Below, one piece after another: positions 1 to 64,000 of a DNA stretch of 64,000 nt. This DNA is from Jiangella alkaliphila. Lineage in GTDB: Bacteria; Actinomycetota; Actinomycetes; Jiangellales; Jiangellaceae. The position numbers were made by a program, and so were the translations under genes. Numbering within the stretch: position 1 is the stretch's first letter; each line of letters opens with the position of its first letter. Location: the NCBI RefSeq assembly GCF_900105925.1, contig NZ_LT629791.1:4062001-4126000 (forward strand), read 5' to 3'. Below the pieces are notes generated by a model. It was not told the DNA's origin. It saw only the letters and a program-made list of their open reading frames with translations, and ran no database searches.

Positions 1-4
1 AGGG

Positions 5-481
5 TCAAGACGCGCTCCGCGCGCGCACCCGGCCGGGGATGACGTACCAGAACGCGACGAACCACAGCAGCGCGACGCCGCTGACGGTGACGGCCAGCCA
101 GCGCGACAGGACGACGTCGAGCGCGAGGAGCAGCCCGCCGCACACGGCGAGCATCAGCAGGAACAGACCACCGGCGGTCATTCTCGAGGCCATCGGGATC
201 ATTCTGTCGCGAACCTTCTGCCGGAACACCATCCGGTGGAACGACACGGGCGCGATCAGCAGCGCCATGGACATCGCCGAGACGACGATCGTCACCGCGA
301 ACACGTCCTGCGTGAAGTCGTCGGAGTCGCGGAACGGCGAGGTGAACGCGATGGTCAGGAGGAAGGCGAACAGGATCTGCACGCCTGTCTGGGCGATGCG
401 CAGCTCCTGGAGCAGCTCGTTCCAGTGCCGGTCGTACCGGTCGGCCTGGTCCTCGTCCCGCTTGTAGCCCTGTTCGCTCAC
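5..481 (-). CDS. DUF6328 family membrane protein
   Basis: Predicted small inner-membrane protein of 158 aa. The N-terminal 25 residues are charged and cytosolic-looking, followed by the NELLQELRIAQTGVQILFAF signature typical of the actinobacterial DUF6328 family. About four hydrophobic segments follow (roughly residues 32-48, 62-80, 103-122 and 128-148), ending in a basic tail. Function is unknown for the family. It is divergent from the DUF2510 gene that begins 86 bp away, so the two may share a promoter region. The stop codon lies at the very edge of the window but is inside it, so the gene is complete. Confidence 0.85.
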   Translation of the reverse strand: MSEQGYKRDEDQADRYDRHWNELLQELRIAQTGVQILFAFLLTIAFTSPFRDSDDFTQDVFAVTIVVSAMSMALLIAPVSFHRMVFRQKVRDRMIPMASRMTAGGLFLLMLAVCGGLLLALDVVLSRWLAVTVSGVALLWFVAFWYVIPGRVRARSAS

Positions 482-566
482 CGCTCCTCCTCGTGGGCCG
501 ACGACGCTGCTGGTTCACGCTGCGTTCACGCCGGCCTGTCAGCCTGGGAGCCGTGGGGGCGGACGG

Positions 567-1013
567 ATGACCGAGCGGCACGGCGAACCGCGACAGCCCG
601 GATGGTACCCGGACGAAGCGGGAAACATCCGCTGGTGGAACGGCCAGTTCTGGTCGCACACGTCGCAGTCTGCCGTGGTCCGGCAGGCGCAGGCGGCCCA
701 GCTGCCGGGCCGGTCCGCGGAGCCGCCGGCCCCGGAAGCGGCGGGCGACGGCCTGCTGCTCGGCGCCGGAGCGGTCGTCACCGGGCTGGTCGGCGCGGCG
801 GCGGGACTGTACGCGTTCGTCCAGCCGGTGGGCGAGCTCGGCAACTTCGCCGTGTTCCCGCCGGTCGTGCTGGGCATCGTGGCGGTCGGGCTGGGCATCG
901 GGGCGCTGCGACGGCGCCGGCTGCTGCTCGGCGTGGCGGGCGTCGTGGCGGGCACGGCGTCGTTCATGCTGACCGCGCTGCTCATCCTCGTGCTGGCGAC
1001 GCTGACGTTCTGA
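567..1013 (+). CDS. DUF2510 domain-containing membrane protein
   Basis: 148 aa. Residues 11-30 form the short DUF2510 module (PGWYPDEAG followed by RWWNGQFW), a Trp-rich cytosolic motif common at the N-terminus of actinobacterial membrane proteins. An Ala/Pro linker and three hydrophobic helices follow (about residues 58-80, 90-108 and 115-145). No enzymatic motif is visible. It precedes the larger membrane protein by 28 bp on the same strand, so the two are probably co-transcribed. Function unknown. Confidence 0.85.
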   Translation: MTERHGEPRQPGWYPDEAGNIRWWNGQFWSHTSQSAVVRQAQAAQLPGRSAEPPAPEAAGDGLLLGAGAVVTGLVGAAAGLYAFVQPVGELGNFAVFPPVVLGIVAVGLGIGALRRRRLLLGVAGVVAGTASFMLTALLILVLATLTF

Positions 1014-1041
1014 CGGCGCGGCGGTCGGTAGAGTCCGGCCT

Positions 1042-2106
1042 GTGGCAGACGACCTCGCCGACTACGAACGACGGTTCCGGCGCAGCGGGCTCCCGTTGTT
1101 CATCGAGGACTACAGCGCGAGCGAGGACATCTTCACCAGGGCCGCACCATGGCTGGCACTGGTGTTCCTGGGCGAGATGCTCGGCGCGACCGAGCTGGAG
1201 TGGCCGCTGCTGCTCAACGTCGTCGCGGCGCTGGGCGGGCTGGCGATCCTGATCGTCGCGTTCGGTGCTCTGAACCGGATCCGCGGCCGCCGCTTCCTGG
1301 AGCTGCCGCGCGAGGTCGGACGGCCCGAGCTGGCGGCGTTCGTGCTGGTCCCGGCGTTGCTGCCGCTGATCTTCGGCGGCCAGTGGCGGCAGTTCGCCGG
1401 CATCATCGCCGGCAACTCGCTGTTCCTGCTGCTGGTCTACCTGGTGGTCGGCTACGGACTCATCGCGACGGTGTTGTGGGCGCTCAGCCGCATGGCCGAC
1501 GAGCTGGCGGCTTCGTTGGGCCGGCTGGTCCGGACGCTGCCGCTGCTGCTGATCTTCTCGCTCGTGCTGTTCGTCAACGCCGAGATGTGGCAGATGTTCG
1601 GGAACATGCCGCGGGCGTTCGCCTTCGTGGTGATGGGGTTCCTGTTCGGGCTGGGGCTGGTGTTCTTCGCCGTCCGTGCGCCCGGGCTGGTGCGGCAGCT
1701 GGAGGCCGACCTCAACGCGGAGTCCCGGCCGCTGACCAGGCGGCAGCGGGTCAACGTCGGGCTGACGCTGGTGGTGAGCCAGATCCTGCAAGTGTCCGTC
1801 GTCAGCGCCGGCGTCGGCGGGTTCTTCGTCGCGTTCGGGCTGTTCGCGGTAACGCCGGAGGTGGGGGAGTCGTGGGCCGGCACCACCGGCGCGTGGAGCC
1901 AGGAGATCACCCTGTTCGGCCACGAGACCCTTTTGTCCGAGACGCTGCTGCGCGTGGCCGGTGGGATGGCGGCATTCACGGGGCTCTACTACGCCATCTC
2001 CATCCTCACCGACTCCACCTACCGCGACGAGTTCATGGCCGGCGTGACCACCGAGATGCGCGGCGTCTTCACCGCCCGCGCCGAGTACCTGGCGCTGCGC
2101 GACTGA
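1042..2106 (+). CDS. polytopic membrane protein of unknown function
   Basis: 354 aa from a GTG start. The N-terminal 35 residues are polar (DLADYERRFRR), then about eight to nine hydrophobic helices alternate with short basic loops, and the C-terminus is cytosolic. No transporter signature or catalytic motif was recognised. It lies 28 bp after the DUF2510 gene and ends only 6 bp from the convergent partner-protein gene, so there is no room for a separate terminator. The family is not recognised; a stress-related or general membrane role would be a guess. Confidence 0.75.
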   Translation: MADDLADYERRFRRSGLPLFIEDYSASEDIFTRAAPWLALVFLGEMLGATELEWPLLLNVVAALGGLAILIVAFGALNRIRGRRFLELPREVGRPELAAFVLVPALLPLIFGGQWRQFAGIIAGNSLFLLLVYLVVGYGLIATVLWALSRMADELAASLGRLVRTLPLLLIFSLVLFVNAEMWQMFGNMPRAFAFVVMGFLFGLGLVFFAVRAPGLVRQLEADLNAESRPLTRRQRVNVGLTLVVSQILQVSVVSAGVGGFFVAFGLFAVTPEVGESWAGTTGAWSQEITLFGHETLLSETLLRVAGGMAAFTGLYYAISILTDSTYRDEFMAGVTTEMRGVFTARAEYLALRD

Positions 2107-2112
2107 CCAGGC

Positions 2113-3204
2113 TCACAGGCCGGCGTCGCCGAGCGCCCAGACGTCGGCCAGCCGCGGCTCGTCGACCGGCACCGGGCCGACGGTCTCGGCGATCGCCAGC
2201 AGCTCCGCCTCGGACGCCTGCCCCTGCAGCGTCGCCGTGACCCCGTCGGTGGGCTGCCACGCCAGGAACGCCCCGGCGTCGCCGGCCGGCGGCAAGACCA
2301 GCGCCATCGCCCCGGCCACCGCCGTCACGCGGCTGCCGGCCCGGGCGTGCAGCCAGAGCGAGTCGTCCTCGTCGGCGACGGTGAGACGCAGGTCGTCCGG
2401 CCCGACGGCGGAGTAGCTGTAGTCGCCGGGGCGATCGATCCGGCCGGTGCCCTGGATGAGCTGCTCGGCGTCGGCGGCCACGGACCAGTCGCCGACGTCG
2501 AGCCGGCCGCCGTCGGTCCGCATGGTCTGGATCAGTTCGGCGATCTCGTCGTCGGACAGCTCGTCGCCGCGCACCGCCCAGGTGGCGCCGCCGGACTCCC
2601 AGTAGGCCGAGACGAAGCCCTCGGAGCGCTCGACGGTGACCTCCGTGTCGCCGGCGGCGAGCGTCGTGGCAGCTTCGGAGGTCACCATGACGGTGTCGTC
2701 GCTGACCCGCAGCACCAGCGCGCTGCGGGTGACGATGTCGCCGTCGACCTGGACGACGAGGACGCTCTGGTCGGCCGGATCCGGGCAGCCGGCGAGCTGC
2801 TGGACGGCCGCGGCGTTCTGGGCGGAGGCGTCCTCGGCGAACGCGCGCTCCGGCGCCGGGGCCGCGTCGGGCGACCACAGCAGCCGCAGCACCTCGGGCA
2901 CGCCGGCCGGCTCCATCACCGGGTCCGGCACCTCGCCGTCGCGGATGTCCGCATAGGTCTCGGGGCACGGGGTGGAGGTGCCGGACGCGGCCGGCTGCGG
3001 CCCGGCCGTGCCGCCGTCTCCGCTGATGGCCAGCGCCGACGGGACGGCGACCAGCGCGGCGGCGCCCACGGCCAGGCCGGCACCGGCCAGCCGGCGGCGC
3101 AGTCGCAGCTGGCGGGCGCGGCCGCGCAGCCGCTCGATCGGCGCGTACTCGCCGACCGGGACGTCGTTCAGCGCGCGGGCCAGCTCGTCGTCGTGCTCGG
3201 TCAT
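2113..3204 (-). CDS. putative sigma-factor partner: single-pass membrane protein
   Basis: 363 aa. A cytosolic N-terminal stretch of about 40 residues with an Arg-rich run (RGRARQLRLRRRLAG) precedes one transmembrane helix (about residues 40-60). The remaining 300 residues are extracytoplasmic and acidic. The start ATG overlaps the stop of the upstream ECF sigma gene (ATGA), so the two are translationally coupled. That layout is typical of an anti-sigma or sigma-modulating membrane protein, but no zinc-finger HxxxCxxC motif is visible in the cytosolic part. The role as anti-sigma factor is inferred from context alone. The distal domain was not recognised. Confidence 0.7.
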   Translation of the reverse strand: MTEHDDELARALNDVPVGEYAPIERLRGRARQLRLRRRLAGAGLAVGAAALVAVPSALAISGDGGTAGPQPAASGTSTPCPETYADIRDGEVPDPVMEPAGVPEVLRLLWSPDAAPAPERAFAEDASAQNAAAVQQLAGCPDPADQSVLVVQVDGDIVTRSALVLRVSDDTVMVTSEAATTLAAGDTEVTVERSEGFVSAYWESGGATWAVRGDELSDDEIAELIQTMRTDGGRLDVGDWSVAADAEQLIQGTGRIDRPGDYSYSAVGPDDLRLTVADEDDSLWLHARAGSRVTAVAGAMALVLPPAGDAGAFLAWQPTDGVTATLQGQASEAELLAIAETVGPVPVDEPRLADVWALGDAGL

Positions 3205-3686
3205 GGGGTCTCCTCACGGGTGAGTGCGGTCGCGAGCTGCTGCCGGGCGCGGCTCAGCGTCGACGCGACCGTGCCCCGGGTGATGCCCAGGGCGGCGGCG
3301 ATCTCGGGCTCGGTGAGGTCGAGGACGTACCGCATCGCGACGATCTGGCGGCTGCGTTCGGGCAGCGCCGCGACCGCCGTCCACAACCCGTCGTCGCGTG
3401 GTTCTGCGGCCGGGGTGTGCCGCTGCGGCTCCGCGGCGATGCGCTGCAGGTGCCGGCGCTCGAGCCGGGCGCGCCGCCAGCGCGACCGGACCTCGTTCAC
3501 CGCCACCTTCAGCAGCCACGTGACCGGCGCGTCCAGCGCCGCTGCGGCCGGCCAGCGGGCCAGCGCCCGGGCGAACGCCTCGGCGGTGGCCTCCTCGGCC
3601 AGGTCCCGGTCGCCGACGGCGACGGTCACCGCCCGCAGCACCCTCGGCCGCAGCGCGACGTACCAGTCGGCGAAGTCGTCGTCCAT
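3201..3686 (-). CDS. ECF RNA polymerase sigma factor
   Basis: About 161 aa from the ATG at MDDDFADWY; in-frame GTG codons lie at 3695 and 3710, so the start is uncertain. Region 2 is visible at residues 8-75 (core contact, with RDLAEEATAEAFARAL and TWLLKVAVNEVRSRWRR). Region 4 is at about 103-155, with the helix-turn-helix ALGITRGTVASTLSRARQQL. It should direct RNA polymerase to a small regulon, probably including itself. It overlaps the membrane partner gene by 4 bp. The same sigma/partner arrangement is repeated immediately upstream at 3736-5425, so the two pairs look like relatives by architecture. Confidence 0.9.
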   Translation of the reverse strand: MDDDFADWYVALRPRVLRAVTVAVGDRDLAEEATAEAFARALARWPAAAALDAPVTWLLKVAVNEVRSRWRRARLERRHLQRIAAEPQRHTPAAEPRDDGLWTAVAALPERSRQIVAMRYVLDLTEPEIAAALGITRGTVASTLSRARQQLATALTREETP

Positions 3687-3735
3687 CGTGCTCACACAGT
3701 CAACACGCACACGCCGCCGGAAGTGTTGAGTCCCC

Positions 3736-4911
3736 TCAATAGCCGAGCAGGTACGGGCTGTCGGGGGTGTCCGGATCGGCGTCGGCCGGACGCAGCTCGG
3801 TGGCCAGCTCGCAGTCGCCGTCCACGGTGCAGCGGACCAGCGCGGCCTCGGTGCCCTGGACGACGCTGAGCACGATCGACGTGGGCGACTCCCACCTCCT
3901 GTGCGCGATCCACTCGAACGCGACCCGCAGCACCTCGTCGCCGGTGCGTGCGTCGCGGAGCACCAGCTCGACGGGCGAGTCGGGCGCGTTCGGCCGGTCG
4001 CTCCCGGCGATGTAGCGCCCGTCGGGGGAGAAGGACGGATTCTTGCCGTCCTCGTACAGCCACAGGTCCTCGCCGGTCGCCAGGTCGGCCGCCACGTAGG
4101 CGCCGTCGCCGTCGTTGTACACCCCCAGGCCGACGGCCGGCGACATGGCGAGGAGGTCGGCGCCGACGGGCAGCTGGGTGATCGCGTCGTCGCCGACCTC
4201 CCAGGCGTGCACGCCCCGTTCCCCGTCGACCTCGGCGTTCAGGGCGAGGCGGCCGTCGGCCAGGAAGCCGGCCGGGCTGGCGTACGGGCTGGCCGACGCG
4301 GGCAGTTCGGCCAGGAGCTCACCGCCGGCGTCGGCGACCGAGACCGTGGTGGTGAAGGTCTGCTGCGTGTCGCGGATCACCTCCTCGTTCTGCACCGCCC
4401 ACGCCAGCCGCTCGCCATCGGCCGAGACCACCGGCGGTTCGACAAGGCCCGTTGCGAGTACGACCTGCTCGCCGTCGTCGCGCACGAGGGTCACCGTCGC
4501 GTGGGTCAGATCCGGCTCGCTCTGGGTCACGACGTAGCCGCCGCTGATCCGCTGGATGGTCGCCGGGTTCTCCGGCCTGCCCAGGTACTCGTACGGGGTC
4601 GTCGAGTCGCCGAAGTGCAGCGCACCGCCCTCGTACCAGGGCACCTCCGGCGCCGGCCCGATGCCGAGTTCGCCGAGGTCGACCACGCCGCCGCCGGCCG
4701 GATCGATGCCGGTGGTCGGGCCGTCGGTGCCGACGACGCCGACCACCAGCGCGGCGGCTGCCATGACCGCGGCCGCCGCCCCGCCGCCCACCGCGACCCG
4801 TGCCGTCCGCCGCGAACGACGCCCGCGCCGCATCGCGCCGTCGGCAAAGCCGGGCGGCACCTCCCGAACCGCGTCGTTTACGGCGGCCCTGAGCTGTTCC
4901 TCGACGTTCAT
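3736..4911 (-). CDS. membrane protein with beta-propeller-like extracytoplasmic domain
   Basis: 391 aa. A 40-residue cytosolic N-terminus (NVEEQLRAAVNDAVREVPPG, then basic) is followed by one transmembrane helix at about 38-62. The outer part of about 320 residues carries repeated blades of the TolB/WD40-like type, such as FSPDGRYIAGS and VSADGERLAWAV. The gene follows a SigE-type sigma gene with a single base between stop and start, so they are co-translated. By position it is the sigma factor's membrane partner. The N-terminal part lacks a recognisable zinc-finger anti-sigma motif, so regulation of the sigma factor is inference. Confidence 0.75.
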   Translation of the reverse strand: MNVEEQLRAAVNDAVREVPPGFADGAMRRGRRSRRTARVAVGGGAAAAVMAAAALVVGVVGTDGPTTGIDPAGGGVVDLGELGIGPAPEVPWYEGGALHFGDSTTPYEYLGRPENPATIQRISGGYVVTQSEPDLTHATVTLVRDDGEQVVLATGLVEPPVVSADGERLAWAVQNEEVIRDTQQTFTTTVSVADAGGELLAELPASASPYASPAGFLADGRLALNAEVDGERGVHAWEVGDDAITQLPVGADLLAMSPAVGLGVYNDGDGAYVAADLATGEDLWLYEDGKNPSFSPDGRYIAGSDRPNAPDSPVELVLRDARTGDEVLRVAFEWIAHRRWESPTSIVLSVVQGTEAALVRCTVDGDCELATELRPADADPDTPDSPYLLGY

Positions 4912-4912
4912 G

Positions 4913-5425
4913 TCACGCTCCGTCCAGAGTCGGTTCGAGGGCGAGGTCGCGCAGCTTCGCCAGCGCGCGGTGCGCTTGGCTGCGCACGGTCCCGGTCGAG
5001 CAGCCGAGCAGCGCGGCGATCTCGCGCTCGGACAGGTCCTCGTAGTAGCGCAGCACCAGCACGGCCCGCTGCCGCGGCGCCAGCCGTTGCAGCAGCGCCA
5101 GGACGTCCATGCGGTCGCCGACGGCCTCGACGGCGTCGGGCGCGGCGCGATCAGGGACGGCGTCGACCGGGTCCTCGCGCAGGACCAGGCGCCGGCGCCA
5201 GCGGCTGGCCTGGTCGTTGTAGATGATGCGGCGGACGTAGCCCTCGGGCTCGTCGATCTTGTGCCAGCGCCGGTACAGCTTGGCCAGCGCGCCCTGCACG
5301 AGGTCCTCGGCCACGTCCCGGTCGCCGCACAGCGCGTACGCCGTGCGGAGCAGCGCGAGCGACCGTCCGGCCACGAAGCGCCGGAACTCCTCGTCGTCCT
5401 GCGAATCCACCGTGCCTCCCGTCAT
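4913..5425 (-). CDS. SigE family ECF sigma factor
   Basis: 170 aa (GTG at 5410 is an alternative start). Region 2 spans about residues 14-80 (LALLRTAYALCGDRDVAEDL, then WHKIDEPEGYVRRIIYND). Region 4 spans about 108-160, with LAPRQRAVLVLRYYEDLSE and the recognition helix CSTGTVRSQAHRALAKLR. The latter is the hallmark of the actinobacterial SigE-type ECF group. It is the first gene of a sigma/membrane-partner pair and lies divergently from the SGNH hydrolase, with about 157 bp between. Its target promoters cannot be read from the window. Confidence 0.92.
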   Translation of the reverse strand: MTGGTVDSQDDEEFRRFVAGRSLALLRTAYALCGDRDVAEDLVQGALAKLYRRWHKIDEPEGYVRRIIYNDQASRWRRRLVLREDPVDAVPDRAAPDAVEAVGDRMDVLALLQRLAPRQRAVLVLRYYEDLSEREIAALLGCSTGTVRSQAHRALAKLRDLALEPTLDGA

Positions 5426-5582
5426 GGGCCCGTCACATCCGAGGACGCGTGGACGGCCCGGAACGCTGCATCGAACCTCCGGGATAGATCGTTACAATGC
5501 AACCGGATCGCCTGCACGCCCCGTCCTACAGGGTGAGCGGGCAGTTGCTCGCACCGGCCACGGTCACCCGGGGGGCTCCGCG

Positions 5583-6371
5583 ATGCCTCGTTCCACCCTG
5601 TCCTCGTTCTCGCTGCTGCTGGCCCTGGTCGCCGTCGGCGCCGTCGCCACCCAGATGATCGAGGACGACGTCGAGCTGCTGGCCGCTCCGTCGGCGCCGA
5701 CGTTGACGGCACCGGCGCCGCTGGCCGCCGAACCGCTGCCGCAGGTGCTCAGCGAGGACCGGACGGCGCCGGGCTCGGGCGAGCTGGGGGAGTGGCGCGG
5801 CACCACGCTGCGGACCAGCGACCCGGCGCAGTTCCAGGCGGTCAAGGACGCCGACGGCGTGCTGGTGGTGGGCGACTCCATCGCGCGGGCGGCGATCGAC
5901 GAGCTGACGGCGCGGCTGGCTTCGGCGCACGGGCTGCCGGTCGCCGTCAACGCGCAGCCGGGCCGGCCGACGGCGCCGGCGGTGGACTGGATCGTCGAGA
6001 ACGCCGCGCTCATCCCCGATCGCGGCGTCGTCGTGGTCGCCGGCGCGAACGACATCTTCGCGCCGCTGGGCTGGTGGCGGCAGGTCGAGCGGGTGCTGGC
6101 CGCCGCTGACGGCCGCCCGGTCTACTGGCTCACGGTGCACGTGGATCGCTGGCGCGGCGACGCGGCGCAGCGGGAGGCCGACCTGCAGAACTCGGCCTGG
6201 CTCAACGACCAGCTGCGCGCCGTCGCCGCCGAGCACCCGAACCTCGTGGTCGTCGACTGGGCCGGCGCGCTGACCGACGACTGGCTCAGCGACGGCGTGC
6301 ACCCGTCCGAGGCCGGCGTGCTGGCCTGGTGCGACCTGATCGGGACGGCGCTGGGCCTGACGGCGTCATGA
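5583..6371 (+). CDS. secreted SGNH/GDSL-type hydrolase
   Basis: 262 aa from ATG 5583. A signal-peptide-like N-terminus (about residues 1-22, SSFSLLLALVAVGAVAT) is followed by a Pro/Ala-rich spacer. The catalytic domain shows block I with the nucleophile Ser (VLVVGDSIARAA), the oxyanion block GAND, and the C-terminal catalytic DGVHP. These are the SGNH esterase/lipase/acyltransferase signatures. The substrate is unknown; extracytoplasmic esterases of this type act on acylated glycans or lipids. Its last 6 bp overlap the convergent kinase/oxidoreductase gene. Confidence 0.85.
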   Translation: MPRSTLSSFSLLLALVAVGAVATQMIEDDVELLAAPSAPTLTAPAPLAAEPLPQVLSEDRTAPGSGELGEWRGTTLRTSDPAQFQAVKDADGVLVVGDSIARAAIDELTARLASAHGLPVAVNAQPGRPTAPAVDWIVENAALIPDRGVVVVAGANDIFAPLGWWRQVERVLAAADGRPVYWLTVHVDRWRGDAAQREADLQNSAWLNDQLRAVAAEHPNLVVVDWAGALTDDWLSDGVHPSEAGVLAWCDLIGTALGLTAS

Positions 6372-7808
6372 GGCCGCGGCGATCGGGGCCAGCGCGCGGA
6401 CGTCGTCGGGCGAGGCGAGGTCCTGGACGGCGACGAAGATCGTGCCGACGCCGCGGGCGAACAGCTCGTGGTACCGCTCGGCCGTCTGCTCCGGCGTGGC
6501 GGCGTGGTGCTTGCGGGCGTACGCGGCCGCCGTCGCGTTGCCGCGGGCCTGCTCGACCCGCCGCCAGACGTCGTCGCGGTCGCGGCCGACGATCGGCAGG
6601 TCGAGGACGGTGACGGCGACGTCGCGGCCGGTGCGGTCGCGATGCTTCTCGAAGACCGCCAGCCGCTCGTCGAAGCCGTCGTCGGTGCGCAGGTTGCAGG
6701 CGTCGCCCAGCTCGGCGGCGATGCGCAGCGACCGGTCGCCGGACCCGCCCACGATGATCTCCGGCCGGCCGGCGGGCCGCGGGTAGGACGTCGTCTCCGG
6801 CAGCTCGACCCGGGTGCCGGAGTACGCCTTGGTGCCCGACGCCCACAGCGCGCGGATGAGCTCGACGGCGCGTTCCAGCTCGTCCAGCCGCTCCTTCGGG
6901 CCGGGGAAGGCCAGCCCGTGCACGTCGTGCTCGCGGGCGAACCAGCCGGCGCCGATGCCGACGAACGCCCGCCCGCCGCTCAGCACGTCCAGCGTGGCGA
7001 CCGCCTTCGCGATGATGCCGCCCGGACGGAACGTCACCGGCGTGCACAGCGGGCCGAGCCGCAGCCCGGTGCCGAGGCCGGCCAGCATGCCGAGCGTCGT
7101 GAACGACTCCGGGATCGGGTCCCAAGCGCGCCCGACCTGCGGGATCTGGATCAGGTGGTCCATCAGCGCCAGGCCCGCGAAGCCCGCCTCGTCGGCGGCC
7201 AGCGCGATCTCCTTGAGCCAGCCGGCCGGGTCGTTGCCCCACGGGAAGCGGGAGACCTGCAGGATCACCCGGCGGTCACTCGTCTCCGCGCCGGCTGTCG
7301 CCGGGCTCGGTGCGGCTGCTTCGGCGGGCGGGGCGTCGTCGCGGATCGTCACGACGAGGTCCCAGCCCTCGCCGTCCAGCTCGGCCCCGACCTGGCTCGC
7401 GCGGCGCAGCTGACCGACCAGAGCCGGCGCCGGGACCGGCCGGTCTCGGGCGGCGTTGCGGGCCCTGCACAGCTCGGCGGGCGTGTCGAACACGACGGCG
7501 ACGGCGGGCAGCCCGGCGTCGCGGGCGACGGCCAGGTAGCCGCGGCGGCGCTCGGCGTCGAGCCCCAGCGTGTCGACGACGACGGTCAGCCCGCGGCCGG
7601 CGCGAGCGGCGACGATCCGGTCCAGCAGCGCGAACGCGTCGTCGGTCGCGTCGAGGTCGTGCCGGCCGCTGCCGACCACGCCGCGCAGGTCGTCGGACGA
7701 GACGATCTCCTGCGCCCGGTAGCGGGCCCGCGCCCAGACCGACTTGCCCGCGCCGGAGGCGCCGACCAGCACCACCAGCGCCGGGTCCGGGATCGGCTGC
7801 GTCGTCAC
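6366..7808 (-). CDS. P-loop kinase fused to F420-type LLM-class oxidoreductase
   Basis: 480 aa with two domains. Residues 1-165 are an AAA_33/polynucleotide-kinase-like fold: Walker A GASGAGKS (about residues 16-23), then IVSSDDLRG and a TVVVDTLGL strand. Residues 180-480 form a luciferase-like TIM barrel, with VILQVSRFPWG, LALMDHL, LRLGPLCTPV and GIGAGWF as expected in F420-dependent LLM-class oxidoreductases. An Ala/Pro linker of about 20 residues joins them. The reaction and substrate are unknown. The gene is monocistronic, facing the SGNH gene. An artefactual fusion is unlikely because the frame is open and codon use is uniform. Confidence 0.85.
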   Translation of the reverse strand: MTTQPIPDPALVVLVGASGAGKSVWARARYRAQEIVSSDDLRGVVGSGRHDLDATDDAFALLDRIVAARAGRGLTVVVDTLGLDAERRRGYLAVARDAGLPAVAVVFDTPAELCRARNAARDRPVPAPALVGQLRRASQVGAELDGEGWDLVVTIRDDAPPAEAAAPSPATAGAETSDRRVILQVSRFPWGNDPAGWLKEIALAADEAGFAGLALMDHLIQIPQVGRAWDPIPESFTTLGMLAGLGTGLRLGPLCTPVTFRPGGIIAKAVATLDVLSGGRAFVGIGAGWFAREHDVHGLAFPGPKERLDELERAVELIRALWASGTKAYSGTRVELPETTSYPRPAGRPEIIVGGSGDRSLRIAAELGDACNLRTDDGFDERLAVFEKHRDRTGRDVAVTVLDLPIVGRDRDDVWRRVEQARGNATAAAYARKHHAATPEQTAERYHELFARGVGTIFVAVQDLASPDDVRALAPIAAAS

Positions 7809-9142
7809 GGGCTCAGGCTAGCTGGCCCCGCGCGCCCCGTCAGTCGTCGTCGTGCCCGGCGACGCCGCGCTTCCAGTAGCCGGTCCCGTGCGCGTCGACC
7901 TCGCCGCGCCGCCAGCTCCGCAGCGGCTTGACGTCGCCCGCCTCGCCGGCCGCGAACAGGAAGGTCCGGCCGGGCCGCGTCACGAGGTCGTCGACGGTCG
8001 CGGCGAGCGCCGACCCCGTCGCCGCGCGGACCAGCGGGTGCACCGGCCGCCGGCGGCGCCGTTAGCGCAGGTCGTCGAGGCCGCAGGTGGGCATCGCGAT
8101 CCAGCCCTCGACGCGGGCCGTCTCGGCCAGTTCCGTCACGACGGCGGCACCGCCGGACCACTCCACGGTCGCGACGGCGGTCTTGTCCGGCTCGGCACTC
8201 AGGTCTACCCCGACGGTGCGCATGCTCATCCGCCCAGACAGCTCTCGGCGGGGCGACGTCAGTGGGCAGGGCGGTGTCGAACGGCGGGATGTCCGTCGTG
8301 ACGTGCCAGACCGAGGTGACGGCCATGCCCTCCGGGATCGGTTCGCCGTCCGCCGCGGCCCGGCTGGCCGCCGCGGCGACCTCGGAGTGGTCGATCTCCA
8401 GCCGGAACGTAGTGCCGCTGGTCGGCAGCAGGACCCGGGCCGGCGACTCCATGCCGTCCATCGCCTCGAGGACGGCCGGGTTGTTGGCGAGGTCACTCGA
8501 CAGCTGCATCCCCAGTCCGGCGGGCGCGGTGAACTCGTACCAGGTCGCGCCGTCGGGCTCGATGCCGTCCAGGGCGGGCTCACCGGCCAGGCGGAGCACC
8601 TCGAACGGCTCGATGAGCAGGCCGTCACCCGCGGCGAGGTCGAGGCCGAGCCCTCCGGACCCCGCTGTCGTCGTCATGTCGACCCACGCCGCCCCGCACG
8701 TCTCCGCCGACGTCCCGTTCCACATGAGCATGGTGGTGTCGGTCGTGATGAAACGGAGCGACTCGTCCCCGGTCATCTCCCCGTCCGAGAGCAGCCCGGC
8801 ATCGGGGAACTCGAGGGTCACCTCGACGTAGCGGGCGTCGAGGTCGAACTGGGACGTCTCCTCGACGAGCGTCGCCCGCTCGGGACCGGAGACCACCTCG
8901 TCGACCTTCTCGTAGCGACCGCGGGTCGCGGCCAGGAACGTCTCGACGTTCTCCCACGGTACGGCGTCCGCGGCGGTGGCCCCGGGCAGCGTCGCCGAGG
9001 CCTGCGCCGTCACGTCGTCGTCGGTGGCGGCGGGCATGGGCGCTCGGCCGCACCCGGTGGCGAGCACCACGAGGACGGCGAGACCGAGCCCGGCACGGGC
9101 CGTCACCCGCGGTGTCACGTATGTTCGACGTTCGGCTGTCAC
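7805..9142 (-). CDS. lipoprotein, probably truncated at its 3' end
   Basis: A GTG start at 9142 gives 445 aa; later GTGs at 9118 and 9106 are possible. A lipobox (VLATGCG) follows the signal peptide at about residue 31. The exported part up to about residue 300 is paralogous to the lipoprotein at 14002-14937: both have PW(E/D)(N/D)V, R-G-x-Y-x-K, EFDLDA-type and C-G-x-x-WVD blocks, and PFD near the end. After the PFDTALP motif (about base 8240) the paralogue's C-terminus with its Cys is missing. The frame instead runs in a wrong phase through the DUF429 and SIP remnants as an Arg-rich tail. Family and function not recognised. Confidence 0.6.
   Translation of the reverse strand: MTAERRTYVTPRVTARAGLGLAVLVVLATGCGRAPMPAATDDDVTAQASATLPGATAADAVPWENVETFLAATRGRYEKVDEVVSGPERATLVEETSQFDLDARYVEVTLEFPDAGLLSDGEMTGDESLRFITTDTTMLMWNGTSAETCGAAWVDMTTTAGSGGLGLDLAAGDGLLIEPFEVLRLAGEPALDGIEPDGATWYEFTAPAGLGMQLSSDLANNPAVLEAMDGMESPARVLLPTSGTTFRLEIDHSEVAAAASRAAADGEPIPEGMAVTSVWHVTTDIPPFDTALPTDVAPPRAVWADEHAHRRGRPECRAGQDRRRDRGVVRRCRRRDGTGRDGPRRGLDRDAHLRPRRPALTAPPAAGAPAGPRGDGVGARRDRRRPRDAARPDLPVRGRRGGRRQAAAELAARRGRRARDRLLEARRRRARRRLTGRAGPASLSP
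7840..8043 (-). pseudogene. remnant: C-terminal end of a siderophore-interacting protein
   Basis: A 67-residue open stretch contains FLFAAGEAGDVKPLR and then GYWKRG, both typical of the C-terminal NAD(P)H-binding end of siderophore-interacting (SIP/ViuB-type) ferric reductases. The FAD-binding N-terminal two thirds is missing, and the helix between the two motifs is shortened. Upstream in the same frame is a TAA and then a fragment of an unrelated family (DUF429). It overlaps, in another frame, the read-through tail of the lipoprotein gene. Most likely a deletion scar. Confidence 0.5.
8062..8223 (-). pseudogene. remnant: N-terminal end of a DUF429 protein
   Basis: 53 codons from an ATG. The opening RTVGVDLSAEPDKTAVATVE is the first beta-strand and Asp motif of DUF429 predicted nucleases, which are normally more than 200 aa. 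After about 30 recognisable residues the similarity stops, and a TAA closes the frame. In the same frame, beyond the TAA, lies the SIP remnant. The fragment starts where similarity of the neighbouring lipoprotein to its paralogue ends (about 8240), which marks a recombination junction. Confidence 0.45.
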
Positions 9143-9196
9143 GAGGGGACTCTAGCGGCAATCCAGCCGCACTGCGCGCGAGTGCGGGCCGCGCGC

Positions 9197-9868
9197 CTAG
9201 GGCTGGTCGAGGAGGCCGTGCTCGTGGGCGAAGACGACGATCTGGACGCGGTCGCGCAGGGTCAGCTTGCGCAGGATCGCGCCCACGTGCGTCTTCACCG
9301 TCGACTCGCTGGCGAAGACCAGGCCGGCGATCTCGGTGTTGGACAGGCCGCGCGCCACCGCGGTGAACACTTCGCGCTCCTTGTCCGTCAGCGACTGGTA
9401 AGCGGCCGGCACCGATGAACGGGACCGGAACTGGCCGTCCAGCAGCGTCGCGAGGTCCTGCGGCGCCAGCACCGCGTTGCCCGCGTACACCGTGCGGATC
9501 GCGTCGCGCAGCTGCAGGGGAGTGGTGTCCTTGAGCAGGAACCCACTGGCGCCGTACCGGATCGCCGTCGCCGCGCGGTCGTCGAGGTTGAAGGTCGTCA
9601 GGACGACGACGCGCACCGGCCGCTCCCGCCGCGCCACCCGGTCGGGCAGGAAGAGCTGCCGGGTCGCCTCGACGCCGTCCATGTCGGGCATCCGGATGTC
9701 CATGAGGACGACGTCGGGGGCGAGCTCGTCGACCAGGCGGACGGCCTCGAGCCCGTCGCCGGCCGAGCCGACGACCGTCATGCCGTCCTGGGCGTCGACG
9801 ATGACGCGGACGCCCTCGCGGAACAGCTCCTGGTCGTCGACCAGGAGCACCCGGATGTCAGCGGTCAT
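9197..9868 (-). CDS. NarL/FixJ-type response regulator
   Basis: 223 aa. The receiver domain is at residues 5-120, with acidic pocket DD at 11-12, phosphoacceptor Asp57 in VVLMDIRMPDMDG and Lys in GFLLKDT. A LuxR-type HTH occupies about 155-215 (LTDKEREVFTAVARGLSNTE, then STVKTHVGAILRKL). It overlaps the sensor kinase gene by 4 bp (ATGA), so they form a co-translated two-component system. It is the last gene of a run that begins with the vanX-like gene. Target genes are not evident; the cell-wall genes upstream are candidates by position only. Confidence 0.93.
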   Translation of the reverse strand: MTADIRVLLVDDQELFREGVRVIVDAQDGMTVVGSAGDGLEAVRLVDELAPDVVLMDIRMPDMDGVEATRQLFLPDRVARRERPVRVVVLTTFNLDDRAATAIRYGASGFLLKDTTPLQLRDAIRTVYAGNAVLAPQDLATLLDGQFRSRSSVPAAYQSLTDKEREVFTAVARGLSNTEIAGLVFASESTVKTHVGAILRKLTLRDRVQIVVFAHEHGLLDQP

Positions 9869-11109
9869 GCGCCGCCCGCCCGCACCGGCACCCAGGCGGT
9901 CGCGGTGAACGTCGCACCGTCACCCTCGTCGCGGCGGCGGACGTCGAGGCGGCCGCCGACGGACTCCAGCCGGCGGCGCATGCCGTCCAGCCCGGCGCCG
10001 CCGGGGGCCGCCGCGAACGGCGACGGCGCGACGACGTTGCGGACTTCGATGCGCAGCTCGCCATCCCAGTGCCGCTCGACCTGGACGGGGGAGTCGCGGC
10101 GGCCGTGCTTGATCGCGTTGGTGAGCATCTCCTGCAGGACGCGGAACGCGACGACCTCCAGCTCGGGCGGCAGCGGCCGCGGCGTCCCGATCTCCGTCGA
10201 CACGACCTCGTGCCCGCTGGCGCGCACGCCGTCGACCAGGGTGTCGAGGCCGGCCGGCTGCGCGGACGGCTGCTGGGTGTCGGCCAGCACCTGCCGGACG
10301 TCGCGCAGCGAGGTCCGCGCCGACGTCGCGATCTTCGCCATGGTCTCCTTCATCGCCTGCGGGTCGGTGTCGTCGAGGTACTGGCCTGACTCGGCCTGCG
10401 CCAGGATCACCGCCAGCGAGTGTCCCACCACATCGTGCACGTCGTTGGCCAGCCGCGCCTGGTCTTCGCGCAGCCGGGCGATCTCGCGGGCCTGCTCGGT
10501 CTCGTGGACGGCGCGCGCGGCGTCCTCCTCGGCGGCCTGCTGCGACTCCTTCGACCGGCGGGCGCGGTCGCCGAACCGCAGCGCCAGCCCGACCAGCCAC
10601 GGCGCGCCGAGCGTCGCCATCCCCATGACGGCGGCGGTGACCTGCCACGTCGTGCTGAGGTCGCGGATGGTGTCGACGACGCTCGCGTTGCCGGCGAGGT
10701 CGGCCAGCCCGCCGAGCCCGCGCGAGTTGACGATGACGGTGATGATCATCGCCGCGACCGGGATCGACAGCGCGCTCAGCCACACCGTCGCCGTGCTGCC
10801 CCAGCGCGCCGTACCGAACGCCACCGCGGCGATCGCCACCTGCACGAGCATGAGGTCGACGCCGGCCAGCAGCTGCAGCCCGCACACCGCCCAGACCAGC
10901 GCGAGCGCGCCGGCCGGCAGCCGGCGGCTCAGCCCGACGGCGGCGGCCGTGCCGACCGCGACGAAGGCCAGCAGGACCCGCGACTCCGGCACCGACCCCG
11001 TCGCCGCCGCCTCGTACAGCCCGATGACCGCGACGACCGCCGCCGCGACGATGTCGGGGACCCAGGCCCGCCAGTCGGAGGTCATGGGCCATGGAACCAC
11101 GCTGGTCAT
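9865..11109 (-). CDS. sensor histidine kinase, HisKA_3 type
   Basis: 414 aa. The N-terminal half has about five to six hydrophobic helices with short loops, i.e. an intramembrane-type sensor. A linker helix precedes the dimerisation motif NDVHDVVGHSLAVI with the phosphorylated His at about residue 228. The HATPase_c domain shows the N box (EMLTNAIKHG) and a Gly-rich GGAGLDGMRRRLE. It pairs with the downstream NarL-type regulator. The start at 11109 gives a 4-bp overlap with the D-Ala ligase stop; an ATG eight codons later (11085) is equally plausible. This HK/RR class differs from VanS/VanR, so involvement in glycopeptide sensing is not implied. Confidence 0.92.
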   Translation of the reverse strand: MTSVVPWPMTSDWRAWVPDIVAAAVVAVIGLYEAAATGSVPESRVLLAFVAVGTAAAVGLSRRLPAGALALVWAVCGLQLLAGVDLMLVQVAIAAVAFGTARWGSTATVWLSALSIPVAAMIITVIVNSRGLGGLADLAGNASVVDTIRDLSTTWQVTAAVMGMATLGAPWLVGLALRFGDRARRSKESQQAAEEDAARAVHETEQAREIARLREDQARLANDVHDVVGHSLAVILAQAESGQYLDDTDPQAMKETMAKIATSARTSLRDVRQVLADTQQPSAQPAGLDTLVDGVRASGHEVVSTEIGTPRPLPPELEVVAFRVLQEMLTNAIKHGRRDSPVQVERHWDGELRIEVRNVVAPSPFAAAPGGAGLDGMRRRLESVGGRLDVRRRDEGDGATFTATAWVPVRAGGA

Positions 11110-12050
11110 CCGAGCACGTCGCGGACGAGCAGGTCGAGCAGCTCGGCGTAGGAGACGCCGGCCGCGGCGAACATCTTCGGCACCTGCGACTGCTCGGTGA
11201 ACCCGGGCATCGTGTTGACCTCGTTGAGCACCGGCCCGTCCGCGGTCAGGAAGAAGTCGATCCGCGCGACACCGGCGCAGCCGAGCGCGTCGAACATCGC
11301 GACGGCGGCGTCCTCCAGCCCCTTGCGCTCGGCGTCGGCCAGTTCAGCGGGGACGCGGAAGTCGGCGCCGCCGCCGTACTTGGTGTCGAAGTCGAACAGC
11401 CCGTCGACGACGATCTCCAGCGCGGGCGCGACGGTGCGCGTCCCGTCCGGCCGCCCGAGCACGGCGACATCGATCTCGCGGCCGGCGACGACGTCCTCGA
11501 CGAGGACGCGGCGGCCGAGCGCGAACGCCTCGTCCAGCGCGGGCCCGAGGTCGCCGGCCGCGCTGGCGAGCGAGACGCCCTGGCTCGACCCCGCGGCGAC
11601 CGGCTTGACGACGACCGGATGGGTCCAGCGGTAGCCGGGCGCCGTCGACGGGGTGAGCAGCAGGCCGGGCGCCGTGGCGATCCCGAGGTCGGCCGCGACC
11701 AGCTTCGTCGCCCACTTGTCCATCGCCAGCGCGCCGGCCAGCACGCCGGACCCGACGTACGGCACGCCGGCCAGTTCGCACAGCGCGGCCAGCGTGCCGT
11801 CCTCGCCGCGCGGCCCGTGCAGGACGGGGACGGCGACGTCGCAGGTCCGCAGCACCTGGATCGCGTCGGCGACGTCGACGGGGCAGCCGTCGGCGCCGCG
11901 CCGCCAGCCGCCGTCGCGGTCGATGGTCAGCCGGACGACGACGTACCCGGCGTCCTCCAGCGCGCCGGCGACGGCGGCCGCCGAGGCCAGCGACACGTCG
12001 TGCTCGCAGTTCCGCCCGCCGCCGATCACCGCCACCCGGGCCGCCGTCAT
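11106..12050 (-). CDS. ddl: D-alanine--D-alanine ligase family protein
   Basis: ATP-grasp ligase of about 314 aa. It joins D-Ala to a second D-Ala or related D-substrate for peptidoglycan precursors in the cytosol. Visible blocks are GGGRNCEHDVSLASA (N-terminal), VLHGPRGEDGTLA, PVVVKPVAAGSSQGVSLA (ATP-grasp lysine) and ARIDFFLT...LNEVNTMPGFTEQS (metal and substrate loop). The omega-loop reads FDFDTKY; Phe where canonical Ddl has Tyr (YDYxAKY) recalls D-Ala-D-Ser ligases such as VanC, but this is only a hint. ATG 12050 was chosen for the GGAG six bases upstream. It is downstream of alr and coupled to the kinase gene. Confidence 0.9.
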   Translation of the reverse strand: MTAARVAVIGGGRNCEHDVSLASAAAVAGALEDAGYVVVRLTIDRDGGWRRGADGCPVDVADAIQVLRTCDVAVPVLHGPRGEDGTLAALCELAGVPYVGSGVLAGALAMDKWATKLVAADLGIATAPGLLLTPSTAPGYRWTHPVVVKPVAAGSSQGVSLASAAGDLGPALDEAFALGRRVLVEDVVAGREIDVAVLGRPDGTRTVAPALEIVVDGLFDFDTKYGGGADFRVPAELADAERKGLEDAAVAMFDALGCAGVARIDFFLTADGPVLNEVNTMPGFTEQSQVPKMFAAAGVSYAELLDLLVRDVLG

Positions 12051-13270
12051 CGGATGCTCCGGGGCACTGTCGCGGTGCTTTTGCAATGAGCACCAATAGG
12101 CACCGGTGCGTATAGGTGCTCATTGCAAGCGGTCTCCCGGGCGATCCGGCGGCCGATGCCGGTGACGATCTCGTGCTCGATCGTCCCGGCCCAGGCCGCC
12201 CAGTCCGCGGTCGTCGGCTCGCCGTCGTCGCCGGGGCCGAACACCGTCGCGATCTCGCCGGGCGGCACCACGTCGTCGCCTAGGTCGATGACCGCCTGGT
12301 CCATCGAGAGCAGCCCGACGAGCGGCCGGCGCCGGCCCCTGACCAGCACCTCGGCCCGTCCGGACGCGGAACGTGGCAGTCCGTCGGCGTAGCCGAGCGG
12401 CAGCAGCCCCAGGTGCGTCGTGGCGGGCGCCGTCCACGCGTGCCCGTACCCGACCGGCGTCCCGGCGCGGATCCGGCGGACCGAGACGACCGGGGCGGTC
12501 AGCGTCAGCGCGGGCCGCAGCCGCACCGTCCGGGACGGGTCGATGCCGGCCAGCCCGGCGCCGATCCGGACCAGCGTGTGGTGCGTGCGCGGGTCGGTGA
12601 GCGTGGCGGCGGTCGCGGCGAGGTGCCGGTGCGCGGGCCGCAGCCCGAGCGCGCGCGTGACCTCGACGCCCCAGGCGAACCGGGTCCGGCCGATCGCGTT
12701 GGACCTGTCGGCGGGGACGTCCGCGCAGGCCAGGTGCCCCATGACGCCGTCGACGCGGAGCTGGCCGCGCTGCTCGGCGAGCCGGGCCGCGCTGCACAGC
12801 CGCGCCCACTCGGCCGGTGGGGCGCCGTCGCGGGCCAGCCCGGTGTCGAGGTGCAGGTGTACGCGAGCGGGCCGCCCGGCGCCCGGCGCCGCCGCGATGA
12901 CGGCCTCCAGGTGCTCGCGGCTCGGCACGGCCAGGTCGACGCCCGCGGCGACGGCGGCCGCGAAGTCCGCGTCGACCGGGTTCAGCCAGCTCAGGATCGG
13001 CGCGCCGATCCCGGCCGCGCGCAGCTCCAGCGCCTCGTCGACGCTGGTGACGCCGAGCCGCGTGGCGCCCGCCGCGAGTGCCGTCCGGGCGACGTCCGCG
13101 GCGCCGTGCCCGAACCCGTCCGCCTTGACGACCGCCATCAGGGCCGAGCCGGGCGCGTGGGCCGCGATCGTCCGCGTGTTGGCGGCGACGGCCGCGAGGT
13201 CGGCGGTGAGTGTGGGGCGGCTGGTCACGGCGGCGGTCCGCGGGCGCGCGTCGATCGTCGCCGCGCTCAT
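12047..13270 (-). CDS. alr: alanine racemase family protein (PLP, fold III)
   Basis: 407 aa from ATG 13270, which overlaps the vanX-like stop (ATGA). It interconverts L- and D-alanine, or possibly serine. The PLP-binding Lys49 lies in AVVKADGFGHG. The C-terminal beta-domain has GYGHAWTAP, LPLGYADGLPR with the catalytic region, and SMDQAVIDLG. Alr domains normally end near GIGRRIARE; here about 22 extra residues follow because the frame runs through a 48-bp palindrome and overlaps the start of ddl. Position between a D-Ala-D-Ala dipeptidase and a ligase suggests it supplies the D-amino acid for the ligase. Confidence 0.9.
   Translation of the reverse strand: MSAATIDARPRTAAVTSRPTLTADLAAVAANTRTIAAHAPGSALMAVVKADGFGHGAADVARTALAAGATRLGVTSVDEALELRAAGIGAPILSWLNPVDADFAAAVAAGVDLAVPSREHLEAVIAAAPGAGRPARVHLHLDTGLARDGAPPAEWARLCSAARLAEQRGQLRVDGVMGHLACADVPADRSNAIGRTRFAWGVEVTRALGLRPAHRHLAATAATLTDPRTHHTLVRIGAGLAGIDPSRTVRLRPALTLTAPVVSVRRIRAGTPVGYGHAWTAPATTHLGLLPLGYADGLPRSASGRAEVLVRGRRRPLVGLLSMDQAVIDLGDDVVPPGEIATVFGPGDDGEPTTADWAAWAGTIEHEIVTGIGRRIARETACNEHLYAPVPIGAHCKSTATVPRSIR
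12081..12128. repeat. 48-bp near-perfect palindrome between alr and ddl
   Basis: Two 24-base arms with no loop. The outer 14 bases (TTGCAATGAGCACC and its complement) are perfect and the centre is CACCGGTG. Only two positions per arm mismatch. It lies within the last codons of the alr frame, 31 bp upstream of the ddl start, and so is translated as an atypical C-terminal tail. It could be an operator, an RNA hairpin insulating ddl, or an inserted repetitive palindrome. Confidence 0.8.
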
Positions 13271-13908
13271 GCCGCCACCAGGTGCGCGCCGATCGGCCCG
13301 TAGAGCGCGGCCGGCGCGCCGATCGTCAGCGCCCAGTAGCGGTCGCCGTAGCTCCAGTGCCACCACTCCGTCGGGTAGTTCACCAGCCCGACCGAGCCGA
13401 GCACGTCGGCGAGCAGAGCGCGGTACACGCGCGCCTCCGGGCTGACGTTCGTGGCGGCGAAGTAGCAGGCGCCGTCGCTCTGCTCAGGTGTGGCGTCGAT
13501 CGGGGTGCCGAGGTCCAGCTCCCGCCCGTCGCGGCCGACCAGCGTGAGGTCGACCGCCGCGCCCGCGACGTGCGGCGCGACCCCGACGGGTGCGACGAAC
13601 CGGCTGGTCAGACGTTCGAGCTCGGCGAGGTCGTGGACGAGGGAGGGGTCGACGGCGGACAGCTCGGCGGCGTAGCGGGCGATGATCGCGCGCTGGTCGG
13701 CGATGCTGCGGTGCCCCTCGACCACCCGCAGCTCGACGCCGTCGGGCAGCCGGTCGCGGGCCAGGAGCAGCCGCTGGGCGAGCGACACCCGCACCCGCGC
13801 GCGGGCCGAGCCGAACGGTGCGGTGAGCTCGACCAGCGGCTCGCCCTCGTCCTCGACAGGGATCGCGGCGACTCGCGGGTCGGACAGGAGGATCGTCATG
13901 TCCATCAC
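13267..13908 (-). CDS. VanX/VanY-like D-Ala-D-Ala dipeptidase (peptidase M15)
   Basis: 213 aa, with GTG 13908 or ATG 13905 as start. The zinc-site motif appears as APHVAGAAVD (HxxGxAxD), and the catalytic Glu plus third zinc ligand as EWWHWSYGDRYW, as in M15D/VanX dipeptidases. An upstream VEGHRSIADQ segment matches the usual GYRS-type substrate loop. VanX-type enzymes hydrolyse D-Ala-D-Ala, either to remove the glycopeptide target or to recycle peptidoglycan fragments. No signal peptide is seen, consistent with a cytosolic VanX role. It is first in the dipeptidase-racemase-ligase set, co-translated with alr. Confidence 0.85.
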   Translation of the reverse strand: MMDMTILLSDPRVAAIPVEDEGEPLVELTAPFGSARARVRVSLAQRLLLARDRLPDGVELRVVEGHRSIADQRAIIARYAAELSAVDPSLVHDLAELERLTSRFVAPVGVAPHVAGAAVDLTLVGRDGRELDLGTPIDATPEQSDGACYFAATNVSPEARVYRALLADVLGSVGLVNYPTEWWHWSYGDRYWALTIGAPAALYGPIGAHLVAA

Positions 13909-14001
13909 GCTAGGAATCGCGGCCGGTACCCGGCCTCCACCTGAGGTGCCGGACCGCTGTCCCCGAGGACGAGATCCCTGGCCCCGAGGTCCGGGGGCTG
14001 G

Positions 14002-14937
14002 TCAAGCCTCCCTGTCCTGGTCGATGCAGGTAGCGTCGGCGATCTCTGGGGGCAGGCGGATGTCGAACGGTCGCTCGTCGGAGACGGGGACGATCCAGGT
14101 GACCGTCATGCCGTCACCCTCTGGGATGTCTTCTCCTGCGGCCGCCTCCAGTACATCGGTGAGGTCGATGGTCACCTGCAGCGGCCCGCTGTCTGCCGGC
14201 AGCAGGACGTCGGCGATGGTCTCGATGTCCGCCATGGCGGACATGGCGTCCGGTGCGTCGAGGAAGCCGCCCTGCGGGCTGAGCCGAGCCGCCGGGATCG
14301 CCACTTCGTAGTGGCTGCCGTCTGGTGAGGTGGCCACGTGGCGTGGCTCGCCGCTCACGTGGTTCAGGACTCCGAGCGGCTCCGCCACCCGGAGGTCGGT
14401 CGCCTGGAAAGCCGGTGCGAGCACGGAATCGGACGAGAAGTCGGTCACATCGACCCAGTCCGTCCCACATGCATCGCGGAGGGCTGCGTTCCGCATGATC
14501 GTCACCGAGTCCGTGTAGACGAACTGGAGCATGCCGTTGCCGAGGCCGCCGGGCACAGAGTCCTCAGGGACCAGTCCTGCCGGGATGGTGAGGGTACGGT
14601 CGAGATAGGAAGCGTCGAGGTCGAACTCGACCGACTCCCGGATGGTGGCCGTGACGCCGCCGACTCTGATCTCAGTGAACTTTCGGTATGAACCGCGACG
14701 GGTCGCGAGGTGCGTCGCCACGTCGTCCCACGGCACGACGGACTGCGTCTGTGTGACGGCCGGGGGAGACGTGCTCGACTCGTCGGAAGATGCCTCGCCG
14801 TCGGTCGCCGAGTCCTCCTGGCCACTGCCACTGCCACAGGCGCTGGCGGCGACGGCCACTGCGACGAGTGCGGCGAGACCGAGCAGGAGCCGGGCGGATC
14901 TGCCCGGTATGCGGCTGATCACCTGGTTTGCGATCAC
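14002..14937 (-). CDS. lipoprotein of unrecognised family
   Basis: 311 aa. The signal peptide with lipobox AVAASACGSG (Cys at about 34) is followed by an Asp/Ser-rich linker. The exported domain is paralogous to the lipoprotein at 7805-9142: VVPWDDVATHLATRRGSYRK, SVEFDLDASYLDRTL, DACGTDWVDV and a final PFDIRLPPEIADATC. Two conserved Cys (in ACGTDW and at the end) may form a disulphide. No family was recognised. An IS1380 element is inserted 13 bp upstream of its start codon, with its CTTAG site at 14946-14950, so the native promoter is probably separated from the gene. Confidence 0.75.
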   Translation of the reverse strand: MIANQVISRIPGRSARLLLGLAALVAVAVAASACGSGSGQEDSATDGEASSDESSTSPPAVTQTQSVVPWDDVATHLATRRGSYRKFTEIRVGGVTATIRESVEFDLDASYLDRTLTIPAGLVPEDSVPGGLGNGMLQFVYTDSVTIMRNAALRDACGTDWVDVTDFSSDSVLAPAFQATDLRVAEPLGVLNHVSGEPRHVATSPDGSHYEVAIPAARLSPQGGFLDAPDAMSAMADIETIADVLLPADSGPLQVTIDLTDVLEAAAGEDIPEGDGMTVTWIVPVSDERPFDIRLPPEIADATCIDQDREA

Positions 14938-15085
14938 GCGGTGACCTTAGCCTCGATCCACCGACCAGCTTGGTGACGTCGTCTGGTTTCAGGCGAGGTG
15001 GTTGTGATCACGTTGGGTGTGAGTGAGTTGCCGGTCTGCCCGGCTTTCCACTGGGGTTCCTTCTCGTGCCGGCGGGGGCTGGTGG

Positions 15086-16492
15086 TCAGGTGTGTGTCGT
15101 GGCGGGCCGGGGGAAGAGGGCGTTGTAGAGCGTGGACCACGCGGTCTGCCAGGGCCAGTTGGTCGGCAGGTGCAGGGTCAGACGCCGGGCGGAGGTGGCG
15201 ATCCGGGCGGGGACGGTGATGAGTTTGCGGCGGATCGTCGCGGTGGTCGCCCTGGTCAGAGTGGGGGTCTTGGTCAGGGTCGCGGCGGCGCGGGTGAGGT
15301 TGAACGCCATGACCGCGCAGACGAGCCAGGCCGCGTTGGCGTTGAACACCCCGGAGGGCAGGTGGGCCAGCGCGGAGGCCTTGAGGTCGGCGTGGACGTT
15401 CTCGATGACCGCGTGGGCCCGGTGGGTCTGGTCCGCGGCGACGGTGTCCATCTCGGTGGTGTCGGTGGTGGTGAAGAAGGCGTGGAAGCGCCAGGAATCG
15501 AACAACGTGTCCTGGCCTTCGCTGTTGCGGGGGTTGAGATCGGGGATACGGCGGACCACGAGCCGGCCGGGGATCTGGTCGGTCTTGTTCTTGGAGGTGA
15601 ACGCGGTGAAGGGAACCTCGGCGACCTCGGCACGAGAGTTCCATGTTCTGGTGGTCTCGTCGTAGACGGCGTCGGTGTATTTGATCGTGGTCCAGGCGGT
15701 CTCGGCGATGCCGGCGATGGCGCGTTTGACCGCCGGGTCCATCCGCACGGTGATCGAGACGTTCGCGCCGGCCTTCAACGCTGCGGTGACCAGGGCGTGG
15801 GAGTAGAACGCCGAGTCCGCCCGGACCAGCACGTCTCGGCCGGCCAGGTGGGTGCGGCGGATCAGGGCGAGGGCGTCGGTGGCCAGACGCGTCGCCCCGC
15901 GTGGGGACCCGGCCGAGCCGTTGCGCAGGCGCTGGGCGGCGATCACCGGCGCGAAGGTCTGGCTGGAAACGGTGGCCAGCACGGCGTTCAGGCCCCGCAC
16001 CCCGGAGTACCCGAACCCCGCGCCCTGCTTCTGATAGCCGTGTACCTCCACGATGGTGTCGTCGATGTCGACCATCACCGTCGCGGTGTCTGCGGTCTCG
16101 CCCAGCAGGGCCGTGCGCTGGGTCAGGTTGATCAGAAACCGAGAGGCGATCGCGTCGGCTTGGCGGACATGGCCGAAGGTGAAGGCGCGCAGGAACGAGC
16201 CAAGTGTGGAGGGGGCGTAGATGCCGGCGAAGACCTTCCCCATCGCGCCGTGGCGTAGCAGGGCCATGTCGTCGATGCTGTCCGCGCCGGCGGTCATGCC
16301 GGCGACCAGGCCCGACAGCTTCAGCCCGGCGTTGGCGCCCTTGTCCGTCGGCACGCTCAGGTGCTCATCGCCCAGCTCGCGCAGCCGTGCCTCGCCGGCC
16401 AGGGCCATCGCCGGGACCAGGCCCGCCGACGACACGAGGTTGGGCTCATCGAAGGCCGCCGAGACGACCGGTCGGGTGTGAGAGAGTTGCAT
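15086..16492 (-). CDS. IS1380 family transposase (copy A1)
   Basis: 468-aa DDE transposase. Acidic residues sit in the expected blocks: MVDIDDTIVEVHGYQKQG (first Asp), VLVRADSAFYS (second Asp) and HAVIENVHADLK (Glu), followed by the family's C-terminal FNLTRAAATLTK region. Intact, so potentially active. It differs visibly from copy A2 by a single residue (Ile for Val in the TDQ-PGRL segment). The start codon follows a long inverted repeat in its leader that could hide it from read-through transcripts. Confidence 0.93.
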   Translation of the reverse strand: MQLSHTRPVVSAAFDEPNLVSSAGLVPAMALAGEARLRELGDEHLSVPTDKGANAGLKLSGLVAGMTAGADSIDDMALLRHGAMGKVFAGIYAPSTLGSFLRAFTFGHVRQADAIASRFLINLTQRTALLGETADTATVMVDIDDTIVEVHGYQKQGAGFGYSGVRGLNAVLATVSSQTFAPVIAAQRLRNGSAGSPRGATRLATDALALIRRTHLAGRDVLVRADSAFYSHALVTAALKAGANVSITVRMDPAVKRAIAGIAETAWTTIKYTDAVYDETTRTWNSRAEVAEVPFTAFTSKNKTDQIPGRLVVRRIPDLNPRNSEGQDTLFDSWRFHAFFTTTDTTEMDTVAADQTHRAHAVIENVHADLKASALAHLPSGVFNANAAWLVCAVMAFNLTRAAATLTKTPTLTRATTATIRRKLITVPARIATSARRLTLHLPTNWPWQTAWSTLYNALFPRPATTHT

Positions 16493-16496
16493 CTAC

Positions 16497-16568
16497 GAGA
16501 TGCCCTTCTTGAGCTGGCGATACGTGCCTTAGACAAGTCGTATCCTCCCAGCTCAGAAGCGCATTCTC
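16497..16568 (-). promoter_or_regulatory. long inverted repeat in IS1380 leader (copy A1)
   Basis: Mirror image of 21119-21190. The arms begin GAGAATGCCCTTCTGAGCTG and end in the complementary CAGCTCAAGAAGGGCATCTC, with inner arms GATACG/CGTATC. It ends four bases before the transposase ATG. A fold-back here would sequester the translation start in transcripts entering from outside, as known for IS10 and IS50. Confidence 0.6.
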
Positions 16569-16737
16569 ACGCTCCCACGCCCTACCACGACACTCCACCT
16601 GTCGGTGGATCGAGGCTTAGTGGGGGTGTGCCCGCCGATCCAGCGGGACCGCCTCCGGCGACCACGGCGCAAGACGTTCAAGAACCGGTCACTTGCTGTC
16701 ATACTCCTCGTCAACCCGCGTGGGAAGCGTGATACGC

Positions 16738-18411
16738 ATGGATGTCTCCCCCCAGCGTCCCCTGTCCCGTCGTCTCTTCGTCGCAGGCCTCGGCGCGACC
16801 GCCGCGGCCGTGTCCGCCCCCGGTCTCGTCCGCGTCGACGGCGCTCATGCGGCGCCACCCGGGACCGGCGGCACGTTGCCGGACGGCGTCTTCTCGCTCG
16901 GCGTCGCCTCGGGCGACCCGCTGCCGGACGGCGTCGTCCTGTGGACGCGGCTCGCGCCGGACCCGCTCAACGGCGGCGGCCTGCCCGGACGCCCGTACCC
17001 CGTCGAGTGGGAGGTCGCCGAGGACGACAACTTCGCCAGCGTCGTCCGCCGCGGCCGGACCGTCGCGCTCCCGCAGCAGGGCCACAGCGTCCACGCCGAG
17101 GTCGAGGGTCTCCGGCCGGGCGCCGAGTACGTCTACCGCTTCCGCGCCGGCGGGCAGATCTCGCCAGTCGGCCGCACGAAGACGGCGCCCGCGGGCTCCG
17201 TCGCCGCCGTCAGGTTCGCGTTCGCCAGCTGCCAGAACTGGCAGGACGGCTACTTCACCGCCTATCACCACTTGGCCGGTGAGGACCTCGACTTCGTCGC
17301 GTTCCTCGGCGACTACATCTACGAGTCCGTGCCGCGCACCACGACCGTCCGCACCCACGAGGGCACCGGCGAGCCGTTCAGCCTGGTCGAGTACCGCAAC
17401 CGGCACGCCCAGTACCGGTCCGACCCGAACCTTCAGGCCGCGCACGCGAGCTTCCCGTGGATCGTCACCTGGGACGACCACGAGGTCGACAACAACTGGG
17501 TGGACGAGATCCCGCAGGACCCCGACCAGCAGAGCCCCGAGGCGTTCCGGGCCCGGCGGCAGGCCGCGTTCCAGGCGTACTACGAGCACATGCCGCTGCG
17601 CAGCGGCTCCCGGCCGCGCGGCCTGGACCTGCAGCTGTACCGCCGGCTGCGGTTCGGCGACCTCGTCGACCTGCACGTCGTCGACACCCGGCAGTACCGC
17701 TCGGACCAGCCGACGACGCTCGAGCAGGCCGAGACCGCGCCGCTGACGATGACCGGCGACGAGCAGGAGCGCTGGCTCGTCGACGGCCTCACCGACGGCG
17801 AGACGCGCTGGAACCTGCTGGCCAACCAGGTGATGTGGGCGCAGAACGACCGCACGGCCGGCGAGGTCGACACGTTCGACTTCGACAACTGGGACGGCTA
17901 CCGCGTCCAGCGCCGCCGGCTGCTGGAGGTGTTCGGCGGCGGCGCCGTGGACAACCCGGTCGTGCTGACGGGGGACCGGCACTGCACCTGGGTGGCCGAC
18001 CTGCACCCCGACTTCGACGACCCGTCGTCGCCGGTCGTCGGCGCGGAGCTGACCGGCACGTCGATCTCGTCCGGCGGCAACTCCGACCCGGTCGCGTTCC
18101 AGAACACGTACCGGCCGATCGCCGAGGAGAGCCCGCACTGGAAGTACTTCGACAACCAGCGCGGTTACGTCGTCTGCGACGTGACGCCGGAGCGGCTGCT
18201 CAGCTCGCTGCGGCTGGTCGACACCGTCTGGCAGGCGGACGGCGCGACGGTGCGGACGGCGGCGGAGTTCCTCGTCGAGGCCGGCCGGCCCGGCGTCACC
18301 GTCGAGTTCGAGGAGCCGCGGGCGGCCGAACAGCGGGCGCAGGCGCGGCGCGACGCCGGCCCCGTCTACGACGTCGACGACGTGGACGAGACGGCGGACC
18401 TGCAGCGCTGA
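16738..18411 (+). CDS. phoD: PhoD-type alkaline phosphatase/phosphodiesterase, Tat-exported
   Basis: 557 aa from ATG 16738. The twin-arginine signal (SRRLFVAGLGATAAA) directs folded export. An N-terminal Fn3-like PhoD_N domain (residues 45-145) precedes the metallophosphatase domain with FASCQNW (metal-ligand Cys), FLGDYIYES, WDDHEVDNNW, LLANQVMW and LTGDRHCTW, the Ca/Fe-binding blocks of PhoD. It releases phosphate from phosphoesters outside the cell. It lies 117 bp after IS1380 copy A1, so the original upstream region may be displaced. No clear PHO box was found. A hairpin terminator follows. Confidence 0.92.
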   Translation: MDVSPQRPLSRRLFVAGLGATAAAVSAPGLVRVDGAHAAPPGTGGTLPDGVFSLGVASGDPLPDGVVLWTRLAPDPLNGGGLPGRPYPVEWEVAEDDNFASVVRRGRTVALPQQGHSVHAEVEGLRPGAEYVYRFRAGGQISPVGRTKTAPAGSVAAVRFAFASCQNWQDGYFTAYHHLAGEDLDFVAFLGDYIYESVPRTTTVRTHEGTGEPFSLVEYRNRHAQYRSDPNLQAAHASFPWIVTWDDHEVDNNWVDEIPQDPDQQSPEAFRARRQAAFQAYYEHMPLRSGSRPRGLDLQLYRRLRFGDLVDLHVVDTRQYRSDQPTTLEQAETAPLTMTGDEQERWLVDGLTDGETRWNLLANQVMWAQNDRTAGEVDTFDFDNWDGYRVQRRRLLEVFGGGAVDNPVVLTGDRHCTWVADLHPDFDDPSSPVVGAELTGTSISSGGNSDPVAFQNTYRPIAEESPHWKYFDNQRGYVVCDVTPERLLSSLRLVDTVWQADGATVRTAAEFLVEAGRPGVTVEFEEPRAAEQRAQARRDAGPVYDVDDVDETADLQR

Positions 18412-18438
18412 CGCCGCCGCTCCGGTACGGGTCCGGCA

Positions 18439-18465
18439 GCCGCGCACCCCGGGCGGATGCGCGGC
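18439..18465. terminator. hairpin between convergent phoD and VOC genes
   Basis: GCCGCGCA, an 11-base loop, then TGCGCGGC: an 8-bp perfect GC stem in the 69-bp gap between two converging genes. There is no T-run, as is usual in high-GC actinobacteria. Likely serves both directions. Confidence 0.5.
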
Positions 18466-18480
18466 GCCGGCCCCACCTCG

Positions 18481-19146
18481 TCAGTCGCGCCCGGTGACCG
18501 TGGCGACGTCGACCTCGTTGCCCTCCGCGTCGGCGAGGGTCCAGTACGTGGGCCCCTTGTCGCGGACCATGGTGCCGCCGGCGGCGAGGGCCGCCGCGAC
18601 CCGCGCCTCGGCCAGCTCCGGCGGCACCCAGACGTCGATATGCAGCCGGTTGCGCTGCGGCCGGGGCGCGTCCATGTCCTGGAACCAGATGCCCGGGCCG
18701 CGCCAGCGCGGGTCGACGAGGTCCTCGTCCGGGCTGTCGGCGCGCCGCTCGTAGCCGAGCACGGCCGCCCAGAACCGCATGACGTCGGCGCTGACCAGTG
18801 CGTCCATGGTGATCTGCACCGTCTGGACCAGGGACACGTCGGCGCCGGCCCCCTGCTCTCGGGCGACCGCGGAGATCCGCCGTGCGAGGTCGAGGTCCCG
18901 GTCGGTGAGGCCCTGGTACTCGTCGATGACGGTGATCAGCCGGACGGTGACGGTGCCGGCCTGCAGGTCGAGGTCGGGCTGGTGTGGTCCGGCGTCGTCG
19001 ACGGCGGCGGCGATGGCCTGGGCGAGCCTGACGCCGTCGCCGAACGAGCCGGTGCGGAACACCGCGCAGGCGCCGTCGGCGACGACCCGCCAGTCGCTGG
19101 TGGTCGCGTCCTCGTGGAACGAGCGTGCGGTGATCGGTGTGGCCAT
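18481..19146 (-). CDS. pterin dehydratase-like domain fused to VOC domain
   Basis: 221 aa. Residues 10-100 resemble 4a-hydroxytetrahydrobiopterin dehydratase (DWRVV, FRTGSFGDGVRLAQAIAAA, then PDLDLQAGTVTVRLIT and GLTDRDLDLARRISA), although the canonical catalytic His cluster is not fully present. Residues 105-220 are a glyoxalase-like VOC module (QITMDALVSADVMRFWAAVL, NRLHIDVWVP, GTMVRDKGPTYWTLADAEGN). The enzymatic role is unknown. It is third in an operon behind the hydrolase and DinB genes, with one base between it and the DinB stop. Confidence 0.8.
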   Translation of the reverse strand: MATPITARSFHEDATTSDWRVVADGACAVFRTGSFGDGVRLAQAIAAAVDDAGPHQPDLDLQAGTVTVRLITVIDEYQGLTDRDLDLARRISAVAREQGAGADVSLVQTVQITMDALVSADVMRFWAAVLGYERRADSPDEDLVDPRWRGPGIWFQDMDAPRPQRNRLHIDVWVPPELAEARVAAALAAGGTMVRDKGPTYWTLADAEGNEVDVATVTGRD

Positions 19147-19147
19147 C

Positions 19148-19687
19148 TCACTCTCCGGTGCTGCCGTCGACGGATTCGCGCAGGATGTCGGCGTGGCCGT
19201 TGTGCCGCGCGTACTCCTCGATCATGTGGGTGAGGACCCAGCGCACGCTGGGCGCGCGGCCGTCGCGCCAGGGGCGGTCGACGGGCCGGCTCAGCCCGCT
19301 GTCGGCCAGCGCCTCGGCGAGGTTCGCCCGGGACCGGCCGACCGCCTCGTCCCAGAGCGCGAACAGCTGCTCCGGCTTGTCGTCGGCGGCGGAGTGCCAG
19401 TCCCAGTCGTAGTCGGCGGCCCAGTCGACGGTGTTCCAGGGCGCGCTGCGCTCGCGGCCGAGCAGCCGGAACGTGAACCAGTCGTCCTCGACGTAGGCGA
19501 GGTGCTTGATCAGACCGCCGAGCGTCATGGTCGAGGCGCCGACGGTGGCGGTCAGCCCGGAGCCGTCCAGGCCGCGGCACTTCCACGCGAGCGTGGCGCG
19601 CTGGTAGTCGAGGAACCCGGCCAGCGTCCGCAGCTCGTCGCCGTCGATCGGCGGTTCCGGCCGGCCGTGCTCGTCGGTGTCGGTCAC
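19148..19687 (-). CDS. DinB-like/DUF664 family protein
   Basis: 179 aa from GTG 19687, which overlaps the hydrolase stop (GTGA). The four-helix DinB_2/DUF664 fold is indicated by ELRTLAGFLDYQRATLAWKC, TMTLGGLIKHLAYVEDDWF and WVLTHMIEEYARHNGHADIL, with His residues placed as in the metal-binding HHH triad. Proteins of this fold are often thiol-dependent enzymes (mycothiol or bacillithiol transferases) in actinobacteria, but the substrate cannot be read. Middle gene of the operon. Confidence 0.85.
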   Translation of the reverse strand: MTDTDEHGRPEPPIDGDELRTLAGFLDYQRATLAWKCRGLDGSGLTATVGASTMTLGGLIKHLAYVEDDWFTFRLLGRERSAPWNTVDWAADYDWDWHSAADDKPEQLFALWDEAVGRSRANLAEALADSGLSRPVDRPWRDGRAPSVRWVLTHMIEEYARHNGHADILRESVDGSTGE

Positions 19688-20388
19688 TTGGCCGCGGCCT
19701 CGTTGATGAGGCGGCCGAGGTCGTCGGGACGGCTGAACTGCGGCCAGTGCCCGGTCGGCAGGTCGACGTACTCGACGTCGTGGAGCTTGGTGAACTCCTG
19801 CACGGGCGGCTCGCCGCCGTCGATCCAGTCGCGCAGCTCGGCGGCGGAGAACTCCGGGCAGATGACGGTGACCGGGACGTCGAAGCGGCGCTCGTCGGTG
19901 AGCCGGATCGGGTCGGTGGTGGCCCGCTCGGGCGACGGGATCGCGCGGGCGCGGAAGTCCGCACGGGCCGCGTCGTCGAGGTCCTTGAGGTCGGTCTCGC
20001 CGAGGTCCTCCCAGCTGGGCAGTGGGATCTCGCCGTTCTCGGCCGCGAACCGGCCGAGCGGCTCGCCGTCCGTCGCCGGGAATCCGCCGATGTAGACGGT
20101 GCGGGCGACGCGGTCCGGCCGCGCGTCGGCGGCGGCGTAGGCCAGCGCGGAGCCGAGCGAGTGCCCCACGACCAGCACCTTCCCCTCGCCCGCCGGCACC
20201 GCGTCGACCGCCGCCACGACCGCGTCGATGTGATCCTGCAACGTGACGGCCGAGCGGTCGGCGTCTCTGGACTCCAGGCCGGGGAGGGTCAGCGGGTGCG
20301 CCGTGTGGCCGGCCCGTTCGAGGACGGGGATCACCCGGTCCCACGAGGTGGCGTCGAGCCAGAGGCCGGGGATCAGAACGATGTGCAT
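19684..20388 (-). CDS. alpha/beta hydrolase
   Basis: 234 aa. The compact hydrolase fold has an oxyanion strand IVLIPGLWLDATSWD, nucleophile elbow VVGHSLGSALA (Ser at about 79) and a late His in PTGHWPQFSRPDDL. These are esterase or RsbQ-like features; the substrate is unknown. First gene of a three-gene operon with DinB and VOC. It is transcribed divergently from an ArsR-type regulator across 71 bp that contain the palindrome TGATCC-N8-GGATCA. Confidence 0.87.
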   Translation of the reverse strand: MHIVLIPGLWLDATSWDRVIPVLERAGHTAHPLTLPGLESRDADRSAVTLQDHIDAVVAAVDAVPAGEGKVLVVGHSLGSALAYAAADARPDRVARTVYIGGFPATDGEPLGRFAAENGEIPLPSWEDLGETDLKDLDDAARADFRARAIPSPERATTDPIRLTDERRFDVPVTVICPEFSAAELRDWIDGGEPPVQEFTKLHDVEYVDLPTGHWPQFSRPDDLGRLINEAAAK

Positions 20389-20413
20389 GGTGTTCGCCCT
20401 CTCGGGTTCGGTA

Positions 20414-20433
20414 TGATCCAGATCTACGGATCA
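20414..20433. promoter_or_regulatory. candidate ArsR operator in divergent promoter region
   Basis: TGATCC and GGATCA arms, 8 bases apart with AGATCT in the centre, form a near-complete 20-bp palindrome midway between the divergent hydrolase and regulator starts. This is the expected place for a site that controls both. Confidence 0.5.
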
Positions 20434-20459
20434 ATCCAACCTAGTGGAACGGACCGGAA

Positions 20460-21023
20460 ATGTCGATCGATCGGCCGATGCCCGACTACGACCTGGACGA
20501 CCAGGCCGTCGTCACGGCGCCGGCCCAGCTGCGCGCGATGTCCGACCCGCTGCGATCGACCATCCTCGAACTGGTCCTCGAACGCGCTGCGACGGTCACC
20601 GAGCTGGCCGCCGCGGTCGGCCGCCCCAAATCGACCGTCGCCCACCACGTGGGTGTGCTGGTCGACGCCGGCATGCTGCGGGTCGTCCGGACCCGGCGCG
20701 TCCGGGCCATCGACGAGCGCTACTACGGCCGGACGGCGCGGCTGTTCCGCATCGGCAAGATCGACCATCCGGTGATCTGGGAGAACGACCTCTCTGTCGC
20801 CGCGGCCGAGGCGCGGGCCGCGTACGAGGCCGACGTGATGATGAGCATCCACCGCCACGCGCGGATTCCGCGGGAGCGTGGCATGGAGTTCTGGGAGAAG
20901 GTGCTGGAGCTGGTCCGCGAGTTCAGCACCATCCCGCGCTCCGGCGACACCGTCTTCGGCTTCGTCGCCGGGTTGTATCCGACGGATCATCCCGCGCTGC
21001 CGGATCCTGACCCCGCGGAGTGA
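20460..21023 (+). CDS. ArsR-family winged-helix transcriptional regulator
   Basis: 187 aa. The HTH is at residues 20-95 (LRAMSDPLRSTILELVLERA, TVTELAAAVGRPKSTVAHHV, GMLRVVRTRRVRAIDERYY). A C-terminal half of about 90 residues (RHARIPRERGMEFWEKVLEL) presumably senses a ligand. It probably represses the divergent hydrolase/DinB/VOC operon and itself through the palindrome at 20414-20433. No metal-binding Cys pair is present, so a metal sensor is unlikely. Confidence 0.85.
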   Translation: MSIDRPMPDYDLDDQAVVTAPAQLRAMSDPLRSTILELVLERAATVTELAAAVGRPKSTVAHHVGVLVDAGMLRVVRTRRVRAIDERYYGRTARLFRIGKIDHPVIWENDLSVAAAEARAAYEADVMMSIHRHARIPRERGMEFWEKVLELVREFSTIPRSGDTVFGFVAGLYPTDHPALPDPDPAE

Positions 21024-21071
21024 GCGTTGGGTTTGCCGAGTTGGCCGTCCCCCTGCTGCCCATGGTCTTAG
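21024..21071 (-). repeat. left arm of structured CTTAG-hairpin repeat, copy R3
   Basis: The segment from GGGTTTGCCGAGTTGG through GTCCCCCTGCTGCCCAT to CTTAG is the outer arm of the repeat seen complete, on the opposite strand, at 24186-24690. The rest of this copy resumes at 22737-22768 and 24072-24165. IS1380 copy A2 is inserted in the CTTAG and an IS3 element in the loop. Confidence 0.75.
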
Positions 21072-21118
21072 CCTCGATCCACCGACAGGTGGAGTGTCGT
21101 GGTAGGGCGTGGGAGCGT

Positions 21119-21190
21119 GAGAATGCCCTTCTGAGCTGGGAGGATACGACTTGTCTAAGGCACGTATCGCCAGCTCAAGAAGGGCATCTC
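21119..21190 (+). promoter_or_regulatory. long inverted repeat in IS1380 leader (copy A2)
   Basis: Arms at 21119-21139 and 21170-21190 (GAGAATGCCCTTCTGAGCTG against its near-complement), with inner arms GATACG and CGTATC. It ends four bases before the transposase ATG. The B-type IS1380 copies have a different sequence but the same arrangement (GAAAGTGCCTTC...GAAGGCACTTTC). Confidence 0.6.
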
Positions 21191-21194
21191 GTAG

Positions 21195-22601
21195 ATGCAA
21201 CTCTCTCACACCCGACCGGTCGTCTCGGCGGCCTTCGATGAGCCCAACCTCGTGTCGTCGGCGGGCCTGGTCCCGGCGATGGCCCTGGCCGGCGAGGCAC
21301 GGCTGCGCGAGCTGGGCGATGAGCACCTGAGCGTGCCGACGGACAAGGGCGCCAACGCCGGGCTGAAGCTGTCGGGCCTGGTCGCCGGCATGACCGCCGG
21401 CGCGGACAGCATCGACGACATGGCCCTGCTACGCCACGGCGCGATGGGGAAGGTCTTCGCCGGCATCTACGCCCCCTCCACACTTGGCTCGTTCCTGCGC
21501 GCCTTCACCTTCGGCCATGTCCGCCAAGCCGACGCGATCGCCTCTCGGTTTCTGATCAACCTGACCCAGCGCACGGCCCTGCTGGGCGAGACCGCAGACA
21601 CCGCGACGGTGATGGTCGACATCGACGACACCATCGTGGAGGTACACGGCTATCAGAAGCAGGGCGCGGGGTTCGGGTACTCCGGGGTGCGGGGCCTGAA
21701 CGCCGTGCTGGCCACCGTTTCCAGCCAGACCTTCGCGCCGGTGATCGCCGCCCAGCGCCTGCGCAACGGCTCGGCCGGGTCCCCACGCGGGGCGACGCGT
21801 CTGGCCACCGACGCCCTCGCCCTGATCCGCCGCACCCACCTGGCCGGCCGAGACGTGCTGGTCCGGGCGGACTCGGCGTTCTACTCCCACGCCCTGGTCA
21901 CCGCAGCGTTGAAGGCCGGCGCGAACGTCTCGATCACCGTGCGGATGGACCCGGCGGTCAAACGCGCCATCGCCGGCATCGCCGAGACCGCCTGGACCAC
22001 GATCAAATACACCGACGCCGTCTACGACGAGACCACCAGAACATGGAACTCTCGTGCCGAGGTCGCCGAGGTTCCCTTCACCGCGTTCACCTCCAAGAAC
22101 AAGACCGACCAGGTCCCCGGCCGGCTCGTGGTCCGCCGTATCCCCGATCTCAACCCCCGCAACAGCGAAGGCCAGGACACGTTGTTCGATTCCTGGCGCT
22201 TCCACGCCTTCTTCACCACCACCGACACCACCGAGATGGACACCGTCGCCGCGGACCAGACCCACCGGGCCCACGCGGTCATCGAGAACGTCCACGCCGA
22301 CCTCAAGGCCTCCGCGCTGGCCCACCTGCCCTCCGGGGTGTTCAACGCCAACGCGGCCTGGCTCGTCTGCGCGGTCATGGCGTTCAACCTCACCCGCGCC
22401 GCCGCGACCCTGACCAAGACCCCCACTCTGACCAGGGCGACCACCGCGACGATCCGCCGCAAACTCATCACCGTCCCCGCCCGGATCGCCACCTCCGCCC
22501 GGCGTCTGACCCTGCACCTGCCGACCAACTGGCCCTGGCAGACCGCGTGGTCCACGCTCTACAACGCCCTCTTCCCCCGGCCCGCCACGACACACACCTG
22601 A
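21195..22601 (+). CDS. IS1380 family transposase (copy A2)
   Basis: 468-aa DDE transposase. It matches the product at 15086-16492 except for Val in place of Ile in the TDQ-PGRL segment. All three acidic blocks (DIDDTIVEVHGYQ, RADSAFYS, VIENVHADLK) are present, so it should be functional. The near-identity of the two copies indicates recent transposition or gene conversion. Confidence 0.93.
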   Translation: MQLSHTRPVVSAAFDEPNLVSSAGLVPAMALAGEARLRELGDEHLSVPTDKGANAGLKLSGLVAGMTAGADSIDDMALLRHGAMGKVFAGIYAPSTLGSFLRAFTFGHVRQADAIASRFLINLTQRTALLGETADTATVMVDIDDTIVEVHGYQKQGAGFGYSGVRGLNAVLATVSSQTFAPVIAAQRLRNGSAGSPRGATRLATDALALIRRTHLAGRDVLVRADSAFYSHALVTAALKAGANVSITVRMDPAVKRAIAGIAETAWTTIKYTDAVYDETTRTWNSRAEVAEVPFTAFTSKNKTDQVPGRLVVRRIPDLNPRNSEGQDTLFDSWRFHAFFTTTDTTEMDTVAADQTHRAHAVIENVHADLKASALAHLPSGVFNANAAWLVCAVMAFNLTRAAATLTKTPTLTRATTATIRRKLITVPARIATSARRLTLHLPTNWPWQTAWSTLYNALFPRPATTHT

Positions 22602-22810
22602 CCACCAGCCCCCGCCGGCACGAGAAGGAACCCCAGTGGAAAGCCGGGCAGACCGGCAACTCACTCACACCCAACGTGATCACAACCACCTCGCCTGAAA
22701 CCAGACGACGTCACCAAGCTGGTCGGTGGATCGAGGCTTAGCCGCGAGGGTGCGCCTCAAGTCCGCGCTGGGCTGCCCCGAGCTTTCCGGACCGCTTCGT
22801 TTGCGGTCTC

Positions 22811-23719
22811 TTATGCTGCGAGCTGGCCATTCAGGTGTTCGTTGCGGACTTCGTGCGGGGTCCGGTAGCCGAGCCCTGAATGGATTCGTCTGCGATTGTA
22901 GAAGAGTTCGATGTAGTTCGCAACATCCTCGCGGGCTTTCTTCCGTGTCGGGTACACGGTGCGGTAGACGCGCTCGACCTTCAACATGGAATTGAACGAT
23001 TCGGCCAGAGCGTTGTCGTAGCAAATGCCGGTCCTGCCGAGCGAAGCGCGCATCCCGAGCTGCTTGATCTTCGCTGAGAAGTCAGTCGATGTGTACTGCG
23101 TCCCGCGATCTGAGTGAAGGATGCAGCGGTCGGCGAGATCGTGATTCCTGGCGGCCATGTCGAGCGCGTCGGTGACGAGTTCGGTGCGCATGTGGTCGGC
23201 GAGTGCGTACCCGATGACTTCTTTGTTGAAGCAGTCGATCACGGTCGCCAGGTACAGCCATCCCTCCCAGGTGTGGATGTAGGTGATGTCGCCGACCAGC
23301 TTCGTTCCCGGCGCGTCGGCGGTGAAGTCGCGGCGCACCAGGTCTGGGGTGGCCGGCCGGTCGTCGCCCTGGATAGTGGTGATCTTGTACGGGCGCGGCT
23401 GGCACGGCACCAGGCCCAGCTCACGCATCAGGTCACGGACCAGCTCGGGCCCGGCCTGCTCGCCGCCGCGGAGCAGCTCGGCGTGGATGCGCCGGTACCC
23501 GTAGGTGCGGTCGTTGTGGTCGAACAACGCCTCGATCTTGAGCTTCAACTCCTCACGCCGCCGCGTGGTCGCCGACGGTGGCCGGTCCCGCCAGTCGTAG
23601 TAGCCGGACCTGGACACACCCAGCCAGGTGAACATCTGCTTGAGAGACGGAGCGTCGTTGACATTGTCGGCGCTATTGTGCGCGTACTCGGCGGCGATGA
23701 ACTCGTACTTCTCGCTCAC
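22811..23719 (-). CDS. IS3 family transposase OrfB (integrase catalytic core)
   Basis: 302 aa from a GTG overlapping the orfA stop (GTGA). The HTH_21-like segment SLKQMFTWLGVSRSGYYDW leads to the rve DDE core: GDITYIHTWEGWLYL (Asp), CILHSDRGTQYTS (Asp) and DNALAESFNSMLKVE (Glu), with a C-terminal RRRIHSGLGYRTPHE. It is normally produced as an OrfAB fusion by -1 frameshifting at the A6G run in the end of orfA; the frames are arranged for this. Intact. Confidence 0.93.
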   Translation of the reverse strand: MSEKYEFIAAEYAHNSADNVNDAPSLKQMFTWLGVSRSGYYDWRDRPPSATTRRREELKLKIEALFDHNDRTYGYRRIHAELLRGGEQAGPELVRDLMRELGLVPCQPRPYKITTIQGDDRPATPDLVRRDFTADAPGTKLVGDITYIHTWEGWLYLATVIDCFNKEVIGYALADHMRTELVTDALDMAARNHDLADRCILHSDRGTQYTSTDFSAKIKQLGMRASLGRTGICYDNALAESFNSMLKVERVYRTVYPTRKKAREDVANYIELFYNRRRIHSGLGYRTPHEVRNEHLNGQLAA

Positions 23720-24012
23720 CGCTGCTCCTTCGCGAAGTACGCGGCAGCTTTTTTCAGGAACGCGAGCTCCATCTCCTGGTCTCGCGTCCGCCGTCGCAGT
23801 TCGGCCAACTCCGCACGTTCGGACAACCCCAGCGGCGGCTCGTCGCCGACGTGGTCCTCTCGGTACTTCTTCACCCAATTGCCGAGAGTGGTCTCACCCA
23901 CGCCGATCTCACGCGCCACATCGGCAATACGACGGTCATTCTCGACCACCAGTCGAGCAGCCTCTTCGCGGAACTCAGGCGTGAATGTTGCCTTCTTCCT
24001 CGCCACGAACAC
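23716..24012 (-). CDS. IS3 family transposase OrfA (HTH)
   Basis: 98 aa. The HTH_Tnp_1 domain is ARKKATFTPEFREEAARLVV...IADVAREIGVGETTLGNWVKK. A leucine-zipper-like coiled coil (LSERAELAELRRRTRDQEME) ends in LAFLKKAAAYF. It binds the IS ends and multimerises. A -1 frameshift at the AAAAAAG within FLKK fuses it to OrfB. Confidence 0.92.
   Translation of the reverse strand: MFVARKKATFTPEFREEAARLVVENDRRIADVAREIGVGETTLGNWVKKYREDHVGDEPPLGLSERAELAELRRRTRDQEMELAFLKKAAAYFAKEQR
23748..23754 (-). other. programmed -1 frameshift site AAAAAAG
   Basis: On the minus strand the orfA frame reads CTG AAA AAA GCT. A one-base backward slip on the A-run continues as AGC in the orfB frame. The orfB frame is open upstream of its GTG, so a fused OrfAB of about 385 residues can be made, as in other IS3 elements. 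Confidence 0.65.
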
Positions 24013-24071
24013 TTCTCCTTTCCGGATCGGACCTTATGAGGTCCGCAGTCCGGAAAGTGGGAGGCACGCCA

Positions 24072-24165
24072 CGCCTCTGCTGTTCATTGTTCGCGGTGGT
24101 TGGGGGCTTGGACTTGACCCGCACCCTCGCGGTCTAAGTACTGGCAGCTATCAGGGGGACGGGGG
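24072..24165 (-). repeat. right arm of structured CTTAG-hairpin repeat, copy R3
   Basis: Continuation of R3 after the IS3 element. The stem CTTGACCCGCACCCTCGCGG then CTAAG (24134-24138) pairs with CTTAG-CCGCGAGGGTGCG at 22737-22755. An outer arm TGGCAGCTATCAGGGGGACG follows. The stem sequence differs from copy R1 but both arms changed together. Confidence 0.75.
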
Positions 24166-24185
24166 AGGTGTGGCGACGGGTCGGG

Positions 24186-26188
<2,003 letters not shown>

Positions 26189-26196
26189 CGCCGGTG

Positions 26197-26218
26197 CCGT
26201 CCTTCACGAGCAGGACGG
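26197..26218. terminator. hairpin between convergent argG and hydrolase
   Basis: CCGTCCT, an 8-base loop, then AGGACGG: a 7-bp stem in the 30-bp gap between converging genes. Probably a shared terminator. Confidence 0.5.
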
Positions 26219-27019
26219 TCAGCGGGACAGGAAGGCCCGGACCGACTCGGCGACGGCGTCGGGAGCCAGCCAGAACGCGCCGTGGTCCTGACCGGGCAGT
26301 GTCTCGACGATGACGGCGGGCAGGATCTCGGCCAGCGCGTGGGCGCCGTCGAGGAAGAACTGCTCGCTGTTCTCGCCGACCAGCACTAGGATCGGCGCGT
26401 CGACGGACCAGCGGTCGCGGGGGAGCGGCCGGCCGGACAGCAGGCCCTCGACGATGCGGCCGTCGTAGGCGTAGGTGTGCGCGAGCGTGGCCATCTCGTC
26501 CCACGACGGGTCCTGCTTCATGCCGGCGATCCACTCGGCCGGCACCAGCAGCACGTCGCTCATGAAGTACTCGACCGCCTCGCTGCGCTTCCCGGCGGCG
26601 ACCAGCGCCTCCTGGTGCGCGACGTAGCCGGCCGGCGCCGGCGGCCGGGCGTCGTCGATGATGAACGGCGGCTCGTACAGGCCCAGTCCGGTGACCTTCG
26701 GGCCGAGCGCGGTGGCGGCGTCGAGCGCGAGGATGCCCCCGGCCGAGCCGCTGACCAGCGCCGCCCGGCCGCCGACGGTGTCGATGAGCGCCTCGATGTC
26801 GTCGATCTCGCGGGCCGGGTCGTACGGCTGCGGGTCGCCGCTGCCGCCGCGGCCGCGCCGGTCGTAGTTGACGACGGTGAAGTGCTTCGCCAGGGCGGCC
26901 GCCATGCCGGCGACGCCGGTGTGGTCCTCGGCGACCGTGCTGATGACGATGACGGCGGGGCCGGAGCCGGCCGTCTCGTACGCGATGGTGGTGCCGTCCT
27001 TCGAGGTCAGAGTCTGCAT
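26219..27019 (-). CDS. alpha/beta hydrolase
   Basis: 266 aa from ATG 27019. It begins TLTSKDGTTIAYETAGSGPA, typical of small actinobacterial hydrolases. The nucleophile elbow is ALVSGSAGGILAL (Ser at about 98), then VVNYDRRGRGGSGDPQPYDP and a catalytic His in LPGQDHGAFWLAPD. Paralogous in type to the hydrolase at 55334-56137. Third gene behind an ArsR repressor and an SRPBCC protein, a set common in actinobacteria. Substrate unknown. Confidence 0.87.
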   Translation of the reverse strand: MQTLTSKDGTTIAYETAGSGPAVIVISTVAEDHTGVAGMAAALAKHFTVVNYDRRGRGGSGDPQPYDPAREIDDIEALIDTVGGRAALVSGSAGGILALDAATALGPKVTGLGLYEPPFIIDDARPPAPAGYVAHQEALVAAGKRSEAVEYFMSDVLLVPAEWIAGMKQDPSWDEMATLAHTYAYDGRIVEGLLSGRPLPRDRWSVDAPILVLVGENSEQFFLDGAHALAEILPAVIVETLPGQDHGAFWLAPDAVAESVRAFLSR

Positions 27020-27030
27020 GGTTGGTCCTT

Positions 27031-27501
27031 TCAGAGGTGATTGTCGAGGCGGGTCAGCGCCTCCTGGTAGCCCTCGGCCATCCCGGCCGCGACCGCCTGC
27101 CGCAGCGCGTCGGCGTCGGGGAAGACGGCGGCGATGCTGACTCGGGTGCCGTCGCCGTCCGGGGTGAAGGTGACGTCGGTGACGACGCCGTCGTCGCCGT
27201 CCGCGTCCAGGAACTGGTCGAGGTAGACGAGGCGCTCGCGCGGCACCACGTCGCGGTAGGTGACGACGGCGTGGACCGGGTCGGCCGAGCCGTCGTCGGG
27301 GGCCAGCGAGAACCGCCACTGCCCGCCCGGGCGGACGTCCATGTGCTCGACGGTGGTGGTCCAGCCGTGCGGCCCCCACCAGCGGGCGACGGCGTCGGGC
27401 TCGGTCCACGCGGCCCACACCCGGCCGACCGCCGCGCGGTAGCGCCGGGCGATGGTGAGCGTGTTGGTCTGCTCGTCGATGACGATGCCGTCGCTGGTCA
27501 C
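27031..27501 (-). CDS. SRPBCC/AHSA1-like protein
   Basis: 156 aa from a GTG overlapping the ArsR stop (GTGA). The AHSA1/START fold is seen in LTIARRYRAAVGRVWAAWTE, VARWWGPHGWTTTVEHMDV, GGQWRFSLAPDDG and VTDVTFTPDGDGTRVSIAA. A final helix GMAEGYQEALTRLDNHL matches the usual end of these hydrophobic-ligand-binding proteins. Members co-operonic with ArsR are frequent in actinobacteria but of unproven function. Followed 11 bp later by the hydrolase. Confidence 0.9.
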   Translation of the reverse strand: MTSDGIVIDEQTNTLTIARRYRAAVGRVWAAWTEPDAVARWWGPHGWTTTVEHMDVRPGGQWRFSLAPDDGSADPVHAVVTYRDVVPRERLVYLDQFLDADGDDGVVTDVTFTPDGDGTRVSIAAVFPDADALRQAVAAGMAEGYQEALTRLDNHL

Positions 27502-27842
27502 GAGCGGTCTCCGTTCGGGTCGGTGGCGGGGTCGGTGTCGTCGAGGAAGTCGCCGAGACGGTCCAGCCGCCCGGTCCACAGGACGGCGAAGCTCTGCGCC
27601 CACGCGCCGATGTCGCGCAGCGGCTCCGGGCGCAGCCGGTAGATGCGCTGCTGCGCCCGCCGGGTTGCGTCGACGACACCGGCGTCGGCCAGCAGCCGCA
27701 GGTGCCGCGACACGTGCGGCTGGGCCAGCCCGAGCGCGTCGACGATGGCGCCGACGCTGAGCGGGCCCGAGCGCAGCAGCTCGACGATGCGGAACCGGTT
27801 CGGTTCCGCGATCACGCTCAGCCGGTGCTGCAGCTCGTCCAT
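27498..27842 (-). CDS. ArsR-family HTH repressor
   Basis: About 114 aa from ATG 27842; ATG 27857 would add MYVRG. The winged helix reads LSVIAEPNRFRIVELLRSGP, VGAIVDALGLAQPHVSRHLRLL and VVDATRRAQQRIYRL. It lacks metal-binding Cys, as usual for ArsR proteins paired with AHSA1 proteins. The upstream 55 bp are unusually AT-rich and contain two TATGTTC words (complement GAACATA at 27849 and 27862), a possible operator. Divergent from the broken epoxide hydrolase, 58 bp away. Confidence 0.88.
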   Translation of the reverse strand: MDELQHRLSVIAEPNRFRIVELLRSGPLSVGAIVDALGLAQPHVSRHLRLLADAGVVDATRRAQQRIYRLRPEPLRDIGAWAQSFAVLWTGRLDRLGDFLDDTDPATDPNGDRS

Positions 27843-27900
27843 ACCTCGAACATACACAAGAACATATATACATGCAAGCAGATAAAGCTAGCCTGGCGCG

Positions 27901-29017
27901 ATGGAGGTCGAGACGGTGACGATCGCGGTGGGACGGGACGTGCTCGACGAGCTGGGGCGGCGGCTGCGGGGGACCCGGTGGCCGCGGCACGACTCCGCCG
28001 ACGACGCGCTCGGCCCGCCGTCCGCCGAGCTGCGCGAGCTGTGCGAATGGTGGGCGGACGGGTTCGTCTGGCCGGCCGTGGAGCGGCGCCTGAACCGGGC
28101 CCGGCAGCTCCTCGTCCACACGAGCCGTGGTGCCGTCCACGTCGCGGTGCACGACGGAGACGAGCGGCCGCCGCTGCTCCTGTTGCACGGCTGGCCGAGC
28201 AGCTTCCTGGAGTTCGAGCGGCTGGTTCCCCCTGCTCGCGCCGCGCACCGTCGTGGTCGCCTCTTTGCCCGGCTACGGGTGGTCCGAGCGCCCGGCCGGA
28301 CAGTGGACCACCCGCGACACCGCCGGGCTGCTGGCCGAGGCGATGACGGTGCTCGGCTACGGCCGGTTCGTCGCGCACGGGACGGACTTCGGCTCCGCCG
28401 CCGCGACCTGGCTGGCGCTGGACCGGCCCGAGCTGGTCGCCGGGCTGCACCTGTCCAACCTCGACCTCGGCCCGACCCTGGCCGACGGCGACCGGCCGAC
28501 CGACGAGGAGCGCGACTACCTCGACCGGTTCGACGCCTGGTGGCGCGGCGAGAACGGCTACAAGGAGATCCAGTCGACCCGGCCCGGCGCGCTGGCCCCG
28601 GCGCTGCTCGACTCGCCGGCCGGGCTGGCCGCGTGGGTGCTCGACAAGTGGTCGACCTGGACCGATCCGGCCCTGGGCCCGACGGTCGCGGCGCGGGCCG
28701 GCCGCGACGCGCTGCCCGAGCTGCTGACCTGGTGGTGGGCAACCGGAACCGTCGAGACGTCGGTGCTCGACTACGCCGACAACCGCGCGGCCGACACGAC
28801 GATGCTGCCGCTCGGCGCCCGGGTCGAGGTGCCGACGGCGGTCGCCCGGTTCGGCCGCGAGCGCGGGTTCCGCGAGGACCCGCCGCGGTCCTGGGTGGAG
28901 CGGATGTACCGCCTCGACCGCTGGACCGACCAGCCGCGCGGCGGCCACTTCGCCGCCCTCGAGGCGCCCGACCTCCTTGCCGCCGACCTGCTCACCTTCG
29001 CCGCCACCCTCACCTGA
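27901..29017 (+). pseudogene. epoxide hydrolase, frameshifted
   Basis: Full-length coding for an EHN-type epoxide hydrolase is present but split. The N-terminal part (residues 1-108, with LRGTRWPR, WWADGFVW and LLLLHGWPSSFLEFERLV) is in one frame. The rest (PLLAPRTVVVASLPGYGWSE, AHGTDFGSAAATW with the nucleophile Asp, and GGHFAALEAPDLL with the His) is in another. The break is at a run of five C at about 28227-28232; removing one C restores LVPLLAPRTVV. Either a recent inactivating insertion or a sequencing error. All catalytic motifs are intact. Confidence 0.75.
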
Positions 29018-29205
29018 GCCCGCGGCGCCGGCACCAAGGGGCGCGGGCGGCATGGACGCGGAGGGGCGGAGGGGCGGCGGATGCGGAGCCGGCGTCAAGA
29101 GCGCACGCGGCATGCTTCACCGCCGCGAAGCGGAGCCGGCGCAGCACCACCGCCCCTCTGCGCCGGACCGGCGGCCCTGTCGGTGCCGGATGAGAGGGTG
29201 CCGGA

Positions 29206-29682
29206 ATGACCGCGACCCACCGCGTCCCGTGGCCGCTGCACCGCCGCCGGCTCGAACGCGCCACCGACTACTGGCTGTCCACCACGCGTCCCGACGGCCG
29301 CCCGCACATCGTGCCGCTATGGGGCGTCTGGCAGGACGGACGGCTCTACTTCAGCACCGACCCCGACTCGGTGAAGGGCCGCAACCTGACCGCCGAGCCG
29401 CGAGCGTCCGTCCACCTCGACGGCGGGCAGGACGTGCTGATGATCGAGGGGACGACGGCCAGGGTGGACGACGACGCCGTGCGCACGCGGGTCGACGACG
29501 CCATGGCGGAGAAGTACGTCACGCCCGACGGCGCCGCCTACCGGCTGGCCATGGACCCGCCGAACCGGCTCTGGGAGCTGCGCCCGGAACGCGCGCTGGC
29601 CTGGTGGGAGGCGCTGACCGGGCCGACGTTCACCCGCTGGGTGTGGACCGGCGGCCCCGACCCCGAGCCGGCGCCCGGCTGA
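29206..29682 (+). CDS. pyridoxamine 5'-phosphate oxidase-fold protein
   Basis: 158 aa. The split-barrel flavin-binding fold is indicated by YWLSTTRPDGRPHIVPLWGVW, GRLYFSTDPDSVKGRNL, ASVHLDGGQDVLMIEG and a C-terminal FTRWVW. Such proteins bind FMN, F420 or heme; the ligand is uncertain. The 188-bp gap before it holds only GC-rich inverted segments (GGGGCGG...CCGCCCC) and no gene. Its last 53 bp overlap the convergent LysR gene. Confidence 0.85.
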   Translation: MTATHRVPWPLHRRRLERATDYWLSTTRPDGRPHIVPLWGVWQDGRLYFSTDPDSVKGRNLTAEPRASVHLDGGQDVLMIEGTTARVDDDAVRTRVDDAMAEKYVTPDGAAYRLAMDPPNRLWELRPERALAWWEALTGPTFTRWVWTGGPDPEPAPG

Positions 29683-30595
29683 TCAGCGCGCTGCCCGCCG
29701 CCAGCGCCTCGGCCGTAGCGGCGATCGTCCGCTGCATCGCCGCGGCCGCCCGGGTCGGGGTGACGTCGGAGCGGTGCGCCAGGCTGACCGTGCGGGTCAG
29801 CGTCGGCGTCGTCAGACGCACCGAGCGCAGGCCCGGTCGGTCGAGCAGCACCATCGCCGGCACGACCGCGACACCGAGCCCGCGCTCGACGAACCGCAGC
29901 GCCGCGTCCATCTCCGCCCCTTCGAGCACGACCGACGGGGTCAGCCCGGCGGCGCGGAACGCCGCGTCGGTCGTGGCGCGCAGGTCGTAGCTCTCCGGGA
30001 AGACGATCTGCGGGAGCCCGGCCAGCCGGTCCAGGCCGATGGACGGCGTCGACGCGACCGGCGGCCGCGCGGCCGAGGAGATGACCACCAGCTCCTCGGT
30101 CAGCAGCGGCGTGCGGGTGAGGCTCGCCCCGGTGCGCGGCCGCCCGTCCGACGCGGTGATGAGCGCGAGGTCGAGCGCCCCGCCGGCCAGCTCGTCGATC
30201 AGGCTGCGCGAGCCGCCCTCGGTGAGGTGCAGCTCGATGCCCGGGTGGGCGCCGTGGAAGGTACTGACCGCCTCGGCGACCAGGCTGACGCACAGGGTCG
30301 GCGTCGCGCCCAGCCGCACGCGTCCGCGTCGCAGCCCGGCCAGCTCGGCCATCTCGCGGCGGACGGAGTCGGCGTCGGCGAGCATGCGGCGGGCCAGCGG
30401 CAAGAGCGTCTCGCCGGCCGCGGTGAGCGAGATGTGCCCGCGCGCGCGATGGAACAGCTCGGCCCCGAGCTCGCTCTCCAGCGACGAGATCTGCCGGCTG
30501 AGCGAGGGCTGGGCCAGGTGCAGGTGCTCCGCGGCCCGGGTGAAGTGGCCGAGCCTGGCGACCTCGGCGAAGCCGCGCAGCTGCTCCAGGTTCAT
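29630..30595 (-). CDS. LysR-family transcriptional regulator
   Basis: 321 aa. The N-terminal HTH is MNLEQLRGFAEVARLGHFTR, AAEHLHLAQPSLSRQISSLE. The inducer-binding domain is at about 90-300 (VRLGATPTLCVSLVAEAV, ALITASDGRP, VVLEGAEMDAALRFVERGLG). Divergent from the flavoprotein gene with 78 bp between, the classic LysR arrangement. It probably activates that gene in response to its substrate. The C-terminus overlaps the converging PNPOx gene. Confidence 0.92.
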   Translation of the reverse strand: MNLEQLRGFAEVARLGHFTRAAEHLHLAQPSLSRQISSLESELGAELFHRARGHISLTAAGETLLPLARRMLADADSVRREMAELAGLRRGRVRLGATPTLCVSLVAEAVSTFHGAHPGIELHLTEGGSRSLIDELAGGALDLALITASDGRPRTGASLTRTPLLTEELVVISSAARPPVASTPSIGLDRLAGLPQIVFPESYDLRATTDAAFRAAGLTPSVVLEGAEMDAALRFVERGLGVAVVPAMVLLDRPGLRSVRLTTPTLTRTVSLAHRSDVTPTRAAAAMQRTIAATAEALAAGSALISRAPARGRGRRSTPSG

Positions 30596-30673
30596 ACGTC
30601 ATAGCGTAGGCGCATCGAAACGAGTCGAACAATGCATTGGCCACATCGACGGCGCGCGCCTAGCGTGGAAGCC

Positions 30674-32410
30674 ATGAGCGCAGGCATCCCCGAACGACAG
30701 CTGTCCACCACGGTGCTCGTGATCGGGACGGGAGGGTCCGGGCTGCGGGCGGCCATCGAGGTCGCCGAGCAGGGCGTCGACGTGCTCGCCGTCGGCAAGC
30801 GGCCCCGCGACGACGCCCACACCGCGCTCGCGGCGGGCGGTATCAACGCGGCGCTCGGCACGATGGACGCCGACGACAGCTGGCAGCAGCATGCGGCCGA
30901 CACCATCAAGGAGAGCTACTTCCTCGCCAACCCGCACACGGTCGAGATCGTCACGCAGGGCGCCGAGCGCGGCATCCGCGACCTCGAGCGTTACGGCATG
31001 GAGTTCGCCCGCGAGGTCGACGGCCGCATCTCCCAGCGCTTCTTCGGGGCGCACAAGTACCGGCGCACCGCGTTCACCGGCGACTACACCGGGCTGGAGA
31101 TCCAGCGCACGCTGGTGCGCCGGGCCGAGCAGCTCGACGTCCCGATCCTCGACAGCGTTTACGTCACCCGCCTGCTCGTGCGCGACAACGTCGTCTTCGG
31201 CGCCTACGGCTTCGACCTGCACGACGGCACCCGGTATCTGATCCACGCCGACGCGGTGATCCTCGCCGCCGGCGGCCACAACCGCATCTGGCGCCGGACG
31301 TCCTCGCGCCGCGACGAGAACACCGGCGACTCGTTCCGGCTGGCGGTCGAGGCGGGTGCGCGGCTGCGCGATCCCGAGCTGGTCCAGTTCCACCCGTCCG
31401 GCATCATCGAGCCCGAGAACGCGGCGGGGACGCTGATCTCCGAGGCCGCGCGCGGCGAGGGCGGCATCCTCCGCAACGCCCTCGGCGAGCGGTTCATGCA
31501 GAAGTACGACCCCGAGCGCCTGGAGCTGTCCACCCGCGACCGCGTCGCGCTGGCCGCGTACACCGAGATCAAGCAGGGGCGCGGCACCGATAACGGCGGC
31601 GTCTGGCTGGACGTCTCGCACCTGCCGCGTGAGACGATCATGACCCGGCTGCCGCGGGTCTACCAGACGATGCTCGAGGTCCAGATGCTCGACATCACCA
31701 CCGACCCGATCGAGGTGGCGCCCACGGCGCACTACTCGATGGGCGGCGTGTGGGTGCGGCCGGAGGACCACCGGACCGACGTCGAGGGGCTCTACGCCAT
31801 CGGTGAGGCGTCCAGCGGGCTGCACGGCGCCAACCGCCTCGGCGGCAACTCCTTGATCGAACTGCTCGTCTTCGGCCGCATCGTGGGCCGGGCCGCCATC
31901 GCGCACTCGTCCGGGCTCGACGCCCAGCGCCGCTCGCGTGACGCGGTCGCCGAGGCGCGGGACGAGATCGACGGCCTCCTCGCGGCGGACGGGCCCGAGA
32001 ACGTCCGCACCCTGCAGCGGGCGATCCGCGACACCATGACCGAGCACGCCGGCGTCGTCCGTGACGAGACCGGGCTCGAGACGGGGCTGGCCGAGCTGGA
32101 GAAGATCGAGGCGCGCATGGGCGACGTCGGCGTCCATCCCGACATCGCCGGCTTCCAGGACCTCGCGCACGCGTTCGACCTCAAGGCGTCCGCGCTGGCC
32201 GCCCGGGCGACGCTCGAGGCCGCGCTCGAGCGCCGCGAGTCGCGCGGCTGCCACAACCGCAGCGACTTCCCCGAGCTCGACCCGGAGTTCCGGGTCAACC
32301 TCGTGTGGTCGCCCACGGCCGGGGTCGTCCGCGAGGACATCCCGCCGGTGCCTGACGAGATCGCCGCCCTCATCGAGGACGTCTCCACCGAGGGGAAGCT
32401 GGTGGAGTAG
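30674..32410 (+). CDS. FAD-dependent flavoprotein of the fumarate reductase/L-aspartate oxidase type
   Basis: 578 aa from ATG 30674. The N-terminal FAD site is TTVLVIGTGGSGLRAAIEVA, then THTALAAGGINAALGT-like and SRRDENTGDS. The capping-domain active site shows QFHPSGI, EAARGEGG and APTAHYSMGG. The C-terminus has HGANRLGGNSLIELLVFG and an Arg-rich helical domain. This is the succinate dehydrogenase/fumarate reductase/NadB flavoprotein fold. No iron-sulphur or membrane subunit lies nearby, so a soluble L-aspartate oxidase-like or 4-electron role is possible. Likely regulated by the divergent LysR protein. Confidence 0.87.
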   Translation: MSAGIPERQLSTTVLVIGTGGSGLRAAIEVAEQGVDVLAVGKRPRDDAHTALAAGGINAALGTMDADDSWQQHAADTIKESYFLANPHTVEIVTQGAERGIRDLERYGMEFAREVDGRISQRFFGAHKYRRTAFTGDYTGLEIQRTLVRRAEQLDVPILDSVYVTRLLVRDNVVFGAYGFDLHDGTRYLIHADAVILAAGGHNRIWRRTSSRRDENTGDSFRLAVEAGARLRDPELVQFHPSGIIEPENAAGTLISEAARGEGGILRNALGERFMQKYDPERLELSTRDRVALAAYTEIKQGRGTDNGGVWLDVSHLPRETIMTRLPRVYQTMLEVQMLDITTDPIEVAPTAHYSMGGVWVRPEDHRTDVEGLYAIGEASSGLHGANRLGGNSLIELLVFGRIVGRAAIAHSSGLDAQRRSRDAVAEARDEIDGLLAADGPENVRTLQRAIRDTMTEHAGVVRDETGLETGLAELEKIEARMGDVGVHPDIAGFQDLAHAFDLKASALAARATLEAALERRESRGCHNRSDFPELDPEFRVNLVWSPTAGVVREDIPPVPDEIAALIEDVSTEGKLVE

Positions 32411-33163
32411 TCAGGGCAGCGCCAGCAGCACCCGCTCGTCGAGGTCCTGCCAGACGATCGCGGACTCGGCGAACCCGGCCGCGTCCAGCGCCGCCTGGTG
32501 GAAGGCCAGCGACGCCGACGTGTGCCCGCGGCTGCCCTCGGGCCACAGCCCGGCCCGCTCGGCGTGCTCGGCGGCCAGCCCGGGGTCCGCCCGCAGCGCG
32601 TCCCACCAGGCCGCCCAGTCCTCGGCGCCGACACCGACGGCGTCGTCGCGGCGGCGCTGGTCGACCCGCTCGGCGGCGGCACGGATGCGCGGCGCGTGCC
32701 GGGGGAACGGCAGGTGGTCGCCGTTGAGGAACGGGCCGCGCGACGCCGCGAGCAGGCCGTGCAACGTCCGGTACAACGGCGCCAGCTCCTCCGGCCGCAG
32801 CCAGTGCAGGGCGGTCGTCGAGATCACCGCGTCGACGCCGCCGACGCCGAGCGCGGCCGGCCAGGACGGGTCGCGCAGGTCCGCCTTGATCCACGTCAGC
32901 CGCCCGCCGGCGTCGCCGTACGCGTCGCGCCCGATCCGCTGCAGGACCGGGTCGACGTCGACGGCGAGGCAGCGGGCGCCGGGCAGCCGGTCCAGCACCC
33001 GGACCGCCGTCGAGCCCGGGCCGGCGGCCAGGTCGAGGACGACCGGCTCCGACGGCGCCAGCTCCTCCAGGAACGCGAGCATGACGTCGTAGCGCCGCTC
33101 GCGGTCGCGGATGTAGACCTCCTGCTGCCGGTCCCAGCGGGCCAGCCAGCCGTCCGTCGTCAT
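32411..33163 (-). CDS. class I SAM-dependent methyltransferase
   Basis: 250 aa from ATG 33163, overlapping the preceding methyltransferase stop (ATGA). The SAM motif is VVLDLAAGPGSTAVRVLDRL, with the acidic ribose contact in CLAVDVDP, then ADLRDPSW and VDAVISTTALHWL. The methyl acceptor is unknown. Last gene of the five-gene importer/methyltransferase operon that starts at 36829. It ends directly at the convergent flavoprotein stop, with no gap. Confidence 0.87.
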   Translation of the reverse strand: MTTDGWLARWDRQQEVYIRDRERRYDVMLAFLEELAPSEPVVLDLAAGPGSTAVRVLDRLPGARCLAVDVDPVLQRIGRDAYGDAGGRLTWIKADLRDPSWPAALGVGGVDAVISTTALHWLRPEELAPLYRTLHGLLAASRGPFLNGDHLPFPRHAPRIRAAAERVDQRRRDDAVGVGAEDWAAWWDALRADPGLAAEHAERAGLWPEGSRGHTSASLAFHQAALDAAGFAESAIVWQDLDERVLLALP

Positions 33164-33969
33164 GACATCGATCGGTCGGCTCGTGCGGCAATGGCTCCTT
33201 CGCTCTGTTCGGCGAGCGGTCTGGACCGACGACTCGGCGGGACCTCCGGCCCCGCGTCGCCGTCGGTGCCGCATGAGCCTCCCTGGGCCGCCCGCCCGGT
33301 GACGAGGAACTGCAGCTGCACCTCGTGCCCGTCGGCGACGCCGTGGCGGCGGTCGAGGTCGAGGATGTCCGGCAGCGGTGTGACGGTGACGTCGGCGAAG
33401 CCGGCCGCGCGGACCAGCGCCGCGGACTCGTCGATGCTGGCCGCCTCGGCCAGCGGCAGCAGCGACAGCACGTCCCGTCCGTACAGCGTCTGCGGTGCGA
33501 CGCCTGACGGGAACCAGGTGCTGTCGACGGCGGCGAGCAGCCCGCCCGGCCGCAGCAGCGCCCGCCAGTTCGCCAGCGCCTCGGCCGGCGTACGCAGCGT
33601 CCACAGCAGGTACCGGTTCGTGACGACGTCGAAGCTCGCGTCCGGGAAGGACGGCGCGACGGCGTCGCCGGCCAGCAGCTCCGGCGGGTGCGGCAGCGCG
33701 GCGGCCTTCGCCCGGGCCTTCTCCAGCATCCCCTCGGCGAGGTCGGTGCCGACGACGTCGTAGCCCAGCTCGGCGAGGATCAGCGCGACGTGACCGGTGC
33801 CGGTGCCGACGTCGAGCACCCGGGCCGGCGGGGCGGGCAGCGCGCGCCGCCAGACGTCCGTCCAGCCGGCCTTGATCTCGGCGTTGCCGAGCTGCTTGCG
33901 GTGGTGGGCGTCGTAGGAGTCGGCCCGCTCCGTCCAGTACTGGTTGATGGTGTCCTGCGCGGTGGTCAT
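33160..33969 (-). CDS. class I SAM-dependent methyltransferase
   Basis: 269 aa from ATG 33967-33969, overlapping the ATPase stop (ATGA). It begins TINQYWTERADSYDAHHRKQ, as in many small-molecule and arsenite-type methyltransferases. The SAM site is VLDVGTGTGHVALILAELGY and VVGTDLAEGMLEKA, then FDVVTNRYLLWTL. The C-terminal 40 residues are Pro/Arg/Ser-rich and look like an extension. Co-translation with a FecE-type ATPase suggests it modifies the imported ligand or its chelator. Confidence 0.87.
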   Translation of the reverse strand: MTTAQDTINQYWTERADSYDAHHRKQLGNAEIKAGWTDVWRRALPAPPARVLDVGTGTGHVALILAELGYDVVGTDLAEGMLEKARAKAAALPHPPELLAGDAVAPSFPDASFDVVTNRYLLWTLRTPAEALANWRALLRPGGLLAAVDSTWFPSGVAPQTLYGRDVLSLLPLAEAASIDESAALVRAAGFADVTVTPLPDILDLDRRHGVADGHEVQLQFLVTGRAAQGGSCGTDGDAGPEVPPSRRSRPLAEQSEGAIAARADRSMS

Positions 33970-34748
33970 ACGGAGACTCCTTCGGGAACCGGGTCGAGGG
34001 GACGGAACAGCAACTGGACGCCTTCGCCGGTGTCGATGCGCTGGACGCCGATGCGGTACACCGGCTCCAGCACCTCGGCGCGCAGGACGGCGTCCGGGGG
34101 ACCGGCCGCGGCGACGCGTCCGCCGTCGAGCAGCACCAGGTCGTCGCAATAGCGGGCGGCCAGGTTGAGGTCGTGCAGCACCACGACGGTGGTCACCTCC
34201 AGGCGGCTGACCAGCTGCAGCACCTCGTGCTGGTAGCGGATGTCCAGGTGGTTGGTGGGCTCGTCGAGCAGCAGATGGTCGGCCTGCTGGGCCAGGGCGC
34301 GGGCGATCAGCACCCGCTGTTTCTCGCCGCCGGACAGCCCGGCGAACACCCGCCCGGCCAGGTGCCGGGCGCCGACCCGGGCCAGCGACGCGGCGGCGAC
34401 GCGGTAGTCCTCGCGGCCGTGCCGCTGGAACGTGGACAGGTGCGGCGCCCGGCCGAGCAGCACCGTCTCGGTGACGGTCAGCGGCAGCTCGCCGGAGCCC
34501 TCCTGCACGACGACGGCCAGCCGCCGGGCCAGCTCGCGCGGCTTCAGGCCGCCGACCGGCGTCTCGTCCATCGTGACCAGGCCCGCCTTCGGCGCCAGCG
34601 CGCCGTACAGCGTGCGGAGCAGGGTGGTTTTGCCACTGCCGTTCGGCCCGATCAGCCCGACGACGCGGCCCGGCGCGGCGCTGACCCGGGCACCGTCGAG
34701 CACGAGGGTGTCGCCGTAGGCGAACGAGACGTCGTGGGCGCTGATCAC
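33966..34748 (-). CDS. FecE-type ABC transporter ATP-binding protein
   Basis: 260 aa from a GTG overlapping the binding-protein stop (GTGA). Walker A GPNGSGKTTLL, Q-loop VVVQEGSG, signature LSGGEKQRVLIARAL, Walker B HLLLDEPTNHLD and H-loop VVLHDLN are all present. It energises import of a siderophore, heme or cobalamin-type ligand with the permease and binding protein upstream. The surrounding frame is open far upstream in the wrong phase of its neighbours, but the domain clearly begins at this GTG. Confidence 0.93.
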   Translation of the reverse strand: MISAHDVSFAYGDTLVLDGARVSAAPGRVVGLIGPNGSGKTTLLRTLYGALAPKAGLVTMDETPVGGLKPRELARRLAVVVQEGSGELPLTVTETVLLGRAPHLSTFQRHGREDYRVAAASLARVGARHLAGRVFAGLSGGEKQRVLIARALAQQADHLLLDEPTNHLDIRYQHEVLQLVSRLEVTTVVVLHDLNLAARYCDDLVLLDGGRVAAAGPPDAVLRAEVLEPVYRIGVQRIDTGEGVQLLFRPLDPVPEGVSV

Positions 34749-35722
34749 GGGCTGACGCCGAATTGCTCGGCGATGCGCTCCAGGCCGTCGATAGACAGCG
34801 GCGTGGGCGGCTCGGTGAAGTTGAACAGCTGCACAAGGATGTCGTCGTTCTGGACGGCGCGCAGGTCCTCGGCGCCCGGCAGGCTGACGACGGCGTCCTT
34901 GACCGCGGCCGGGTCGCCGTCGACGTAGAGCAGGATCAGCACGTCCGGGTCGGCGGCGAGCACCTGCTCCAGCGACACCTCGAAGACCCGCTCGTCGACG
35001 TCGCCGAAGACGTTGCTGAAGCCGGCCGCCTCGAGCTGCGGGTGGGCCATGCTGCGGTTGCCGTAGGCGTAGCCGCTGCCGCCGCCGACGGTCGGGTACA
35101 GCACCGCCGCCGTGCGCTCCGGCGCGCCCTCGGCCGCCGCCTCGACCGCGGCCACCCGGTCCTGCAGGTCGCTGACCAGCGCGTCGGCCTCGTCGGCCCG
35201 GTCGAAGATCTGCCCGTAGGTCTCGATCTGCTCGTAGACGTCGTCGAAGGTCGTCGCGTCGACGCCCTCGGGGCAGTACACCGGCTGCATGAGGGCGTTG
35301 ATGCCGACACCGTCCAGGCCCTCGCGGGTGATGCCGTCGGGCAGCCCCATCACCAGGTCGGGCTGCTGGGCGATGATGACCTCCTGCGAGATCTGCAGGT
35401 GCCCGCTGGTGTCGAGGTCCTCGCCGAGCGACTCGATGCCGGCGATCGCGGCGTTGGTCTCGTCGTCGTAGTACTCCTCCGGGAAGGCGCCGGCCCGCAG
35501 CACAGCGGCGTCCAGCACGCCGAGCTCGTGCATGATCGTCGCCGGCGCGCTCTCCAGCAGCACCACCCGCTCCGGCGGCGCGTCGAACGTCACGTCGACG
35601 CCGCAGTTCTCGACCGTCACCGGGTGGTCGCCGGCGGTCGCAGCCGCCTCGGTGGTGTCGTCGTCGGTGCCGCAGGCGGCGGCCAGCAGGACGAGCGCGA
35701 CGGCGGCGGGCAGGTATCGCAT
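34745..35722 (-). CDS. FecB/BtuF-type substrate-binding lipoprotein
   Basis: 325 aa. Lipoprotein signal VALVLLAAACGTD with the lipidated Cys at about 17. The two-lobed periplasmic-binding fold of the metal-chelate class starts at VTVENCGVDVTFDAPPERVV. It continues with PDLVMGLPDGITREGL, YPTVGGGSGYAYG and PDVLILLYVDGD. Ligand unknown (iron-siderophore, heme or corrinoid). It precedes the ATPase and follows the permease by 15 bp. Confidence 0.9.
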   Translation of the reverse strand: MRYLPAAVALVLLAAACGTDDDTTEAAATAGDHPVTVENCGVDVTFDAPPERVVLLESAPATIMHELGVLDAAVLRAGAFPEEYYDDETNAAIAGIESLGEDLDTSGHLQISQEVIIAQQPDLVMGLPDGITREGLDGVGINALMQPVYCPEGVDATTFDDVYEQIETYGQIFDRADEADALVSDLQDRVAAVEAAAEGAPERTAAVLYPTVGGGSGYAYGNRSMAHPQLEAAGFSNVFGDVDERVFEVSLEQVLAADPDVLILLYVDGDPAAVKDAVVSLPGAEDLRAVQNDDILVQLFNFTEPPTPLSIDGLERIAEQFGVSP

Positions 35723-35737
35723 CGGGTCTCCTGGGGT

Positions 35738-36829
35738 TCAGGCGCCGGTGGAGTGGAACCGGCGGACGAGGATCAGCAGGAACGGGGCGCCGACGAGCGC
35801 GGTGATGATGCCGATCGGCAGCTCGCGCGGCTCCAGCACGGTCCGGGCGGCGACGTCGGCCCAGACCAGGAAGATCGCGCCGATCAGGGCCGCAACCGGG
35901 ACCACCCGCCCGTGCGCGGCGCCGACGAACCGGCGCGCGACGTGCGGGATCACCAGCCCGACGAAGCCGATGCCGCCCGACGCCGCCACGACCGCGCCCA
36001 CGCACAGCGACACGACGACCAGCAGCTGCACCCGGAACCGGGTCGGCGGCACGCCGAGCGTGTGCGCGGTCTCGTCGCCGATCGCCAGCGCGTCGAGCCG
36101 CCGGCCCCACAGCAGCAGCGCGGCCAGCGTCAGGCACACCACCACGACGACGAGCGCCAGCGGCCAGCCCCAGCGGGCCAGCCCGAGCGAGCCGAGCAGC
36201 CAGAACAGCACCGACCGGGCGCCCTCGGCCGAGTCGGAGGCGAAGATCAGGAAGCTGGTGGCCGCGTACAGCGCGTAGCCGACCGCGACCCCGGCCATCA
36301 GCAGCCGCAGCGACGTGATCCGCCCGCCCGCCCGCGCCACCACGAACACCGCCGCCGACGCGCCCAGCGCGCCGAGGAACGCGCTCACCGACAGCGCGTT
36401 CTCGCCGAACCCGGCGCCGAGCCCGAACAGGATCGCCGCCGCTGCGCCGGTGGACGCGCCGGACGTGACGCCGAGCAGGTACGGGTCGGCGAGCAGGTTG
36501 CGGACCATCGCCTGCAGCGCGACGCCGCACACCGCCAGCGCCGCACCGACCACCGCGCCGAGGATCACCCGGGGCAGCCGGACCTGCCAGACGATGGAGT
36601 CCTCGGCCTGGGACCAGGTGACCTCCGCCGGCCGGCCGACCGTGCGGTGGCCGACGATCCGCGCGACGGAGCCGGGGTCGATGGCGACCGCGCCGAGGCC
36701 GACGGCCAGCACGACCGTGACCAGCAGGCCGGCGGACAGGCCGCCGATCCACAGCGCCGTGCGCCGCCGCTGCGCGACCTGTCCGAGGTCGTCGTCCTCG
36801 TCGAGAACGAGTGCATCGGTCAGACTCAC
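35738..36829 (-). CDS. FecCD-type ABC transporter permease
   Basis: 363 aa from GTG 36829 with a good GGAGG ahead. About nine to ten transmembrane helices. Family blocks are VRLPRVILGAVVGAALAVCG, LADPYLLGVTSGASTGAA, GDETAHTLGV (coupling helix) and GGIGFVGLVIPHVARR. A single permease gene, so it presumably works as a homodimer, as BtuC does. First gene of the operon. A triple half-site palindrome lies 19 bp upstream. Confidence 0.93.
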   Translation of the reverse strand: MSLTDALVLDEDDDLGQVAQRRRTALWIGGLSAGLLVTVVLAVGLGAVAIDPGSVARIVGHRTVGRPAEVTWSQAEDSIVWQVRLPRVILGAVVGAALAVCGVALQAMVRNLLADPYLLGVTSGASTGAAAAILFGLGAGFGENALSVSAFLGALGASAAVFVVARAGGRITSLRLLMAGVAVGYALYAATSFLIFASDSAEGARSVLFWLLGSLGLARWGWPLALVVVVVCLTLAALLLWGRRLDALAIGDETAHTLGVPPTRFRVQLLVVVSLCVGAVVAASGGIGFVGLVIPHVARRFVGAAHGRVVPVAALIGAIFLVWADVAARTVLEPRELPIGIITALVGAPFLLILVRRFHSTGA

Positions 36830-36847
36830 GGCACCTCCGAAGACAAG

Positions 36848-36870
36848 GTCGCATGTGCGACTCTGTCGCA
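36848..36870 (-). promoter_or_regulatory. candidate operator of the importer operon: three alternating half-sites
   Basis: GTCGCA-tg-TGCGAC-tct-GTCGCA: two overlapping palindromes sharing the middle half-site, directly upstream of the permease start. It is not an iron box of the IdeR type and no cobalamin riboswitch motif was found, so the signal remains open. Confidence 0.5.
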
Positions 36871-37081
36871 TCTTGCCGGACGACGGCGGCCGGGCCAAGC
36901 CCGGAGGCGGCCGCCGGGGGAGTGTTCACCGTCCGCTCCGTGTTCGTTTCCGCCGGTGTTGGTGTTTCGACCAAGATCATCGCTTTCTCCAGGTACGGGC
37001 GCGTTTTCGTCATTCCGTCCGACCTCGAGTCACGGCTAGCGTCACGCGTCGGGGGAACCCGCAGCTCGAGAAGGAGGCTCC

Positions 37082-39733
37082 GTGTTCGCAGGCTCGAAAC
37101 GCCGCCGATCGACCCTCGCGCTGGCGACCGTCGCGGTCACCGCGTCCGTCGTCGCGTCGCTGACGGCGACCGACATCGGCGTGGTCCCGGCGCAGGCGCT
37201 GGCCACGCACACCGTCACGTCACCGGACGGCGAGATCACCTTCGCCGTCCACGAGCAGCCCTCCGGTGCGCTGACCTACGAGGTCACCGCCGGCACCACG
37301 ACGATCTTCGAGGAGTCGCCGCTGGGCATCTCGTCCAGCGCCGTCGACTTCTCCACCGGCCTCACCTACGCGTCGCAGACGCGCACGACCATCGACGAGA
37401 CCTACACCCTGCCGGCCGGCACCAAGCCGTCCTACCGCGACCACGCCAACGAACTGGTGCTCAGCTACACCAAGGGCGGCCAGACGATGCGGCTGGTGGT
37501 GCGCGCCTACGACGACGGCGTCGCCTACCGGTACGTGCTGCCGGGCGGGAGTGGGAACGTCAGCATCACCGACGAGCAGAGCGGGTTCCGGCTGCCGGCG
37601 CCGACCGGCGGCTGGGCCGCGGTGTGGAACGGCAACTACGAGCAGGACTACATCTACCGGTCGGCCGCTGGCCTGAACGACGGAACCGAGCTGACGATGC
37701 CGCTGCTGGCGTCGATCGACGACAACGCCTACTTCACCGTCATCTCCGAGGCGAACGTCTACAACGCGAACGCGAGCTACGCGCCGGCGCTGCTGAAGGG
37801 CAGCCAGGCGAACGACGGCCTGCTGAACGTGGAGCGGACGCCGGACCAGGCGTTCCCGATCTCCAGCACGTACCCGTTCCAGACACCGTGGCGGGCCGCC
37901 GTCATCGCGTCGGACCTGAACGTGCTGGTGAACTCCGACCTCGTGCAGCACCTGAACCCGCCGGCTAACCAGGACGCGGACTGGGTGAAGCCGGGCCGGG
38001 CCGCGTGGTCGTGGTTCAGCGACGGCGACAGCGCCGCCGACCAGCAGAAGCAGCAGCAGATGGTCGACTTCGCCGCGTCGATGGGCTTCGAGTACGTCAC
38101 CGTCGACTGCTGCTACGACCCCGACGTCGACCTGCCGGCCATCTCGCAGTACGCCGCGCAGCGCAACGTCGACATCTTCGCCTGGGTGACCGCGGAGCCG
38201 TTCGCCACGCCCGCCCAGGCCGATGCCCTGGTCGCCGAGCACAAGGCGTACGGCGTCGTCGGGCTCAAGGTGGACTTCTTCCTCAACGACTCGCAGAACG
38301 TCATGGGCTGGTACCAGTCGATCGGCGACGCCGCCGGCGAGCACGAGCTGATGCTGAACTTCCACGGCAGCACCAAGCCGGGTGGCGAGAACCGCACCTG
38401 GCCGTGGGTGGTGACGTCCGAGGCGGTCGCCGGCACCGAGCACTACCTCTACCCGCCGCCGACGACGGCCCGGCTCGACGCGACGTTCCCGTTCGTCCGC
38501 AACCCGATCGGCGGCATGGACTACACGCCGACGATGATCTCGCTGAACGCGTCGATCCTCACCCAGGCGCACACGCTGGCACAGTCGATCGTGTTCACGT
38601 CGGGCATGGTCAACTACTCCGACTCCGCCGCCGCGTACGAGCAGTGGCCGGGCCGCCACCTCATGCGCGCCGTCCCGACGGTGTGGGACGAGACCCGCGT
38701 CGTCGAGGGCTTCCCGGGCGACCACGTGACCATGGCCCGGCGCAGCGGCCAGGACTGGTTCGTCGGCGCGATGACCGACCCGGCGCGGACGGCGTCGGTG
38801 CCGCTGTCGTTCCTGGGGTCGGGCACGTACACCGCGACGGTCTTCAGTGACACCCCGGCCGGCCAGGTCCAGGTGAGCACGCAGACGGTGACCAGCGCGT
38901 CGACGCTGTCGCTGCCGATGATCGCCACCGGCGGCGCGGCCGTGCACATCTCGAAGACCCCGCTGGCGCAGATCGGCAGCGGCGACGTCCGGTACGAGGC
39001 CGAGGCGCCGGGCAACACGCTCTCCGGCAGCGCGGTGACGGACAACTGCAAGGGCTGCTCGAAGGGCGCCAAGGTCGGGTTCCTCGGCAACGGCGGCGCG
39101 GTGCAGTTCAACAACGTGAGGGCCGGCGCCACCGGCACCCACGAGCTGACCTTCACCTACACGTCCGGCGACCCGCGGTCGATCCAGATCGAGGTCAACG
39201 GGTCGGTCGTGAGCACCGAGGCGCTGAAGGACTCCGGCGGCTGGGAGTTCGTCAACAAGTGGACCATCGACGTGCCGCTCAACGCCGGCGCGAACACGAT
39301 CCGGTTCTCCAACCCGGCCGCGTTCGGGCCCGACATCGATGCGCTCATCATCTCGCGCGACACCGAGGCGGAGGCGGCCGGCAACACCCTGGCCGGCGGC
39401 GCGACGGTGGCCGCGTGCGGTCCGTGCTCGGGCGGGTCGAAGGTGACGGCGCTCGGCGGCGGCGGGTCGGTGCGGTTCAACGGCATCACCGCGACGGCGG
39501 CCGGCAACCACACCGTCCGCATCGACTACGCCGCGACGGCCGATGCTACGGCGCAGGTCAGCGTCAACGGCGGCGCGCCCGTCACCGTCGAGTTCCCGTC
39601 GACGGGTGGGGCGACGGCGACCGCGACTGTCACGCTCGGGCTCGGCCTGAATGCCGGTTCCGGCAACACGATCACCGTCGCCGGCGGGTACGGCCCGGCG
39701 CCCGACATCGACCGGGTCACCGTCACGAACTGA
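37082..39733 (+). CDS. secreted GH97 glycoside hydrolase with two C-terminal CBMs
   Basis: 883 aa from a GTG preceded by GGAGG. The signal peptide lies at about residues 8-40. GH97 catalytic part at about 42-640: N-terminal beta-super-sandwich, then the barrel with AWSWFSDGDSAADQQKQQQM, VVGLKVDFFLND (Asp398, which corresponds to the nucleophile of retaining GH97 enzymes) and TSEAVAGTEHY. This predicts alpha-galactosidase-type specificity. Two CBM35-like modules follow (about 640-760 from RYEAEAPGNTLSG, and 762-883 from TEAEAAGNTLAGG), each with a Cys pair. A strong hairpin terminator follows. Monocistronic. Confidence 0.9.
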   Translation: MFAGSKRRRSTLALATVAVTASVVASLTATDIGVVPAQALATHTVTSPDGEITFAVHEQPSGALTYEVTAGTTTIFEESPLGISSSAVDFSTGLTYASQTRTTIDETYTLPAGTKPSYRDHANELVLSYTKGGQTMRLVVRAYDDGVAYRYVLPGGSGNVSITDEQSGFRLPAPTGGWAAVWNGNYEQDYIYRSAAGLNDGTELTMPLLASIDDNAYFTVISEANVYNANASYAPALLKGSQANDGLLNVERTPDQAFPISSTYPFQTPWRAAVIASDLNVLVNSDLVQHLNPPANQDADWVKPGRAAWSWFSDGDSAADQQKQQQMVDFAASMGFEYVTVDCCYDPDVDLPAISQYAAQRNVDIFAWVTAEPFATPAQADALVAEHKAYGVVGLKVDFFLNDSQNVMGWYQSIGDAAGEHELMLNFHGSTKPGGENRTWPWVVTSEAVAGTEHYLYPPPTTARLDATFPFVRNPIGGMDYTPTMISLNASILTQAHTLAQSIVFTSGMVNYSDSAAAYEQWPGRHLMRAVPTVWDETRVVEGFPGDHVTMARRSGQDWFVGAMTDPARTASVPLSFLGSGTYTATVFSDTPAGQVQVSTQTVTSASTLSLPMIATGGAAVHISKTPLAQIGSGDVRYEAEAPGNTLSGSAVTDNCKGCSKGAKVGFLGNGGAVQFNNVRAGATGTHELTFTYTSGDPRSIQIEVNGSVVSTEALKDSGGWEFVNKWTIDVPLNAGANTIRFSNPAAFGPDIDALIISRDTEAEAAGNTLAGGATVAACGPCSGGSKVTALGGGGSVRFNGITATAAGNHTVRIDYAATADATAQVSVNGGAPVTVEFPSTGGATATATVTLGLGLNAGSGNTITVAGGYGPAPDIDRVTVTN

Positions 39734-39751
39734 TCCGGTCGAGTCGACGAG

Positions 39752-39790
39752 AACGCCCGGCGCCGCCGCTTCCGGTGGTGCCGGGCGTTT
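39752..39790 (+). terminator. intrinsic terminator after GH97
   Basis: AACGCCCGGC and GCCGGGCGTT arms (10 bp) around an 18-base loop, followed by TTCG. The stem lies 18 bp past the GH97 stop. Confidence 0.7.
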
Positions 39791-39831
39791 CGCCGAGTTG
39801 GCGGGGGTTTGCCTAGTGGGGGCTGAGTCGA

Positions 39832-40239
39832 CGTCGATGGCGCCGGCCGTCTTCGATAGCGGAGACCGTCTTCGATGGGCCGCGAGGACGGTTTCTGCCA
39901 TCGAGGACGGCCGTGGCTATTGAGGACGGCGGTGTGGGTCGTGGTCTGGCGTTACGTCGTGGTCTGCCGTTACGCGAAATGGCGGACTTGGGGCTCGTGG
40001 CGTGACGGGGGACCAGGACGTAACGGCAGACGACGACGTCGGGTGCTCACCAACCTGGGTGTAGGGCGCGTCCTGGGTGTGAGGCGCGGTTTCGGGCTCG
40101 AAGTGGGTGTTCGGCGCGCGTGAGACCCAGGACGCGCCTCACACCCAGGAAGCCGACGCCGCAGAGTCCGGCGAACGGCGCATTTCGGTCGGGCTGTGCC
40201 CGGTTCTTCCCCGTCCCCCTGATAGCTGCCCGTTCTTAG
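39832..40239 (+). repeat. structured non-coding repeat, copy R2, left part
   Basis: Colinear with R1 (24186-24573) at roughly 85% by eye. Stem CCTGGGTGTGAGGCGCG (40072-40088) pairs perfectly with 40133-40149, whereas R1 has GAGTCGCG/CGCGACTC in the same place, so both arms have changed together. The TGCCGTTACG/CGTAACGGCA stem is also kept. It ends at CTTAG (40235-40239), where IS1380 copy B1 is inserted; the repeat resumes at 45008. Confidence 0.8.
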
Positions 40240-41133
40240 CCTCGATCCGTGGACCGGTAGCTGATCGCTCGGTGTGGTGACAGAGAAAGTGCCTTCTGTG
40301 CAGGGAGGATCTGGATTGTCGAGGTCCTGATCGCCGCTGCCCGGAAGGCACTTTCAGTGAGGCTATCTCATGCGTGGTCGCGGGCCACGCCGATGTTCGA
40401 TGATCCGAGCCTGGTGTCCTACGCCGGGCTGGTCCCGGTGATGGCGCTGGCTGAGAAGGCCGGCCTGTCGGAGCTGGTCACCGACCGGGTGAAGATCACC
40501 GCGATGAGGGTGCGGTCGGCTGGGGTGAACCCGGCGGGCAAGCTCACCGCGGTGATCGCGGGGATGGCGGCCGGCGCGGACAGCATCGACGATCTGGACG
40601 TGATCCGTTCCGGCGGGATGGGCGGCTGTTCGGCGAGGTGTATGCGCCTGCGACGTTGGGGCGGTTCCTGCGCGAGTTCACCCACGGCCACGCCCTGCAG
40701 TTGGCGTCGGCCGCGCGGGCGCACCTGGTCGGCCTGGTCGAGCGGACTGGGTTGTTGCCCGGCATCGACACCCGGGTGTTCGTGGACATCGACTCGCTGC
40801 TGCGCCCGGTCTACGGGCACGCCAAGCAGGGCGCCAGCTTCGGCCACACCAAGATCGCCGGGCGGCAGGTGATGCGCAAGGGCCTGTCGCCGCTGGCCAC
40901 CACCATCAGCACCGAACGTGGTGCGCCGGTGGTGGCCGGGATCCGGCTGCGCGCCGGGAAGGCCAACTCCGGAAAGGGCGCGGCATCGATGGTGCGCGAG
41001 GCGATCGGGACCGCCCGCGCCGCCGGTGCCAGCGGGCAGATCCTGGTCCGCGGTGATTCGGCCTTCGGCAACAGCGCCGTCGTCAACGCCTGCCAGAAGG
41101 CGGGGGCCCGGTTCTCCGTCGTGCTGATCAAGA

Positions 41134-42555
41134 GGGCGTGTTGAATCTTTCGTGTAAGGCCGGGTGGGCCAGGATTGGTCCGGGCGTGTTTGCGTCGTGG
41201 CCGCGAGAGGATTCTTTGTGTCGGAGCAGGAGAAGGTTGTCGATTCCTCGGATGAGGCAGCTCGTCGGTTGGCGGCGGTGTTGCCGGATGAGGCGATTGA
41301 TAATCTGTTGGCGGATGCCGAGTCGTCCGGGACACCGGTTGATGGTGTTCATGGGTTGTTGAATCGGTTGACGTCGAGAGTTCTGGAGCGGGCGTTGGAG
41401 ACCGAGATGACCGATCATCTCGGTTATGAGCCCGGTGATCCGGCTGGGCGCGGATCGGGGAACTCCCGGAATGGGCGTTCGGCCAAAACGGTCGCGACGA
41501 CGGCCGGCCCGGTGAACGTGACCGTGCCACGAGACCGGAATTCGACATTCGCCCCGCAGATCGTGCCGAAACACTCCCGGCGTGTCGGCGCGATCGAGGA
41601 CATCATTCTGTCGTTGTATGCGCGCGGGCTATCGACCCGGGAGATCGAGGCGCACCTGAAGGAGATCTACGACATCAACACGTCGCCGGCGCTGATCTCC
41701 AAGATCACCGACGTGGTCGTGGACGAGATCACACTGTGGCAGAACCGGCCGGTCGACGAGGTCTACCCGATCGTCTACGTCGACGCCATCCGGATCCGGG
41801 TCCGCGACCGCGGCTCGGTCACGCTGAAGTCCGCACACCTGGTCGTGGGCGTCGACGTCGACGGGTTGAAGGACGTGCTGGGGATCTGGATCGCCGCGGA
41901 GGAGGGCGCGAAGTTCTGGGCGCACGTGCTCACGCAGCTGCGCAACCGGGGCCTGCGCGACGTCCTCATCCTGTGCTGCGACGGGCTCACCGGGCTGCCT
42001 GACGCCGCGCGCAGCGTGTTCGACAAGGTCACCGTGCAAACCTGTGTCGTGCACGTCATCCGCAACACGATGCGATTCATCTCCTACGGCGACCGGAAAA
42101 AGGTCGCCACGGCGATGCGTCACATCTACACCGCTCCCGGCGTCGCGGCGGCCGAGATCGCGTTGAAAGAATTCGAGCAGAATTTCGGGCAGCAGTATCC
42201 CGGCGCGATCGAGGTGTGGAAGAATGCGTGGAACGAGTTCATCCCGTTCCTGGATTACCCGGCCGAGCTACGCCGAATCGTCTACACGACGAACCTGATC
42301 GAATCAATCAACTACCAGCTGCGGAAGATCACCAAGACTCGCGGCCACTTCCCCGACGATGACGCCGCCATGAAGCTGCTCTTTCTCGGGATCCGTAACA
42401 TCAGCCGGAAACGAGGAGGAGCATCAGGCACCGGAACCCATGGATGGAAGAAAGCACTCAACTTCCTGGTCGTGGAATTCCCAGGACGACTCACCTAGAA
42501 AAGTCACATCAAGGTAAAGGTTTGCCCTGTCTTACACGAAAAACTTGACAGGCCC
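41134..42555 (+). mobile_element. IS256 family insertion sequence (1422 bp)
   Basis: Imperfect 25-bp inverted ends (GGGCGTGTTGAATCTTTCGT at 41134; the complement begins GGGCCTGTCAAGTTTTTCGT, ending 42555) share TTTCGTGTAAG. An 8-bp target duplication GATCAAGA lies at 41126-41133 and 42556-42563. Inserted in the IS1380 B1 transposase. Confidence 0.92.
41218..42498 (+). CDS. IS256 family (Mutator-type) transposase
   Basis: 426 aa from GTG 41218 with a GAGAGGA ahead. Catalytic triad: VYVDAIRIRVRD (Asp), LCCDGLTGLPDAA (Asp) and YTTNLIESINYQLR (Glu). The family CxxH is CVVHVIRN, and the N-terminal RNGRSAKTVATTAGPVNVTV block precedes them. Intact and in a complete element, so probably active. Confidence 0.94.
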   Translation: MSEQEKVVDSSDEAARRLAAVLPDEAIDNLLADAESSGTPVDGVHGLLNRLTSRVLERALETEMTDHLGYEPGDPAGRGSGNSRNGRSAKTVATTAGPVNVTVPRDRNSTFAPQIVPKHSRRVGAIEDIILSLYARGLSTREIEAHLKEIYDINTSPALISKITDVVVDEITLWQNRPVDEVYPIVYVDAIRIRVRDRGSVTLKSAHLVVGVDVDGLKDVLGIWIAAEEGAKFWAHVLTQLRNRGLRDVLILCCDGLTGLPDAARSVFDKVTVQTCVVHVIRNTMRFISYGDRKKVATAMRHIYTAPGVAAAEIALKEFEQNFGQQYPGAIEVWKNAWNEFIPFLDYPAELRRIVYTTNLIESINYQLRKITKTRGHFPDDDAAMKLLFLGIRNISRKRGGASGTGTHGWKKALNFLVVEFPGRLT

Positions 42556-43334
42556 GATCAAGAACCGTGCGGTGGCCCGGGCGATCGCCACCATCGACGA
42601 CGACGCCTGGACGGCGGTGCACTATCCGGGCGCGGTCGTCGACCCGGACACCAGCGAGTTGATCTCCGACGCACAGGTCGCTGAAGTACCGTTCACCGCG
42701 TTCGGCTCCACCAAGCACCCGGTCACCGCGCGGCTGGTCGTGCGCCGGGTCCGCGACCGGGCACGCGGCGATGAACTGTTCCCGGTCTGGCGCCATCACC
42801 CGTTCTTCACCGACAGCACCGAGCCCACCGCCGACGCGGACATCACCCACCGCGGGCACGCAATCATCGAGACCGTGTTCGCCGACCTCATCGACGGGCC
42901 GCTGGCGCACCTGCCCTCGGGCCGGTTCGCCGCGAACAGCGCCTGGGCGATCTGCGCCGCGATGACTCACAACCTGCTGCGCGCCGCCGGCACCCTCGCC
43001 GGAGGCGACCGGCATGCCGTGGCCCGCGGTGCGACACTCCGCCGACACCTCGTCACCGTTCCCGCCCGGCTGGCCCGACCGCAACGCCGCCGCGTGCTGC
43101 ACCTGCCCGAGCGCTGGCCCTGGGCCGGCCACTGGACCAACCTCTGCAGCGCGGTCTTCACCACCGGCCCGCCAACGGCGGCCTGACCCGACCACCCGCC
43201 CGCGAGGGCCCGACCAGAGACTGACACGTGGAAAAGCTGGGCAGACCAGCGGACCATCCCCGCCCAAACCACCATCAAGATCAACAATCGGATCCGGAGA
43301 TCAACAGACCGCTCGTCCACGGATCGAGGCTTAG

Positions 43335-45007
43335 CCTCGATCCGTGGACTGGCTGGCTGGTCGTTCGGTGTGGTGACGAAGAAAGTGCCTTCTGTGCAGG
43401 GAGGATCTGGATTGTCTAGGTCCTGATCGCCACTGCTGCGGAAGGCACTCTCGGTGCGACTATCTCACGTCTGGTCGAAGGCGATGCCGAGGTTCGATGA
43501 CGAGAATCTCGTGTCGTGCGCGGGGCTGGTGCCGGTGATGGCCTTGGCCGAGCAGGCTGGCCTGTCCGAGCTGATCTCGTCCAAGGTCGCGGTCGGCTCG
43601 GTGAGGGTGAAGTCGGCCGGCGTGAACCCGGCGGGCAAGATCACCTCGATCGTGGCGGGGATGGCTGCCGGCGCGGACTGCATCGACGATCTGGACGTGG
43701 TCCGTTCCGGCGGGATGGGCCGGTTGTTCGGCGGCGTGTATGCGCCGGCCACGCTGGGGCAGTTCCTGCGGGAGTTCACCCATGGCCATGCCCTGCAGTT
43801 GGCCTCGGTCGCGCGGGCGCATCTGGTCGGCCTCGTCACGACGACGGGGCTGTTGCCCGGGATCGGGACTCGGGCGTTCGTCGACATCGATTCGCTGCTG
43901 CGCCCGGTCTACGGGCACGCCAAGCAGGGCGCCAGCTTCGGGCACACCAAGATCGCCGGGCGGCAGGTGCTCCGCAAGGGCCTGTCGCCGCTGGCCACCA
44001 GCATCAGTACCGAGCACGGTGCGCCGGTGGTGGCCGGGATCCGGCTACGGGCCGGGCGGGCCGGTTCCGGGAAGGGCGCGGCGACGATGGTCGCCGAGGC
44101 GATCCGGACCGCCCGCGCCGCCGGCGCGGCGGGTGAGATCCTGGTCCGCGGTGATTCGGCCTACGGCAACAGCGTCGTCGTCGGCGCCTGCGTGAGGGCG
44201 GGGGCCCGGTTCTCCGTGGCGCTGACCAAGAACCGTGCGGTGAGCAGGGCGATCGCGACCATCCCCGCCGACGCGTGGACACCGGTGCACTACCCCGGCG
44301 CGGTCGTCGACCCGGACACCGGGCAGTTGATCTCCGACGCCCACGTCGCCGAAGTACCGTTCACCGCGTTCGGCTCCAAGGCCAAGAAGCACCAGGTCAC
44401 CGCCCGGCTGATCGTGCGCCGGGTCCGCGACCGCGCCAAGACCGATGAACTGTTCCCGGTCTGGCGGCACCACCCGTTCTTCACCGACAACACCGAACCG
44501 ACCGCCGACGCGGACATCACCCACCGCGCGCACGCGATCATCGAGACCGTGTTCGCCGACCTCATCGACGGGCCGCTGGCCCACCTGCCGTCTGGCCGGT
44601 TCGCCGCGAACGCCGCCTGGGCGACCTGCGCCGCGATGACCCACAACCTGCTCCGCGCCGCCGGCACCCTGACCAGTCCGCGGCATGCCGTCGCGCGCGG
44701 CGCGACACTGCGCCGACAGATCGTCACCGTGCCCGCCCGGCTGGCCCGCCCGCAACGCCGCCGCGTGTTGCACCTGCCCACGCACTGGCCCTGGGCCCAG
44801 CAGTGGACCCGCCTCTGGAACCACGTGCTCGCCACCGGGCCACCCGCCGCGGCGGCCTGACCGTCGACCACCGCCCGCACCGGGCCCCGACCGGACACCG
44901 ACACGTGGAAGAGCTGGGCAGACCAGCCGACCAGCCCTGCCCACGACCCCGATCAAGATCAACAGTCAGGAGCGAAGATCACCCGATAGCCCTTCCACGG
45001 ATCGAGG
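43335..45007 (+). mobile_element. IS1380 family insertion sequence, copy B2 (1673 bp)
   Basis: Starts CCTCGATCCGTGGAC at 43335 and ends CCACGGATCGAGG at 45007. CTTAG lies on both sides (43330-43334 and 45008-45012). It lies head to tail with B1, separated only by the shared CTTAG. The leader has the GAAAGTGCCTTC/GAAGGCACTCTC inverted repeat before the ORF. Confidence 0.92.
43454..44860 (+). CDS. IS1380 family transposase (copy B2)
   Basis: 468 aa, intact. The DDE blocks are FVDIDSLLRPVYGHAKQG, ILVRGDSAYGNS and HAIIETVFADLIDGPLAHLP. It shares the fold and length of the A-type product but has only moderate identity; it is close to the broken B1 product. It may supply transposase to B1 ends as well, since the termini match. 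Confidence 0.93.
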   Translation: MRLSHVWSKAMPRFDDENLVSCAGLVPVMALAEQAGLSELISSKVAVGSVRVKSAGVNPAGKITSIVAGMAAGADCIDDLDVVRSGGMGRLFGGVYAPATLGQFLREFTHGHALQLASVARAHLVGLVTTTGLLPGIGTRAFVDIDSLLRPVYGHAKQGASFGHTKIAGRQVLRKGLSPLATSISTEHGAPVVAGIRLRAGRAGSGKGAATMVAEAIRTARAAGAAGEILVRGDSAYGNSVVVGACVRAGARFSVALTKNRAVSRAIATIPADAWTPVHYPGAVVDPDTGQLISDAHVAEVPFTAFGSKAKKHQVTARLIVRRVRDRAKTDELFPVWRHHPFFTDNTEPTADADITHRAHAIIETVFADLIDGPLAHLPSGRFAANAAWATCAAMTHNLLRAAGTLTSPRHAVARGATLRRQIVTVPARLARPQRRRVLHLPTHWPWAQQWTRLWNHVLATGPPAAAA

Positions 45008-45147
45008 CTTAGGCCGCGTGCGCGCGGGTCAAGTCCAAGCCCCCGACCACAGCGAGCCAGCAGCACAGAGGCGCGGACTTGAGGCGCGGGTGCGCGGCTA
45101 AGAGAATGGGCAGCAGGGGGACGCCCCACTCGGCAAACCCCCGCCCC
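45008..45147 (+). repeat. structured non-coding repeat, copy R2, right part
   Basis: Resumes at CTTAG (45008-45012) with GGCCGCGTGCGCGCGGGTCA and the stem TCAAGTCC, which pairs with GGACTTGA before CTAAG (45108-45112). R1 has TCAAGCGG/CCGCTTGA in the same place. It ends in AATGGGCAGCAGGGGGACG and a CGGCAAACCCCCG segment like that bounding R3. AraC gene follows. Confidence 0.8.
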
Positions 45148-45157
45148 TCGTCCAAGA

Positions 45158-46015
45158 TCAACGCGGCGTGGTGGAACGGAACTCCGTCGGGCTCATCGCG
45201 TGCAGCTGGCGGAACTGGCGGGAGAAGTGGAACGGGTCGCCGTAGCCGACGTCGCGGGCGATCTCGCTGACCGTCGACTCCGTCGTCGTGAGCAGCAGGC
45301 GGGCCCGCTCCATCCGCAGCGTCGTCTGGTAGGCGTGCACGCCGGCACCGGTCGCGCGGCGGAACAGGGTCGTCAGGTGCGACGGTGATACGCCGACCAG
45401 CGCGGCCAGCTCGGGCACCCGCACCGTCCCGTCCAGCCGGGAGACGAGGTAGTCCATCGCCCGCTCCAGCGGGTCGTCGGGCGGCGGCGCGGCGGCGCGG
45501 TCGGCGATCAGCTGGGTCAGCAGCTTCCAGGCCGTGCCGGAGACGCCGACCAGCCGGCCGGGTGCGTCGTCGTCGCGGGCGAGGCGGCCGACGATCTCGT
45601 CGGCCAGCGCGACGGCGCGGTCCAGGTGCCGGATCGGCACGACCGGCGAGCCCAGCGCCTCGACCAGCTCGGGGACGTCGCTGCCGCGCAGGTGACACCA
45701 CCACACCGTCCACGGCGACGACGGTGATGCGCCGTAGGCGTGCGGCGTGCCGGCCGGGATCACCAGCGCCGCGCCCGCGCCGATGCGGTGCCGGGTCCCG
45801 CCGACGTCGGCCCAGCCGCTGCCGCCGGCGCAGATGACGACGACGGTCCGCCGCGCGCCGTCCGTAGGCGCGACGCTGAACCGGGCCGACGCAGGGGAGT
45901 AGCCGGCGTCGGTGACGACCAGACGCCGTGTGACCGGCGCCGTCAGCGCCGCGGTGACCTGGCGCCGCGGGACGGCGTACAGCCGCTGCGGGCGAAGACC
46001 GTCGCGGGCTGGCAC
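45158..46015 (-). CDS. AraC-family transcriptional regulator
   Basis: 285 aa. An N-terminal cupin-like sensor (about 15-140, with GGTRHRIGAGAALVIPAGTP) binds the inducer. The C-terminal double HTH (about 180-280) reads VPELAALVGVSPSHLTTLFR and EIARDVGYGDPFHFSRQFRQ. It is divergent from the ROK regulator and faces the alpha-galactoside locus, so it is presumably its activator, responding to the sugar. The downstream end abuts repeat R2. Confidence 0.9.
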   Translation of the reverse strand: MPARDGLRPQRLYAVPRRQVTAALTAPVTRRLVVTDAGYSPASARFSVAPTDGARRTVVVICAGGSGWADVGGTRHRIGAGAALVIPAGTPHAYGASPSSPWTVWWCHLRGSDVPELVEALGSPVVPIRHLDRAVALADEIVGRLARDDDAPGRLVGVSGTAWKLLTQLIADRAAAPPPDDPLERAMDYLVSRLDGTVRVPELAALVGVSPSHLTTLFRRATGAGVHAYQTTLRMERARLLLTTTESTVSEIARDVGYGDPFHFSRQFRQLHAMSPTEFRSTTPR

Positions 46016-46041
46016 GGCTCCGAGTATGGCACGAGTTACAT

Positions 46042-46062
46042 ACTTGACAAAGTTTATTAAGT
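46042..46062. promoter_or_regulatory. AT-rich imperfect palindrome and promoter between araC and ROK genes
   Basis: ACTTGACAAAGTTTATTAAGT lies in the 65-bp divergent spacer. ACTT/AAGT ends and a central AAGTTT resemble operators of actinobacterial ROK repressors. TTGACA at 46044-46049 could be a -35, with TAGCGT about 18 bp on, placing the start of transcription near the GTG at 46081. Confidence 0.5.
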
Positions 46063-46080
46063 CTTCGTAGCGTCGCTCTC

Positions 46081-47313
46081 GTGCCGATCCAGCGAGGCGG
46101 CCCGGTCGAGGGAACTCCGGCCGAGGGCGCCGTCTTCCTCTCCGCTCTGACCGCCGGGCCGATCGCCCGCGTCGACATCGCCCGCGAGACCGGGCTGTCG
46201 TCGGCGGCCGTCACGCGCGTGGCGAAGTTGCTGATCGACGAGGGCTACCTCGAGTACGCGCCGGACCAGCCGGTCGCGAACGACGAGACCCGGATGGGCC
46301 GCCCGAGCAGCCCGCTGCGGGTGCACGCGCGGCAGACCGGCTCGTTCGGCATCATCGTCCGGCGCGACGAGCTGATCGGCATGGTGTGCGACCTCGCCGG
46401 CGCGCCGCGGGTGTCCGAGCGGCGCCCGCTGGCCGACAACTCCGTCGGGGCCGCGGTCGGCGCCATCGCCGCGTTCTACCGCGAGTTGGTCGAGCGCGCC
46501 GAGGCCGCCGGCTTCGTCGTCGCGCCGCACGACCTCGGGCTCAGCCTGTCCGGCGACATCGACCACGACACCGGCTACGTGCGCTACTCGCCGTTCCTCG
46601 GCTGGCGCGACGTCGACCTCGGCACAGCCGTGAGCCTCGCCGTCGGCGCGCCGGTCGTCGTCGAGAACGACGTCAAGGCGCTCACCGTCGCCGAGCAGTG
46701 GTTCGGGCTCGGCCGCGGCATCACGAACTTCGCCGTCGTGACGATCGGCACCGGCATCGGCTGCGCGATCGTCGTCGACGGCGGGCTGGTCCGCGGCGCG
46801 CACAGCGTCGCCGGCGAGATCGGGCACCTGCCGCTCGGCGACCCGTCGGTCCAGTGCCACTGCGGCGCGCACGGCTGCGTCGAGGCCGAGGCGTCGACGA
46901 AGGCGCTGCTGGACAGCTGCCGCGCCGCCACCGGCCGCGACGACCTCACCATCGAGACGGCGGTCGAGCTGGCCCGCGCCGGTGACGACGGCGTCCGCGC
47001 GATCTTCGCCCGGGCCGGCCGCCTGATCGGCCTGGCGCTGGCGTCGGTGGCCAACCTGCTCGGCCCCGAGCAGGTCATCGTCGCCGGTGAGGGCGTGTCC
47101 AGCTACGACCTGTTCGAGACGGCGATCCGCGAGGCGTTCGCCGAGCAGGCCTTCGGCGCCGCCCACCAGGTCCCCATCCACGTCCGCGACCTGCCGTTCG
47201 AGGAGTGGGCCCGCGGTGCTGCCGCGGTCGCCATCCAGGAGCTCGTGTTCCCGTCCCGCCGGCGCGTCGTCGCCGCCGACGCCCGCCGCCGTCCAGGAGT
47301 CCGTCGTGTCTGA
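46081..47313 (+). CDS. ROK-family transcriptional repressor
   Basis: 410 aa from GTG. The N-terminal winged HTH (VDIARETGLSSAAVTRVAKLL) precedes the ROK sugar-kinase fold with VTIGTGIGCAIVVDGGLVRG, the ROK signature AGEIGHLPLGD, and zinc-ligand Cys/His in CHCGAHGCVEAE. It senses a sugar and represses the downstream catabolic operon. Its stop overlaps the GH97 start by 8 bp, so it heads the operon and is co-translated. Confidence 0.92.
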   Translation: MPIQRGGPVEGTPAEGAVFLSALTAGPIARVDIARETGLSSAAVTRVAKLLIDEGYLEYAPDQPVANDETRMGRPSSPLRVHARQTGSFGIIVRRDELIGMVCDLAGAPRVSERRPLADNSVGAAVGAIAAFYRELVERAEAAGFVVAPHDLGLSLSGDIDHDTGYVRYSPFLGWRDVDLGTAVSLAVGAPVVVENDVKALTVAEQWFGLGRGITNFAVVTIGTGIGCAIVVDGGLVRGAHSVAGEIGHLPLGDPSVQCHCGAHGCVEAEASTKALLDSCRAATGRDDLTIETAVELARAGDDGVRAIFARAGRLIGLALASVANLLGPEQVIVAGEGVSSYDLFETAIREAFAEQAFGAAHQVPIHVRDLPFEEWARGAAAVAIQELVFPSRRRVVAADARRRPGVRRV

Positions 47314-49813
47314 GTCCACCACCTGGTCCGTGTCGCACGGCGGCAACACCGTCGCCGTCACGTGGTTCCGCGGCCGGCTCACCTGGACCGCGCTGCACGA
47401 CGGCGTCCAGGTCACCCCGCCGGCGCCGCTGCACCTGCGCCTGGCCGACGGCCGCGACCTGCTGTCCGGCGCGACGTATGTGTCCGACGCCATTCGCGAC
47501 GTGGCCGAGGAGTACGACCTCGTCGTCGGCAAGCGGGTCGGCCGGCACGCCGTCGACCACCGAGAGCGCACGGTCCAGTTCACCTGCGTGGACGGCGGCG
47601 AGGTCGCCGTCGTGCTGCGGGCCGCGCCCGACGGGGTCGCGCTGCGGTTCGTGCTGTCCGGGCTGGACGGCGCGACGGTGACCGGCGGCGACGTCGACCT
47701 GCGGTTCCCGGCGACGGCGGCGGTCTGGCCGCTGACGTACACGCCCTGGTACGAGACCACCCGGTTCACCAGCACCCTGGACGCGCTGGAGCCCGGCGAC
47801 TACGGCTTCCCGTTCCTCGTCGAGCTGGCGGACGACACGTTCGCGCTGGTCACCGAGGCCGATCTGGACGGCCGGTACGGCGGCTCGTTCGCGCGGTACG
47901 CCGGCGGCGGCGCGGTCACCGTCACTCTGGCCGCCGACGTCGAGCTGTCCGGCGACGCCGTAGCGACGCCGTGGCGGGTGGTGATCGTGGGCGACCTCGC
48001 GACCGTCGTCGGGTCGCACCTGGTGGACGACCTCGCGCCGGCGGTCGCCGGTGGCACCGTGCCCGAGTGGGCGCGGCCGGGCCGGGCGGCGTGGTCGTGG
48101 TGGTCGGACTTCTACAGCGGCGCGCAGCTGTCCAAGCAGCGGCGGATGCTCGACTACGCCGCCGCCCGCGGCTGGGAGTACGTGCTGGTCGACTGCGGCT
48201 GGGACGGCGTCTGGATGCCGGAGCTGGTCGCCGAGGCGAGCGAGCGCGGCGTCGGCGTGTTCGTCTGGGTGGTCTGGGACCAGCTCGCGACGCCCGAGCA
48301 GCGGCGGAAGCTGGCCGAGTGGGCGTCCTGGGGCGTCGCCGGCGTCAAGGTCGACTTCATGGAGTCCGAGGCGCAGGAGCGGTACCGCTGGTACGACGAG
48401 GTCATCGCCGAGTGCGCCCGGGTGGGCTTGATGATCAACTTCCACGGCTCGGTCATCCCGCGCGGCTGGGCCCGTACGTACCCGCACGTCATGAGCTACG
48501 AGGCGGTCCGGGGTGCGGAGTACTACGTCTTCTACAGCGAGCCGCTGACCCCCGAGCACAACACGATCGTGCCGTTCACCCGCAACGTCGTCGGGTCGGC
48601 CGACTACACGCCGGTGACGTTCTCGGCCGCCGCCCGGCTGACGACCGAGGCGCACGAGCTGGCGCTGGCCGTCGTGCTGGAGTCCGGGCTGCTGAACTTC
48701 GCCGACGACGTCGACGAGTACGCGAAGCGGCCGATCGCCGAGGCGGCGATCGAGCGGATCAAGGCGGCTTGGGACGAGACCCGGCTGCTGGCCGGGCGGC
48801 CGGGGGAGTACGTCGTGCTGGCCCGCCGCTCCGGCGCCGAGTGGTCCGTCGGCGCCCTGTCCGCGCTGGCCGAGCCGAAGACGGTCGCCGTCGATCTCAC
48901 CGTTCTCGGCCTGAACGATGGTGAGTACGCCGCCACGATCATCACCGATGACGCCGCCGACCGGCTCACCCAGGCGGCCCGCGCGGTGACCGCCGCCGAC
49001 TCCGTCGAGGTGACGCTGCGGCCGAACGGCGGCGCGCTGGTGCTGCTGGCCCCGGCGGCGCCCGCGGCCGCCGAGCCCGAGCCCGAGTCCGAGGCGGGCC
49101 CGCGGCCGGCCGTCACCGTCGCCGACCCGATCGTCCGCGGCGTGCCCGGCGAGCCGGTCGAGATCGCCGCCGTCGTCACCGGCGCCGAGCCGCACCTCGT
49201 CGTCCCGCCCGGCTGGGACCAGCCCCGCCCCATCCGCGACGGCGCCTGGTCGGTCACCGTCCCCGCCGGCACCGAGCCCGGCCACGTCGCCGTGCTCGCC
49301 GTCCACGCCGGCGACCCGCTCGGACCCCGGCGCTCCGCCCTCGCGCACGTGCGCGTCGTCAGCCCCCTCGGCGCGGAACCCGCGTCGCTCGTCGCGCTCA
49401 CCCCGGTCGCCGCCGCCAACGGCAGCGGTCCGGTCGAGCGGGACATGTCCAACGGCGAGGGCAACCCCGCCGACGGCCGGCCGATGTCCGTGGCCGGCGT
49501 GCACCACCCCAGGGGACTCGGTGTCTGCGCCCCGTCAGACGTCACCTGGGTGCTCGACGGCGTCGCGGCGCGGCTCACCGCGTCCGTCGGCGTCGACGAC
49601 GAGAGCCCCGCCGGCACGACGGCCACCTGCGCCGTCGTCGGCGACGGGCGCGTCCTGTCCACCGTCGAGGTCGCGTACGGCGAACCCGCGCGCGAGCTGG
49701 ACGTGGACGTCACCGGCATCACCCGGCTGCGGCTGGTCGTGCGGCCGCCGGCGGCCGGCGCCGAGCCCGCGCACGTGGACTGGATCGACCCGCACGTGCG
49801 GCCCCTGATCTGA
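47306..49813 (+). CDS. GH97 glycoside hydrolase with C-terminal NPCBM domain
   Basis: 835 aa from a GTG overlapping the ROK stop. There is no signal peptide: it begins SESTTWSVSHGGNTVAVTWF. GH97 part at about 1-580, with AWSWWSDFYSGAQLSKQRRM, GVAGVKVDFMESEAQ (Asp350, nucleophile position of retaining members) and MSYEAVRGAEYYVFYSEP. About 595-690 is a small beta-sandwich, and about 710-835 an NPCBM-like module (VERDMSNGEGNPADGRPMSV, GLGVCAPSDVTWVLDG, ASVGVDDESP). Context with GH36 and a sugar importer predicts alpha-galactoside cleavage. A cytosolic location with an NPCBM is unusual. Confidence 0.9.
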   Translation: MSESTTWSVSHGGNTVAVTWFRGRLTWTALHDGVQVTPPAPLHLRLADGRDLLSGATYVSDAIRDVAEEYDLVVGKRVGRHAVDHRERTVQFTCVDGGEVAVVLRAAPDGVALRFVLSGLDGATVTGGDVDLRFPATAAVWPLTYTPWYETTRFTSTLDALEPGDYGFPFLVELADDTFALVTEADLDGRYGGSFARYAGGGAVTVTLAADVELSGDAVATPWRVVIVGDLATVVGSHLVDDLAPAVAGGTVPEWARPGRAAWSWWSDFYSGAQLSKQRRMLDYAAARGWEYVLVDCGWDGVWMPELVAEASERGVGVFVWVVWDQLATPEQRRKLAEWASWGVAGVKVDFMESEAQERYRWYDEVIAECARVGLMINFHGSVIPRGWARTYPHVMSYEAVRGAEYYVFYSEPLTPEHNTIVPFTRNVVGSADYTPVTFSAAARLTTEAHELALAVVLESGLLNFADDVDEYAKRPIAEAAIERIKAAWDETRLLAGRPGEYVVLARRSGAEWSVGALSALAEPKTVAVDLTVLGLNDGEYAATIITDDAADRLTQAARAVTAADSVEVTLRPNGGALVLLAPAAPAAAEPEPESEAGPRPAVTVADPIVRGVPGEPVEIAAVVTGAEPHLVVPPGWDQPRPIRDGAWSVTVPAGTEPGHVAVLAVHAGDPLGPRRSALAHVRVVSPLGAEPASLVALTPVAAANGSGPVERDMSNGEGNPADGRPMSVAGVHHPRGLGVCAPSDVTWVLDGVAARLTASVGVDDESPAGTTATCAVVGDGRVLSTVEVAYGEPARELDVDVTGITRLRLVVRPPAAGAEPAHVDWIDPHVRPLI

Positions 49814-49844
49814 ACGACCCCTTCCCAACGAGAGGCACACGACG

Positions 49845-51137
49845 ATGAAGCCGACGAAGACACTGCTCGGCCTGGCGGCCACGGCGGCCGTCCTGACGCT
49901 GGCCGCGTGCGGCGACAACGGCGCTTCTGCCGGCGGCTCGGACGACGGCGGCGACGGCGAGGAGGTCAACCTGACCTTCGCGACATTCTCGCCCGACCAG
50001 GAGCCGGCCATCCGCGAGATCCTCGACGTGTTCGAGGAGGAGAACCCCGGCGTGACGGTCGAGATCCAGATCATCCCGTGGACCGACTACTGGAGCACGC
50101 TGCAGACGTCCGCCGCGGGCGGCACCGGCCCGGACGTCGCCTGGATGCTCGGCGCGAAGATCGGCCAGTACGTCGACGGCGGCGTGCTGCTGCCGCTGGA
50201 CGACGCGTTCGAGGCGTCCGGCCTGGACATCGAGAACTACCCGGAGCAGCTGGTCGACCTGTTCGTCGACGACGGCACCACGTACGCGCTGCCCAAGGAC
50301 TTCGACACCATCGGGCTCTGGTACAACAAGGCGCTGTTCGACGAGGCCGGCGTGGCCTACCCGACGCCGGACTGGACCTGGGACGACGTCGTCACCGCGG
50401 CGCAGGCGCTGACCAAGCCCGACGGCAGCGTCTACGGCATCGGCGCGCCGATGGACCCGCAGGCGACGTACTACAACACCATCTACCAGGCCGGCGGCGA
50501 GGTGATCTCCGAGGACGGCACGACGTCCGGGTACGACAGCCCCGAGGCGATCGAGGGGATCAAGTTCTGGACCGACATGATCAACGTCCATCACGTGTCG
50601 CCGACGCTGGAGTCGTTCGCCGACACCGAGTCGGTCGCCCAGTTCATGTCCGGCCGGCTGGCCATGCTGACGACCGGCTCGTTCTACGCGATCCGCTTCG
50701 CCAACGACCCGTACTCGTCGGAGAACTTCGACGTCACCGAGCTGCCGGGCGGCGCCCAGGAGGCGACCATCATCAACGGCATCGGCAACGTCGCGCTGGC
50801 CTCGACCGAGCACCCCGAGGAGGCCGCCGAGCTGGCCGTCTTCCTCAGCGGTGAGGAGGCCTCGCGGATCTCCAGCGAGACCGGCACCGTCATCGGCTCC
50901 TACGCCGGCACCGAGCAGGCCTTCGTCGACGCGTTCCCGCAGTTCAACCTGCAGGCGTTCCTCGACCAGGCCGAGAACGGCGTCGTGCTGCCGGTGTCGC
51001 GCAACACCGACGCGTGGGCCAGCCGCGAGGGCGAGTTCCTCACCCCGGCCTGGACCGGTGAGCAGACCGTCGAGGAGGCCGCGGCCGGGCTCGCCGGCGC
51101 GATGAACGAGGCGCTGGCTCAGGAGAACCAGGGCTGA
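49845..51137 (+). CDS. ABC sugar transporter substrate-binding lipoprotein
   Basis: 430 aa. Lipoprotein signal AAVLTLAACGDNGAS. Family 1 extracellular solute-binding fold (VNLTFATFSPDQEPAIREIL, PDVAWMLGAKIGQYVDGGVL, YALPKDFDTIGLWYNKALFD, FLSGEEASRISSETG). It captures oligosaccharides for the two permeases that follow. The downstream catalytic genes suggest an alpha-galactoside such as melibiose or raffinose. First transport gene, 31 bp after GH97. Confidence 0.92.
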   Translation: MKPTKTLLGLAATAAVLTLAACGDNGASAGGSDDGGDGEEVNLTFATFSPDQEPAIREILDVFEEENPGVTVEIQIIPWTDYWSTLQTSAAGGTGPDVAWMLGAKIGQYVDGGVLLPLDDAFEASGLDIENYPEQLVDLFVDDGTTYALPKDFDTIGLWYNKALFDEAGVAYPTPDWTWDDVVTAAQALTKPDGSVYGIGAPMDPQATYYNTIYQAGGEVISEDGTTSGYDSPEAIEGIKFWTDMINVHHVSPTLESFADTESVAQFMSGRLAMLTTGSFYAIRFANDPYSSENFDVTELPGGAQEATIINGIGNVALASTEHPEEAAELAVFLSGEEASRISSETGTVIGSYAGTEQAFVDAFPQFNLQAFLDQAENGVVLPVSRNTDAWASREGEFLTPAWTGEQTVEEAAAGLAGAMNEALAQENQG

Positions 51138-51142
51138 TCGGT

Positions 51143-52093
51143 ATGTCCACGACCAGCACGCGGACGACGGGCTCGGCGGCGGCTCCGGCGCCGCCGGCCC
51201 CGCGCCGCCGGCCGAACCGGCACCCGGACAACGCGTGGGCGGCGATCCTGCTCGCGGTGCCGTTCGCGGGACTGGTGATCTTCTACCTGTGGCCGCTGCT
51301 GCGGACCGTCCTGCTGAGCTTCTCCGAGGGCACCGCGTTCACCGGCTACACGATCACCGGGCTCGAGAACTGGCAGCAGCTGTTCGAGAACGGCGACGAG
51401 GTGTGGCGGGCGCTGCTCAACACGCTGGTGTACGCGGCGATCGTGCTGCTCGGCGTGCCGATCGCGATGGTCGTCGCGGCGCTGCTGCACCAGCGCGGGC
51501 TACGCGGCCGGTCGTTCTACCGCACGCTGTACTTCATCCCCGTCGTGACCATGCCGGTGGCCGTCGCGATGGTCTGGCGCTACATCTACAACGGCGACTT
51601 CGGGCTGCTCAACGAGGTGCTCGACGCCGTCGGCGGGCCGACCCGCGCGTGGGTGGCCGACCCCGACACCGCGCTGTACGCCGTCGCCGTCGTCGGGATC
51701 TGGATGGCGCTGGGCACCAACCTCATCATCCTGGCGGCCGGGCTGGAGGCGGTGCCGCAGACGCTGGAGGAGGCGGCGATGCTCGACGGCGCCGGGCCGA
51801 TCCGGCGGTTCTTCTCTGTCACGGTGCCGCTGCTGACCCCGTCGATCTTCCTGGTGTCGGTGCTGTCGGTGATCGGGTCGCTGCAGATGTTCGACCTGCT
51901 GTTCATCATGCTCGGCCGGACCAACCCGGCGCTGGCCGACTCCAAGACGATCGTCTACCTGTTCTACGAGGAGGCGTTCGTGCGCAACGACCGCCCGCTG
52001 GGCGCGGTGATCGCGCTGGTCACCCTGGTGGTGACGCTCGCGGTGACGGCCGTGCAGTTCCGCCTGCAGCGACGGTGGGTGACCTATGCGTGA
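51143..52093 (+). CDS. ABC sugar transporter permease, MalF type
   Basis: 316 aa. A Pro/Ala/Arg-rich cytosolic N-terminus of 32 residues is followed by six predicted helices. The EAA loop for ATPase coupling is EEAAMLDGAGPIRRFFSVTV. It pairs with the MalG-type permease encoded next, which overlaps it by 8 bp. No ATPase gene is present; such operons in actinobacteria share a distant MsiK-type ATPase. Confidence 0.92.
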   Translation: MSTTSTRTTGSAAAPAPPAPRRRPNRHPDNAWAAILLAVPFAGLVIFYLWPLLRTVLLSFSEGTAFTGYTITGLENWQQLFENGDEVWRALLNTLVYAAIVLLGVPIAMVVAALLHQRGLRGRSFYRTLYFIPVVTMPVAVAMVWRYIYNGDFGLLNEVLDAVGGPTRAWVADPDTALYAVAVVGIWMALGTNLIILAAGLEAVPQTLEEAAMLDGAGPIRRFFSVTVPLLTPSIFLVSVLSVIGSLQMFDLLFIMLGRTNPALADSKTIVYLFYEEAFVRNDRPLGAVIALVTLVVTLAVTAVQFRLQRRWVTYA

Positions 52094-52913
52094 CCGCCTG
52101 CGCTCCCGTCACGTCGTGACGCACGTCGTCCTCATGGCCGGCGCGCTGCTCATGGTGTCGCCGTTCCTCTGGCAGTTCCTCACGTCGCTGAAGACGCTGG
52201 CGGAGTCCACCCGGATCCCGCTGACCTTCCTGCCGGCGTCGCCGGAGTGGGCCAACTACTCGGCCTTCTTCGACGTCGTCCCGGTCTGGTCGATGGCGGT
52301 GAACAGCGTCCTGGCGCTGGTGCTGCGCGTCGTCGGGCAGCTGCTGGTCGCGTCGCTGGCGGCGTACGTGTTCGCCCGGCTGCGGTTCCGGTTCCGCGGG
52401 CCGCTGCTGGCCGGTTTCCTCGTCGTGCTGATGGTGCCGCCGCAGCTGTTCGTGATCCCGCAGTACGAGGTGATCCGCACGATGGGCTGGCTGAACTCCG
52501 TCCAGGCGCTGGCGCTGCCCGGCATGTTCAGCGCGTTCGGCGTCTTCGTCCTCTACCAGTTCATGCGGACGCTGCCGCAGGAGCTGGACGAGGCGGCCCG
52601 GATGGACGGCGCCAACCCGTTCCAGATCTACCTGCGGATCATCCTGCCGCTGTGCCGGCCGGCGCTGGCCGCGCTGACCATCCTCACGTCCCTGTTCTCC
52701 TGGAACGACCTGCTGTGGCCGCTGATCGTCAACACGGTCCCGGACCGGATGACGCTGCCGGTCGGCCTCGCCACGCTGCAGGGCGCCCAGGGCACCGACT
52801 ACCCCGTCCTGATGGCGGGTTCGCTGCTGACGATTCTGCCGATGGTGCTGGTCTTCGTCCTGCTGCAGAAACAGTTCATCCGCGGCATCGCGATGTCCGG
52901 AATCAAGGCCTGA
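52086..52913 (+). CDS. ABC sugar transporter permease, MalG type
   Basis: 275 aa, six helices. EAA motif DEAARMDGANPFQIYLRIIL, followed by PLCRPALAALTI, and the C-terminal QKQFIRGIAMSGIKA typical of MalG proteins. It forms the channel with the preceding permease. The start ATG is inside the upstream gene's last codons, so translation is coupled. Confidence 0.93.
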   Translation: MRDRLRSRHVVTHVVLMAGALLMVSPFLWQFLTSLKTLAESTRIPLTFLPASPEWANYSAFFDVVPVWSMAVNSVLALVLRVVGQLLVASLAAYVFARLRFRFRGPLLAGFLVVLMVPPQLFVIPQYEVIRTMGWLNSVQALALPGMFSAFGVFVLYQFMRTLPQELDEAARMDGANPFQIYLRIILPLCRPALAALTILTSLFSWNDLLWPLIVNTVPDRMTLPVGLATLQGAQGTDYPVLMAGSLLTILPMVLVFVLLQKQFIRGIAMSGIKA

Positions 52914-52941
52914 CGGCCCCCTACACGAAAGCTCCTTCCTC

Positions 52942-54264
52942 ATGCCTCTTTCGCCAGGTTTCGACGTCGTGCACGAGCTGACCGCCTCCGCCGGGGCCGA
53001 GGTCTTCGAGCACGGCTGGCAGTCCTTCAGCCCGACCACCGCCTACGCGCTGGGCGCCCGTCCGCACCGGCCTAGGTCGGAGCGGAACCGGATGCTCAAC
53101 TACCGGCAGTCCTCGCACCCTGGCGCGGACGGCTACTTCAGCGAGGGCGTGCTCGCGGTCGCTGACGGGTCGGGCTCGGTGCACGTGGTGGCGGCGGCCG
53201 ACCCGTTCACGACGGGGGTGCGGCTGCAGGCGTCGGTGTCCGGGTCGTCCGTGGTGGTCGGCGCGGACGGGCCCGTGCGGGTGTCGGTCGTCGAGGGGTC
53301 GTCCGTGCAGTCGGCGCTGCCTGGGTGGGCTTCTGACGCCGCCGCGGCGGCCGGGCTGCCGGCGGCTCGGCCGGCACCGACCGCCTGGTGTTCCTGGTAC
53401 GAGTACTGGGGCGACGTGCGCCGCGAGGACGTCGTGGAGAACCTCGAGGCGATGCGGACGCTGGACCTGCCGGTCGACGTCGTCCAGATCGACGACGGCT
53501 ACTCTGCCGAGATCGGCGACTGGCTGACCCCGTCGGACCACTTCTCCGACCTGCGCGGCCTGGTCGAGACGATCCGCAGCGAGGGCCGCCGGGCCGGGGT
53601 CTGGCTGGCGCCGTTCTTCGCCGGCGCGCGGTCGCGGCTGGCCGCCGAGCACCCCGACTGGCTGCTGCGGCACCCGCACGGTGGCCCGCTGCACGCCGGG
53701 CACAACTGGAACCAGGACCTCTACTCCGTCGACATGTCGCACCCCGGCGCGGCGGAGTGGATCCGGACCGTGTTCTCGACGCTGGCGGGGTGGGGGATCG
53801 ACTACTTCAAGATCGACTTCATCGCGGCGGGGGCGATACCGGGCTTGCGGCACTCGGGCGCCGACCCGGTGACGGCGTATCGCGAGGGTCTCGCTCTGAT
53901 CCGTGACTCCGTGGGGCCGTCGGCGCACATCCTCGGCTGCGGCGCGCCGGTGCTCCCGTCCGTCGGCCTGGTCGACTCGATCCGCGTCAGCGCCGACACC
54001 GGCCACACGTTCGCCCCCGAGGACGGCGACATGTGCTCGCCCAGCCAGGAGGCGGCGATCCTGAGTGCCGACGGCCGCCAGTTCATGAACGGCGTGTTCT
54101 TCGCCAACGACCCGGACTGCCTCATCGTCGGCCCCAAGATCGAGAACCGCGAGTCGTGGGCCGCGCACGTCGAGAAGGTCGGGGGAGCGGTGGTCAGCAG
54201 CGACCGTCTCGTCGGGCTGGACGAGTGGGGCCTCGAGACCACCCGGCGGCTGCTCACCCGCTGA
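52942..54264 (+). CDS. alpha-galactosidase, GH36 (short, Thermotoga GalA-like)
   Basis: 440 aa, shorter than typical 700-aa GH36 enzymes but colinear with the compact GalA type. NWQSW-like FEHGWQSFSPTTAYALG at the N-terminus, PTAWCSWYEYWGDV, VDVVQIDDGYSAEIGDW, then the nucleophile Asp292 in GIDYFKIDFIAAGA. LGCGAPVLPSVGLVDSIRVS precedes the acid/base Asp352, and FANDPDCLIVG follows. It hydrolyses terminal alpha-galactosides in the cytosol after import. Last gene of the operon, followed by a long hairpin. Confidence 0.92.
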   Translation: MPLSPGFDVVHELTASAGAEVFEHGWQSFSPTTAYALGARPHRPRSERNRMLNYRQSSHPGADGYFSEGVLAVADGSGSVHVVAAADPFTTGVRLQASVSGSSVVVGADGPVRVSVVEGSSVQSALPGWASDAAAAAGLPAARPAPTAWCSWYEYWGDVRREDVVENLEAMRTLDLPVDVVQIDDGYSAEIGDWLTPSDHFSDLRGLVETIRSEGRRAGVWLAPFFAGARSRLAAEHPDWLLRHPHGGPLHAGHNWNQDLYSVDMSHPGAAEWIRTVFSTLAGWGIDYFKIDFIAAGAIPGLRHSGADPVTAYREGLALIRDSVGPSAHILGCGAPVLPSVGLVDSIRVSADTGHTFAPEDGDMCSPSQEAAILSADGRQFMNGVFFANDPDCLIVGPKIENRESWAAHVEKVGGAVVSSDRLVGLDEWGLETTRRLLTR

Positions 54265-54271
54265 CCGACGT

Positions 54272-54330
54272 CACCATGATCATGTCCCCTGGCGGTCGCT
54301 GAGACGCCGCCAGGGAACATGATCATGGTG
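54272..54330. terminator. long GATCATG hairpin after the GH36 operon
   Basis: Arms CACCATGATCATGT-CCCCTGGCGG (54272-54294) and CCGCCAGGGAACATGATCAT to 54330, about 24 bp with one or two mismatches and an 11-base loop. Eight bases after the GH36 stop. Shares the GATCATGG core with the hairpin at 56193-56253. Confidence 0.65.
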
Positions 54331-54616
54331 TCTACGTCTTTCACGGCTACGTGCGCACCGCCACCGTCCCCGGCACCCGCAAGCACGTCTACGTGTTGCC
54401 CGAGCGGCCCTGGTACACCGCCACGCTCAGCCGGCCCGGGCAGTTCCACCAGTACGCCGCCTCCATCACGGCGGCCGCGGCGACCCTGCCGGCCGGGCCG
54501 GCCCGCGACCGCGTCGACGAGATGATCGACTTCTTCGACTACCTCGGACGCGGCTGCCGCAGCTGATGGTCGAGTGGCAGGACGACCGCCGGCGCCGGGC
54601 CGAGGAGGCCGGCTAG
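54331..54616 (+). pseudogene. gene remnant of unknown family
   Basis: In one frame from the right arm of the hairpin the translation reads GVYVFHGYVRTATVPGTRKH and RPWYTATLSRPGQFHQY, then DRVDEMIDFFDYL. A one-base shift near 54548 continues it as RTRLPQLMVEWQDDRRRRAE to a TAG at 54614. Codon use is coding-like throughout, but there is no start of its own and a frameshift is needed. Looks like the 3' end of a truncated gene. Family not recognised. Confidence 0.35.
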
Positions 54617-55260
54617 CCGGTCCGTCCGTCGTCGAACGCGGTGAGGAGGCGGCGGAGCAGGACGGTGTCGCCGTCGGCCGTCGCGAGTCCGGCCTCGACC
54701 ACGGCGTCGAGCGGCCGCCCGGCGAAGACCAGATCCTGGACGATGCGGACGGCGCAGGTCAGGACGGCGTCGGCGGGCATGTCGCCGCGCGCGGCGACGA
54801 GGCCCTCGCTGCCGATGGTCAGGTGGAACGCGTCGCCGGGCAGCCGCAGCTGGACGCTGGCGCGGACGCCCTCCATCGCCTCGGGCAGGAACGTCGTGCG
54901 CAACGCGACCACCAGCGCGTCGGCGCTGAGCTCGGTCGCCGACCCGGGTTTCGGCGGCAGGGGGCTGCCCCACTGGCCCAGTGCGAGCAGGACGGATTCG
55001 AGCGCGCGGCCCCGTTCGGTCAGCTCGTAGACCTGGCCGGCGATCGGCGGCAGCGCGCTTCGGTGCGCCAGCACGCCGGACTCCTCGAGGTCGCGCAGCC
55101 GCTGGGTCAGCACGTTCTGGCTCAGGCCCGGCAGGCCGCGGTGCAGGTCGGCGAAGCGCTTCGGCCCGTACAGCAGCTCGCGCACCACCAGCAGCGACCA
55201 CCGCTCACCCACGACGTCGAGCGCGCGGGCGATGCCACACATGTCCTGATAGCTCCGCAT
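54613..55260 (-). CDS. HxlR-family regulator with C-terminal SCP2-like domain
   Basis: 215 aa. Residues 5-95 are the HxlR winged helix (CGIARALDVVGERWSLLVVR, ELLYGPKRFADL, GLSQNVLTQRLRDLEESGVL). Residues 120-210 resemble a sterol-carrier/alkyl-sulfatase C-terminal domain (LPGDAFHLTIGSEGL, DAVLTCAVRIVQDLVFAG), which may bind a lipophilic effector. Divergent from the hydrolase gene; a triple half-site operator lies between. Typical of stress or xenobiotic-responsive repressors. Confidence 0.88.
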   Translation of the reverse strand: MRSYQDMCGIARALDVVGERWSLLVVRELLYGPKRFADLHRGLPGLSQNVLTQRLRDLEESGVLAHRSALPPIAGQVYELTERGRALESVLLALGQWGSPLPPKPGSATELSADALVVALRTTFLPEAMEGVRASVQLRLPGDAFHLTIGSEGLVAARGDMPADAVLTCAVRIVQDLVFAGRPLDAVVEAGLATADGDTVLLRRLLTAFDDGRTG

Positions 55261-55283
55261 GGATGAGATTCTACTTCCCTTCC

Positions 55284-55310
55284 AGGAGTATTTACTCCTA
55301 GATTAGGAGT
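55284..55310. promoter_or_regulatory. candidate HxlR operator: three alternating half-sites
   Basis: AGGAGT-attt-ACTCCTA-gat-TAGGAGT: two palindromes share the central half-site, in the 73-bp spacer between the divergent HxlR and hydrolase genes. Likely binding site controlling both. Confidence 0.6.
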
Positions 55311-55333
55311 ATCACCGACGCAGGGAGACGAAG

Positions 55334-56137
55334 ATGCCGCACGTGAACTCGGCCGACGGTACCGCCATCGGCTACGACCGCCTCGGCGATGACGGGCCGG
55401 CGCTGGTGCTCGTCGGCGGCGGGCTCGACGACGGCAGTGAGAACGTGCCGCTCGGCGAGCACCTGGCTGCCGCCGGGTTCGCCGTCGTCAACTATCGCCG
55501 CCGCGGCCGGGGCGACAGCGGCGACACCGAGCCGTACGCCGTGGAGCGCGAGGTCGAGGACCTCGCCGCGGTCATCGAGGCGGCCGGCGGGCAGGCGCAC
55601 CTGTTCGGCGCGTCGTCGGGTGGGGCGCTGGCGCTCGAGGCGGCGGCCGCCGGGCTGCCGGTGGACCGGATCGCCGTACACGAGGTCCCGTACCTGGTCG
55701 GCGAGCCGATGGTCGCGGCCTGGCGTCAGTACGTCACCGACCTCGGGGCGGCCCTGGACGCCGGCGATCGGGCCGAGGCGCTGCGGCTGTTCATGCGACT
55801 GGCCGGGTCTCCGGACGAGGCGATCGCCGGGGCGGAGGCGGCGCCGGTCTGGCCGGCGCTGCTCGAGCTGGCGCCGACGCTGCGCTACGACGCCGCCTGC
55901 CTCGGCGACGGTGCTCCGCCGGCGGAACTACTGGCGAAGGTCACGCAACCGGTCCTGCTCTCGACCGGCGCGATGGTCGATCCGCACTCCGCCGGGCTGC
56001 CGGTCGACTTCTTCGGCGCCGCCGCCGATGTTGCCGCGGCCCTCCTGCCCGACGCCCAGCGGCTGACCGTCGAGATCGCCGGCCACGTCGCCGACCCGGC
56101 GCTGCTCGCGCCCCGGCTGGCGGACTTCTACGCCTGA
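55334..56137 (+). CDS. alpha/beta hydrolase
   Basis: 267 aa. Begins PHVNSADGTAIGYDRLGDDG. Nucleophile elbow HLFGASSGGALALEA (Ser at about 96), VVNYRRRGRGDSGDTEPY, and a late His in IAGHVADPALLAP. Same type as the hydrolase at 26219-27019, which is also regulator-linked. Presumably controlled by the divergent HxlR protein. Substrate unknown. Confidence 0.87.
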   Translation: MPHVNSADGTAIGYDRLGDDGPALVLVGGGLDDGSENVPLGEHLAAAGFAVVNYRRRGRGDSGDTEPYAVEREVEDLAAVIEAAGGQAHLFGASSGGALALEAAAAGLPVDRIAVHEVPYLVGEPMVAAWRQYVTDLGAALDAGDRAEALRLFMRLAGSPDEAIAGAEAAPVWPALLELAPTLRYDAACLGDGAPPAELLAKVTQPVLLSTGAMVDPHSAGLPVDFFGAAADVAAALLPDAQRLTVEIAGHVADPALLAPRLADFYA

Positions 56138-56192
56138 GCGCACGCCGCCACTCCGCCCCACGCCGCGCATCCTGTCCTCCCCTTCCGGCAAA

Positions 56193-56253
56193 GTTGATCA
56201 TGGAGAAGGTCGGGCAATTTGCGGGCCGGAAGCCCCCTTTCTCCATGATCAAC
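56193..56253. terminator. bidirectional hairpin between convergent hydrolase and tctA
   Basis: Perfect 15-bp arms GTTGATCATGGAGAA (56193-56207) and TTCTCCATGATCAAC (56239-56253) with a 31-base GC-rich loop. In the gap between converging genes. Confidence 0.7.
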
Positions 56254-56313
56254 TCGGTCCGAGGGGCGGCTGGGCAGTGAGCTGGACAAGGGGGAGGAGC
56301 GTCGGCGGAGCCG

Positions 56314-57840
56314 TCACGACAGCGCGGCGGGTTCCTTCTCGTTCAGCCGCCGCTCGCGCTGCTTGGCCCACAGCGCCAGCCCGAGCAGCACCAGCAGCAG
56401 CGCGTACGCCGCCGCCGCGAACGGGCTGGTGACCAGGGCGGAGAGGTCGCCTTGGCTGATCGCCAGCGTCCGGCGGACCTGCTCCTCCGCCATCGGGCCG
56501 AGGATCATGCCGACGACGAGCGGGGCGGCGGGGTAGCCGTGCCGGCGCATGAAGAAGCCGGCGACGCCGATGCCCAGCAGCAACAGCAGGTCCACGGGGG
56601 AGAAGTTGAGGGCGTAGCTGCCCAGCGCGGCGAAGGTGAGGATGCCCGCATAGAGGTAGTGACGGGGGATCTGCAGCACCTTCACCCACAGCCCGACCAG
56701 CGGCAGGTTGAACACCAGCAGCATGAGGTTGCCGATGTACAGGCTCGCGACCAGCGTCCACACCAGCGCGGACTGGTTCTCGAACAGCAGCGGGCCGGGC
56801 TGGATGCCGTACGTCTGGAACGCCGCGATCATCACCGCGGCGGTCGCGGTCGTCGGCAGGCCGAGGGTCAGCAGCGGCACCAGCACGCCGGCGGCCGCGG
56901 CGTTGTTGGCCGCCTCCGGCCCGGCGACGCCCTCGATGGCGCCGTGGCCGAACTCGTCGCGGTGGCGGCCCTTGGCCAGCTTCTTCTCCGTCGCGTAGGA
57001 CAGGAAGGTGGAGACGTCGGCGCCGCCGGCCGGGATGGTGCCGACGGGGAAGCCGATCGCGGTCCCGCGCAGCCACGGCCGCCACGACCGCGACCAGTCC
57101 GACCGCGACATCCACGTCCGCCAGCCGCGTGGCACCGGGATCACCTCGACCGGCCCGTGCCGCAGCCGCGACGCGACGTACAGCGCCTCGCCGACCGCGA
57201 ACACGCCCACCGCGACGACCACGACGTCGACGCCGTCGGCGAGCAGCGGGACGCCGAAGGTGAAGCGTTGCTGGCCGGTGAGCGTGTCGGTGCCGATCAG
57301 CCCGACGAACAGGCCGAGCGACAGCGACGCCAGCCCGCGCGCGACCGACGACCCGAGCAGCGCGCCCACCGTCACGAACGCGACGACCATCAGCGCGACG
57401 TAGTCGGCCGGGCCCAGCTGCACGGCCCAGTCGGCGATCACCGGCGCCAGCAGCGTCAACGCGAGCGTCCCGATCGTCCCGGCGACGAACGAGCCCAGCG
57501 CGGCCGTCGCCAGCGCGGCGGCCCCGCGCCCGGCGCGGGCCATCTTGTTGCCCTCGACGGCGGTGACGATCGACGCGGACTCGCCGGGCGTGTTGAGCAG
57601 GATCGACGTCGTCGAGCCGCCGTACATGCCGCCGTAGTAGATGCCGGCGAACACGATCATCGCGGCGGTGACGTCCAGCTCGTAGGTCAGCGGCAGCAGC
57701 AGCGCGACGGCCATCGCCGGGCCGATGCCGGGCAGTACGCCGACGGCCGTCCCGACGAACACGCCGAGCAGCGCATACAGGAGGTACATGGGCTGGAGGG
57801 CGTTGGAGAAGCCGTCCAGCACGGCGGTCGCGTCAGCCAT
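56314..57840 (-). CDS. tctA: tripartite tricarboxylate transporter permease TctA
   Basis: 508 aa from ATG 57840. About 11-12 helices with the TctA blocks [60 protein letters not shown] and [20 protein letters not shown]. It is the large membrane subunit for uptake of citrate or another carboxylate, driven by ion gradients and fed by the TctC binding protein. The start overlaps tctB by 8 bp. Last gene of tctCBA. Confidence 0.94.
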
Positions 57841-58474
57841 CGATGACCGGAACCCCCTCCAGCCAGCCGGCCGGCAGCGACAGCCCGAGACCGGTCCCGA
57901 ACACCACCTGCAGCAGCAGCCCGAGCAGCACACCGACGACGACGGGCCGCCACCACGGCCGCGCGCCGAGCGTCCACGCCGCCCCGGCGAACAGGACGGC
58001 GACGGCGAGCGGCCAGCCGGCCCGCTCGATCAGCCAGGCGTGCGCGAGGAACACCGCGACCAGCAGGACGACGGTGCGCCAGTCGGTGCCGGCGTTCGGG
58101 TCGACGTCCTCGCCGTCCTCCGCCGCCCCCACCCGCCCCCGCGCCGTCGCCACCAGCACCGCGACCCCGGCGCCGACCAGCAGCGCGCCGACGACGTACG
58201 GGAACGTCCGCGGCCCCATCGCGTTCGCCGACCCGGGCACCGCGATCGTCGCCGTGTCGACGAGGACGAAGACACCCAGCCCGGCGACCAGCGCGCCGAT
58301 GACGTACTCCTCGGCCCGCGAGAGCAGTGACCGGCCGGCCCCGAGGGCGGAACCAGCGGAGTCCGGCCCGTCGGAGTTCAACCGGCCGGCCCCTTGGTCG
58401 TCAGGGGCCGGCCGGCCGGTCTCGCCGGTGCCGCTCGCGGACGGCACCGGCCCGCCCGTGGCGGACGTGCTCAC
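57833..58474 (-). CDS. tctB: tripartite tricarboxylate transporter small permease TctB
   Basis: 213 aa from a GTG overlapping the tctC stop (GTGA). A long Gly/Pro/Ser-rich N-terminal extension (about 55 residues) precedes four hydrophobic helices beginning [20 protein letters not shown] and including [20 protein letters not shown], as in TctB proteins. Small membrane subunit that partners TctA. Confidence 0.88.
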
Positions 58475-59475
58475 TGCACCAGCCCGATGTCGCGGAGCAC
58501 GTTCTGCACGGACGTGATCTCCTCGCCGAGGAACGCGTCGAACTCCTCGCCGGGGAGGAAGGTGTCGCCCCAGCCGGCGCGGTCCAGCTCCGCCTGCCAC
58601 TCGTCGGACTCGCTCACCTGGGTGACGAGGTCGACCAGCGCCGCGCGGTCCTCGTCGGAGATGTCCCCGGCCGCGACCAGCCCGCGCCAGTTCGTCAGCT
58701 CGACGTCGTAGCCGGCCTCGGTCAGCGTCGGCGCGTCGATCCCCTCGACGCGCGCCGGCCCGGACACAGCGAGCGCCCGCAGCTCGCCGGCCTCGACCTG
58801 CTCCGCGTACTCGCCGATGCCGGAGATGCCGGCGTCGACCTGCCCGCCGAGCAGCGCCGCCAGCGACTCGCCGCCGCCGGAGTAGGCGATGTAGTTGAGC
58901 GTGTCGATCAGCTCGTCGGCCGCCACGCCGGCGTCCTTGAGCAGCAGCCCGGCCAGGATGTGGTCGGCGCCGCCGGCCGACCCGCCGGTGACGGCGACGT
59001 CCTTGCCGGTGGCGACGATGTCGTCGACGAGGTCGGTGACGGTCTCGTACGGCGAGTCGGCCGGGACGACCACGATGAGGTCCTCCGACGTCAGCCGGGC
59101 CACCGGCGTGGTGTCCTCGAGCCGGGCCTGCGACTGGTTCGTCTCGACGGCGCCGACCATGACCAGGCCGGTCACCATCAGCGTCGTGCCGCCGCCGCGC
59201 TGGTTGGCCAGCTGCGCCAGCCCGACGGTGCCGCCGGCGCCGCCGACGTTCGTCACCTCGACGCCGCCGGCCAGGCCGCTCTCGTCGAGCGCCTTCTGGA
59301 ACGCGCGGCCGGTCTGGTCCCAGCCGCCGCCGGGGTCGGCCGGGACCATGATGGACAGGTCGTCGACGCCGGAACCGGAGTCGGACGACGAACCGCCGTC
59401 GTCGCTGCCGCCGCACGCGGCCAGCACCGTCGCCAGCGCCAGCGCGCCGATCGCGATCCGCATGGGACCTCGCAT
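58471..59475 (-). CDS. tctC: tripartite tricarboxylate transporter substrate-binding protein TctC
   Basis: 334 aa from ATG 59475 (ATG 59463 possible; GGAGG precedes the first). Lipoprotein signal LATVLAACGGSDDG. Bug/TctC fold: LSIMVPADPGGGWDQTGRAF, VTNVGGAGGTVGLAQLANQ, VAVTGGSAGGADHILAGLLL and SGGGESLAALLGGQVDAGIS. Binds the carboxylate outside the membrane and delivers it to TctAB. First gene of the operon, divergent from its likely regulators. Confidence 0.93.
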   Translation of the reverse strand: MRGPMRIAIGALALATVLAACGGSDDGGSSSDSGSGVDDLSIMVPADPGGGWDQTGRAFQKALDESGLAGGVEVTNVGGAGGTVGLAQLANQRGGGTTLMVTGLVMVGAVETNQSQARLEDTTPVARLTSEDLIVVVPADSPYETVTDLVDDIVATGKDVAVTGGSAGGADHILAGLLLKDAGVAADELIDTLNYIAYSGGGESLAALLGGQVDAGISGIGEYAEQVEAGELRALAVSGPARVEGIDAPTLTEAGYDVELTNWRGLVAAGDISDEDRAALVDLVTQVSESDEWQAELDRAGWGDTFLPGEEFDAFLGEEITSVQNVLRDIGLVQ

Positions 59476-59569
59476 GTCTCCTCCTGGTGATGCGGTGTCT
59501 GTGGTGCACGCCACACCGGCGTGGTGACGTTGGAGGCTAGGAGCGCGCCCCGGGCGGCCGGAACCCTCC

Positions 59570-59605
59570 GGTCGTACTGGTCGTATTGATCATTTCGGTC
59601 GTGTT
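59570..59605. promoter_or_regulatory. three GGTCGTxxT direct repeats between tctC and the sensor kinase
   Basis: GGTCGTACT (59570), GGTCGTATT (59579) and GGTCGTGTT (59597) are spaced 9 and 18 bp apart in the 165-bp divergent region, in the only AT-richer stretch there. Likely binding sites for the CitB-type regulator. Confidence 0.5.
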
Positions 59606-59640
59606 TCGGTCCGGTGGCGGCTCGGTGCACACTGATGCCC

Positions 59641-61227
59641 ATGCTCCGGTCGGTCTCGCTGCGGGTGCAGCTGCTCGCGCTGCAGCTGGCGATCGTGCTC
59701 GTCACGGTCGTCTCCGCGGGCGGGCTGGCCGCGTGGCTGCAGTCCGAGCAGATCCGCGACAGCTACCAGGACCGCATGATCGCGGTCGCCGACAGCGTCG
59801 CCGGGCTGCCGTCGGTGCTCGACGCGTTCGACGACCCCGACCCGTCGGCCACCATCCAGCCGCTGGCCGAGCTGATCCGCGAGGCCTCGAACGTCACGTA
59901 CGTCGTAGTCACCGACGAGGCCGGCATCCGCTACTCGCATCCGGATCCGGAGCGCATCGGCGAGCCGGTCTCGACCGACCCGAGCGTCCCGCTGTCCGGC
60001 GAGGTCTACGTCGGGACGCAGACGGGGACGCTGGGCCGGTCGTGGCGGGTGAAGGTGCCGGTGTTCGACGCCGGCGGGACGGTCATCGGCACGGTGTCGG
60101 TGGGCACGCTGGAGTCGGAGCTGCAGGACGACCTGCTCGAGGACATCCCGGCGCTGCTGGCCTGGCTGGCCGGCGCCGCCGTGCTGGGGACGCTCGGCGC
60201 CACGTGGGTGACGCACGTCGTCAGGCGGCGCATCTTCAAGCTGGAGCCGGACGAGATCGCGACGCTGCTGGAGACCCGCGACGCCATGCTGCACGGCATC
60301 CGCGAGGGGGTGGTCGCGCTGGACGACGCGGGGCGGATCGCGCTGGTCAACGACGAGGCGCGGCGGCTGCTCGACCTCGGCGGCGACGTCACCGGCCGGC
60401 CCGCCGCCGACGTGCTGGAGCCGACGCTGGCCGCGGTGGCGACCGACGACGCCGACGTCACCGACCGGCTGGTGCTGGCCGGCGTGCGGATCCTGGTCGT
60501 CAACCGGCGCTCCGCGACGTCCGACGGCCGGCCGGTGGGCGTCGTGCTGACGCTGCGCGACCGCACCGAGCTGCACGACGCGCTGCGCGAGCTGGAGGGC
60601 GCGCGGTCGCTGACCGAGGCGCTGCGGGCGCAGGCGCACGAGTTCTCCAACCACCTGCATGTGGTGTCCGGGCTGCTGGAGCTGGGCCGCACCGACGACG
60701 CGGTGTCGTTCATCGACCGGGTCGGGCGGGGCGGGACGGTCACGCGCACCGTCGCCGCCGGGGTGACGGCGCCCGCGGTGTCGGCGCTGCTGCTGGCGAA
60801 GGCCGCGACCTGCCGCGAGCGCGGCCTCACGCTGCGGGTCGACCCGGAGTCGCGGCTGGACGACGACGGCGACGAGCTGGTGACGATCCTCGGCAACCTG
60901 GTCGACAACGCCGCCGACGCGACCGGCCACGGCGGCACCGTCGACGTCCGCATCGACCAGTCCGCCGACGGCGGCGTGCGCATCGTCGTCGCCGACGACG
61001 GACCGGGCGTGCCGGTGGAGCGGCGGACGCTGATCTTCGCTGCCGGATTCACGTCGAAGGCCGCGTCGCCCGGCGGCGGCGGGCGCGGCATCGGGCTGGC
61101 GCTGGTACACCGCATCGTGCGGCGCCGCGGCGGCAGCGTGACGGTGCGCGACGCGGCCGCCGGGGGAGCGGAGTTCGAGGTCGTGCTGCCCGCGCGGGTG
61201 CCGGCGCCGATGGTGGTGGGCCCTTGA
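59641..61227 (+). CDS. CitA/DcuS-type sensor histidine kinase
   Basis: 528 aa from ATG 59641. TM helix 1 at about 12-35, an extracytoplasmic PASTA-less sensor of the DcuS/CitA (sCache) type at about 36-175 with YVVVTDEAGIRYSHPDPERI, and TM helix 2 at about 178-200. A cytosolic PAS (IREGVVALDDAGRIALVNDE) follows. The phospho-acceptor is in the SPOB-type RAQAHEFSNHLHVVSGLLEL. The HATPase_c domain has ILGNLVDNAADAT and GGRGIGLALVH. It presumably senses the tricarboxylate taken up by TctABC, encoded divergently. Confidence 0.93.
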   Translation: MLRSVSLRVQLLALQLAIVLVTVVSAGGLAAWLQSEQIRDSYQDRMIAVADSVAGLPSVLDAFDDPDPSATIQPLAELIREASNVTYVVVTDEAGIRYSHPDPERIGEPVSTDPSVPLSGEVYVGTQTGTLGRSWRVKVPVFDAGGTVIGTVSVGTLESELQDDLLEDIPALLAWLAGAAVLGTLGATWVTHVVRRRIFKLEPDEIATLLETRDAMLHGIREGVVALDDAGRIALVNDEARRLLDLGGDVTGRPAADVLEPTLAAVATDDADVTDRLVLAGVRILVVNRRSATSDGRPVGVVLTLRDRTELHDALRELEGARSLTEALRAQAHEFSNHLHVVSGLLELGRTDDAVSFIDRVGRGGTVTRTVAAGVTAPAVSALLLAKAATCRERGLTLRVDPESRLDDDGDELVTILGNLVDNAADATGHGGTVDVRIDQSADGGVRIVVADDGPGVPVERRTLIFAAGFTSKAASPGGGGRGIGLALVHRIVRRRGGSVTVRDAAAGGAEFEVVLPARVPAPMVVGP

Positions 61228-61925
61228 GCGACGTGCGCACGCTGGTCGTCGACGACGACTTCGCCGTGGCCGCGATCCACCGCGGGTTCGTCGAGGCGGT
61301 GCCGGGGTTCAGCGTCGTCGGCGAGGTGCACCTGGGCGCCGACGCGCTGCGCGCCGTGGAGGAGCTGGCGCCGGAGCTGATCCTGCTCGACATCTACCTG
61401 CCGGACATCTCCGGCATCGAGTTCCTCAACCGGCTGCGGGCCCGGTCCGCGCCCGAGGTCGACGTCATCGCGATCACCGCGGCGCGCGAGCTGGCCACCG
61501 TCCGTGCGGCGATGGCCGGCGGCGTCGTCGACTACCTGGTCAAGCCGTTCACGCTGGACGTGTTCGCCGACCGGATGAACGCCTACCTGGCCCGACGCGA
61601 GCAGCTGCGCCGCACCGCGGCCCGGGCCGACGGCGGGCGGCTGGACCAGAACCAGGTCGACGCGCTGCTGCGCAGCCCCGGCGGCGGTGCCGCCGTGCGG
61701 CTGCCGAAGGGGCTGTCCGAGCGGACGCTGGAGCTGGTGTCGTCCGAGCTGGCCGGCGCCGGCGGCGACCTGTCCGCGTCGGAGCTGGCCGAACGGGTGG
61801 GGCTGTCGCGGATCAGCGCGCGGCGCTACCTGGAGCACCTGGCCGCCTCCGGCCGGGCGACGGTGGCGCCGCGGTACGGCTCGGCGGGCCGGCCGGAGCA
61901 CGGCTACCGCTGGGTGCCGTACTGA
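61224..61925 (+). CDS. CitB/DcuR-type response regulator
   Basis: 233 aa from TTG 61224, which overlaps the kinase stop (TTGA); GTG 61233 is an alternative. Receiver at residues 4-120 with DDD near 10-12, Asp56 in ELILLDIYLPDISG, and Lys in VDYLVKPFTLDVF. The C-terminal HTH of the CitB type has LSASELAERVGLSRISARRY and ends GYRWVPY. Co-translated partner of the CitA-type kinase. Probably activates tctCBA through the direct repeats at 59570-59605. Confidence 0.92.
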   Translation: MSDVRTLVVDDDFAVAAIHRGFVEAVPGFSVVGEVHLGADALRAVEELAPELILLDIYLPDISGIEFLNRLRARSAPEVDVIAITAARELATVRAAMAGGVVDYLVKPFTLDVFADRMNAYLARREQLRRTAARADGGRLDQNQVDALLRSPGGGAAVRLPKGLSERTLELVSSELAGAGGDLSASELAERVGLSRISARRYLEHLAASGRATVAPRYGSAGRPEHGYRWVPY

Positions 61926-61981
61926 TCACATTCCGACGAAATCGGCCGCGGGCGCAGTCGCGGCCCGGTTACCGTGCGGCG

Positions 61982-63301
61982 GTGAGCCCACGTTTCCGCT
62001 TCGCGGCCCTGCTGGTCGTTGCCCTCTTCGTGGCCGGTTGCTCCGGCGACGACGAGCCCGCCTCGTCCGAGACAACCCCGGCCGGCGGCGGCGCCGAGGT
62101 GGTGCGGGTGCCGGCGGACGCGGCGACGATCAGCGAGGCGGTCGCGGCCGTGGCCGAGGGCGGCCTGGTGCTGATCGAGGCCGGCACCTACCCGGAGGCC
62201 GTGGTCGTCGACAAGCCCGGCGTCACCGTCCGCGGCGCCGACCGCAATGCCGTCATCGTCGACGGCGAGGGTGAACGGGCGATCGGGATCCTGGGGATCG
62301 CCGACGGCGTGCGGGTGCAGAACCTGACCGCGACCCGGCACACGCTGGCCGGCGTGCTGATCTCCGGCGTGCACGACGAGACCGGCAACGTGCCCGGCGA
62401 CGGGTACACGAGCGAGGCGCCCGAGGCGGAGCTGCTGCAGCGGTACGAGGTGCGCAACGTCACCGCGACGAACAACGGGCTGTACGGGATCTACGCGTTC
62501 CACGCCCAGCACGGCGCGATCGTCGACAGCTACGCCTCCGGCGGCGCAGACTCGGGGTTCTACCTCGGCCAGTGCGAGGACTGCGACGCCGTCGTCACCG
62601 GCAACGTCGCCGAGCGCAACGCCGTCGGGTTCGAGAACGCCAACGCCTCCGGCGGGGTGCTGATCACCGGCAACCGGCTCGCCGGGAACCGGGTCGGCTT
62701 GACCCTGACGTCGGACTACCAGGAGGCGTTCGTCCCGCAGCGCGACAACCTCGTCGTCGGCAACGTCATCACCGACAACGTCCAGGCCGACTCGCCCGCG
62801 CAGGCCGAGGGCGGGTTCGGCGTCGGAATCGGCATCGCCGGCGGCCAGCAGAACGTGATCGAGCGCAACCTGATCGGCGGCAACACCACCGCCGGGACGC
62901 TGATCAGCAGCGCCGAGGACGTGCCGTCGCTGGGCAACCGGTTCGTGGCCAACACGTTCAGCGCCAACCGGGTCGACATCGCCGACGTCTCGACCGAGCG
63001 GGCGCCGTCGAACGGGACCTGCCTGGACGGCAACGGGTTCGCGTCGGTGCTGCCCGAGGCGATCGCGACGGCGGTGTGCCCGGCCGGGACGCCGGACATC
63101 TCCGGGGTCGCGCTGACGGACGTGCCGGTCGCGCCGCCGGGGGTGCCGTTCCTGGACGTCACGCTGCCCGGGCCGCAACCGGGGCTGGAGGGCGACCTCG
63201 GCGCCGTCCCCGAACCGCTGCCCGACACCCCCGAGCGGCCCGCGACGGACTCGCTTCCCGTCCCCGACGCCGCCCTGCTCGCCGACCGCTCAGCGCTCTG
63301 A
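61982..63301 (+). CDS. right-handed beta-helix lipoprotein (NosD/PbH1-like)
   Basis: 439 aa from GTG. Lipobox LFVAGCSGDD at about 20. Residues 40-350 form a parallel beta-helix with repeated ladder segments such as VVVDKPGVTVRGADRNAVIV, NNGLYGIYAFHAQHGAIVDS, GVLITGNRLAGNRVGLTL and QNVIERNLIGGNTTAGTLI. The C-terminal 80 residues are Pro-rich. Beta-helix proteins of this kind bind or cleave polysaccharide; no catalytic residues can be assigned. Follows the response regulator by 56 bp but is probably separate. Confidence 0.85.
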   Translation: MSPRFRFAALLVVALFVAGCSGDDEPASSETTPAGGGAEVVRVPADAATISEAVAAVAEGGLVLIEAGTYPEAVVVDKPGVTVRGADRNAVIVDGEGERAIGILGIADGVRVQNLTATRHTLAGVLISGVHDETGNVPGDGYTSEAPEAELLQRYEVRNVTATNNGLYGIYAFHAQHGAIVDSYASGGADSGFYLGQCEDCDAVVTGNVAERNAVGFENANASGGVLITGNRLAGNRVGLTLTSDYQEAFVPQRDNLVVGNVITDNVQADSPAQAEGGFGVGIGIAGGQQNVIERNLIGGNTTAGTLISSAEDVPSLGNRFVANTFSANRVDIADVSTERAPSNGTCLDGNGFASVLPEAIATAVCPAGTPDISGVALTDVPVAPPGVPFLDVTLPGPQPGLEGDLGAVPEPLPDTPERPATDSLPVPDAALLADRSAL

Positions 63302-63355
63302 CCTCACCCGACCCGGGTGATGTGCCGCGGCGCCGTCGCGCGGGACCGTCGGTCC

Positions 63356-63787
63356 ATGACCGACATCGAGACGCCGATCGACGCACCGCCGGACCGCCGC
63401 GAGCCGTCCGCGTGGGCCGTCGGGTGGACCGTGTTCGCCGCCGTGATGATGGCGATGATCGGGACGTTCCACGCGATCGCCGGCGTGGTGGCGCTGGTGG
63501 ACGACGACTTCTTCACCCAGGTGCAGGAGTACGTCTTCGACTTCGACCAGACGACGTGGGGCTGGATCCACCTGATCCTCGGCATCGTGCTGGTCATCGC
63601 GGGCGCCGCCCTGCTCACCGGGTCCGTCGCGGCCCGTGCGGTGGGCGTGGTGCTCGCGGCGCTGAGCATGCTGGCGGCGTTCGCGTGGCTGCCATACTAC
63701 CCGATCTGGTCCGTCGTGATCATCGCGGTGGCCGTCAGCGTCGTCTGGGCGCTGACCGTCCACGGCCGCGACATCACCGCCGGGTGA
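63356..63787 (+). CDS. DUF7144 family membrane protein
   Basis: 143 aa from ATG 63356. After a Pro-rich N-terminus there are four helices with WAVGWTVFAAVMMAMIGTFH, the conserved TWGWIHLILGIVLVIAGAAL and LPYYPIWSVVIIAVAV. This matches the common actinobacterial DUF7144 (formerly unnamed) family. Function unknown. Its last 14 bp overlap the convergent oxidoreductase gene. Confidence 0.87.
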   Translation: MTDIETPIDAPPDRREPSAWAVGWTVFAAVMMAMIGTFHAIAGVVALVDDDFFTQVQEYVFDFDQTTWGWIHLILGIVLVIAGAALLTGSVAARAVGVVLAALSMLAAFAWLPYYPIWSVVIIAVAVSVVWALTVHGRDITAG

Positions 63788-64000
63788 CCTGCCGGTCGCG
63801 TTCGCCGAGCGTCGCCGCCACGAATGCGGCCCGCGGGTGCTGCACCGACAGCAGCGACACGATGTCGCGCCCGTAGAACAGCGCCGCCACCCAGACGAGG
63901 AACACGCGGACCTTGCGCTCCCACGTCGGGACCGCCAGCACGTGGTAGCCGCGGTGCATCAGCCAGCCGAGCAGCCCCTTGATGACGATGCGGCGGTACT
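63774..64000 (-). CDS. NDH-2-like NAD(P)/FAD oxidoreductase, C-terminal part only
   Basis: Partial: the 5' end lies beyond the window. The visible 75 residues read RRIVIKGLLGWLMHRGYHVL, then PTWERKVRVFLVWVAALFYG and RDIVSLLSVQHP. This is the C-terminal membrane-anchoring helix region of type II NADH dehydrogenases. Assignment rests on this tail only. Confidence 0.65.
   Translation of the reverse strand, partial: YRRIVIKGLLGWLMHRGYHVLAVPTWERKVRVFLVWVAALFYGRDIVSLLSVQHPRAAFVAATLGERDRQVTRR

Follow-up and report, generated by a model that had tools for sequence, protein, structure and literature searches.

A self-regulated five-gene operon of the soil bacterium Jiangella alkaliphila appears to encode an inducible module that remodels cell-wall precursors to end in D-Ala-D-X, where X is probably D-Ser; it would have been assembled convergently and not belong to the D-Ala-D-Ser van lineage, a reading to which we give a probability of about 0.58. 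The operon lies in the window (the whole 64-kb stretch of DNA analysed) and its genes, all on the minus strand, follow the order M15 peptidase, racemase (alr), ligase (ddl), HisKA_3 kinase and NarL-type regulator. In the proposed mechanism the kinase and regulator would sense envelope stress or a wall-targeting antibiotic, and the regulator would switch on transcription by binding an operator upstream of the M15 gene, which we recognized by its conservation. The racemase, changed at a residue that VanT also changes, would supply, instead of D-Ala or alongside it, another D-amino acid, for which D-Ser is the likeliest candidate, and the ligase, with Phe and Gln in its acceptor site, would join this amino acid to D-Ala. 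The cytoplasmic VanX-like peptidase would clear competing D-Ala-D-Ala, leaving MurF to produce pentapeptides with D-Ala-D-X at their end. An AT3 membrane protein, a component that VanT has too, was probably part of the ancestral operon.

Organization and conservation of the operon

The M15 peptidase gene (13267-13899, minus strand) starts at a conserved ATG, the longest open reading frame beginning with GTG at 13908. It is followed on the same strand by alr, encoding a PLP racemase (12047-13270; Pfam Ala_racemase_N/C), ddl, encoding a predicted ATP-grasp D-Ala-D-X ligase (11106-12050; Pfam Dala_Dala_lig_C), the gene of the sensor kinase (9865-11109; Pfam HisKA_3; five hydrophobic segments) and that of the NarL/LuxR-type response regulator (9197-9868; Pfam Response_reg and GerE). 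Each of the four junctions is an ATGA stop/start overlap; the original prediction had named three, all of which were confirmed, and had overlooked that of alr and ddl. This gene set, in unchanged order, was present in 11 of the 12 Jiangella genomes searched, and since ten of these are genomes other than that of J. alkaliphila, the set is not a chance arrangement. A 48-bp palindromic repeat (12081-12128, no strand), in frame in the C-terminal tail of alr, is one of a genome-wide family of roughly 41 paired elements. Its hairpin was rejected as a terminator, as no T run follows and it sits within the alr coding tail.

A Pfam domain search of the operon proteins found no VanH, as had been claimed; a vanH-vanA-vanX set with vanS/vanR (L060) sits at a separate locus of the same genome. 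That vanHAX is already there, and that AT3 is missing from the window, was counted against the remodelling reading.

The peptidase scored 51 bits with Pfam Peptidase_M15 (cut-off 27). Residues H110, D117, E178, H181 and R64 are invariant or nearly so among the 11 aligned proteins, with HxxGxAxD and EWWH motifs, so that the protein has the features of the M15 fold family and the zinc and catalytic residues of VanX. With the NCBIfam VanX equivalog it reached 30.6 bits against a cut-off of 320, and the VanX of the genome's own vanHAX scored 383. The predicted structure (mean pLDDT 62) was too poor to use. Because the protein lacks a hydrophobic segment it was read as cytoplasmic, and its nearest model, by a weak match, is the D-Ala-D-Ala dipeptidase PRK10178; both features would suit a recycling module, in which, as the wall turns over or the cells differentiate, M15 salvages dipeptides and precursors are rebuilt by racemase and ligase. 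We regard this as improbable, as salvage would need no second Alr and Ddl and would explain neither the changed residues of acceptor site and racemase, nor AT3, nor the versions linked to VanRS.

Active-site residues of the ligase and the racemase

The omega-loop of the Jiangella ligase reads LFDFDTKY, and its first Phe (F219) corresponds to position 210 of E. coli DdlB, counted directly on the DdlB sequence. This column holds Tyr in all 15 actinobacterial housekeeping Ddl of the reference set and Phe in VanC1, VanN and the Paenibacillus VanG-like ligase. The likeness to D-Ser ligases put forward in the original prediction therefore holds for the first Phe, whereas the second is uninformative and was dropped as a marker: the residue varies among relatives (Y, T, L or A), and the Ddl of M. 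tuberculosis has FYDF. Phe at DdlB 210 is also found in D-Lac ligases (5/5, VanA included) and in 2/13 other Ddl-like ligases, and is not specific to D-Ser ligases, which was likewise counted against remodelling. Ligase Q289 corresponds to DdlB 282, where housekeeping Ddl mostly have Met (Met or Ile in 15/15) and Van ligases Arg. Measured by our D-Ser yardstick, Phe at 210 with Arg at 282 (3/3 D-Ser-type references), the Jiangella enzyme has the Phe, with Gln in place of Arg. It retains the Tyr at DdlB 216 (Y225) in a KY-type loop, a residue that D-Lac ligases lack. The predicted ligase structure was good (pLDDT 91.5).

In the racemase, His366 aligns with the Tyr of housekeeping Alr, a column that we take to be Tyr354 of Geobacillus Alr and that holds Asn in VanT-N and VanT-C and Gln in the Paenibacillus vanG-type racemase. 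The pair thus carries F219, Q289 and H366 where housekeeping enzymes have Tyr at 210, a non-polar residue at 282 and Tyr in Alr. At the same time, Gln instead of the Arg of VanC/N/G and His instead of the Asn of VanT weigh against remodelling. All 51 alr-linked pairs examined share ligase Phe, ligase Gln and racemase His, and 13 of 14 housekeeping Alr have Tyr in the racemase column. All 51 were collected through their similarity to a single ligase and fall in one clade; they are therefore not independent events, and the signature may go back to a single ancestral one.

The genome also holds housekeeping enzymes of the Tyr type at separate loci, a Ddl (L001) and an Alr (L009), so the operon enzymes are not its only copies, a finding that would have counted against the original prediction; a second, Tyr-type Alr was found in all eight other cluster-bearing genomes examined. 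D-cycloserine inhibits Alr and Ddl alike. The main rival to remodelling, which we hold to be unlikely, is that the operon encodes inhibitor-insensitive duplicates, making ordinary D-Ala-D-Ala, resisting D-cycloserine or a similar antibiotic and induced by envelope stress. Its precedents lie in both enzymes: the His366 column is Tyr364 of M. tuberculosis Alr (counted on the alignment), where the change Y364D makes the D-cycloserine IC50 about 50 times higher (PMC5700341), and resistance can come from an integron-borne Ddl (PMC7691350). Also in its favour, both enzymes are Ala-specific according to the general NCBIfam models. Yet a D-Ala-D-Ala peptidase encoded alongside would break down what the ligase makes, and VanR-O/VanS-O-like regulators, VanY-domain genes and AT3, seen in relatives, are features of glycopeptide-type systems.

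Phylogeny and family models

In the ligase tree the alr-linked ligases group with actinobacterial housekeeping Ddl, a 100/100 branch separating them from VanC/N/G and VanA; the Jiangella ligase thus does not belong to the VanC/G/N lineage. The racemases group with actinobacterial Alr, a 100/99 branch away from VanT, with long-branch warnings for VanT. Both trees contradict VanC by descent, and gain of a true VanC/VanG-family operon from Bacillota is very improbable: the gene set does resemble vanC/vanN and the Phe is common to both, but the two branches, the racemase one with its VanT warnings, argue against it and the regulator is not a VanR.

The NCBIfam D-alanine--D-alanine ligase model gave 276 bits for the ligase (cut-off 245.65) and the alanine racemase model 249 bits for the racemase (cut-off 168). 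With D_ala_D_ser the ligase reached 223 bits, well under the cut-off of 520, and with the VanT model the racemase stayed far under the cut-off. That general models name both enzymes Ala-type while the VanT, D-Ser-ligase and VanX models fall far short was counted against remodelling; VanN and its VanT pass the general Ddl and alanine racemase models as well.

Regulators and putative operator

The HisKA_3 kinase and NarL-type regulator differ in class from VanR/VanS, as originally predicted. About 50-70 bases upstream of the M15 ATG lies a putative tandem operator, TCCTCGGGGACAGCGGTCCGGCACCTCAGGTGGAGG, with two dyad-like boxes (13934-13969, minus strand). Its 18-base core recurs with at most one mismatch in 11/11 Jiangella and at 14 or more of 18 positions in 13/20 other M15-bearing loci, a match that no control window (up to 300 for each locus) equalled; the genome holds a single match to the operator, allowing up to three mismatches. 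The core was found in 12 of 16 loci with an adjacent NarL system and 0 of 3 without (Fisher p 0.036), L119 being left out because its contig ends in ddl. A strong core is absent from the other 4/16 loci with a NarL system; this, and the loci without M15 described below, were held against remodelling. A candidate -10 element, TAGCGT (13907-13912, minus strand), lies 7 bases before the conserved ATG; judging by the sequence and the Jiangella alignment, it is possibly that of a leaderless promoter.

Distribution of related loci

In a 396-genome phylum sample, 22 non-window genomes matched the M15 peptidase, and in the 20 loci fetched the matches from other groups stood without alr or ddl nearby; M15 was therefore abandoned as a handle and the ligase used for the distribution survey. 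In the class survey, 7/39 genomes at E 1e-97 were left out because their ligases are probably housekeeping Ddl; all seven were f4/g9, and the ligase frames measured ~370 aa, at E 1e-97 to 1e-100. Related alr-ddl pairs are scattered across actinobacteria, and in some Streptomyces Alr is fused to Ddl. Among 37 non-Jiangella chromosomal loci, M15 occurs in 20 (no match in 17), AT3 in 10, an adjacent NarL-type system in 22 and an OmpR-type VanR/VanS-like pair beside alr-ddl in 9. L112 was not counted, since its contig, 46,649 in length like that of L049, is apparently the same one. VanR-O was by far the best family for 4/5 alr-ddl-linked regulators tested (424-442 bits, next about 170), the fifth, L127, being the exception; the regulator beside the genome's own vanHAX scored 461 bits with VanR-O. 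Two of the VanRS-linked loci tested also carry a VanY-domain gene ahead of alr.

Comparison with known systems

Like vanC/vanN (and vanE, vanG and vanL), the Jiangella operon combines peptidase, racemase, ligase and two-component system, with Phe at DdlB 210 of the ligase and a changed Tyr354 column of the racemase, and AT3 goes with the racemase, fused in VanT and as a separate gene in relatives of the operon. Unlike them, it draws ligase and racemase from actinobacterial stock, with Gln not Arg and His not Asn, uses NarL/HisKA_3 instead of OmpR-type VanRS, has an M15 closer to VanX than to VanXY, and follows the order M15-alr-ddl-(AT3)-HK-RR. The parallel originally drawn to VanX, VanT and VanC thus stands as a functional one to VanXY/VanT/VanC sets and fails as descent from VanC. 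The Gln and His changes, AT3, the operator, the VanR-O/VanS-O-linked versions, the Alr-Ddl fusions and the vanHAX locus lie beyond that earlier reading. With vanHAX (D-Ala-D-Lac) the operon shares the remodelling logic and a VanX-like enzyme, and differs in having no VanH and in keeping ligase Y225.

Some vancomycin-resistant enterococci likewise swap the last precursor building block; the Jiangella set, we propose, was assembled independently from the organism's own wall enzymes. With somewhat less than even confidence, we suggest that actinobacteria arrived at D-Ala-D-X remodelling a second time, starting from Alr and Ddl of their own; the Phe/Gln/His set in the active sites would have co-evolved, and the history would have been modular (Alr-Ddl fusion, split AT3, VanRS exchanged for a NarL system with its own operator), X being D-Ser or a D-amino acid not known there. 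If true, this would give non-Ala precursor termini an independent origin, in a phylum regarded as one source of glycopeptide resistance, and would reveal the active-site changes that both origins require. The proposal can be tested directly, on three named residues, one operator and two enzymes that are small and soluble.

Sets of vanRSY with an alanine/aspartate racemase and Ddl have been reported in Allonocardiopsis, Murinocardiopsis and rare Geodermatophilales, and a D-Ala-D-Ser-like role already suggested (PMC8698665). They are probably of the same alr-ddl kind as the VanR-O/VanS-O-linked L230, L245, L246 and L247. Such vanRSY-alr-ddl sets are already published; the NarL-regulated M15-alr-ddl form, the residue signature, the AT3 link and the operator are absent from their description in the part of that report available. 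The same part describes the pdx operon of Micromonosporales, a Ddl-like ligase and VanX-like dipeptidase with regulators proposed for alternative precursor remodelling (PMC8698665); it differs from the Jiangella operon in its VanRS-like regulators and in that a PALP-type serine/threonine dehydratase takes the place of the Alr-type racemase.

Apparent loss of the AT3 gene

The AT3 membrane protein of related loci and the N-terminus of VanT fall in one Pfam family. The window operon has neither the AT3 domain nor the AT3 partner of a VanT-type racemase; the gene is present in 1/10 other Jiangella loci, and in most sampled Jiangella, among them J. alkaliphila, ddl and the kinase gene have no AT3 gene between them. 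A putative scar, CGTGGTTCCATG (11091-11102, minus strand), lies at the start of the kinase gene; its bases, a short stretch in the window, are found again within L053's intact AT3 and at the ddl/kinase junction of the other Jiangella. The window operon appears to have lost its AT3 gene. Being a separate gene here, present in some operons and missing in others, AT3 offers a natural case for asking what the AT3 domain of VanT does.

Operon organization and distribution

We confirmed the predicted five-gene operon, which lies on the minus strand. A VanX-like M15 peptidase (13267-13899) comes first, then a racemase of the Alr type (12047-13270) and an ATP-grasp ligase (11106-12050); the last two genes encode a HisKA_3 sensor kinase (9865-11109) and a NarL-type regulator (9197-9868). 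Stop/start overlaps of ATGA type occur at all four junctions. The region upstream of the operon contains a small lipoprotein-like ORF and a DDE transposase of IS type. The latter (PF13701, 15086-16492) has inserted into the interval from phoD to the lipoprotein/M15 genes; in the 10 other Jiangella loci examined, tblastn gave no match to it in the phoD-M15 interval. Two related lipoprotein-like ORFs (7805-9142 and 14002-14937), neither with a Pfam match, flank the operon; in several Jiangella, relatives of these ORFs are found downstream of the regulator gene.

The operon is present in 11 of 12 Jiangella genomes, the twelfth (G007) being without such a ligase. Ten further genomes of the family gave no strong M15 match, though one of them (G018) has the alr-ddl pair adjoining VanR-O/VanS-O-like genes. 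Among the best 80 ligase matches of a contig scan, close relatives came from genera including Actinopolymorpha, Nocardioides, Allorhizocola, Lentzea, Marmoricola, Actinacidiphila, Nakamurella, Actinotalea and Actinoalloteichus. Matches at E 1e-97 were obtained in 39 of 393 genomes of a class sample, of which 7 were set aside as probable housekeeping Ddl and 32 remain; 20 of these 32 lie outside the family, and in all 20 alr adjoins ddl.

Alr and Ddl form a single reading frame on three Streptomyces plasmids. Such bifunctional fusion frames were seen in L105, L110 and L111 (linear plasmids) and in L243 from another genome, and L280 is annotated like the three plasmid frames. AT3 accompanies the fusions of L110 and L243, and a GNAT gene lies downstream of the fusion on the plasmids. 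M15 relatives in other actinobacteria (L062-L084, L085-L104), several with small genomes, are solitary, with no alr/ddl matches nearby.

Residue signature and a possible role in resistance

All 51 alr-linked pairs (11 from Jiangella, 37 from other chromosomal loci and 3 from plasmids) carry Phe and Gln in the ligase, at DdlB positions 210 and 282, and His in the Tyr354 column of the racemase. Housekeeping Ddl (n = 15) invariably has Tyr at 210, with Met (14) or Ile (1) at 282, and housekeeping Alr has Tyr in 13 of 14 rows, the divergent one having Glu. The Phe replacing the Tyr of Ddl had been noted as a likeness to D-Ser ligases; it occurs, together with Arg, in 3/3 D-Ser references, but also in 5/5 D-Lac references. 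Phe without Gln was found in 2 of 13 other ligases. The racemase column holds Asn in VanT-N and VanT-C, and Gln in a Paenibacillus vanG-type racemase. The signature loci were gathered by similarity and belong to a single clade, so the counts are a measure of constancy and do not show that the signature arose repeatedly. The catalytic Glu16 and Tyr225 (DdlB 15 and 216) are kept in 29/29 aligned relatives.

The nearest rival explanation takes the genes for a D-cycloserine-type resistance duplicate, as the racemase signature position corresponds to Tyr364 of M. tuberculosis Alr, and the Y364D change increases the IC50 of D-cycloserine about 50-fold (excerpt of PMC5700341). Our own reading is that the operon probably works like a D-Ala-D-Ser van operon, and gene content, conservation, signature, ancestry and operator are the observed part of the case. 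The two-component system would sense envelope damage, M15 would degrade D-Ala-D-Ala, and the racemase and ligase would provide D-Ala-D-X, X being most likely D-Ser, from which MurF could build an altered pentapeptide. Excerpts of PMC8698665 describe the pdx operon, as well as gene sets in a few actinobacteria that combine vanRSY with a racemase and a Ddl gene, and for which a D-Ala-D-Ser-like role was suggested; its Jiangellales passage mentions only vanHAX-type sets. A limited search of passages from the open-licence PMC literature gave no description of the NarL-regulated operon, the Alr-Ddl fusion or the residue signature, which is no proof of novelty.

Descent of the ligase and racemase

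In the phylogeny against Ddl, VanA and VanC proposed with the original prediction, the ligase groups with housekeeping Ddl, apart from VanA and VanC. The 29 signature ligases fall into a single group (support 100/99, and 100% of 200 bootstrap trees), and a 100/100 branch separates them and housekeeping Ddl from VanA/B/O and VanC/N/G in this tree, which is midpoint-rooted only and has L003 and E. coli DdlB as long branches. The housekeeping Ddl rows do not form one group unless the signature ligases are included. Similarly, the 32 signature racemases form one group (92/95, not starred); a 100/99 branch places it with the actinobacterial sequences and apart from VanT, the rows of which are long and flagged. 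Membership of the D-Ala-D-Ser van family by descent was ruled out by both trees. The proposed parallel to the D-Ala-D-Ser sets is retained as a probable functional likeness but not as kinship; on these trees, convergence is the best explanation of the likeness to VanC/VanT.

Gene neighbours and a putative AT3 remnant

Neighbours were counted in 37 chromosomal loci outside Jiangella (16 obtained by the contig scan and 21 others, sets that may overlap): M15 stands ahead of alr in 20, AT3 follows ddl in 10, a HisKA_3/NarL-type pair is present in 22, and an OmpR-type VanR/VanS-like pair adjoins alr-ddl in 9. When five of these nine OmpR-type regulators were scored against NCBIfam, VanR-O was the best family for four, at 424-442 bits against a cut-off of 505 and about 170 for the family in second place, though not for the fifth, from L127; the regulator adjoining the vanHAX genes of this genome scored a comparable 461 bits. 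In both VanR/VanS-like-linked loci examined, a gene for a VanY-domain protein precedes alr.

The N-terminal half of VanT, checked on VanT-N, is AT3 (PF01757), and an excerpt of PMC12423673 emphasizes the importance of this VanT domain for high-level resistance. Of 10 other Jiangella loci, only L053 has AT3 intact between the ddl and kinase genes; in the remaining ones the gene is gone and a conserved stretch of its 3′ part is left behind. This stretch, GTGGTTCCAT, occurs in 9 of the 10, L053 included, and once in the 64 kb of the window, at the ddl/kinase junction. The window operon has apparently lost its AT3 gene, with the 3′ remnant left as a scar; this is weaker for the window and L046, because the scar there is only about 12 bases.

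Other ligase, racemase and van genes in the genome

A profile search of the whole genome (7.72 Mb, single contig) gave strong Dala_Dala_lig_C matches at four places: besides the window ligase, these are a housekeeping Ddl of the Tyr type, a VanA-type ligase and a third Ddl-like protein. A second Alr, which is of the Tyr type, was found elsewhere, so both housekeeping enzymes exist outside the operon. Its ligase and racemase are not the only copies, which excludes the refuting case named with the original prediction. The VanA-type gene is flanked by VanH and VanX genes and adjoined by VanS-O-/VanR-O-like genes. At this locus VanX, VanH and the ligase all passed their models, the generic D-Ala-D-Lac model in the case of the ligase; VanR-O and VanS-O were the best matches for its regulators, yet under cut-off.

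A putative operator

The region upstream of the M15 ATG contains a conserved block, TCCTCGGGGACAGCGGTCCGGCACCTCAGGTGGAGG (13934-13969), made up of two dyad-like boxes. Its 18-base core, CGGCACCTCAGGTGGAGG, is kept with at most one mismatch in 11/11 Jiangella, and 14-18 of the 18 bases matched in 13 of 20 non-Jiangella upstream regions, where no control window (up to 300 per locus) was as good. Among the seven misses, the longer block still matches above every control window in three (L231, L241, L242) and not above all of them in L240, and the other three (L121, L122, L237) have no NarL system adjoining the operon. Across 19 scorable loci, the core was present in 12/16 with an adjoining NarL system vs. 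0/3 without (Fisher p 0.036), two of these three being Lentzea. With up to 3 mismatches allowed, the genome contains a single match to the full tandem element. The block is a putative operator, presumably bound by the operon's own regulator.

A palindromic repeat within alr

A 48-bp near-perfect palindrome, TTGCAATGAGCACC...GGTGCTCATTGCAA (12081-12128), lengthens the alr coding tail in frame. Its half-sites occur 45 times forward and 46 times reverse in the genome; 41 are paired, 15 at exactly 48 bp and the others with central inserts. No mention of its 13-base core was found in the literature searched. Some other Jiangella have what look like decayed copies at the matching place in alr. Another copy lies near the 5′ end of the housekeeping alr (L009, genome ~7628924-7629158), perhaps by coincidence.
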